Shown here: positions 1-32,285 of the stretch, piece by piece | How the letters are laid out: each line of letters begins with the position of its first letter | Numbering within the stretch: position 1 is the stretch's first letter | From: Longimicrobiales bacterium | Lineage (GTDB): Bacteria > Gemmatimonadota > Gemmatimonadetes > Longimicrobiales > Gaopeijiaceae | DNA length: 32,285 nucleotides | Assembly (NCBI GenBank): GCA_028823235.1 | Contig: JAPKBW010000022.1 | Location: 1-32,285, forward strand | Direction: 5' to 3' | Notes under the pieces: model-generated | Told to the model about the DNA's origin: nothing | Seen by the model: the letters and a program-made list of their open reading frames with translations, nothing else | Databases searched by the model: none | Position numbers and translations under genes: made by a program

Positions 1-281
1 AGGATCACCAGATCGGGGCGTTGTTCGTCGAGTAGCCGCCGGACCTGACGTTCGAGTCGTCGGAAATACGGGATCTTGGGCAACACCTCGACGAAGCCCA
101 TCACTGCCAGGCTGTCCAGTTCCGCAAATAGCTCTACACCCGCTTCTTTCATTGAGGGGCCACCGATTCCGAACAGCTGAGCCGTCGGATGGCGTCGAGA
201 GAGAGCTGAAACCAGCGCCGCTGCGTGGTGATCGCCAGAGGCTTCCCCGGCTAGGATCAAAAGACGAGGACCCGTCGTCAG
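1..281 (-). CDS. lpxB: Lipid-A-disaccharide synthase LpxB, N-terminal part (runs off the window)
   Basis: This is the first ~94 codons of the glycosyltransferase that joins UDP-2,3-diacylglucosamine and lipid X into the lipid A disaccharide on the inner membrane. I translated it by hand. It has the N-terminal family motif AGEASGD at about residue 11, then FGIGGPSMKEAGVELF and LAVMGFVEVLPKIP, which are close to the LpxB consensus. The 3' part lies outside the window. No ATG or GTG exists in this frame between an upstream in-frame TGA and the AGEASGD motif. The best start by length is a CTG at 281-279 that overlaps the stop of the 44-codon ORF upstream as CTGA, giving 10 residues before AGEASGD (E. 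coli has about 12). Alternatives are a CTG at 302 or a TTG four codons before the motif. The gene identity is firm; the start is not. Confidence 0.88.
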   Translation of the reverse strand, partial: MTTGPRLLILAGEASGDHHAAALVSALSRRHPTAQLFGIGGPSMKEAGVELFAELDSLAVMGFVEVLPKIPYFRRLERQVRRLLDEQRPDLVI

Positions 282-412
282 AAGGCGCTGCCGAGGTACC
301 AGATCGCGATTAAGGTAAAGCCGAGGAGCCCCAGTAATTTTCCGTTCGGCATACCCTTCCGGGTATCAATCCAGTTCTTCTTTCGCCGTTTTCGGGCTCG
401 AATCAGAGACAT
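278..412 (-). CDS. 44-residue membrane microprotein between lpxA and lpxB
   Basis: This short ORF starts with ATG at 412, 23 bases after the lpxA stop, and ends in TGA at 280-278, where it overlaps the presumed CTG start of lpxB. A consensus Shine-Dalgarno AGGAGG sits 5 bases before the ATG. The product has a strongly basic N-terminus (RARKRRKKNW) followed by one hydrophobic segment, LLGLLGFTLIAIWYLGSAF, up to the C-terminus. This predicts a single-pass inner-membrane protein with its basic end in the cytoplasm. I do not recognise a family. Its position suggests a role linked to lipid A synthesis, or a leader whose translation feeds ribosomes into lpxB; both are inference. In related genomes this slot often holds a larger gene. 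Confidence 0.66.
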   Translation of the reverse strand: MSLIRARKRRKKNWIDTRKGMPNGKLLGLLGFTLIAIWYLGSAF

Positions 413-417
413 GAGGT

Positions 418-423
418 CCTCCT
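418..423 (-). promoter_or_regulatory. Consensus Shine-Dalgarno AGGAGG of the 44-codon ORF
   Basis: On the minus strand AGGAGG is followed by five bases and ATG. It is the strongest ribosome binding site at this end of the lpx cluster and the main reason to accept the tiny ORF as translated. Confidence 0.7.
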
Positions 424-435
424 GAAGCGTCGGTT

Positions 436-1242
436 CTAGGTAGTTACGCCGCGCTCACTCGCGCGAATGAACTCGATCATGTGCCGCACTTCTGGCACGC
501 CGGTGATCTCGGCTTCAGCCCGATTCAGGGCCTTCGAAAGCATGACATCACCCTGAAAGAGCATCCGGTACGTCGCCTTGAGCGCCTTCTGTGTCTCATT
601 GGACAGCCCGCGGCGCTCCAGTCCTACTTTGTTCAACCCGTAGAGTTTCGGCGGGTTTCCAGCGGCCCGACAGTACGGAGGCACGTCCTGAGGGACCCGA
701 GATCCCCCACCGACGAACGCATGCGCGCCGATGCGAACGAACTGGTGAATCGGAGTGACCCCACCGACGATGACCCAGTCCTCGATATGAACGTGACCCG
801 CCATGTTCACCGCATTGGCGAGGATCACGTGATTTCCAATTTCGCAATCGTGGGCGACGTGCGTGTATGCCATCAACAGGCAGTCACTTCCGACGACCGT
901 GCGACCGGAAGCCGCGGTCCCACGGTTCAACGTGGCGAACTCACGAATCACCGTGCGATCTCCGATGCTCAGTTGAGCCTTTTCGCCTTTGAACTTGAGA
1001 TCCTGCGGATCCGTGCCCAGCACCGCGCCGTTCGCAATAAAACAGTCGTCGCCGATAGTCGTGTCCTTTTCGATCAACACGCGGGGACCGACCTCCGTGC
1101 CTGCGCCCACCTTCACGCCAGGTCCAATCAGGGCCCACGGTCCAACTATTACGCCATCCCCTAGTTCAGCGTCGGCGTGCACGATCGCCGTGGAGTGAAT
1201 CTGGGTTTCACCCCGCGTACTCAAAGATACCTGTTCACTCAT
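436..1242 (-). CDS. lpxA: Acyl-[ACP]--UDP-N-acetylglucosamine O-acyltransferase LpxA
   Basis: LpxA carries out the first step of lipid A synthesis, moving a 3-hydroxyacyl chain from ACP to the 3-OH of UDP-GlcNAc in the cytoplasm. The 268-residue product (E. coli has 262) begins with left-handed beta-helix hexapeptide repeats (about residues 15-190), has NRGTAASGRTVVGSD around 106-120 and THVAHDCEIGN at 127-137. His131 matches catalytic His125 of E. coli. The C-terminal third is the usual helical trimer domain. I chose the ATG at 1242, one base after the TGA of lpxC-fabZ; an in-frame ATG at 1257 inside that gene would add five residues. The tight junction implies translational coupling. Confidence 0.95.
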   Translation of the reverse strand: MSEQVSLSTRGETQIHSTAIVHADAELGDGVIVGPWALIGPGVKVGAGTEVGPRVLIEKDTTIGDDCFIANGAVLGTDPQDLKFKGEKAQLSIGDRTVIREFATLNRGTAASGRTVVGSDCLLMAYTHVAHDCEIGNHVILANAVNMAGHVHIEDWVIVGGVTPIHQFVRIGAHAFVGGGSRVPQDVPPYCRAAGNPPKLYGLNKVGLERRGLSNETQKALKATYRMLFQGDVMLSKALNRAEAEITGVPEVRHMIEFIRASERGVTT

Positions 1243-1243
1243 C

Positions 1244-2530
1244 TCACTTATCCACAATCCGAGCCATGAATTCAGCCTCAGCGACGACGTGCCCGTCCAC
1301 TAAACCGCGACCGGCAATCCGGCAAATTTGTCGCCGGAATTGAACGACATGCAATTCGAAGACTAGTGTGTCCCCCGGAGTGACCGGCCGCCGGAATTTC
1401 ACGTTATCCATCGTCATGAAGTACACGACTTTACTCTCCGGATCCTCCACATGATCCATGAGAAGCAGACCGCCGCACTGGGCCATAGCCTCCAGGATGA
1501 GGACGCCAGGCATGATCGGATGACCTGGGTAGTGCCCCTGAAAGAACGGTTCGTTGATCGTGACGTTCTTGATTCCGACGATGCTCTCGCCCGACACGAA
1601 ATCAATGATCCGGTCGACCAGCAACATCGGATACCGGTGCGGCAGGAATTCCATAATACGCGCGATATCGGCCACCGGCGGGCCGGCGCGACGAATTTGC
1701 TTACGGATGGCGCGTGCGAGCTCGACGTTCCCCGTGTGGCCCGGACGCTCAGCAACGACATGGGCCCTCAGGCGCCCTCCGAGCAGCGCTAGGTCGCCGA
1801 CGAGATCACCCACCTTGTGCCTAAGGAATTCGTCTTCGAATCGGAGCCCCTCCTCATTCATGACTCCGTCCTTCCCGATTACCACCGCGTTGTCCAAAGA
1901 TGCTCCCAGCGCAAAGCCACGCGCATGGAGCGCCTCGGCGTCGGCCTGGAAGCCAAACGTGCGCGCGGGTGCGAGAGCCGATTGAAAAGACGATTCATCT
2001 ACTAGGAATGAACCGAAGCTTCGCCCGATCCGTTGGTCTTCGAAGTCGATCGTCGCGGAGATTCGCAACGCGTCGGCCGGTGTCACGACATAGGATGAGC
2101 CACCGGCTTCTTCGACGTGAACGACCGATGGCACCGTGAAAATCTCTGCCTCTTCATCCTGATCTACAGCTCCCGCGTCATGCAGCGCTGCAGAGTACTC
2201 TTGAAACGATCCGTCGCGAATCGGAACCTCCTGCCCGTCCATTTCGATGAGCACGTTGTCGATGCACCCACCTGAAAGAGCGGCCATGACGTGTTCGACG
2301 GTCAGCACACGTGCTTCACCACTCGCGAGCGTCGTGCCGAACTCCGTGGCAATCACGTGCTCCACGGTGGCGGGGATCTCAGGCGCATCGTCGAGGTCCG
2401 TTCTCCGGAATCGAATCCCTGTCCCGGCCTCAGCAGGATTGAACCGAATAGAGGCGCCCTCTCCCGAATGGACGCCGACCCCGTCGAGCGTGATTTTCCG
2501 AGCGATGGTGCGCTGTGAAGGCCGACTCAT
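1244..2530 (-). CDS. lpxC/fabZ: Bifunctional UDP-3-O-acyl-GlcNAc deacetylase / 3-hydroxyacyl-ACP dehydratase (LpxC-FabZ fusion)
   Basis: One 428-residue chain carries two enzymes. Residues 1 to about 280 are LpxC, the zinc deacetylase that commits UDP-GlcNAc to lipid A. Its zinc ligands are visible as VEHVMAAL (His80), HKVGDLVGD (His238, Asp242), and the catalytic His lies in RPGHTGN (His265). Residues about 288-428 are FabZ, the hot-dog-fold dehydratase of fatty acid elongation, with LPHRYPMLLVDRI, then GHYPGHPIMPGVLILEAMAQ containing catalytic His333 and Glu347. There is no stop or frameshift between the halves. This fusion is known from Bacteroidota/Chlorobi and relatives and puts two enzymes that compete for the 3-hydroxyacyl-ACP pool on one chain. 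The ATG at 2530 gives a normal LpxC N-terminus. It lies 125 bases downstream of lpxD. Confidence 0.97.
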   Translation of the reverse strand: MSRPSQRTIARKITLDGVGVHSGEGASIRFNPAEAGTGIRFRRTDLDDAPEIPATVEHVIATEFGTTLASGEARVLTVEHVMAALSGGCIDNVLIEMDGQEVPIRDGSFQEYSAALHDAGAVDQDEEAEIFTVPSVVHVEEAGGSSYVVTPADALRISATIDFEDQRIGRSFGSFLVDESSFQSALAPARTFGFQADAEALHARGFALGASLDNAVVIGKDGVMNEEGLRFEDEFLRHKVGDLVGDLALLGGRLRAHVVAERPGHTGNVELARAIRKQIRRAGPPVADIARIMEFLPHRYPMLLVDRIIDFVSGESIVGIKNVTINEPFFQGHYPGHPIMPGVLILEAMAQCGGLLLMDHVEDPESKVVYFMTMDNVKFRRPVTPGDTLVFELHVVQFRRQICRIAGRGLVDGHVVAEAEFMARIVDK

Positions 2531-2596
2531 GCGGTAGAACCTCGCTCGTTACGGGGCGCGGTGGTGCGGGCTTCGAACGTTAAAAAAGTAACGACT

Positions 2597-2619
2597 AACC
2601 CGATGGTTACCTACGGGTT
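2597..2619 (-). other. Weak hairpin in the lpxD-lpxC/fabZ gap
   Basis: AACCCG and CGGGTT form a six-base stem around an 11-base loop. On the minus strand a TTTTTT run follows nine bases later (2582-2587). It could be a weak attenuator between lpxD and lpxC-fabZ, but the stem is short and the T run is not adjacent. I see no convincing promoter in this 125-base gap. Confidence 0.2.
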
Positions 2620-2655
2620 GCGGCGTGCAAGTCATATATCCCAATGCCCCGTCCA

Positions 2656-3723
2656 TTACCCGGACTTGAGTCTCTCGACCTCTTCTTCCAACTCCCGAAT
2701 ACGCTCGAGCATCTTGGGGATTCTCCCGATACGAGCCTGACGCCAAACCTCATCCACATGAGGGATGGCCGGGAATCCGGATACCGTCTCACCAGCCGGT
2801 ATGTCTCGTGTGACCCCGGATCGCACCGCGATGCGGGCGCCATCTCCGACCTCGACCTGGTTGATCACCCCTGACTGACCGCCGATCCAAACCCCTTTGC
2901 CCACTCTCGTCGATCCAGCCACCCCGGACATCGCGGCGATCAGTGTCATCGCACCAATTTTCACGTTGTGCGCGAGGTGAACCAGGTTGTCGATCTTCAC
3001 GCCCATGCCGACCCGGGTATCACCTAACGATCCCCGATCCACCACCGTATTCGCACCGATCTCGACACCATCGCCGATGATGCACCGACCGATCTGTGGC
3101 ATTTTCGCGTGCTCGCCGTCGACGAATGTGTATCCAAAGCCGTCCACGCCGAGGGTCACACCACTGTGGATGATGACGTCGCTGCCGATCTCCGTGTCAT
3201 AGTAGACCACCACATGGGGATAGAGTCGCGTCCGATCACCTACGACAGTGCCATGTTGAAGGACGCAATGCGCTCCGATCCTTGTGCCTGCTCCGACGCG
3301 GACTCCCTCCTCGAGCACGGCGTACGGGCCGATCGCAATGCCTTCGCCGAGCACGATGTCCTCGGCCAAGACCGCCGTCGGATGAACACCCGGCGTCCAC
3401 ACGTCCCGTGGCGCAAAGTGCGATTGAAGGCGGCGCAGCGCCGGATACGGATCAACCACGACGATGCTCGCCGCGGAATCGGGCACCAGAGAGACCAAAT
3501 CTTCCGAGACCAGGTACGCAGAGCCTTGGCAGCCCCCCACATGCTTTCCGTACTGGCGGAGAGCCAGAAAGGCGATCTGGCCCGCAGTGGCCTCGTCCAC
3601 CGGTGCGACACCGGTGATAGCCTTGTCACCCGCTCCCGACAGGGTGCCCCCCACGAGATCGGCCAACTCTGCGAGCGTCGGGAGGCTACGTCGAGTCGTG
3701 TCGCTTACATCGTCTTCAGGCAT
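2656..3723 (-). CDS. lpxD: UDP-3-O-(3-hydroxyacyl)glucosamine N-acyltransferase LpxD
   Basis: LpxD adds the second hydroxyacyl chain, at the 2-amino position, in lipid A synthesis. With the ATG at 3723 the product is 355 residues (E. coli has 341). It has an N-terminal uridine-binding domain (LAELADLVGGTLSG, then IAFLALRQYGKHV), hexapeptide beta-helix repeats from about 113 to 320, the GVDGFGYTF loop near 192-200, and NLVHLAHNVKIG at 246-257, where His252 corresponds to the catalytic His239 of E. coli. The C-terminus ends in a short coiled coil (RIRELEEEVERLK). Upstream in-frame ATGs at 3768 and 3798 would add up to 25 residues with no domain support. It follows skp by about 97 bases, as in many BAM-LPS clusters. 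Confidence 0.95.
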   Translation of the reverse strand: MPEDDVSDTTRRSLPTLAELADLVGGTLSGAGDKAITGVAPVDEATAGQIAFLALRQYGKHVGGCQGSAYLVSEDLVSLVPDSAASIVVVDPYPALRRLQSHFAPRDVWTPGVHPTAVLAEDIVLGEGIAIGPYAVLEEGVRVGAGTRIGAHCVLQHGTVVGDRTRLYPHVVVYYDTEIGSDVIIHSGVTLGVDGFGYTFVDGEHAKMPQIGRCIIGDGVEIGANTVVDRGSLGDTRVGMGVKIDNLVHLAHNVKIGAMTLIAAMSGVAGSTRVGKGVWIGGQSGVINQVEVGDGARIAVRSGVTRDIPAGETVSGFPAIPHVDEVWRQARIGRIPKMLERIRELEEEVERLKSG

Positions 3724-3820
3724 GGTCGATTCTAGGTTTCCTGAATGCGGGAAGGACCCGCCGGGCATTAAATCTGCTCCGCGAGTCCTTCGCTCCACTC
3801 ATGATCTTTGCTTAGTGCTC

Positions 3821-4357
3821 TTAGTCGCCGCCCTGCCCTGCTCCTGGCGTAGACTGAAGCCGCATGATGACTTCCTGCGTCAGGTCGAGCGCGGGGTCGG
3901 CTGAAACGATCGAGCCGGACGCAGCATCCAAAATTATGGAGTAGGCCCCCTCCTCGCGCATCGTCTCAATGATCGCAGTGATGTTGTCCATCACTGGCTG
4001 AATCAAGGCAGCTCTGCGTTGCTCTGCGAGCTGCTGAAGCTGCGTGGTGCGCTGCTGATACTCTTGGAACTTTGCCTGCAACTGGGCCTCCCGATTAGTC
4101 CTCGCTTCAGGCGAAAGCGTCAACTGCTGCTGCTGAAGCGCGGCTTCCAAGTTCTGGAGCTCTGTCTCGGTCTGCGTGACCTCAGCCTGATAGCCCGCCA
4201 TCTCGGCATCAAAGGCGGCCCCGGCAGCCTCCGCACCAGGCGCGTTGGCTAGAATTTCCTGAGAATTGATGTAGGCAATTTTTAGTGTCTGTGCCTCGGC
4301 GGCTCCGGCCGAGAGCAAGAAGGCCAGCGCCAGAAGCGCAAAAGACGTGCGTCGCAT
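3821..4357 (-). CDS. skp: Periplasmic OmpH/Skp-family chaperone
   Basis: Skp is a periplasmic holdase that keeps outer-membrane proteins soluble on the way to BamA. From the ATG at 4357 the product is 178 residues: a signal peptide MRRTSFALLALAFLLSAGAAEAQ, a conserved IAYINSQEIL strand at the mature start, a Gln/Glu-rich coiled-coil arm about residues 50-125 (ETELQNLEAALQQQQ, QEYQQRTTQLQQLAEQRR), and a closing head segment (YSIILDAASGSIVSADPALDLT). A GGAG lies eight bases before this start; an in-frame ATG eight codons upstream is possible but breaks the signal peptide layout. Its place between bamA and lpxD is the classic one. Confidence 0.93.
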   Translation of the reverse strand: MRRTSFALLALAFLLSAGAAEAQTLKIAYINSQEILANAPGAEAAGAAFDAEMAGYQAEVTQTETELQNLEAALQQQQLTLSPEARTNREAQLQAKFQEYQQRTTQLQQLAEQRRAALIQPVMDNITAIIETMREEGAYSIILDAASGSIVSADPALDLTQEVIMRLQSTPGAGQGGD

Positions 4358-4511
4358 AATCCTGACTCCGTGTTGTGTCATGCCACCGGACTCTCGTAAT
4401 CCCCTCAAGGCCGGCAGGCTCCCGTGTTCCCCATGCGACCCGTCAATGAGCCGCGAGCATAGCATCTAAATGTGTAAAGGCTGCCAAAATATGTACAGTC
4501 GCTCCGATTGA

Positions 4512-6968
4512 TTACAGTCCTGCGCCCATCCGAAAATGGAGCTGCCATCCAGGCACCGTCCGATCGAGTCCATACGCGTAATCGAGCCCAATCGGTCCAA
4601 ACGGCGTCACGATCTGCATCCCCACACCAACCCCTCGATACAGGGTGGACGGATCGAAGTCGCGAGGATTCCTCCAAACGCTTCCCGCATCGTAGAAAAC
4701 GTGCACCCCGAGCTGGCCACCTAGTCGCGCCGCGTACTCCGCAGTCAGACTAAAAAAGGCGTCCCCAAGTCGGGCGATGTCCGTGATGTCGGTCGACCCC
4801 TGTGGGAAGAAGCCCCTCGGCGTGATGGAAGTCTCGTCGTACCCGCGGAGGTTTTGTCCGAACTGCACACCACCCATCCAGAATCGATCAAACGGGAATG
4901 CCGCAGCATCGCCGAAGATCGCACCCGCGCGCAGAGTTAGCCCAAGAGCAAACGCCACACCTCCACCCTGCGGGTCTCCCCCGATCTGACCGGTCGGCAC
5001 CCACCAAGTTCCGTCACCGAGCACACGCGTAAAGTCACCATCACCGCCCAAGAAGCCACCATTCTGCTCAAGGGTGACGTTCTGGCGTGAACCGACGGTC
5101 GGGAAGATCGGATGATTCAGAGTCTGCCGCGTGATACTACCTGAGAGCTGGCTCTGGACTCCCGGTGGGCGACCGAACAGCGACGTATCATCAACGTCAC
5201 TGAACAGTTCGTAGTTGGTCCGGGAAAGGCTGTATCCAACGAAAAGTCGTGTGTACTGCGACCCCCGCCAAGGGAAGCCGAGGCGGAAATTCGCCCCAAG
5301 ACGCTTCCGCTGCCCTGTCGAGAACTGGAAGAAGCGGTCACGTGAATTGAACAGCGCAACCGTGCCGGAGGTTCTGGTCTGGAGCAGAGCCGGATCGGTG
5401 TAGGACATCTCAAAGCTGTTGATGTAGCGGCCGAAGTCCCAGCGTAGCGACCCCGATTTCGCTTGACCGAACAGGTTCGGCTGATCGTATCCGATGAAGC
5501 CGGAGAGCCCCACTCCACCTCCGACAGACGTACCGAAGTTTATCGAGCCAGTCTGCTTCTCTTCGACCTGGAAAGTCAGGTCGACATCGCCGTTGTCGAG
5601 CGGCGTGATATCGGGAAACGGGAGTGGCGCCTCGAAGAAGCCAAGGGCCGAGATGTTCTGATATGTCTGCATCACCCGGTCCTGGCTGTATACGTCTCCA
5701 GGGAAGACGAACATTTGGTTTCGAATCACCCATTCGTAGGTGTATTCGTTCCCCTTGATATTGACCCGATTGATGATGGCCGGCTGCCCCTCATTAATCT
5801 CCCAAGAGGCATCGACTGTAGGCGGCTGGTCACCTTCCGCTTCGTTGATGCTCACGACCGGATTCACCCGGACGTACAGGTACCCCTCATTCCGGTAAAG
5901 CTCCTCAACGCTTTGAATCGCGAGGTTGAACGCTTCCGCGTCGAAGAGCTGCCCTTTTTCGTTCGCCGTCCCGCCACTCCCACCGAACCCGAGACTCCCG
6001 AGGATGCCGCCACCGCGGGTCGAGCGGAACAGCTCCTGGAGCTCTTCCACTTCGAAGACGGTGTTGCCGTCGACGGCGAAGTCACCGAGTTGGTATTGGT
6101 CTCCTTCGTCGACCGTCACCTCGACCCGTGCTTTCCCGCTCTCCGGGTCGACGATGATCGTGTCTCCCAACACCACGAAGTCGAGATAGCCGCGAGACCT
6201 GTATAGTCGGGGCAATTCTTCTTCGAGATCGCTCAAAAAATTGACCTGACCGAACGTTCCGTCTCGGAACCACCAGAAACCCTCGGCAGAGGTCGACATG
6301 ACCCCACCCAGCTCTTTGTCTGTCAAGCCTTCATTTCCCACGAAGTCGAGCTGAGCGACCGTCACTCGTTGGCCCTCGGACACATCGAGAATGAGTTCGA
6401 TCTCGTTCGAGGCTCCCTCGATCGCTACCCGTCGATCGGTGATCTCCGCAAAAGGAATGCCCTCACTAGCCAACTCTGATCGGATAAACGCCTTCGCGTT
6501 AATGATCTTCTGTTCGCTAAGCGGAAAGCCCGAGTTCAGGCCCGTCGTGTCGCGCACTTGCCGTGCCGACACGTTCTGAAGTCCCTCGATCGCCACCCTG
6601 CGGATGAGGGGAGCTTCCAGCACCTCGACCGTGAGAATGTAGGGGGCGACCCCTGCGCCGCGCGGCTCACTAGCTCGAATCACTACGTCAATGAATTGAC
6701 CCGTGTTCAGCAGTTCCTTGGTGCCGCGCTGAACCGCTCGATAGGTGATCTCTTGTCCGGGTTGGATCGCGAACAGGGACAGAATGAACTGTGCCTGAAT
6801 GCGAACATTTCCCTGAACTTCGAGAGAATCAACCTGAACCAGCCCTTCGGCCTGCTCCTGTGCTTCTACGGCTGTCGATGACAGTGCCGCCACGACGCCA
6901 AAGAAAGCCACCGCAAGTGCGGTAGCCTTTCCGAGACGGTGAGCGACGATGAGGACTCTCTGACTCAC
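4512..6968 (-). CDS. bamA: Outer-membrane protein assembly factor BamA (Omp85)
   Basis: BamA folds and inserts beta-barrels into the outer membrane. The 818-residue product has a signal peptide ending near AVEAQ, POTRA repeats over about 40-430 (typical: VDSLEVQGNVRIQAQFIL, RRVAIEGLQNVSARQV, YQLGDFAVDGNTVFEVEEL, INRVNIKGNEYTYEWVIR), and a 16-strand barrel over the last ~380 residues with GGVQFGQNLRGYD, the LRGY form of the conserved loop-6 RGF/RGY motif. The chain ends in FRMGAGL, so the last residue is Leu, not the usual Phe/Trp of a beta signal. Its ATG overlaps the clpC stop (ATGA), implying coupled translation with an unrelated protease gene. About 150 bases without a gene follow before skp. 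Confidence 0.97.
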   Translation of the reverse strand: MSQRVLIVAHRLGKATALAVAFFGVVAALSSTAVEAQEQAEGLVQVDSLEVQGNVRIQAQFILSLFAIQPGQEITYRAVQRGTKELLNTGQFIDVVIRASEPRGAGVAPYILTVEVLEAPLIRRVAIEGLQNVSARQVRDTTGLNSGFPLSEQKIINAKAFIRSELASEGIPFAEITDRRVAIEGASNEIELILDVSEGQRVTVAQLDFVGNEGLTDKELGGVMSTSAEGFWWFRDGTFGQVNFLSDLEEELPRLYRSRGYLDFVVLGDTIIVDPESGKARVEVTVDEGDQYQLGDFAVDGNTVFEVEELQELFRSTRGGGILGSLGFGGSGGTANEKGQLFDAEAFNLAIQSVEELYRNEGYLYVRVNPVVSINEAEGDQPPTVDASWEINEGQPAIINRVNIKGNEYTYEWVIRNQMFVFPGDVYSQDRVMQTYQNISALGFFEAPLPFPDITPLDNGDVDLTFQVEEKQTGSINFGTSVGGGVGLSGFIGYDQPNLFGQAKSGSLRWDFGRYINSFEMSYTDPALLQTRTSGTVALFNSRDRFFQFSTGQRKRLGANFRLGFPWRGSQYTRLFVGYSLSRTNYELFSDVDDTSLFGRPPGVQSQLSGSITRQTLNHPIFPTVGSRQNVTLEQNGGFLGGDGDFTRVLGDGTWWVPTGQIGGDPQGGGVAFALGLTLRAGAIFGDAAAFPFDRFWMGGVQFGQNLRGYDETSITPRGFFPQGSTDITDIARLGDAFFSLTAEYAARLGGQLGVHVFYDAGSVWRNPRDFDPSTLYRGVGVGMQIVTPFGPIGLDYAYGLDRTVPGWQLHFRMGAGL

Positions 6969-9451
6969 GTCTTGGTCGCCGACTCCGCACGAAGGATGAG
7001 GCCCGGTTCGTCCGGATCCAAATCGACCTCAATCTCGTCGCCCCCGGTGAACTCGGCCTGTAGAATTTTCTCGGACAACGGATCCTCAAGGTGTCTCTGG
7101 ATCGCCCTCTTAAGGGGGCGCGCTCCGAACTTCTCGTCGTATCCCTCGTCGACGAGAAACTCGAGTGCGGCATCGGTGAACCGGAGAGTGATGCCCTCCT
7201 CTGCAAGCCGACCCCGCACATCCTCCATGAGAATGTGAATGATCTCGCCAATCTCCAGCTTCGTCAGAGAGTGGAAGACGATGGTGTCGTCCACACGGTT
7301 AAGAAACTCCGGGTTGAATGCACGTTCGATTTCCTGACTCACTTTGTCTTTCATGATGTCGTAGCTCGCCTTCGGATCGGCCATCTGGAATCCGAGGCCT
7401 CCGCCCTTGCTGATGTCTCGGGCACCGAGGTTGGACGTCATGATAAGCACGGTGTTCTTGAAGTCGATCACTCGACCGTAGTTGTCAGTCAGATGTCCCT
7501 CGTCGAGCACTTGCAAAAGGATGTTGAAGACATCGGGGTGGGCCTTCTCGATCTCGTCGAGAAGCACGACCGAGTAGGGGCGACGCCTCACAGCCTTCGT
7601 GAGAGCGCCGGAATCCTCATAACCGACGTACCCCGGAGGTGCACCTATCAGACGAGACACAGAGAATTTCTCCATGTACTCGCTCATGTCAACACGAATC
7701 AGCGCCTCGCCATCGTCGAACAGGAATTCAGCGAGAGCCCGCGCCAGCTCCGTCTTACCCACGCCGGTCGGACCGGAGAAGATGAATGAGCCGATTGGAC
7801 GCCGTGGATCCTTCAGGCCTGCCCTGCTACGGCGAATCGCTCGACTGACGGCCGTGATCGCATCATGCTGGCCGACGATCCGTTTGTGGAGTTCGTCCTC
7901 CATATGCACCAGGCGCTCAGACTCCGTCTGAGCAATGCGCTGCACAGGAATCCCCGTCCAACGACCAACGATGAAGGCCACTTCTTCGGTGGAGATTTCA
8001 GGACGGTGCTGCTTACGCTCTTCCTCCCATGCCTCCTGACGGGCGCGAATCACTTCGCTGTGCTCCCGTTCCTCGTCCCTGAGTTCCGCTGCACGCTCGA
8101 AGTCCTGATCACCGATTGCCTGTTCTTTCCGGTTCGCGATCTGAACCAACTGCTCCTTAAGTTCCTCGACGTCGGCCGGCGGAACCGCGTTGGCAATCCG
8201 CGCTCGCGAGCCCGCCTCATCAATAACGTCGATCGCTTTGTCGGGGAGGAAGCGGTCCGTGATATACCGATCTGCGAGCTTGGCGGCGTGCTCGAGCGCA
8301 TCATCGGGAATTGTGACACGGTGGTGATCTTCGTAGTGGCCACGCAGGCCCTTCAGGATCTCGACGGTCTCTTCAACTGCGGGTGGGTCAACGATGACCG
8401 GCTGGAAGCGACGCTCGAGCGCGCCATCCTTCTCGATGTACTTGCGGTACTCGTTGAGGGTCGAGGCCCCGATGCACTGCAACTCACCGCGCGCGAGCGC
8501 CGGCTTGAGCATGTTCGACGCATCGATCGCACCTTCAGCCGCACCGGCACCGACGAGCGTATGAAGCTCATCGATAAACAGGATGACAGTCTTGCTCTCC
8601 TGGATCTCGGTCATTACCGCTTTCAGGCGCTCCTCGAACTGACCGCGGTACTTGGTCCCGGCAATCACCGCAGCCATGTCGAGCGCGAGGACCTTGTGAT
8701 CCCTCAGGGCCTCGGTGATCCCACCTGCGGCGATAATCTGTGCGAGGCCCTCCACCAGCGCGGTCTTGCCCACCCCTGGCTCTCCAATGAGCACAGGGTT
8801 GTTCTTCTTGCGACGGCAGAGAATCTCTACGACACGTTCGATCTCATCAGCCCGCCCAATGATTGGATCGAGTTTTTTCTGCTTCGCCAGTTCCGTCAAG
8901 TCACGACAGAAGTGGTCGAGTGCCGGCGTCTTGGATTTCTTGTCCCCGCCCTTGCCGGATCCCGGCGTCACGTCGCCCCCGCCCCCGATTCCAGCGGGCT
9001 CGGACGGAGACATGTCACTACCCAAGACCTTGAGGGTCTCTCCTCTCGCTTCATCGAGGGTGACACCAAGTGAGTTCAGCACCTGGGCCGCGATCCCCTT
9101 CTCTTCCCGAAGCAGGCCAAGCAACAGGTGCTCCGTACCCACATAGGAGTGATTGAAGTCACGGGCCTCGGCCATCGCGAACTCGAGGACCTTCTTCGCC
9201 CTGGACGTATAGGGGAGTTCCCCGAGTGAGATCGTCGCCTTGCCCTTCCGGACAGATTCTTCGACACGCTCGTGGATCTGATCCAGATCAACACTGAGGT
9301 TTTGCAGCACAGCCGAGGCCACGCCCTCTCCTTCGCGAATGAGGCCGAGCAGAATGTGCTCCGTCCCCACGTAGTCATGCTGAAGGCGGATGGCCTCTTC
9401 TCGAGCCATCGCGAGGACCTTTCGGACCCGGTCGGTAAAATTGTAGTTCAT
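6965..9451 (-). CDS. clpC: ATP-dependent Clp protease ATPase subunit ClpC
   Basis: ClpC is a AAA+ unfoldase that feeds substrates to ClpP. The 828-residue protein has two N-terminal Clp repeats (residues about 1-70 and 78-145, each with YVGTEHxLLGL), AAA domain 1 with Walker A GEPGVGKT at 223-230, a middle domain carrying a UVR-like segment ([18 protein letters not shown]), and AAA domain 2 with [14 protein letters not shown] and [18 protein letters not shown]. The length and UVR-like middle domain mark ClpC and not ClpA or ClpB. It directly follows mcsA and mcsB, matching the adaptor/arginine-kinase system of Firmicutes, so substrates are probably selected by phosphoarginine. No clpP lies in the window. 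Confidence 0.97.
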
Positions 9452-9457
9452 AACCCG

Positions 9458-10594
9458 TCAGGGCTGGGCGGATTGATCGTCGCCGCGCGATTCGTCGTCG
9501 CTCGGAGAGACTTCACCTTCGGTGGCTAGGACACGACGCACATAAGCGGCTCGATGCGCGTCGCTTTCCTCGATAGAAAGCTCGCGGCCGGCCGCCTGTT
9601 CCAGGTGAGCCAGCTGCGTGAATACCATCATCTTGTTGAGTGAGTATACACGGAGTCCGGGCAACAGTTTCAGACTCATGCCCATCCGTACTGGAGCTAG
9701 GAAACCCATGAGCTCGTCGAAGGAGAGCAGGCGAGCATAGCGCAGCGTACCGTACGCCCTCCACACCTTGTCCTCGGTCTCCGCACTGGCGTCGCGAATG
9801 AGGATCTGACGCGCCTTCGCCTCGTCCCGGATCAGCTTGCGTACAACCCGATCGAGGTGGTCGACAAGGTCCTCTTCGGTCCGCCCGAGTGTGGTCTGAT
9901 TGGAGATTTGGAAAAAGCTTCCGACGACCTCTGACCCCTCACCAAACAGTCCGCGAAACGTCAGCCCCAGCTCCGTGATGCCTTTCAGCGCGGCCGTGAT
10001 CTCACGAGTCTCGACCAGCCCGGGAAGGTGCATGAAGACCGAAGCACGGAGTCCTGAACCGACATTCGTCGGGCAACTTGTAAGGAAGCCGAATTCGGGG
10101 TGGTACGCGAAAGGAAGCTCCCGCCCCAACTCCTCGTCGAGCCGGTCGACAATGTCCCAAGCCTCGTGGAGGCGTAACCCGGAAAGAAGGCTCTGTACCC
10201 TGAGGTGGTCTTCCTCGTTGACCATCACTGATACGGGCTCTCGCCGGGAGAAGTGTACTGCAGTACCGTGCGCTGGGTCGTCTCCCGCCTCACCCAGAAG
10301 ATCACGCGTCACCAGCCGACGCTCGTATAGAATCCGCCGCGTGCGTTCGGAAACCGTGGGCATTTCCAGAAGTGCACCGCCCCGCAGCACGTCCGATCGC
10401 TCGACCGAGTGCCTGAACTGCTTCAGTACCGCCTCTCGATCGTTGACGCGGGCACGGGGGCCAAACGCGTAGCCCTGAAGATTCCTGGCGATTCGAACCC
10501 GAGTCGACAGTACGATGTCCGAATGCTCTCCACTCGCCTCTAGCCAGCTGAGGCCGTGATCCGGGATCGCTTCAAAGTCGTTCACAAGGCCCAC
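9458..10594 (-). CDS. mcsB: Protein arginine kinase McsB
   Basis: McsB phosphorylates arginine side chains on proteins, marking them for ClpCP. The 378-residue chain is a phosphagen-kinase-like catalytic domain: LSTRVRIARNL at 29-39, the guanidino-kinase signature CPTNVGSGLRASV at 174-186, and GLFGEGSEVVGSFFQISNQT near 215-234, which holds the Glu expected to be the catalytic base. The C-terminal domain has SLNKMMVFTQLAHLEQ and ends in a hydrophilic tail. A GTG at 10594 is the longest start; the GTG three codons later (10585) has GAGG eight bases upstream and may be the real one. It starts immediately after mcsA and is followed by clpC six bases on. Confidence 0.95.
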   Translation of the reverse strand: MGLVNDFEAIPDHGLSWLEASGEHSDIVLSTRVRIARNLQGYAFGPRARVNDREAVLKQFRHSVERSDVLRGGALLEMPTVSERTRRILYERRLVTRDLLGEAGDDPAHGTAVHFSRREPVSVMVNEEDHLRVQSLLSGLRLHEAWDIVDRLDEELGRELPFAYHPEFGFLTSCPTNVGSGLRASVFMHLPGLVETREITAALKGITELGLTFRGLFGEGSEVVGSFFQISNQTTLGRTEEDLVDHLDRVVRKLIRDEAKARQILIRDASAETEDKVWRAYGTLRYARLLSFDELMGFLAPVRMGMSLKLLPGLRVYSLNKMMVFTQLAHLEQAAGRELSIEESDAHRAAYVRRVLATEGEVSPSDDESRGDDQSAQP

Positions 10595-10595
10595 C

Positions 10596-11102
10596 TCATA
10601 CGGGCTCCAGTGTATTTATCTGGTCCCGAATCTCCGCCGCGCGCTCGAAATCCTCAGTCTGAACAGCCCGTTCGAGTCTCCGGCGCAGTCCTTCTAGTCG
10701 GCGTTCCATCTCCGAAGCGCTGGGATCCGGAGACAGATAGACCTTGCCGACGTGCTTCGAGCCGCCGTGGATCCTTCGCAACAGCGCGGGCAACGCGGCC
10801 CCGAACGTCTCGTAGCAGTGCGGGCAACCAAGACGGCCGGTCTTCTTGAAATCCTTGTAGGTCATGCCGCAAAAAGAGCATTCGCCGTTTCCCCAGTCGC
10901 GCTCAGCAACCGACTCCTGCGTCATCTTCGACAAGACGTCCAGCAGCGGCTGTTCTTGCATCTGCGGGGCCGTCTCAAGCCCCTTCTCCGCAGCACACTT
11001 CTCGCAAAGGTGGTGTGTCGAAATCTCATCATTGACGATCTGCGTGAGATGCACGACGGCATCGGTCGAACCACAGTTTCCACAAGTCATGTCACCCATC
11101 AT
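10596..11102 (-). CDS. mcsA: McsA, zinc-finger/UVR activator of McsB
   Basis: McsA activates the arginine kinase McsB in the Clp system. The 168-residue product has two four-cysteine zinc sites, Cys7/Cys10/Cys33/Cys36 and Cys75/Cys78/Cys93/Cys96 (CSFCGMTYKDFKKTGRLGC), and a C-terminal UVR motif (residues about 134-168, LERAVQTEDFERAAEIRDQI) like the one in ClpC and UvrB. The first ATG overlaps the lolD stop as ATGA; ATGs at codons 2 and 5 are alternatives. The order mcsA-mcsB-clpC is that of the Firmicute ctsR operon, but no CtsR repressor gene is present; lolD takes the upstream place. Confidence 0.94.
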   Translation of the reverse strand: MMGDMTCGNCGSTDAVVHLTQIVNDEISTHHLCEKCAAEKGLETAPQMQEQPLLDVLSKMTQESVAERDWGNGECSFCGMTYKDFKKTGRLGCPHCYETFGAALPALLRRIHGGSKHVGKVYLSPDPSASEMERRLEGLRRRLERAVQTEDFERAAEIRDQINTLEPV

Positions 11103-11845
11103 CGTACCTGCCCCGCGTACGCCGGATGGAGCCGACCGGCCGTCATGTGCAGCGCGCGGTCCGCACGAGCGGCCAGATCGGGATTGTGCGTTACGACGAC
11201 GAGTGAAAGGCCACGTCGCTCGCTCAGGCCGAAGAGCAGGTCATGAAGCTGACCGCTCGTCTCCGTATCGAGGTTGCCGGACGGTTCGTCGGCAAGCAGA
11301 ACGACGGGATCGTTCACCAGGGCCCTGGCGACCGCAACCCGCTGTTGTTCACCACCCGAAAGCTGGCGCGGCTTGTGCTCGGCACGTGCCGAGAGTCCGA
11401 CGTCCACCAGTAACTCGCGCGCGACTTTTTCAGCGGACCCCGGATCTTGGCCGGCGATCAACGCCGGCATCATGACGTTCTCGACGGCGGTGAATTCTCG
11501 CAGAAGGTGGTGAAATTGAAAGACGAACCCAATCCGACGGTTTCTCAGATCCGCGAGGTCCTCGTCTGCCAACCCCGCCACCGCATGGCCCTCAATGAGC
11601 ACTTCTCCTTCGGTCGGCTGGTCGAGTGCACCAAGCAAGTGGAGGAGTGTCGATTTGCCTGCACCACTCGCGCCCGTGACCGCCACAGTCTCCCCACTCG
11701 CCAACCGCAGATCAAGTCCGTCGAGGATCACGAGTTCGGATCCGTCCCCTCCCACGAATCGCTTGGACAGCCCCCTCGCCTCGAGGGGTAGGGGCGCTCC
11801 TGTGGGTGTGCCACCTCTGGGCGCCGCACCCGTCTCGCTACTCAT
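11099..11845 (-). CDS. lolD: Lipoprotein-releasing ABC transporter ATPase LolD
   Basis: LolD powers the LolCDE complex, which extracts lipoproteins from the inner membrane for transfer to LolA. The protein (about 248 residues from ATG 11845; an ATG at 11857 adds four) has the LolD/MacB-type ABC domain: Walker A TGASGAGKST, Q-loop in VFQFHHLLREFTAVENV (a FQFHHLL match to LolD), ABC signature LSGGEQQR and Walker B VVLLADEPSGNLD. The ATG lies inside the last codons of lolC/E (an 8-base overlap), so the pair is co-translated. A Pro/Gly-rich stretch of about 20 residues precedes the domain and is unusual but not rare. Confidence 0.93.
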   Translation of the reverse strand: MSSETGAAPRGGTPTGAPLPLEARGLSKRFVGGDGSELVILDGLDLRLASGETVAVTGASGAGKSTLLHLLGALDQPTEGEVLIEGHAVAGLADEDLADLRNRRIGFVFQFHHLLREFTAVENVMMPALIAGQDPGSAEKVARELLVDVGLSARAEHKPRQLSGGEQQRVAVARALVNDPVVLLADEPSGNLDTETSGQLHDLLFGLSERRGLSLVVVTHNPDLAARADRALHMTAGRLHPAYAGQVR

Positions 11846-13094
11846 GTCGGATCGCATCGACCGGCTCCATGCGAGCTGCTCTGAGCGCCGGATAGATGGT
11901 GGCCCCGAACGCCACGACCATCGTGGTCAGCGCGATCATCGAGATCTCGGTTGCACTGATCCGGGCGGCGAGATGGTTCACGAAGTAGATGCCGTCGGGT
12001 ATCCGAATGAGTTCATACCGGTCGATCGCCCAGGACATACCGACCCCCAGCACTGTCCCCGCCAGCGTCCCTACGACCCCGATCCAGACACCCTGCATGA
12101 TGAATACCCGCATGATGTTGGCCTGCGTCATGCCCATCGTGCGGAGAATGCCGATCTCCTTGGTCCTCTCCGAGACGACCATGACCAGCGTCCCTACGAT
12201 GCTGAAACCCGCTACGAGTACGATCAGCGAGACGACGAAGCCGATCGCCAGTTTTTCCAGCTGAAGCGCGTTGAAGAGGGCGCTGTTTCGACTGACCCAG
12301 GAATCGACCGTATAAGGGAAACCGAGGCGATCCTTCACCTCCTCTGCGACCTCCCGTGCGTCCTGCGGACGCTCCAGTTGGGCACCAATCCCGCTGGCGT
12401 CGGTGCTGGCCATACCCAGGAGTTCCTGGGCCGCCGGCAGCGTCGTATACACGTTGCCGATGTCATACTCGTACATGCCCGTGGTGAACGTGCCTGTCAC
12501 TTCGAACTGGCGGATCGCCGGTTGCGGGATTCCCATCACATTTACGGTGAGGTTTTCCATGGCAATGATCACCATGGTGTCACCCGGAAAGAGTCCCATT
12601 CGATCGGCCAGCACTGACCCCACGAGGAGAGGCTCAAGGCCCGACTCCGGTGACTCGAGGTCGAGCACGCCATCGATAATTTTGCGCTCCATCTCGGTGA
12701 CCGGCACCCGGGTCGTGTCCATGTCGATGCCATAGATATAGGCCGGTTGCGAATACCCATCCCTGGACAGGGCAACATTGGACAGCGCGAACGGAGCCGC
12801 CGCGGTTACACCGTCCATGGCAAGGACTGCATCGAGGACGTCTGCGTAGTCCGAAAGGCGAAGGCTCGAGTTGTACTCGAGTACATACAGGTGCGGTGTC
12901 GACTCGAGAATCTTGCTGCGAATCTCATCCTGCATCCCGTTCATGATCGCCAAGGCCGCGTTGAGCGCGAGAACGCCAACGGTCACACCCCCGAGCGTAA
13001 TCCACGTGATGAACGACAGCAGTCCGCGGCCTCCTCCAGAGCGCAGATAGTGCCTGGCAATGAACCAGTTGAGCCGATTGCCGCTCCGGGCCAC
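11838..13094 (-). CDS. lolC: Lipoprotein-releasing system permease LolC/LolE
   Basis: This is the membrane subunit of the LolCDE lipoprotein exporter. The 418-residue chain has one N-terminal TM helix (FITWITLGGVTVGVLALNAA, about 24-43), a large periplasmic MacB-like domain, and three C-terminal TM helices in an FtsX domain that includes VVSERTKEIGILRTMGMT and YPALRAARMEPVDAIRHE. LolC/E features such as ARHYLRS near the N-terminus and SWVSRNSALFNALQLEK before TM2 fit well. Only one permease gene is adjacent to lolD, so it may act as a homodimer (LolF-like) or pair with a copy elsewhere. GTG start at 13094 with GGAG five bases upstream, two bases after the lysS stop. Confidence 0.92.
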   Translation of the reverse strand: MARSGNRLNWFIARHYLRSGGGRGLLSFITWITLGGVTVGVLALNAALAIMNGMQDEIRSKILESTPHLYVLEYNSSLRLSDYADVLDAVLAMDGVTAAAPFALSNVALSRDGYSQPAYIYGIDMDTTRVPVTEMERKIIDGVLDLESPESGLEPLLVGSVLADRMGLFPGDTMVIIAMENLTVNVMGIPQPAIRQFEVTGTFTTGMYEYDIGNVYTTLPAAQELLGMASTDASGIGAQLERPQDAREVAEEVKDRLGFPYTVDSWVSRNSALFNALQLEKLAIGFVVSLIVLVAGFSIVGTLVMVVSERTKEIGILRTMGMTQANIMRVFIMQGVWIGVVGTLAGTVLGVGMSWAIDRYELIRIPDGIYFVNHLAARISATEISMIALTTMVVAFGATIYPALRAARMEPVDAIRHE

Positions 13095-13096
13095 GT

Positions 13097-14623
13097 CTAC
13101 TCCTCGGTCCGAAGAATCGGGAAAAGGATCACGTCACGGATCGTTGGCGCGCCGGTGAGCATCATGACCAACCGGTCGACACCCATACCGACGCCGCCGG
13201 TGGGCGGCATCCCATATTCGAGTGCCCGGATATAGTCCTCGTCGATCGGCTGCGCCTCATCGTCGCCGGCCTCCTTCAGTCCGACCTGTGCTTCGAAGCG
13301 CTCTCTCTGATCAATCGGATCGTTCAACTCCGAGAACGCGTTGAAGATCTCTGCGCCACCGATGTACAACTCGAAGCGTTCCGTCAGGCGCGGGTCGTCT
13401 CGGTGTGGCTTTGCGAGCGGGCTCAGTTCCTTGGGATGATCGATGACGAATGTGGGCTGAATCAAATCAGGCTCGACCACTTCCCCAAACAGCTTGTCGA
13501 TCAGCTTGCCACGACCGGCTCCGTCGAGCTCCGGGGCCTTCATCTCTTCCGCCTTGGCCCGAAGCTGCTGGTCAGTCATCTCATGGACATCGACACCCAA
13601 CGCCTCCGACAGTCCGGAGACCAGACCGAGTCGCCGGAACGGAGGCTCGAAGCTGATCTCCTGTCCGCCGACCTCAATGGTGCGAGTCCCGAAGACGTTG
13701 TCGAGCACGTGCAATACCATGCGCTCCACCAGTTTCATCTGATCTTCGTAGTCCGAGAACGCCTGATACCACTCAAGCATTGTGAACTCTGGGTTGTGCA
13801 CCCGGGACAGCCCTTCATTTCGGAAGTCTTTCGCGATCTCGTACACGCGGTCTAGGCCGCCGACAATTAACCGCTTGAGGTAGAGCTCATCCGCGATGCG
13901 GAGGTACATCGTCTGATCAAGAGCGTTGTGCTTAGTGACGAAGGGGCGAGCGGAGGCACCACCATACAATGGCTGTAGCGCCGGCGTCTCGACTTCGAGA
14001 AATCCCTCCCCGTCCAGAAACCTCCGCAGCTCAGTGATGATCCGCGATCGGGTGCGAAACATCTCGCGCACGTCGGAATGCACGGCGAGATCTGCGTACC
14101 GCTGTCGGTATCGATTTTCCTGATCCTGAAAGCCCGAGTGAACGATGCGCTCACCGGTTTCGGCATCCGTCTCGACTTTGCCGAACGGGAGCGGTCTCAA
14201 CGACTTCGTAAGTAGCGTCCACGACTCAACGTGTACCGTAACTTCGCCCGTCCGGGTGCGGAACGTCGGGCCCTCGACTCCGATCCAGTCACTCAGATCA
14301 AGCAGTCCGAGCAGTTCAAAAGACTCTTCGCCAATCGCGTTCTTCTTGAAGTAAAGCTGGATCCGACCTGAGCTGTCTTCGAGGTGCGCAAAGATGCTTC
14401 GGCCCATGTCACGCCAGGCCACGATTCGGCCCCCGACGCGCGCAGCCTCTCCCTTGCCACTCTCGGACAGTGTGCCCTCGCCCTCAGCATCCTCGAAGGC
14501 GGTGGCGACCTCCAAGCATCGTGCCGACGGCTCGAAGTTGTAGGCAAACGGCTCGACGCCCTTTTCACGGAGAGTTTCAAGTTTCTCGCGCCGATGGCGC
14601 ATGAGCTGACTCAGATCTTCCAT
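13097..14623 (-). CDS. lysS: Lysyl-tRNA synthetase, class II
   Basis: LysS charges tRNA-Lys in the cytoplasm. The 508-residue chain has the N-terminal OB anticodon-binding domain (about 60-165, with GRIVAWRDMGRSIFAHLED) and a class II catalytic core: motif 1 near FLDGEGFLEVETPALQP, motif 2 FRNEGLSRVHNPEFTMLEWY, and motif 3 PPTGGVGMGVDRLVMMLTG. Length is normal for the family. The gene starts 20 bases after prfB; the prfB-lysS order is shared with E. coli and many other bacteria. No clear Shine-Dalgarno precedes the ATG. Confidence 0.97.
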   Translation of the reverse strand: MEDLSQLMRHRREKLETLREKGVEPFAYNFEPSARCLEVATAFEDAEGEGTLSESGKGEAARVGGRIVAWRDMGRSIFAHLEDSSGRIQLYFKKNAIGEESFELLGLLDLSDWIGVEGPTFRTRTGEVTVHVESWTLLTKSLRPLPFGKVETDAETGERIVHSGFQDQENRYRQRYADLAVHSDVREMFRTRSRIITELRRFLDGEGFLEVETPALQPLYGGASARPFVTKHNALDQTMYLRIADELYLKRLIVGGLDRVYEIAKDFRNEGLSRVHNPEFTMLEWYQAFSDYEDQMKLVERMVLHVLDNVFGTRTIEVGGQEISFEPPFRRLGLVSGLSEALGVDVHEMTDQQLRAKAEEMKAPELDGAGRGKLIDKLFGEVVEPDLIQPTFVIDHPKELSPLAKPHRDDPRLTERFELYIGGAEIFNAFSELNDPIDQRERFEAQVGLKEAGDDEAQPIDEDYIRALEYGMPPTGGVGMGVDRLVMMLTGAPTIRDVILFPILRTEE

Positions 14624-14643
14624 ATCGATTCAGTAGGCGCAGG

Positions 14644-15751
14644 CTATTCGCCCGGCTCTCCTAGCTTTTTCAGGTATGCTTCGATGAGAGGATCCAGGTC
14701 GCCGTCCATGACTGCGTGTACGTCGGTGACCTTCAGTTCCGTGCGGTGGTCGTTGACCATCGTATATGGCTGAAAGACGTACGAACGTATCTGGCTGCCG
14801 AAGGCGATATCGCTCATACCGTCCTGGAGTTCCTTCTTGGCTGCCTCGCGAGCTTCAACTTCCTTCTTGTACATGGCCGCCTTCAGCATCTTCATGGCGG
14901 TGCTGCGATTCTTGTGCTGCGATCGTTCCTGCTGGCACGCCACCACAATTCCGGTGGGTCTGTGAGTAATCCGAACAGCTGAATCAGTCTTGTTCACGTG
15001 CTGGCCCCCGGCTCCTGAGGCGCGGTAAGTGTCGATCCTGAGGTCTCCCTCGTCGATCTCGATCTCAATGTCGTCATCGACCACAGGATAAATCACCGCG
15101 CTCGCGAACGAGGTGTGTCGGCGCGACTGCGCATCGAAAGGGGAAATGCGTACCAATCGATGCACTCCACTCTCGCCCTTCAGGTAGCCATATGCGCTGT
15201 CACCAATGATCTCGAAGGATGCGTTTTTGATACCGCCCTCTTCCGCCGGCTGCAGATCGAGCATGTTCACCGTGTAACCACGGCGCTCCGCCCAGCGGGT
15301 GTACATGCGGACGAGCATTTCGGCCCAGTCCTGTGACTCGAGTCCCCCGGCTCCGGGGTGAATGTTGACGATCGCCTCACGGTGATCGTCCTCCCCCTGG
15401 AGCATGGTCCGCACCTCAATGGACTCCACACCCGATCGAAGCCCCTCGAGTCCGCCTGAGAATTCGGCTAGCAGGTCCGGGTCTTCTTCGATCTCGAGGA
15501 GCTCGACCATTGCATCCAGCTCGTCGACTGACGCGGCCAATCGATTCCAGGGCCCGACCCACCCCTTGATACGATTCGCGTCGTCGATCACGCCGCGGGC
15601 CTGCTCCTGATCATCCCAGAAGCCCGGAGCGGCCATCATCTGATCGAGGTTCTTCAGCCTCTCTTCGCGTGTGTCGAGGTCAAAGATACCCCCTCAGTTC
15701 ACGCAACTTTTCGCGCAGCCCGGCGAGGTCGCTCAGCTGATCCTTGTTCAT
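14644..15751 (-). CDS. prfB: Peptide chain release factor 2, expressed through a programmed +1 frameshift
   Basis: RF2 ends translation at UGA and UAA. The first 23 codons (ATG at 15751) end in an in-frame TGA at 15682-15680; a +1 shift at CTT-T enters the frame that runs to 14644 and gives about 368 residues. Numbered through the shift, the anticodon-like SPF is at about 203-205 (RISPFDAQSRRH) and the GGQ motif at 248-250 (SGAGGQHVNKTDS), close to E. coli 205-207 and 250-252. An annotation that starts at the internal ATG 15639 would lose 37 residues. lysS follows after 20 bases. Low RF2 favours the shift, so the gene is autoregulated. Confidence 0.96.
15679..15694 (-). promoter_or_regulatory. 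prfB +1 frameshift site
   Basis: The minus strand reads AGGGGGTATCTTTGAC: an internal Shine-Dalgarno-like AGGGGG, the slippery CTT-T, and UGA followed by C (a poor termination context). This is essentially the canonical bacterial RF2 recoding signal. Confidence 0.95.
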
Positions 15752-15852
15752 CGGTTCGAATCGGTGCGAAGGGGAAGTAAAGGCGCGAAGGGTTGCCCGA
15801 GGGGGACCGCACCTCCGCGACAAGGCCTCAATATACGGAGAGGGTCGGGCGC

Positions 15853-16563
15853 CTAGAAGACCTGCTCTCCCTTCGCGAGGATGGAATTCAGGGCCTCGGT
15901 CCAGAAGCCACGGCCGGCTCCATTCGCCAGTTCCTCACCGATCATGTCAATGTACTCATTCCACGACTTGTCGATCTCCTCCTCAAAGTCCTGGACGAGC
16001 GTGCGGGTGGATAGCGCAGACTGATGGCGTTCGGCGTTGTACATGATCATGTCGGAAACGAGCACCCTGGCCAGACGCTTCGCCTTATCGGTGGGGTCGT
16101 GTTTCCCGAGTGTGAATCCCTGGACAACACCTGACGCGGCCTCCGAGAACGCGTCCGCCAGTGGTTCCGCCTCCGGATCGACCACTGGAGATGCCTTGGT
16201 GACAGGGTCTGCAACCGGTTCCGGCTCCGGCTCGGCTGCTGGTTCCGAGAACCTCGGCAATGGGTCCGGATCCGCAACCACGGCCTCCTTAGCCATGCCA
16301 CCCCAGGGGTTGGTTCCGGCGCCTTCCACAGGTTCCTCCGCGACCGCGGGGGTCTCAGCGGATGCGGGGGCCGCGGGCGGTGCCGCCTCGGGTTCCGGCG
16401 ACATCTCCCTCACCTTCGGCATCACGGGCGGGGCTGCGGGCCTCTCGACCCGAAAGATCTCGCCACAGGAACTGCACCGTGCGTTCACCCCACTCTCGGG
16501 GATCTTCGCCGGATCGACTGGGAACGCTGAGGAGCATGACGGGCACGTGACGGTGATGACCAT
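15853..16563 (-). CDS. MJ0042-type zinc-ribbon protein with acidic/Pro-Ala linker
   Basis: The 236-residue product starts with a compact zinc ribbon: Cys7-x2-Cys10 and Cys30-x2-Cys33 in CPSCSSAFPVDPAKIPES and ARCSSCGEIFRV, as in the MJ0042 finger domain. It is followed by about 100 residues rich in Pro, Ala and Glu, probably disordered. A helical C-terminal domain (about 150-236) contains KRLARVLVSDMIMYNAERHQ and FEEEIDKSWNEYIDMIGEEL. There is no signal peptide or TM segment, so it is likely cytoplasmic. The function is unknown; in FCB bacteria and Myxococcota similar fingers head diverse regulatory or scaffold proteins. It lies about 100 bases upstream of prfB. Confidence 0.82.
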   Translation of the reverse strand: MVITVTCPSCSSAFPVDPAKIPESGVNARCSSCGEIFRVERPAAPPVMPKVREMSPEPEAAPPAAPASAETPAVAEEPVEGAGTNPWGGMAKEAVVADPDPLPRFSEPAAEPEPEPVADPVTKASPVVDPEAEPLADAFSEAASGVVQGFTLGKHDPTDKAKRLARVLVSDMIMYNAERHQSALSTRTLVQDFEEEIDKSWNEYIDMIGEELANGAGRGFWTEALNSILAKGEQVF

Positions 16564-16574
16564 GATCGATTGGG

Positions 16575-16724
16575 TTAGGTGTTGGTCTCGATCGGCTTGC
16601 CCGGCTTATCGGGACCAGCCAACTCAGCTTCTTCCTCGGCCGAGGCCGTCGGCAATCTCGGCGACCGGTGCCGACGATCCACGACGTACTTCGAGCCGGG
16701 AAACGATTTCGCGTACGTCTTCAT
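16575..16724 (-). CDS. Possible 49-residue hydrophilic ORF
   Basis: In the 318-base gap between rnr and the zinc-ribbon gene, an ATG at 16724 opens 49 codons ending in TAA at 16577-16575, 11 bases before the zinc-ribbon gene start. The product begins MKTYAKSFPGSKYVVDRRHR and continues with an acidic Ala/Glu stretch and a Lys/Pro tail. I see no recognised domain and no good Shine-Dalgarno (GCGAAA precedes the ATG). The codons look plausible but the length gives little statistical support. The rest of the gap (16725-16881) holds nothing I can name. Confidence 0.3.
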   Translation of the reverse strand: MKTYAKSFPGSKYVVDRRHRSPRLPTASAEEEAELAGPDKPGKPIETNT

Positions 16725-16881
16725 TTTCGCGGCCAGTTCACTGATCTGCGCAACATGCTCTCATTTCTGAGATTGGTTCGTAACCACACCAATCGACAAC
16801 GCGATCAGGGTGATACGGTGGATGTTGCCACGCCGATCCTTTCCAAGGAAGTATTCCGTCTGGCGAATGCGATGACTGAAT

Positions 16882-19098
16882 TCATGTCGACGGACCTTCC
16901 TTCGCGGGCCCTGAAAGCTTGCGAAGAATCCTGAAGTCGACGTGTCGTGCCTCTTTGTCCACTCGAACCACCTGCACTTGAACGCGATCCCCCAGGCGGT
17001 AGCTGCGGCCCTCTCGCTCACCGTGAAGTGCCTGATCCCGTTCGCGGTAATGGTAAAAATCGTCACTGAGTCCACTTACATGGACTAAGCCGTCGACAAA
17101 GAAGTCTTCGAGCGTGACGAAGAAGCCGAAGGCCGCGACCCCTGAGACACGGCCTGAAAAATCGTCCCCAACGTGCCGCTCCATGAACTCGACCTTCTTC
17201 AGCGCGACAGAAGAGCGTTCTGCTTCGGCCGCGGCCTGCTCCCGCGCACTGCACTCCTCAGCTGACCGCACAAGTGCTTCACGGTCGAGGTACGGCGCCT
17301 CCGAACGATGGATGAGTACCGCGGCCAGGACGCGGTGCACCACCAGGTCCGGATACCTCCGAATCGGCGACGTGAAATGCAAATAGGCACTGGAAGCGAG
17401 GCCGAAGTGGCCGAGGTTTTCCGTGTGGTACCGGGCGCGGGACAAAGATCGCAGAACCAGGTTGTTCACCACTGTCTCCTCCTGGCGACCCCGAACGGCA
17501 TCCAGAACCCTCTGCAGGTCTGCGGGCTTCAGCGATTTCTTGGCCGTCAGCTTCACGCCGAAACGCGAAAGCGTATCAACCAACGCATCGACCTTCTCCG
17601 GCGAAGGTCTCTCGTGCACGCGATACATGGTCGCGAGGTCCAATGCTTCCATGTCATTCGCTACGACCTCATTGGCCAGGACCATGTAGTCCTCTACTAG
17701 CCGGTGGCTCTCGAGCCTGTCGCGGCGCCGGATGTCGATCGGCTTTCCCTCTTCATCCAGAACAACCTTCGCTTCGGGCAAATCAAGGTCCAACGCGCCC
17801 CGCGCCCTCCGAGTCGACCGCACCCGGCGCGCACAGTCGTCCAGCAGGCGGAGCGCAGCATCGATCTCGGCATTAACCGACCTCGCACCGGTGAGCACCT
17901 CTTGGGCCTCTTCATAGGACAGCGCGTGCCGGCAGAGGATGACCGTCCGCTCGTACCGTCGACGAAGGACCTGCCCCTCTCGATCGAGCACGATGAAGGC
18001 GGAGACGGCGAATCGGTCCGCGCCGGGATTGAGAGAACACACGTCGTTGGACAAGACCCTCGGCAGCATCGGCACTGTGCGATCAACCAGATACACACTC
18101 GTGCCGCGTGCTTCGGCCTCGAGATCCACCAGACCTCCACGTGGGACATAGTGCGAAACGTCGGCGATGTGGATGCCAACCTCGACCTCACCCTTCTCGA
18201 GTTCGACAATGGAGAGCGCGTCATCGTGGTCCTTGGCATCGGCGGGATCGATCGTAAACGCGAGGAGATCTGTGCGGTCTACGCGGTCCAGGCCTGGATT
18301 CGCGATGCCCTCAGCCGCCGACGCCTCCGCTGCCGCTGTGACTTCTTCGGGGAAGTCCAGAGCGAGCCCAAAACCGTGAGCCACCGCGAGTACATCGACC
18401 CCCGGGTCGGTCAGCTTGCCCAGCACCTCTTCGACAGCACCAGTCGGGCCGACACGCCCTTCGCCATACGAGGTGAGCCGGACGACAACGACATCGCCGT
18501 CTTCCGCATCTCCTTCTTCGCCGCGTGCGATGAGGACGTCCTTCTTCATTCGGGCGTCGAGCGGGACCACATAGGTGACCTTCGGCGTGATATGAATCAC
18601 TCCGACGGCCGTGTCCCGGGCTCGCTCGAGCACTCGGAGCACACTTCCGTCCGGACTCCGTCCTCTGCGACGGCCCTCGATACGGACCGATACGCGATCT
18701 CCATTCATAGCTGTCTTCAGGCGATGAGCGGGGACATAGACGTCCTCTCCCGCCCCGTCGAGCCGAACGAATCCGTGACCGTCCTTCGTAATCGAAACGA
18801 AACCGGTCACGAGGTCGATCGAAGCAGCCACTGCGTAGCGATGGCCCTTCATGCGCACGATTGTCCCTTTTGCCTCCAGCCCGGTCAACAGCCTACGGAA
18901 CGCGCGATACCCCGTCGCCTCGATCTCCAGCTCCCGAGCAAGTTCCTTAGTCTTCAAGGGCCCCCGGTCCGAGGCAGCCAGCGCGTCGACCACCCTTCGT
19001 TCGGGAGAGGCGGTCGCCCGGTCACGTTTCGGACGCTTCGGTCTGGCGGCGCCATTTCTGAGCTTTCGTCCACCACCCTTCTTGCCCCGGCGGCTCAT
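16882..19098 (-). CDS. rnr: Ribonuclease R
   Basis: RNase R is a 3'-5' exoribonuclease that degrades structured RNA. The 738-residue protein has a basic N-terminal tail (RKLRNGAARPKRPKRDR), a winged-helix segment (about 35-90), two cold-shock-like OB domains (GFVSITKDGHGFVRLDG near 99-115; VIHITPKVTYVVPLD near 167-181), the RNB catalytic domain with FTIDPADAKDHDDALS at 281-296 (Asp284, Asp290, Asp292, Asp293 as metal ligands), and a C-terminal S1 domain (DDFSGRVSGVAAFGFFVTLE onward). Length is a little below E. coli RNase R (813). It starts four bases after the upstream secreted-protein gene and is probably co-transcribed with it. Confidence 0.96.
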   Translation of the reverse strand: MSRRGKKGGGRKLRNGAARPKRPKRDRATASPERRVVDALAASDRGPLKTKELARELEIEATGYRAFRRLLTGLEAKGTIVRMKGHRYAVAASIDLVTGFVSITKDGHGFVRLDGAGEDVYVPAHRLKTAMNGDRVSVRIEGRRRGRSPDGSVLRVLERARDTAVGVIHITPKVTYVVPLDARMKKDVLIARGEEGDAEDGDVVVVRLTSYGEGRVGPTGAVEEVLGKLTDPGVDVLAVAHGFGLALDFPEEVTAAAEASAAEGIANPGLDRVDRTDLLAFTIDPADAKDHDDALSIVELEKGEVEVGIHIADVSHYVPRGGLVDLEAEARGTSVYLVDRTVPMLPRVLSNDVCSLNPGADRFAVSAFIVLDREGQVLRRRYERTVILCRHALSYEEAQEVLTGARSVNAEIDAALRLLDDCARRVRSTRRARGALDLDLPEAKVVLDEEGKPIDIRRRDRLESHRLVEDYMVLANEVVANDMEALDLATMYRVHERPSPEKVDALVDTLSRFGVKLTAKKSLKPADLQRVLDAVRGRQEETVVNNLVLRSLSRARYHTENLGHFGLASSAYLHFTSPIRRYPDLVVHRVLAAVLIHRSEAPYLDREALVRSAEECSAREQAAAEAERSSVALKKVEFMERHVGDDFSGRVSGVAAFGFFVTLEDFFVDGLVHVSGLSDDFYHYRERDQALHGEREGRSYRLGDRVQVQVVRVDKEARHVDFRILRKLSGPAKEGPST

Positions 19099-19102
19099 CC
19101 AG

Positions 19103-20062
19103 TCACCATCGGGTCGGAACTCGGACTCGCGTGTGCCATCGGGTGCCCTCTGTTGTGAAAATCGGAACCACCTCGCTCTGTGTACCCCTCACGATACCCC
19201 GAGCCGAGACAAAGGCGTCAACCACTGAAACGACGTGGTTCGCGATGATCGCGCCCAGCACATTCGTCGCCTGTCTGTAATTCTCGTCGCTATCCCTGAT
19301 CAGTGAGCCGTACGTATCCTGATCGGCGCCCGTTCCCCGCCATTCCCAAAGATATGCGCTGTCGTAGGCGCGCTCTTCGTAGTATGCCAGTGCACGTACG
19401 TACTGCGGATCGCTCGGAGACGCTCCGGACATCCCACCAAGAAAAAGTGAAGAAGCGAGCGACCAGATCGATCCGTTGAATGTCGCCACATCGACCTCGG
19501 GCTGAAGTCCCACTTGCCCAAGGTCCTGGTCGAAGGCCCCCGACTGCTGCCACTTGGAGAGTGTCTCGTAATAGTCGAAGTCCCCATCCATGCGAGGCTC
19601 CGCCTGGAGTCTCGCTCGATCCCACGCAAAGTCTCGGTACGCATGTGTCGCATCCGCCCCAGCGGAGCGTCGGTTAACGTATGCGAACCACCCGACGGCC
19701 TCGAGTCCGAGGTAGATCCAGCGGCGCTCCTGTCCAATGACATGTTGGCCCGCCCCTGGGAGAACTGCAGACAGAATAGTCGACAAGGCAATACCGCCCG
19801 CACCGCCCGCCGCCTGCGGCCCGATGGCCTGTTCGGATGACCTTTTCCAGAGACTTGGCTCCGACTCGGGGCCGGAGGGTTGCCGCCCCTGAGAGAAAGA
19901 CACGACGGGGGCCTTGAGCGGAGCCCACTCGTCCATGAGCGCGGGAGCAACCAGCCCCTGCACATCGTTACCTCGGCACTGCGCGTCGAGGAAAACGGGA
20001 CTCGCGGCAGCCACAAATACGACAGCGAGCAACAACCCCGCTGGCCGAGGCCTGGCCTCCAT
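19103..20062 (-). CDS. Secreted protein of unknown function with a PGAGQ motif (DUF5683-like)
   Basis: The 319-residue product begins with a signal peptide (LLLAVVFVAAASPVFLDAQ). It has a central segment ALSTILSAVLPGAGQHVIGQ followed by RRWIYLGLEAVGWFAYVNRR. The SxxLPGxGQ pattern with a following membrane-like helix resembles DUF5683-type proteins of FCB bacteria; this match is from memory and uncertain. The rest is hydrophilic, with YYETLSKWQQSGAFDQD and a C-terminal stretch that includes VLGAIIANHVVSVVDAFVSA. Its ATG shares one base with the stop of the PorV-like gene (TGATG), so the two are translationally coupled and probably work together at the envelope. No catalytic motif is evident. 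Confidence 0.7.
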   Translation of the reverse strand: MEARPRPAGLLLAVVFVAAASPVFLDAQCRGNDVQGLVAPALMDEWAPLKAPVVSFSQGRQPSGPESEPSLWKRSSEQAIGPQAAGGAGGIALSTILSAVLPGAGQHVIGQERRWIYLGLEAVGWFAYVNRRSAGADATHAYRDFAWDRARLQAEPRMDGDFDYYETLSKWQQSGAFDQDLGQVGLQPEVDVATFNGSIWSLASSLFLGGMSGASPSDPQYVRALAYYEERAYDSAYLWEWRGTGADQDTYGSLIRDSDENYRQATNVLGAIIANHVVSVVDAFVSARGIVRGTQSEVVPIFTTEGTRWHTRVRVPTRW

Positions 20063-21015
20063 CAGAATCCGATCGAGAAGGTCACATACACGGGCTCGGT
20101 CTCACCCGTGAGGGACGACACCGCGAGCGACTTGGCAATCGACAGGTCGAATCTCTCGTAGAGGAGGCCCAGACCAACCCTTCCGCCGTCCTCCTGATTG
20201 AGGTCCGAAAAGACCCAGCCGGCCCTGAGCGAAAGCGCCTCGGACCCTCCCGCAGTCAGTTCGCTTCCCACGTAGAGTGATGGCGAGCCAAAATTGCGGA
20301 GGCGATCTTCGACTTCGACCGCCACCCATCCCCGTAGTTCGTCCGTCTCCGCGAAGCCGGCCATAACATTGTATGCGGCCGCGACCCGAAGTCTGGCTGG
20401 CAGGGGATCCGCCTGTTCGGCGTTGAGTACCTGCAGGCTTGGTCCGAGGTGAGCCACCATCGCTCCAAGCCTCAGCGCGTCGGTCGGGGTCCCCTGGATT
20501 CCAACGTCGATAGCGTAGGTCGTAGCCATCGTGCCTTCGTCCGCGCAAATGCCTCGGCATGCCAGCTGAAACCGAATGAGCTTCAGGTTTACTCCCGCCG
20601 AAAGGCGGCTCCCGATGCGAGTGGCGCCGGAGACGATCCCTAGGTGATTACGAATGGTGATCGTCCCGGTGTAGTTGCCGAACTCGTCGGTCTGATCGAT
20701 CTGGCCAGCATCGAGCAGAAAGTAAGAAGCCCCGAGTGCACCTACTCCCCGGCGAGCCCACAAGGCGGTCACGGCTGTCGCTGTTCCGGCCACGTGATCA
20801 CCTCGAAAAATGACCGCTTGGCTTCGCTCGACTCCCGCGAGACCCGCCGGATTCCAGAAGGAGCCCTCTGCTCCCTCCACCCATGTCATCGCGCGACCCA
20901 GCGACACCGCCTGCGCGCCTACAGGTAAAAGTAGGAAGAGTGCACCCTCGGCTCGATCTGCCTGCGCGGACACCGGTTCCGCGAGAAGCGCGGAGCCGGC
21001 AAGGCATGCAACCAA
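20062..21015 (-). CDS. PorV/PorQ-like outer-membrane beta-barrel protein
   Basis: The product (317 residues from the TTG at 21015) has a signal peptide ending in PVSAQA, then LFLLLPVGAQAVSLGRAMTW and GSFWNPAGLAGV. That opening is typical of the PorV/PorQ (UPF0164-like) barrel family, in which members linked to type IX secretion occur. The remainder alternates short hydrophobic strands and the chain ends in VTFSIGF, a C-terminal Phe as expected for BamA-inserted barrels. The TTG start leaves the signal peptide without its positive n-region. An in-frame CTG at 21042, six bases after GAGG and overlapping era by 14 bases, would add LRFPDLRTL and repair it. No other type IX secretion genes are present, so a link to that system is not supported here. 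Confidence 0.8.
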   Translation of the reverse strand: MVACLAGSALLAEPVSAQADRAEGALFLLLPVGAQAVSLGRAMTWVEGAEGSFWNPAGLAGVERSQAVIFRGDHVAGTATAVTALWARRGVGALGASYFLLDAGQIDQTDEFGNYTGTITIRNHLGIVSGATRIGSRLSAGVNLKLIRFQLACRGICADEGTMATTYAIDVGIQGTPTDALRLGAMVAHLGPSLQVLNAEQADPLPARLRVAAAYNVMAGFAETDELRGWVAVEVEDRLRNFGSPSLYVGSELTAGGSEALSLRAGWVFSDLNQEDGGRVGLGLLYERFDLSIAKSLAVSSLTGETEPVYVTFSIGF

Positions 21016-21028
21016 GAGCGTGCGAAGG

Positions 21029-21949
21029 TCAGGAAACCTCAGAGTCGTCCTCGGCGGGAAGGCGGAAGCCCAGTTGGCTCAGATAGGCGCGATTCTTACG
21101 CCACGCCTTAAGGGGTTTTACCCAGAGATCGAGATACACACGCTGGCCGAGAAAGGTCTCAATCTTCGCTCGCGATGCCTCACCAAGAGCACGGATCGCG
21201 GCGCCCTGTTTACCGATCATCATGCCCTTCTGTGATTTCCGTTCCACGAAAACGTTCATCTGGATGTAGACCGGATCCTCGGCCTCGCGGAATTCCTCGA
21301 CCTGACAGAACACCGAATACGGAATCTCCTGACGGAACTGCTCAAATATCGTCTCCCGGACCAGTTCGGAGACGAAGAAGCGTACCGGGTCAGACGCGAT
21401 CTCGTCTTCGGGATACAGGAAGGCATGCTCGGGCAGACCTGCTCGTAGCTTATGGAGCAGCTCACCTGTCCCCTCTCCCGTCTCAGCCGAGATTCGGAAG
21501 GCTGGCGCATTCACATGCTGCGTGATCCAGGCTTCCCACTCAGCGATCACGGCCTCGGGGGCCACATCAACCTTGTTGAGCGCCACAACTAGGGGCGCTC
21601 TGGCCTCCTCAAGCGCGGTCAGAATCCGCCGCTCGTCTCGCTTCGTCGGTGCAGCCGTCGTATCGACCACCAAGAGCACCAGATCGGCTTCGGCCAAGGC
21701 CTGAAGCGCAGCCCCAAGCATCGACCTTTGAAGCAGATCCTTGGCCTCAAGGAGGCCTGGCGTGTCCAGAAATACGATCTGGTCCGAGCCCTCTGTCAGC
21801 ACACCGGTGACCCTTTGCCACGTCGTTTGCGCTTTCGGCGTCACGATCGAAAGGTGTTCGCCGAGCATCTGGTTTAGAAGGGTCGACTTTCCCGCATTCG
21901 GACGCCCCACGAGGGCTACGTATCCGGTGCGTTGAGGAGTGTCAATCAA
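21029..21949 (-). CDS. era: GTPase Era
   Basis: Era is a GTPase that binds 16S rRNA and helps 30S maturation. From a TTG at 21949 the product is 306 residues (E. coli has 301), with G1 GRPNAGKST at about 15-23, G3 DTPG, G4 NKVD, G5 SAETGEG, and a C-terminal KH domain with GKQGAAIRALGEASRAKIE. An upstream TTG at 21994 would add 15 residues but would overlap the start of the divergent gene; I prefer 21949 because it matches the usual Era N-terminus. It is the first gene of the long minus-strand run, and only about 28 bases separate it from the plus-strand neighbour. Confidence 0.94.
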   Translation of the reverse strand: MIDTPQRTGYVALVGRPNAGKSTLLNQMLGEHLSIVTPKAQTTWQRVTGVLTEGSDQIVFLDTPGLLEAKDLLQRSMLGAALQALAEADLVLLVVDTTAAPTKRDERRILTALEEARAPLVVALNKVDVAPEAVIAEWEAWITQHVNAPAFRISAETGEGTGELLHKLRAGLPEHAFLYPEDEIASDPVRFFVSELVRETIFEQFRQEIPYSVFCQVEEFREAEDPVYIQMNVFVERKSQKGMMIGKQGAAIRALGEASRAKIETFLGQRVYLDLWVKPLKAWRKNRAYLSQLGFRLPAEDDSEVS

Positions 21950-21977
21950 ATCCTGTCCATGAAAAGGAGAAAGTATA

Positions 21978-22808
21978 GTGCTCGACGGCAGCAAGAGTCA
22001 GAGGCCGTATATTGCCTCGATGCAGCTTCCTTTCGCTATCCGTGATTTCGGTCAGGCCCTGTTCCGCGGAATCCCGCTGCGGGTAAGGTCTGGTATCAAT
22101 CATAACATGAAGTGGAGCATTGTAACCTCCGGTAGGGGATACGGTTCCGGCTCTTTTGGGCGCAATAGGATCGAGGCGCTACAGGCCGTTACGCAGCCCG
22201 GAGACACCTTTTGGGACATCGGTGCACACAAAGGATTCATGACGCTCGCAGCGGCGAAGATGGTCGGATCCAGCGGAAGGGTCGTGTCAGTCGAGCCCTC
22301 CGAGAGGAATCGCCGGTTTCTGGAGCGACATCTCTCGTGGAACCATGTTACCAACGTCACGGTGATCCCATCCGCGATGGGCGGAGAGGAAGGTGAAGCG
22401 TTCTTCGGCGGGCGAGGCGACTCTCTCGCCTATGAGATCGGAACTGGGGATGAGACGGTCCCGATCCGGACCTTCGGCGCAGTCATGCGAGATTTTCAGG
22501 TGCCTGCCCCGTCAATTCTTAAAATTGACGCAGAAGCGCAAGAAGGGGCCATTCTTCAGGGATCAGGTGCCGCTATTCCGCCCGACGCAGCCCTGCTCAT
22601 TTCCGTACACGGGCGGACGCTTCATGAGATCGTGACCCATTGGCTGAGGCAACGTGGGTACCGTATCCTCGAGTCGTGCGAAATGGCTCGATGCTCCGCC
22701 GACCCGGAGCATCCCTGGACCAGCGACTACGACCTGCTCGCCCTAGGCCCGGAGCGCGAGGCAGATCTTCAGCGACTCGCCACCCTTCCCCTTTTTTTCC
22801 GCCCATAG
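21978..22808 (+). CDS. FkbM-family SAM-dependent methyltransferase
   Basis: The 276-residue product has the Rossmann SAM-binding motif FWDIGAHKGFMTLAAAK at about 78-94, motif II VVSVEPSERNRRFLERHL, and the FkbM-type LKIDAEAQEGAIL segment, where the Asp-x-Glu and following Gly are characteristic. FkbM-type enzymes O-methylate sugars, polyketides or lipids; the substrate cannot be told here. A GTG at 21978 has GGAG eight bases upstream; an in-frame ATG at 22020 gives a 262-residue form. It stands alone on the plus strand, divergent from era, with about 120 bases before the aminotransferase gene. That gap holds no obvious feature apart from the next gene's GGAGG. Confidence 0.85.
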   Translation: MLDGSKSQRPYIASMQLPFAIRDFGQALFRGIPLRVRSGINHNMKWSIVTSGRGYGSGSFGRNRIEALQAVTQPGDTFWDIGAHKGFMTLAAAKMVGSSGRVVSVEPSERNRRFLERHLSWNHVTNVTVIPSAMGGEEGEAFFGGRGDSLAYEIGTGDETVPIRTFGAVMRDFQVPAPSILKIDAEAQEGAILQGSGAAIPPDAALLISVHGRTLHEIVTHWLRQRGYRILESCEMARCSADPEHPWTSDYDLLALGPEREADLQRLATLPLFFRP

Positions 22809-22928
22809 CTGTCGCTTCTCCCCCCTCGTGATCGAATCCGAGACGCGATTGCGCTTCCCCGACTCCCGTCCCCTATTGGCTTCCGCGAGGCCGCCCAACG
22901 CGGACTCTGCCTAACCCCATGGAGGTTC

Positions 22929-24059
22929 GTGTTGCCTGGACTGCTTTCACACGTCGACCCGGACGGACTGCTGGAGTACTCGGTCGTCTATACCGACCGC
23001 GCGCTCAATCACATGTCGCAGTCCTTTCAATCAGTCATGAAGGACATTTCGGCTACCCTCAAGAAGGTGTACAACGCTGAAGCTGTCGTCGTCGTTCCGG
23101 GAAGCGGCACGTTCGGCATGGAAGCTGTGGCGCGACAGTTCGCTACAGGTCAGTCGTGCATGATTATTCGCAACGGCTGGTTCAGCTACCGCTGGACTCA
23201 AATTCTGGAGATGGGCGAGATCGCGGACTCCGAGATTGTGCTCAAGGCCCAGCGTGTCGGAGATGGCGCGCAAGCGCCCTTCGCCCCTGCCCCAATCGAA
23301 GCGGTTGTTGAGGCCATCGGTCGAGAGCGCCCAGGCGTGGTCTTCGCACCCCACGTGGAGACCTCAGCAGGCATAATCCTTCCCGACGCCTACCTCCGAG
23401 CGGTAGCTGATGCGGTCCATGCCGTGGGCGGACTCTTCGTCCTCGACTGCATTGCTTCGGGCACGATCTGGGTCGACATGGAGAAATGCGGTGCCGACGT
23501 TGTGATCAGCGCCCCGCAAAAAGGGTGGAGCGGCTCTCCCTGCTGCGGCCTCGTCATGCTCAGCCCACACGGGCTGCAGCGTCTCGGCGAGACGAACAGT
23601 ACCAGCTTCGCGTGTGACCTTGGCAAGTGGCATCAGGTCATGCTGGCTTATGAGAATGGTGGGCACGCTTATCACGCCACGATGCCAACGGACGGCCTCC
23701 GTGCTTTCGCAGAAACGATGCGGGAGACTGAATCCGTGGGACTCGACGTGATCAAGGCACGTCAGCAAGAGCTCGGGAATCGAATACGCACCCTGCTCGA
23801 GGGACGGGGCTTTCGAAGTGTCGCAGCCGATGGGTTCAAGGCACCCGGCGTGGTCGTGAGCTACACCAGAGATCCGGGCATCAAGTCAGGCGCTAAATTC
23901 GCTGCGGCAGGCGTCCAGATCGCCGGCGGCGTGCCTCTTCAGTGCGACGAGGGGGACGATTTTTCTACCTTCCGCGTTGGACTCTTCGGGCTCGACAAGC
24001 TCAATGACGTGGAATCCACCATCGAGACGTTCACCAAGGCCCTCGATCGCGTGCACTGA
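22929..24059 (+). CDS. Class V PLP-dependent aminotransferase (alanine-glyoxylate / serine-pyruvate type)
   Basis: The 376-residue product is a fold-type I PLP enzyme of class V. Visible marks are the phosphate-binding PGSGTFGMEAVARQF near 57-71, the Trp/Tyr-rich NGWFSYRW, the cofactor Asp in GGLFVLDCIASG (about 167-178), and the Schiff-base Lys198 in SAPQKGWSGSPCCG. Relatives transfer amino groups between alanine or serine and glyoxylate or pyruvate; exact specificity is not fixed by sequence alone. The start may be the GTG at 22929 or the TTG at 22932; GGAGG at 22921 sits best for the latter. It ends in a region of inverted repeats before the convergent sugar dehydrogenase. Confidence 0.88.
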   Translation: MLPGLLSHVDPDGLLEYSVVYTDRALNHMSQSFQSVMKDISATLKKVYNAEAVVVVPGSGTFGMEAVARQFATGQSCMIIRNGWFSYRWTQILEMGEIADSEIVLKAQRVGDGAQAPFAPAPIEAVVEAIGRERPGVVFAPHVETSAGIILPDAYLRAVADAVHAVGGLFVLDCIASGTIWVDMEKCGADVVISAPQKGWSGSPCCGLVMLSPHGLQRLGETNSTSFACDLGKWHQVMLAYENGGHAYHATMPTDGLRAFAETMRETESVGLDVIKARQQELGNRIRTLLEGRGFRSVAADGFKAPGVVVSYTRDPGIKSGAKFAAAGVQIAGGVPLQCDEGDDFSTFRVGLFGLDKLNDVESTIETFTKALDRVH

Positions 24060-24133
24060 GACTCGATCGGGGTGGGTTACGGCAACGGGACACCAAAGAT
24101 GTCGTGAGCTGTCCCGCCCTCCCCCACAAGAAC

Positions 24134-24168
24134 CCCACGTGGGCATCGCCCGAATTCAGAGAATTCGG
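24134..24168. repeat. Palindrome and short hairpin after the aminotransferase gene
   Basis: CCCACGTGGG is a perfect 10-base palindrome (24134-24143). Seven bases later CCGAATTC and GAATTCGG form an eight-base stem with an AGA loop (24150-24168). They lie in the 237-base convergent gap and may help termination or mRNA end stability. No T run follows. Confidence 0.45.
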
Positions 24169-24251
24169 CGACAATGCGACCTCTACGACTCGGCTGAAAA
24201 GTAGGCGCGACACCCGTCGAAAGAGGTTCGGTAGGGAGATCCAATCTGGCG

Positions 24252-24283
24252 ATGGAGGCTCAGGTGAGAGCCTGAGCCTCCAT
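24252..24283. terminator. Bidirectional terminator-like hairpin between convergent genes
   Basis: ATGGAGGCTCAGG (24252-24264) and its exact complement CCTGAGCCTCCAT (24271-24283) form a 13-base perfect stem with a six-base loop. It sits 13 bases from the stop of the minus-strand dehydrogenase and about 190 bases after the plus-strand aminotransferase. There is no poly-U tail, so Rho-independent termination is plausible but not proven. Confidence 0.6.
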
Positions 24284-24296
24284 TCGGCCGATTCCC

Positions 24297-25460
24297 TCAG
24301 TTGGCAGGCTCCAGACGTACGAGAGCGCTCGGCTCTCCGCTGCGGTCTTCAAGCGCGACATAGATGAAGCCGTCTGGCCCCTGGCGGATGTCTCTCACCC
24401 GCCCCAGGCCCTGGAGCAAGGTCTCTTCGCTGACCACGACATCGCCGTCGAGCGTCAGGCGCGCCATCTGCTCACCGGCCAACCCGCCGACGAACACGTT
24501 CCCGTGCCACGCCGGGAACCGTTCTCCGGTGTAGTGCATGAGCCCGGACGTCGCGATCGACGGGACCCAGAAGTGTGCTGGAGGCTCCACGTCCTCGCGC
24601 ATCGTGCCCTCGTGGATCGTAGTACCACTGCCGTAGTTGACGCCAAACCCGACCACCGGCCAGCCATAGTTGAGACCGGGCAGGATACGGTTGAATTCGT
24701 CTCCCCCCTGCGGCCCATGCTCCGTGGCCCAGATGTCGCCAGTCTCCGGGATGAAGATCAGCCCCTGAGGGTTACGGTGGCCGTAGCTGTAGATAGACGG
24801 CTCGACACCCGCTGTGCCGATGAAGGGATTGTCGGGCGGAATCGTGCCGTCCTCCATCAGGCGGTTGATCGTACCATGGTGGTTCGACCGATCCTGGGCC
24901 GGATGCGTAGGCAGGTCGGCATTGGTCGACGCCTGGCGATCACCAACGCTGAAGAAGATGTGTCCCTGTCCGTCGAAGATGATGCGCGAACCGTAGTGAC
25001 CACGTCCCGCCGAGTTCGCGACAAACAGCTCTTCCACGTCATGCAGTGCGTCGTTCTCGAAACGGGCCCGAATGATCGCGGTTGTGGACGATCCACCTTC
25101 TTCACCAGGCTTAGAATAGCTGATGTAGAGCATCGAATTCCGTCTGAAGTCCGGATGCACCACCACGTCGAGAAGACCACCTTGCCCCCGTACATAGATC
25201 TCCGGCAACCCCTCGACCGAAGCGGCCATGAGTTCACCGTCTCGAACGATCCGCAGACGGCCCGGGCGCTCGGTCACGAGCATGTCGCCGTTGGGCAGGA
25301 AGGTCATGGACCATGGGTTTACCAACCCCTCAGCGACGGTCACGATGCGGAAGTCGTGGTAGGTCGAACGCCGAAATTCACCGGCGTCCTGGGCGACCGC
25401 CGAGTTGGCGGTCGATACGAGCAATCCAACCGTGAGCGCGGCCGTGGCAAAGCGTGACAT
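24297..25460 (-). CDS. Secreted PQQ-dependent aldose sugar dehydrogenase (YliI/Asd-like)
   Basis: This is a periplasmic beta-propeller dehydrogenase of the soluble glucose dehydrogenase family, which oxidises aldoses with PQQ as cofactor. From the ATG at 25460 (GGAG seven bases upstream) the product is 387 residues with a signal peptide ending in SAVAQ. Family marks are NPWSMTFLPNGDMLVTERPG, the QGGLLDVVVHPDF segment with the catalytic His region, FSVGDRQA...AQDRSNHHG, PPDNPF, and YGHRNPQGLIF followed by TGDIWATEHGPQGGDE and LNYGWPVV. An upstream in-frame extension lacks a signal peptide and is not supported. No PQQ synthesis genes are in the window. Confidence 0.92.
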   Translation of the reverse strand: MSRFATAALTVGLLVSTANSAVAQDAGEFRRSTYHDFRIVTVAEGLVNPWSMTFLPNGDMLVTERPGRLRIVRDGELMAASVEGLPEIYVRGQGGLLDVVVHPDFRRNSMLYISYSKPGEEGGSSTTAIIRARFENDALHDVEELFVANSAGRGHYGSRIIFDGQGHIFFSVGDRQASTNADLPTHPAQDRSNHHGTINRLMEDGTIPPDNPFIGTAGVEPSIYSYGHRNPQGLIFIPETGDIWATEHGPQGGDEFNRILPGLNYGWPVVGFGVNYGSGTTIHEGTMREDVEPPAHFWVPSIATSGLMHYTGERFPAWHGNVFVGGLAGEQMARLTLDGDVVVSEETLLQGLGRVRDIRQGPDGFIYVALEDRSGEPSALVRLEPAN

Positions 25461-25481
25461 CCCTGCTCTCCTAGACTTCAG

Positions 25482-25498
25482 ACGGGGCAACGCCCCGT
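25482..25498. other. GC-rich hairpin upstream of the sugar dehydrogenase
   Basis: ACGGGGC and GCCCCGT pair around an AAC loop, 22 bases upstream of the dehydrogenase start. It could be a 5' leader hairpin, or the terminator of whatever once lay upstream on the minus strand. Confidence 0.35.
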
Positions 25499-25503
25499 GG
25501 GGT

Positions 25504-25810
25504 TCAGATCGAAGCGCAAGAGTAAGCGGGCCCAACGAAAGAGTCGAGGGGTGAGAAGACCGTCCGCGCAGAAAGAGGATAGAGTTCGTGATAAGGCACC
25601 CCTCGGTCACGGAACTCGTTCATGAAGATCCACGTGGGGGTCCCACTGATCGGGGAACCCATCTGGTCTCGGACCACAGCCTCAAGCACATGGGTCTCAC
25701 CCAGATACGAGAGGGTCAAACGTTACCGACGTTGGTTCCGGCGGGACTGGAGCCACGCAGTCAACACACGAAACCAGCACGAGCGACGAAGGGAAGTGCT
25801 TGCGAGTCAC
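25504..25810 (-). pseudogene. Relic of an Ig-like (Big-type) repeat lipoprotein, N-terminal fragment with a frameshift
   Basis: In the 494-base gap between two divergent genes, minus-strand reading from a GTG at 25810 gives a short lipoprotein signal (TRKHFPSSLVLVSC, lipobox LVSC) and then VAPVPPEPTSVTF. A one-base frame change near 25720 continues as TLSYLGETHVLEAVVRDQ and MGSPISGTPTW. Joined together this is the opening of a Big/invasin-like Ig domain (pattern: PxxVTF, L-x-x-LGET-x-x-L-x-A-x-VRDQ-x-G-x-PI). After TW the likeness stops; the frame then runs about 30 more codons of unrelated sequence to a TGA at 25504. The frameshift, the abrupt end and the lack of further repeats show a decayed gene. 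The likeness is judged by eye. I see no gene in the rest of the gap. Confidence 0.6.
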
Positions 25811-25954
25811 CGCTGTATGGGCGACGAGGTTATCGATTGGAAAGTTACTGAAATGGGACGTCGCGATGCGACCCCTGTGTTCCTCGCCGGACTTTGCCAG
25901 GGCTCCTACCTTGATCTCTATATCCCCGGATTCTCCGCACAGTATGGAGGCACG

Positions 25955-26854
25955 ATGACCCGCCAACGGATGAAGGCTGACGAGTTCCCGCAGGAGGTTT
26001 TGACCCTCTTCGACAAGTACGTACACGGAATGATCGACCGTCGGGCCTTCCTTGACGAATCTGCGAAGTTCGCCGTCGGCGGCATGACCGCGATGGGATT
26101 CCTGGATGCACTCAGCCCTGAGTATGCCTGGGCCGTTGAAGTACCTGAAGACGATGAGCGCGTCCACCTCGAGTACGTCGAGTATCACTCACCCAACGGA
26201 TCTGGTACGATGCGGGGGTACATGGCGCGGCCCACTGGCTCCTCAGGGCCATGGCCAGCGGTTCTGGTCATCCACGAGAACCGCGGCTTGAATCCCTACG
26301 TCGAGGACGTCGTCCGGCGTTTTGGGGCCGCCGGCTTTCTCGCATTCGGACCCGATGCCCTCACCCCGCTCGGCGGGTACCCGGGCACCGATGACGAGGG
26401 GCGCACCATGCAGCGTGAACTCGATCGAGCCACAATGACGGAGGACTTCGTGGCTGCAGCCGAGTTTCTGATGGAGCACGGTGAATCCACCGGCCGCGTC
26501 GGATCCGTCGGCTTCTGCTTCGGAGGCGGCATGGTGAACACTCTGGCAGTGAGACTGCCGGCCCTCGGAGCTGGTGCTCCTTTCTACGGTTCGCAGCCGA
26601 CAGCCGAGGACGTACCCAGCATCCAGGCGCCGTTACAGATTCACTACGCGGGGCTCGATGAGCGCGTCAACGCCGGATGGCCCGCCTATGAGGCCGCACT
26701 CGAGGCCGCTGGCAAGACGTTCACGATGCACATGTATCCCGAGGTGAATCACGGCTTCCACAATGACACCACACCTCGGTACGACAAGGCAGCCGCCCAG
26801 TTGGCGCAGCAACGCACCATCGACTTCTTTCGGGAGCATCTCGCATCAGAGTAG
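25955..26854 (+). CDS. Exported dienelactone-hydrolase-family protein (YghX-like)
   Basis: This is an alpha/beta hydrolase of the dienelactone hydrolase family. From the ATG at 25955 (GGAGG just upstream) the product is 299 residues. A twin-arginine-like segment, DRRAFLDESAKFAVGG (28-43), followed by a hydrophobic stretch ending SPEYAWA suggests Tat export. The catalytic triad is visible: nucleophile Cys188 in GFCFGGGM, Asp235 in YAGLDERV and His266 in NHGFHND; HENRGLNPYVEDV near 108-120 is the usual oxyanion region. Natural substrates of this subgroup are unclear. The frame stays open far upstream of this start but encodes nothing recognisable there. Confidence 0.88.
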   Translation: MTRQRMKADEFPQEVLTLFDKYVHGMIDRRAFLDESAKFAVGGMTAMGFLDALSPEYAWAVEVPEDDERVHLEYVEYHSPNGSGTMRGYMARPTGSSGPWPAVLVIHENRGLNPYVEDVVRRFGAAGFLAFGPDALTPLGGYPGTDDEGRTMQRELDRATMTEDFVAAAEFLMEHGESTGRVGSVGFCFGGGMVNTLAVRLPALGAGAPFYGSQPTAEDVPSIQAPLQIHYAGLDERVNAGWPAYEAALEAAGKTFTMHMYPEVNHGFHNDTTPRYDKAAAQLAQQRTIDFFREHLASE

Positions 26855-26911
26855 GAAGTAGCTGACGACCTATTCGAGACCGGGTACCCAAGCCTATTTC
26901 TATTCTTTTCG

Positions 26912-27145
26912 AAGACTTCAGAAACCACCTCGTGCCACCAATGAGGGGCTCCGTTCGCGAAGGGCGATAAATTCTGTCCGAAGTGCGGAACCCCGGCAGG
27001 CCTCGTTTCCGACACGCCTGAAGGCCTGAATGGCGCCCTGGGCACAGTGAAGATGGTGGTGTGTTCGGGCTTCCCTTCCCAGATGAGCACCCACGATCGC
27101 TTCTGCCCGAAAGTATCGAGTGACACCGGTGCCCTTAGCCCCTAA
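26912..27145 (+). pseudogene. Zinc-ribbon protein remnant with UGA at a cysteine position
   Basis: In the gap after the hydrolase gene and in the same frame as it, codons read TSCHQ, TGA (26942-26944), GAPFAKGDKFCPKCGTPAG, then about 45 more codons (with a second FCPK) to TAA at 27143-27145. A standard zinc ribbon has CxxC...CxxC; here the first pair is C-H-Q-stop, so TGA replaces exactly the second cysteine codon (TGT/TGC to TGA is one base). No ATG, GTG or TTG start with a ribosome site was found upstream. The simplest reading is a dead gene. A selenocysteine codon is the alternative, but I see no convincing SECIS hairpin just after the TGA. The 3' end overlaps the neighbour's stop hairpin. 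Confidence 0.55.
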
Positions 27146-27148
27146 GGG
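27132..27148. terminator. Hairpin over the stop codon of the phosphatidyltransferase gene
   Basis: CCCTTAG and CTAAGGG form a seven-base stem with a three-base loop, spanning the minus-strand stop TAA. No T run follows on either strand. It may mark the end of the convergent transcripts. Confidence 0.35.
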
Positions 27149-27761
27149 TTCTGATTTCCTCCCTCTTTCGCATCGCAAAAGCCTTTCCCTGCGCGGCTCC
27201 ATCGAGCGCATAGATCGTCCCACTGATAATCGACAACAGCGCCGTCGCCAGAGCGAGTGGGATGAGCCCTGCGGCGGGAAGACGCAGCACCGCCCAAAGC
27301 AGTACTGCGATGAAGAGAATGCTCGTTAAGCGACCGTGCGCACGATGACCTACTTCCAGGGGGCCATAACGCACCCTGAGAACAAGCACACCCACAACCA
27401 GCGTGAGATCTCGACCGAACACCACGAGAAAAAACCAGAACGGGAGAGGGGTGAAAGCCGGACCGACGTTCAATGTGAAGAACGTGACCAGCGCGACCTG
27501 GGCGAGCTTGTCTGCAACGGAGTCAGCCATTGAGCCCCGATCGCTGATGAGATCAAAGCGACGGGCGATCCAGCCGTCGAGAAGGTCCGAGATTCCGATT
27601 ACGACCATCGTAGCGAGCGTGGCCCAACGCATGGGGTCAGAATCGAGACGGCTCCGTCCCAACTCCTGAGCGGTCACCGCGAAATACACGAAGAGCGGGA
27701 TCAGGAGGACTCGTAGCAGAGTCACGATCCACAAGATCAGGCGCATGGCGTTCGTACTCAT
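27135..27761 (-). CDS. CDP-alcohol phosphatidyltransferase (PgsA-like)
   Basis: This integral membrane enzyme swaps CMP of a CDP-lipid for an alcohol headgroup, for example in phosphatidylglycerol phosphate synthesis. The 208-residue product has the complete family motif D-x2-DG-x2-AR-x8-G-x3-D-x3-D: Asp59, Asp62-Gly63, Ala66-Arg67, Gly76, Asp80 and Asp84. About six hydrophobic helices are visible (first LILWIVTLLRVLLIPLFVYF). The C-terminal tail is basic. The headgroup cannot be assigned with certainty; the layout fits PgsA best. The ATG at 27761 is preceded by an in-frame TTG. It is isolated, convergent with the hydrolase gene. Confidence 0.88.
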   Translation of the reverse strand: MSTNAMRLILWIVTLLRVLLIPLFVYFAVTAQELGRSRLDSDPMRWATLATMVVIGISDLLDGWIARRFDLISDRGSMADSVADKLAQVALVTFFTLNVGPAFTPLPFWFFLVVFGRDLTLVVGVLVLRVRYGPLEVGHRAHGRLTSILFIAVLLWAVLRLPAAGLIPLALATALLSIISGTIYALDGAAQGKAFAMRKREEIRTLRG

Positions 27762-27852
27762 CAATCCGCGCTGAGGCTCGATCCGCCCAAGTGGCTAGAT
27801 CAAAACCTGGCGACGATCGGAGCTCTCCGCAGCAAATCGTTCACGTCGGTAT

Positions 27853-28092
27853 CTATATACCCCCCAACCACGTCGCCGTTACCCAGACAACCGCAACGGC
27901 TGCCAATAACGTGCCCAGAGGCATCACTATTCAGGCGAAGAACAGCGGCCACAGACCGACTAGTTCCGTAACTTCCCGACCCTCGATCACACCGCGGCAG
28001 GTTCCGGCATTAAGAGAACGTCGTAGGGCCGCGAGTGTGACAGGAGTCACAATCCAGAAAAAGATCAGTCGCTGAGCGAGCCAGCGGCGCAC
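27853..28092 (-). pseudogene. Small membrane protein interrupted by an in-frame UGA
   Basis: In the 400-base gap between the E1 gene and the phosphatidyltransferase, a GTG at 28092 opens 53 codons (start RRWLAQRLIFFWIVTPVTL, end GLWPLFFA) to TGA at 27933-27931. The same frame goes on at once as IVMPLGTLLAAVAVVWVTAT and a few more codons to TAG at 27855-27853. Read through, it is a 78-residue protein with a first hydrophobic helix, a polar loop and a long hydrophobic end. The TGA falls inside the second helix, where TGG (Trp) would fit. Either the gene is dead, or the first 53 codons alone are expressed. I recognise no family. The rest of the gap shows no gene. Confidence 0.42.
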
Positions 28093-28163
28093 TGAAAGCT
28101 TTTCGGTCCGTGTCCTTCGGGTGAGTCACCAACCGATGGTTCCTTCACATCACAATGTCACGG

Positions 28164-30428
28164 TCAAGCGTCGGGCGGGAGTCTCTCAGGAGATTTTTCG
28201 ATCGCTGCCAGCACTGCCGCGACGATATCCGGCGTCTGAATCAGCACCAGATTCGCTGCGGCCCCAAGCGGTACAAAACTGTCCACTGCGCGTACGCTAC
28301 TGAGGCGCCCGGGATACCCTGACTCAGCGAGGTCGGCGACGACCGCTTCTGCAATTCCACCACCTGTTCGACGGCACTCATCGGCGACGATCACAGCCGT
28401 GACACCTTCCGCCTCAGCCCGGACGGACTCGAGCGGGAGCGGGTTGAGCCAACGAAGATCCAGGACCTTCGCATGCACTGCGTGGTCACGACTCAGAATA
28501 GCCTGTGCCTGCAAGCTCATGCGCAGGCCATTCGCGTAACTGACGATCAGCACCTCGGGGGGGGCCTCCGGAGCGTGAACTCCGACTTCGCCAGGCAAAA
28601 TCGCCTCGCCGGGCAGCGGATAGTCGCTCAGCCACCGACCGTCACCGTCTTCGTGCAGATCCCGCTCGTGATACAGGGCAATCGGTTCGAGAAACACGAC
28701 CACCCGACCACTCGTCGCGGCAGTCGCCACACATCCTCGCAGCAGCTTAACCGCCTCGTCGCCCCGAGAAGGGGCAGCAATGAGGAGCCCGGGGATGTCT
28801 CGCAGCCCGCCAAGGCTGTTGTCATTGTGAAAGTGCCCGCCGAAGCCTTTCTGATAGGCCAAGCCCGCCATGCGGATGACCATGGGGTTCTGGAACTGGC
28901 CTGAACTGAAGAACTGAAGAGATGCGGCTTCGCCCCGGATCTGATCGACCGCGTTGTGGACGTACGCCAGGTACTGGATCTCGGGGATAGGCAGCAGGCC
29001 CAACATAGCTGCACCCTGGGCCAGCCCCAGGATCGTTGTCTCGTCGAGCTGCGTGTCGAAGACACGACCCTGCCCGAAGCGTTTCTGCAGGCCCGCCGTG
29101 ACATAGTAGACGCCTCCCTTCCGGCCCACATCCTCCCCAAACACAAGTGTCTCAGGACGACGCAGCATCTCGTCGGCAAGTCCGGCGCTGAGGTGCGCGG
29201 CCATCGTGCGCTTAACCGGGGCCGTCGCGAACTCGGGCGCGTCGTCACCCCAGAGTGCCTTGCGCGCGGCAGCGTCGGGGATACCACGAGCTGAGAGTCG
29301 AGCCGACGCCTCGTCGTAGGGGGCGAGAGGTTTCACGATCGCCTCGACGCTTGTGAGTTGACCTCTCCGAGCGGCCTTCTCCCCAGCCTCGTCGACCCGG
29401 CGACGGATACGGGCGACGATTTCCTGAAGCTGGGCTGGTGTGGCCGCACCCAGTTCGATCAGTCTGCGCGCATTCAAGATCAACGGGTCCCTGCCCTCGC
29501 TCTCTCTAATCTGCGCCGCCGGCCGATAGGCGGTTTCGATATCGCTGCCGGCGTGTCCCCAGAGACGCTCCGTCGGGAGCCTCAGGAACACCGGAACGCG
29601 CCGAGAGCGGCAGACGTGTATCGCCTGCTCGACCGTGTCCCATACATCATCGACTTCGCCATCAGCGTCGAAGAACCGCAGGTACCTCGAGTCGCTGTAC
29701 GTCTCAGTGATCCAGCGCTGGGGCGTTTCGACCGAGATGCCAATTCCGTTGTCTTCGCAGACGAAGAGGATCGGCATCGGGTTGCCGCGCCTCAAGCCGT
29801 ATCGGGCGGCGTTGATGCCACTGAGCGCAGTCGCGTGGTTCGCGGAAGCGTCTCCGAAGGAGCACATCACGATCGCATCATCTGGAAGGCCCGGATCGTG
29901 ATCGAGCCTCCGTGAACGACCGAGCGCGAACGCCATTCCCACTGCCTTGGGAAGATGTGACGCGATGGTGCTGGTTTGTGGTGGTACCCAGAGAGGGTGA
30001 CTTCCCCAGACCTTGTGACGCCCCTGGGAGATCGGATCATCCTTCGATCCACAGATAGACAGCATCGTATCGAGCACCGGGTCGATGTCCGGCGACTGAC
30101 TCGAGCGAGCCATCATGAATCCGCCCGAGCGATAGTGGAGAAAACTTGGGTCGTTCAGTCGCAGTTGCGTTCCGACGATCGCGTTCTGCTCATGTCCAGC
30201 ACTGGAGATCGTGTAGTACGAGAGTCCACGGGCCTTGAGTCGTCGCGAGGCCGCATCTGTGGAGCGACTGGCGAACTGGTTCTCGAACAGGGTTCGAGCC
30301 ATGGTGGCTGTGAGCGTGGACCCAGGGCGAACCGGGTCGTCGTCCTCAAGCAGGTGCCGGGCCGGCTGTGCCGCCGCGAGGGCCGCGTCGAGTTTCTCCT
30401 CGGCGGCAGTAACTCGATCCGTAGACAA
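28164..30428 (-). CDS. Single-chain (alpha-beta fused) 2-oxoacid dehydrogenase E1 component
   Basis: This thiamine-diphosphate enzyme decarboxylates a 2-oxo acid (branched-chain type most likely) and normally hands the acyl group to a lipoyl E2. The 754-residue chain joins an E1 alpha-like half (about 1-395: SSAGHEQNAIVGTQLR, HLPKAVGMAFALG, then GDAS at 192-195 and EDN at 225-227 as the ThDP/Mg motif) and an E1 beta-like half (about 400-754: ETLVFGEDVGRKGGVYYVT, FDTQLDE, PEIQYLAYVHNAVDQI, KVLDLRWLNPLPLESV). GDA replaces the usual GDG of the ThDP motif. TTG start at 30428 with GGAG eight bases before it. No E2 or E3 gene is adjacent. The 209 bases upstream (30429-30637) hold no gene. Confidence 0.9.
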   Translation of the reverse strand: MSTDRVTAAEEKLDAALAAAQPARHLLEDDDPVRPGSTLTATMARTLFENQFASRSTDAASRRLKARGLSYYTISSAGHEQNAIVGTQLRLNDPSFLHYRSGGFMMARSSQSPDIDPVLDTMLSICGSKDDPISQGRHKVWGSHPLWVPPQTSTIASHLPKAVGMAFALGRSRRLDHDPGLPDDAIVMCSFGDASANHATALSGINAARYGLRRGNPMPILFVCEDNGIGISVETPQRWITETYSDSRYLRFFDADGEVDDVWDTVEQAIHVCRSRRVPVFLRLPTERLWGHAGSDIETAYRPAAQIRESEGRDPLILNARRLIELGAATPAQLQEIVARIRRRVDEAGEKAARRGQLTSVEAIVKPLAPYDEASARLSARGIPDAAARKALWGDDAPEFATAPVKRTMAAHLSAGLADEMLRRPETLVFGEDVGRKGGVYYVTAGLQKRFGQGRVFDTQLDETTILGLAQGAAMLGLLPIPEIQYLAYVHNAVDQIRGEAASLQFFSSGQFQNPMVIRMAGLAYQKGFGGHFHNDNSLGGLRDIPGLLIAAPSRGDEAVKLLRGCVATAATSGRVVVFLEPIALYHERDLHEDGDGRWLSDYPLPGEAILPGEVGVHAPEAPPEVLIVSYANGLRMSLQAQAILSRDHAVHAKVLDLRWLNPLPLESVRAEAEGVTAVIVADECRRTGGGIAEAVVADLAESGYPGRLSSVRAVDSFVPLGAAANLVLIQTPDIVAAVLAAIEKSPERLPPDA

Positions 30429-30637
30429 GGACCGGACTCCAAGTGATGGGAGAGCGTTCGCCCGACGCTACCCGCGCCGGAGCGAAAGCAAGCTATGCAG
30501 TCGAGGCGGACGGTGTCGAGTGGAGCGAACACTTATCCGGAAGGCGACTGCAAGGACAGAGAAGCTGGAGCCGCTCGCAGGCACGGCGACACAGACGCAC
30601 AATGCAAAGGGTGTAACACGCCTGGGTTTCGCCGAGG

Positions 30638-31066
30638 TCACGCCGTTCCAGACGAGAGGACAAGGCTTGCCGCGAGCGGTATTCGGGCGACCCATGCGAG
30701 GGTGCGAATCCAGTTGGTGGCCACAAGCCACCTGTGAGCCTGCGTGTCGAAGCCTCGCCGGAGTGCCGAGTGCGCGGGCACTTGAAGCAGCGCGGTCGAA
30801 GCCCAGATCATCACCAAAAGACCAAACCCAATGATCGCCACTTCGCGCCCTTCGACACGCGTAGCCACGAGCCATACGGCTGCCAGGGCCTCAGCCAGCA
30901 TGGGTATTCCCACGACTCCGCTGGTCAGCACCCCATGCCTAGATTGGTATTCGACGTACCCGGACGCCCCTATGTGCGCCATAAGCGGATAGTGAACGAA
31001 CTGAACGAAGACAATGACTCCGGCCATGAAAGCCGTAGCCACGAGATGCACGAGCTCAACCGCCAC
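30638..31066 (-). CDS. Four-helix membrane protein of unknown function (142 aa), last gene of a small-membrane-protein operon
   Basis: The product has about four hydrophobic helices: LVHLVATAFMAGVIVFVQFV, GIPMLAEALAAVWLV, VAIIGFGLLVMIWASTALL and a C-terminal WVARIPLAASLVL. Between the last two is ALRRGFDTQAHRWLVATNWI. The HYPL motif after helix 1 and the AHRWLVATNW segment look conserved, and I associate this pattern with DUF1772/DUF4149-like membrane proteins, from memory and without certainty. GTG start at 31066, overlapping the end of the 46-residue gene by 11 bases, so it is translationally coupled to it. No catalytic motif is evident. Confidence 0.72.
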   Translation of the reverse strand: MAVELVHLVATAFMAGVIVFVQFVHYPLMAHIGASGYVEYQSRHGVLTSGVVGIPMLAEALAAVWLVATRVEGREVAIIGFGLLVMIWASTALLQVPAHSALRRGFDTQAHRWLVATNWIRTLAWVARIPLAASLVLSSGTA

Positions 31067-31196
31067 TGCGCTCAGGTCCGACGGCTTGCTGATCCGTCTC
31101 GGTCGCCGAGAAGCTCGCCCTCGCGAGCACGTAACTTCCGGCTAAGAACAGGAACATCACACCGCAACCGAATGCGAGCAGTGTTCTGTCATCCAT
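31056..31196 (-). CDS. 46-residue single-pass membrane protein
   Basis: From the ATG at 31196 the product begins MDDRTLLAFGCGVMFLFLAG, has one TM helix (about 6-25) and a polar C-terminal tail with an acidic bias (SATETDQQAVGPERSGG). GGGA lies seven bases before the ATG. The start overlaps the end of the 70-residue gene by eight bases, and its own stop lies inside the next gene. These nested overlaps make it very likely to be real despite its size. Function unknown; a small subunit of a membrane complex formed by this operon would fit. Confidence 0.65.
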   Translation of the reverse strand: MDDRTLLAFGCGVMFLFLAGSYVLARASFSATETDQQAVGPERSGG

Positions 31197-31401
31197 GGTT
31201 GTTCCCTGCCAGCAGGAGCGCACCAGCTGAGCAGATGGAGGGCACCCAGATGCCAACAAAGAGCCCGCGCTCCCGGTCTCCGCTGAACCACAGCGTGACA
31301 GAAAGAACGAACGACAAGAAGGCGGCCGTGAGAAAGAAGGCCTTGGCGATCCTGATCTTCCTTTGTTCAGCGAATTGGTTTGAACGGTCAGGCGAAGTCA
31401 T
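31189..31401 (-). CDS. 70-residue two-helix membrane protein
   Basis: ATG at 31401 with AGGAG eight bases upstream. The product has a polar N-terminus (TSPDRSNQFAEQRKIRIAK) and two hydrophobic helices, AFFLTAAFLSFVLSVTLWF and GLFVGIWVPSICSAGALLLA, joined by SGDRER. The GLFVGIWVPSI motif seems to recur in small proteins next to DoxX-like genes in FCB bacteria (recollection, unverified). It begins 31 bases after the DoxX-like gene and overlaps the next gene. Function unknown. Confidence 0.7.
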   Translation of the reverse strand: MTSPDRSNQFAEQRKIRIAKAFFLTAAFLSFVLSVTLWFSGDRERGLFVGIWVPSICSAGALLLAGNNHG

Positions 31402-31432
31402 GTAAGGTGCTCCTAGATGATTTTTCGGTGAT

Positions 31433-31804
31433 TCACAGAGAGTGAATGACCGCGACCGCGGTGGACATGAAGAGCATGAGCGACGCAGGAAGGGCCTTGG
31501 TCCAAGGATCCCGAATCCGAATGTGGGCAATGACCGCCGCCACCATCAGCAGAGCCATCAGGACCGCGGCAGTCGTTGCCAGTGAGCTGAAGTAGATCCC
31601 GGCCACGAGAGCCGCAGCTAGGGCAAGCTTTGTTATCCCGACTGCCCGGCGGACCCAGTCAGGCAGGCCGTACCGGGTGAATTCTTCGGCCAATGAACTG
31701 GCGCCTTCCGGCCGATAAGGCGTGGAACGGTCGGCGCGCAGGATCCAGACGTTGGCAATGCCAAGTGCGATGATGATTTGGAGAGCGACCGCGACGTTAT
31801 CCAC
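31433..31804 (-). CDS. DoxX-like membrane protein, first gene of the operon
   Basis: The 123-residue product has four hydrophobic helices (VALQIIIALGIANVWIL; VGITKLALAAALVAGIYF; TAAVLMALLMVAAVIAH; LPASLMLFMSTAVAVIHSL) with STPYRPEGASSLAEEFTRYG and LPDWVRRAVG between the first two. This TM layout and the YGLP-W-x3-VG-x2-K pattern are DoxX-like. DoxX relatives include quinone-linked membrane proteins, but no quinone site can be assigned here. GTG start at 31804 with a full AAGGAGG six bases upstream, the strongest ribosome site in the window. It leads a four-gene cluster with overlapping members. Confidence 0.8.
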   Translation of the reverse strand: MDNVAVALQIIIALGIANVWILRADRSTPYRPEGASSLAEEFTRYGLPDWVRRAVGITKLALAAALVAGIYFSSLATTAAVLMALLMVAAVIAHIRIRDPWTKALPASLMLFMSTAVAVIHSL

Positions 31805-31856
31805 AAAAGGCCTCCTTAATTTTATTTATACAACGGATCTACAAATGCTCTCGGAT

Positions 31857-31885
31857 AGCATCGCGGTCGCTGATTCAGCTGTCAA
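31857..31885 (-). promoter_or_regulatory. Candidate sigma-70 promoter of the DoxX operon
   Basis: Minus strand TTGACA (31885-31880), a perfect -35, then a 17-base spacer and GATGCT (31862-31857) as a weak -10. The leader to the GTG would be about 45 bases. A weak -10 with a perfect -35 fits a regulated promoter. ATGCT and AGCAT form an inverted repeat around a seven-base loop at the -10. Confidence 0.45.
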
Positions 31886-31896
31886 TCCTTGTACAA
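31875..31896 (-). promoter_or_regulatory. Possible operator: two 11-base direct repeats including the -35 box
   Basis: The minus strand reads TTGTACAAGGA then TTGACAGCTGA, two units in exact 11-base register; TTGTACAA is also an 8-base palindrome. As I recall, the B12-dependent light sensors CarH/LitR (MerR family) bind tandem 11-base repeats overlapping a -35 box. No such regulator gene lies in the window, so this is an inference from layout only. Confidence 0.35.
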
Positions 31897-32006
31897 CAGA
31901 TGAACGCGCGGTGGACTGGGTGCGAGCAGAACTAGGGACGAGGTTTGGCGGTCCGCCACGAACTGAAGCGTGATGCCTGGTGCCGGGGCGGCAGGGTCGC
32001 GGATCA

Positions 32007-32043
32007 GGAACGCATGTGGAGAGATAAAGGAAATGAGCGTTCC
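32007..32043. repeat. Inverted repeat with 7-base arms
   Basis: GGAACGC (32007-32013) and GCGTTCC (32037-32043) flank 23 bases. They lie in the 481-base region upstream of the DoxX operon, which otherwise shows only the promoter, two further inverted repeats and a doubtful ORF end. Confidence 0.35.
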
Positions 32044-32084
32044 GAAAACACACAGATCATTTATCTACTGCTTCCCTTGCTGTC

Positions 32085-32285
32085 CTATTCGCCTTCACCG
32101 TCGAGCCGCTTTTTGTGCTCTGGCATAGGCACAAGTTTCGGTCGATGGGACCCACCGCCGCGTCCCATCGCCGAACCAACCCTGGGTGAACCGTTCATCG
32201 GGGATCGTTCACAGTGCAACCGCCGTGAGCCCAACCAAGCCTTGTCCGTAGGCATGGGTTTGAGCGGATCACCAGGTTTTCTGGG
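32085..32285 (-). CDS. Doubtful C-terminal end of an ORF entering from the right edge
   Basis: Minus-strand reading from the window end is open for 66 codons to TAG at 32087-32085. The product is hydrophilic and rich in Gly, Arg and Pro, ending in HRPKLVPMPEHKKRLDGEGE. I recognise no family. The opposite strand is also open here, codon use is unremarkable, and a nine-base inverted repeat lies inside. It may be the end of a real gene, a mobile-element remnant or chance. Confidence 0.22.
   Translation of the reverse strand, partial: PRKPGDPLKPMPTDKAWLGSRRLHCERSPMNGSPRVGSAMGRGGGSHRPKLVPMPEHKKRLDGEGE
32143..32170. repeat. Perfect 9-base inverted repeat
   Basis: CGATGGGAC (32143-32151) and GTCCCATCG (32162-32170) enclose a 10-base C-rich loop. 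A second pair, GTGAAC (32186-32191) and GTTCAC (32207-32212), lies just beyond. They could form hairpins in RNA of either strand. No T run follows. Confidence 0.45.

Follow-up and report, generated by a model that had tools for sequence, protein, structure and literature searches.

What function might be shared by four small membrane protein genes that follow one another closely near a contig end in a Longimicrobiales bacterium? The window analyzed here, a stretch of 32,285 nucleotides, carries these genes on its minus strand, with the contig end 481 bp upstream of the first gene. A preliminary description had proposed that the genes encode a membrane complex of fixed stoichiometry, perhaps with a redox function. 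The four genes and their sizes, the gap of 31 bases between P1 and P2, and the overlaps of 8 bases (P2/P3) and 11 bases (P3/P4) were exactly as that description gave them.

31804-31433, minus strand: P1, DoxX_2-family membrane protein of 123 aa with a GTG start, four transmembrane (TM) segments and AGGAGG at 31811-31816, 6 nt upstream
31401-31189, minus strand: P2, 70 aa with an ATG start, two TM segments, AGGAG upstream and the motif FVGIWVPSI; no family
31196-31056, minus strand: P3, 46 aa with an ATG start and one TM segment; no family; 8-base overlap with P2
31066-30638, minus strand: P4, 142 aa with a GTG start and four TM segments; no Pfam family; 11-base overlap with P3

The numbers of membrane segments were assigned by hydropathy and agree with the earlier view that all four products are membrane proteins. 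When the four proteins were searched against profile libraries, P1 matched DoxX_2 (PF13564) with a Pfam E-value of 1.2e-15 and a score of 58 bits against a cut-off of 26.3, the match spanning profile positions 22-100 of 103. P2, P3 and P4 had no significant family in Pfam or NCBIfam, a PHROGs search found nothing, and neither P1 nor P4 had sequence relatives in the PDB. A scan of the operon region for a consensus sigma-70 promoter and a terminator found none. Conservation was assessed in 59 relatives: P4 was 49-57% identical in 14 of these, and the best identities reached 79% for P2 and 73% for P3. As they are conserved in relatives, P2, P3 and P4 are not chance open reading frames. Moreover, at nearly all P2 loci a P3-like single-helix reading frame follows P2 with an overlap of 8 or 4 bases; these loci span four phyla and include some in Actinobacteria, Planctomycetes and Acidobacteria. 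Elsewhere in the window, ClpC-like (828 aa), McsB-type arginine kinase-like (378 aa) and McsA-like (168 aa) genes were read by eye from the translations as a row at 6965-11102 on the minus strand, and LpxA-, LpxC/FabZ-fusion-, LpxD-, Skp- and BamA-like outer-membrane biogenesis genes form another row at 436-6968 on the same strand, an ordinary arrangement assigned from translations only.

The genomic surroundings of P4 provide an indication of function. The P4 alignment was scanned over about 85,000 species genomes, which returned 507 relatives, and neighborhoods were compiled from 80 loci that were kept. These loci belong to Planctomycetota, Acidobacteriota, Actinomycetota, Myxococcota, Verrucomicrobia-type bacteria and others. 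Of the 80 loci, 49 have one or more light-cluster genes within 5 kb of P4. DPRP, a cryptochrome/photolyase class with an FeS cluster (PMC3204975), was present within this distance at 22-26 loci and an FAD oxidase at 13-24, the ranges depending on threshold and labeling. Photolyase (17 loci), SDR (18), DUF2867 epimerase (seven), fasciclin (six) and CarH-type MerR-B12 regulator genes (five) were found within the same interval, as were DUF1295, DUF2177 and cyclopropane synthase genes (three to four loci each). Within the genus, the gene for a 509-aa DPRP protein follows the DoxX-P4 pair, and the pair and an FAD amine oxidase gene are divergently oriented; DPRP was not found in the window genome. 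In G235, a genome of another family in the same class, DoxX-P2-P3-P4-DPRP together with SDR, fasciclin and CarH genes are contained in one 6-kb stretch. In places, the neighbors of lone P2-P3 pairs include a photolyase-like gene and an NAD-epimerase gene in G006, an NAD-epimerase gene in G008 and a histone-deacetylase-like gene in G025.

Two further observations were made at these loci. At 15 of the 80 loci (e.g., L150:2762-3736 and L152:578-1561), an undescribed membrane domain is encoded directly before P4, with an SRPBCC (polyketide cyclase) domain either fused to it or following it; a relationship between this family and DoxX was tested and none was detected. Lone P4 homologues with 38-41% identity, annotated as hypothetical, occur on Deinococcus plasmids of three strains (L278, L279 and L280). 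The neighbors of these genes, and those of a Rubrobacter plasmid gene that resembles P2, are unrelated and gave no clue.

The DNA upstream of P1 was compared with the CarH operator consensus nnnnTnnACAn (PMC9304148).

31827-31843, minus strand: candidate operator, two perfect tandem 11-bp CarH-type repeats, TGTAGATCCGT followed by TGTATA; the plus strand reads TATACA-N5-TCTACA
31879-31895, minus strand: possible degenerate upstream repeat pair, TGTACAAGGAT followed by TGACAG; second unit imperfect, read by eye

The candidate operator is situated 22 bp upstream of the P1 start codon and is the sole TGTnnA pair in the 32-kb window. TGTnnA pairs spaced by 11 or 12 bp were counted in the 200 bp upstream of related operons, with 500 dinucleotide shuffles as the control. 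Ten P1/P4 operons possessed 21 pairs compared to 0.13 expected, with at most two in any of the 500 shuffles, and seven P2-P3 operons possessed six pairs compared to 0.06 expected, three of the seven being without any pair. Alignment of eight P1/P4 upstream regions, that of the window included, revealed 12 invariant columns of which nine form TGTnnA-N5-TGTnnAA. Strict triple TGTnnA repeats were present once each in G006, upstream of the NAD-epimerase/photolyase operon, and in G008, upstream of P2-P3. No TGTnnA repeat pair was seen at the G235 locus, and beyond Gemmatimonadota the CarH repeats in the vicinity of P4 did not exceed control patterns; thus other lineages may use other regulators. 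The window genome has only one strict triple TGTnnA repeat with 11-bp spacing (L202:7189-7216; G000:C5:144188), about 105 bp upstream of a gene for a 158-aa lipoprotein-like protein that is followed by a DUF5777 beta-barrel gene; this repeat may be a chance occurrence, with one match per genome, or an unexpected CarH target. The neighborhoods and operators, which the preliminary description had missed, point to control of the operon by light or photo-oxidative stress.

A CarH homologue with MerR_1, B12-binding_2 and B12-binding domains is encoded in the window genome (L203:6465-7394), on another contig and so not adjacent to the operon. The protein includes the motifs WVDDEVSPAQEH (Wx9EH) and ERHGLG (D/ExHx2G), which are markers of AdoCbl-dependent CarH. 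Its gene is flanked by genes for an FAD amine oxidase, a photolyase-like protein, DUF2177, DUF1295 and cyclopropane synthase, and the 14-kb locus contains only three repeat pairs, all in the two divergent promoters of the CarH cluster. CarH-type regulator genes elsewhere in the genus (L207:7107-8069, L208:6188-7126 and L209:6228-7184) are transcribed divergently from a gene for a fasciclin-domain protein, and TGTnnA repeats lie between the two, an arrangement which suggests that the fasciclin protein of the genus is light-regulated. On the combined pattern of repeats, neighbors and regulator, the P1-P4 operon probably belongs to a CarH/light regulon. A response to light or singlet oxygen might instead be governed by ChrR-sigmaE, by a LOV protein with class II LitR, or by another repeat-binding protein. 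Similar gene sets are under ChrR-sigmaE control in Vibrio (PMC5241685) and under class II LitR plus LOV control in Pseudomonas (PMC9758184), and a sigma-70-type gene is located upstream of P4 at locus L130. However, the repeats display both the sequence and the spacing of CarH sites and the genome's own regulator retains both AdoCbl motifs, which render control by a different regulator rather improbable.

The P4 protein was modeled by AlphaFold as a confident four-helix bundle (pLDDT 95.5). Residues Q22, H25, Y26, H44, E59, H99, N118, W119, R121 and W125 are invariant across 75 homologues. With helix boundaries as predicted, Q22, H25, H44, H99, N118 and R121 appear to cluster near one membrane face, with E59 positioned deeper in helix 2, and the positive-inside rule would place that face on the cytoplasmic side. 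A fold search of the model against the PDB retrieved generic helix bundles only, none with E < 0.001. HemJ/UPF0093 (protoporphyrinogen IX dehydrogenase) resembles P4 in having about 140 aa and four membrane helices, and at the profile level the two may share a weak full-length similarity. The UPF0093/HemJ family (PF03653) was matched weakly by 23 of the 75 P4 homologues (best 9.6e-6), and HHalign comparison of P4 with genuine HemJ genes yielded E 4.6e-4 and a probability of 33% over 128 columns; in the corresponding control one short column-shuffle artifact scored better, but none did over 60 or more columns. The genuine HemJ genes were located with an approximate consensus query and the returned database sequences alone were used as evidence. 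The HemJ invariants, PR...YH in helix 1 and a K84-type lysine, are not conserved in P4, which has VQxxHYP and no conserved lysine. As the invariant residues of HemJ itself are missing, P4 would be no more than a distant relative that is equipped differently.

The match to HemJ in both size and helix number, together with the weak profile hits, raises the alternative that P4 is itself a HemJ-type porphyrin enzyme, or a related protein that removes photosensitizing protoporphyrin, in which case the operon would be a light-induced porphyrin-safety module. Instead of the HemJ residues, however, P4 has an invariant set of its own, its gene context differs from that of HemJ, and no P4 gene was beside heme genes at the loci seen, so that the porphyrin alternative is distinctly unlikely. 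Weaker similarity was noted to Anthrone_oxy/DUF1772 (PF08592), which was matched by 17 of the 75 homologues (best 0.0025), but not by P4 itself, and which gave E 0.0057 and a probability of 6.5% with P4 in HHalign. The C-terminal VPxxxxL...N.IRT of these four-helix proteins resembles QVPxH..L...NWIRT in P4, whereas P4 has neither their NxPLN motif nor their RWNxWN motif.

The order of the genes in relatives bears on whether the four products function jointly. Nine genomes from the genus and family have a P1 orthologue directly upstream of P4, with nothing between. As the two genes are directly adjacent across relatives, we infer that P1 and P4 act together. The second pair, P2-P3, is mostly on a different contig from P1-P4 or is absent. 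The pairs are combined at three places: the window; G024, where all four genes are together in the permuted order P2-P3-P1-P4; and locus L264 of G235, which has the exact window order DoxX-P2-P3-P4 and the same 8-base overlap between P2 and P3. DoxX and P2 genes are also neighbors in G293 and G243. The four genes are, therefore, a real module that is made of two sub-modules, DoxX-P4 and P2-P3. The recurrence of gene order within Gemmatimonadota, proposed as a check in the preliminary description, was seen in G235, and in looser form in G024, but across most of the genus the genes are separated or some of them are lacking. Scattering, which had been named as an argument against a common complex, was thus evident in much of the genus, whereas the order was kept across families. 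Because most genomes of the genus carry the pairs apart, the four proteins need not have a fixed stoichiometry.

Co-occurrence was evaluated across a single set of 295 genomes of the class. P4 was accompanied by DPRP in 13 of 17 genomes compared to 3.2 expected (p 1.2e-7) and, outside the genus, in six of nine compared to 1.5 expected (p 8.5e-4), P2 was accompanied by DPRP in 15 of 25 compared to 4.7 expected (p 1.5e-6), and P4 and P2 were found together in seven genomes compared to 1.4 expected (p 1.5e-4); these p-values ignore shared ancestry, an effect which the figures from outside the genus soften only partly. The separation of the pairs in most of the genus and the altered order in G024 would be accommodated if the operon were accidental, an unrelated P2-P3 pair having inserted into DoxX-P4 with no joint function. 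This is improbable in view of the identical order in another family, the co-occurrence of P2 both with P4 and with DPRP, the presence of P2 within 5 kb of P4 at eight of the 80 loci in several phyla, and the occurrence of the same repeats at separate P2-P3 operons. The reading advanced in the preliminary description, a stoichiometric four-protein membrane complex unrelated to light such as a quinone-linked oxidoreductase, accords with the tight overlaps, the four membrane proteins and the exact order in two families, but is highly improbable as the modules are separable and the light-gene context is left unexplained.

Overall, the evidence favors, with reasonable but not strong confidence, the interpretation that P1-P4 form a light-inducible photoprotection operon under CarH whose products act in the membrane. 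Several observations weigh against it: DPRP is missing from the window genome, the operon and the CarH gene lie apart, the window has no more than two perfect repeats, repeat pairs are lacking at three of the seven separate P2-P3 operons and at G235, repeats around P4 do not exceed controls beyond Gemmatimonadota, and P2-P3 is separate from P1-P4 in much of the genus. In the dark, AdoCbl-bound CarH would occupy the repeats at 31827-31843 and repress transcription. Light would break the B12 cofactor and CarH would leave the DNA, whereupon P1, P2, P3 and P4 would be produced along with photolyase, FAD oxidase and lipid-modifying enzymes. The four products would then act in the cytoplasmic membrane in protection against photo-oxidation. 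The HemJ-like four-helix P4, with its invariant His/Glu/Arg/Asn site, might associate with its DoxX_2 partner as a redox unit in the membrane, either to limit photo-oxidative damage or to handle a porphyrin- or quinone-like ligand, and P2 and P3 may be small accessory subunits. A membrane redox role for the products is possible, if doubtful. A bolder proposal, which we consider unlikely, is that P1-P4 constitute an undescribed light-induced membrane redox complex that is conserved in several phyla, in which HemJ-like P4 with an invariant three-His/Glu/Arg site, DoxX and two micro-subunits would conduct porphyrin or quinone chemistry or pass electrons to photolyase-type flavoproteins under photo-oxidative stress.

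The analysis defines three families without prior description, P2, P3 and P4, two of which show co-occurrence with DPRP, the FeS-cryptochrome family, across the class, and it recovers two micro-proteins of the kind that annotation pipelines tend to miss. It also provides a testable promoter, and it brings the function of the uncharacterized membrane side of the bacterial response to light within reach of direct tests.

DoxX proteins participate in oxidative-stress resistance, and DoxX of M. tuberculosis forms a membrane oxidoreductase complex with SodA and SseA (PMC6930017). P1 is a DoxX_2 member and, whereas the M. tuberculosis protein is partnered by SodA and SseA, P1 is accompanied by P2, P3, P4 and light-repair genes. 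The M. tuberculosis complex may thus be viewed as a precedent for DoxX in oxidative defense, short of proof for P1, and it is plausible that P1 has a redox role.

CarH/LitR regulons, which are known in connection with carotenoids and photolyases, also contain many unnamed membrane proteins. A literature search found no paper that combines DoxX with CarH or photolyase, or Gemmatimonadota with CarH. Like CarH/LitR regulons and the PplR1 regulon of Pseudomonas putida, the present system has tandem TnnACA repeats at 11 bp, and the set likewise includes a photolyase, a cryptochrome-like protein, an FAD oxidoreductase, an SDR and unknown genes (PMC9304148; PMC9758184). CarH with the Wx9EH and D/ExHx2G motifs is common to CarH/LitR regulons and the window genome (PMC9304148; PMC9758184). 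The two differ in that the spacing in the conserved relatives here is 12/11, unlike the 11-bp repeats of CarH/LitR, and in that the known CarH/LitR targets are carotenoid genes, whereas the candidate target operon described here encodes four small membrane proteins.
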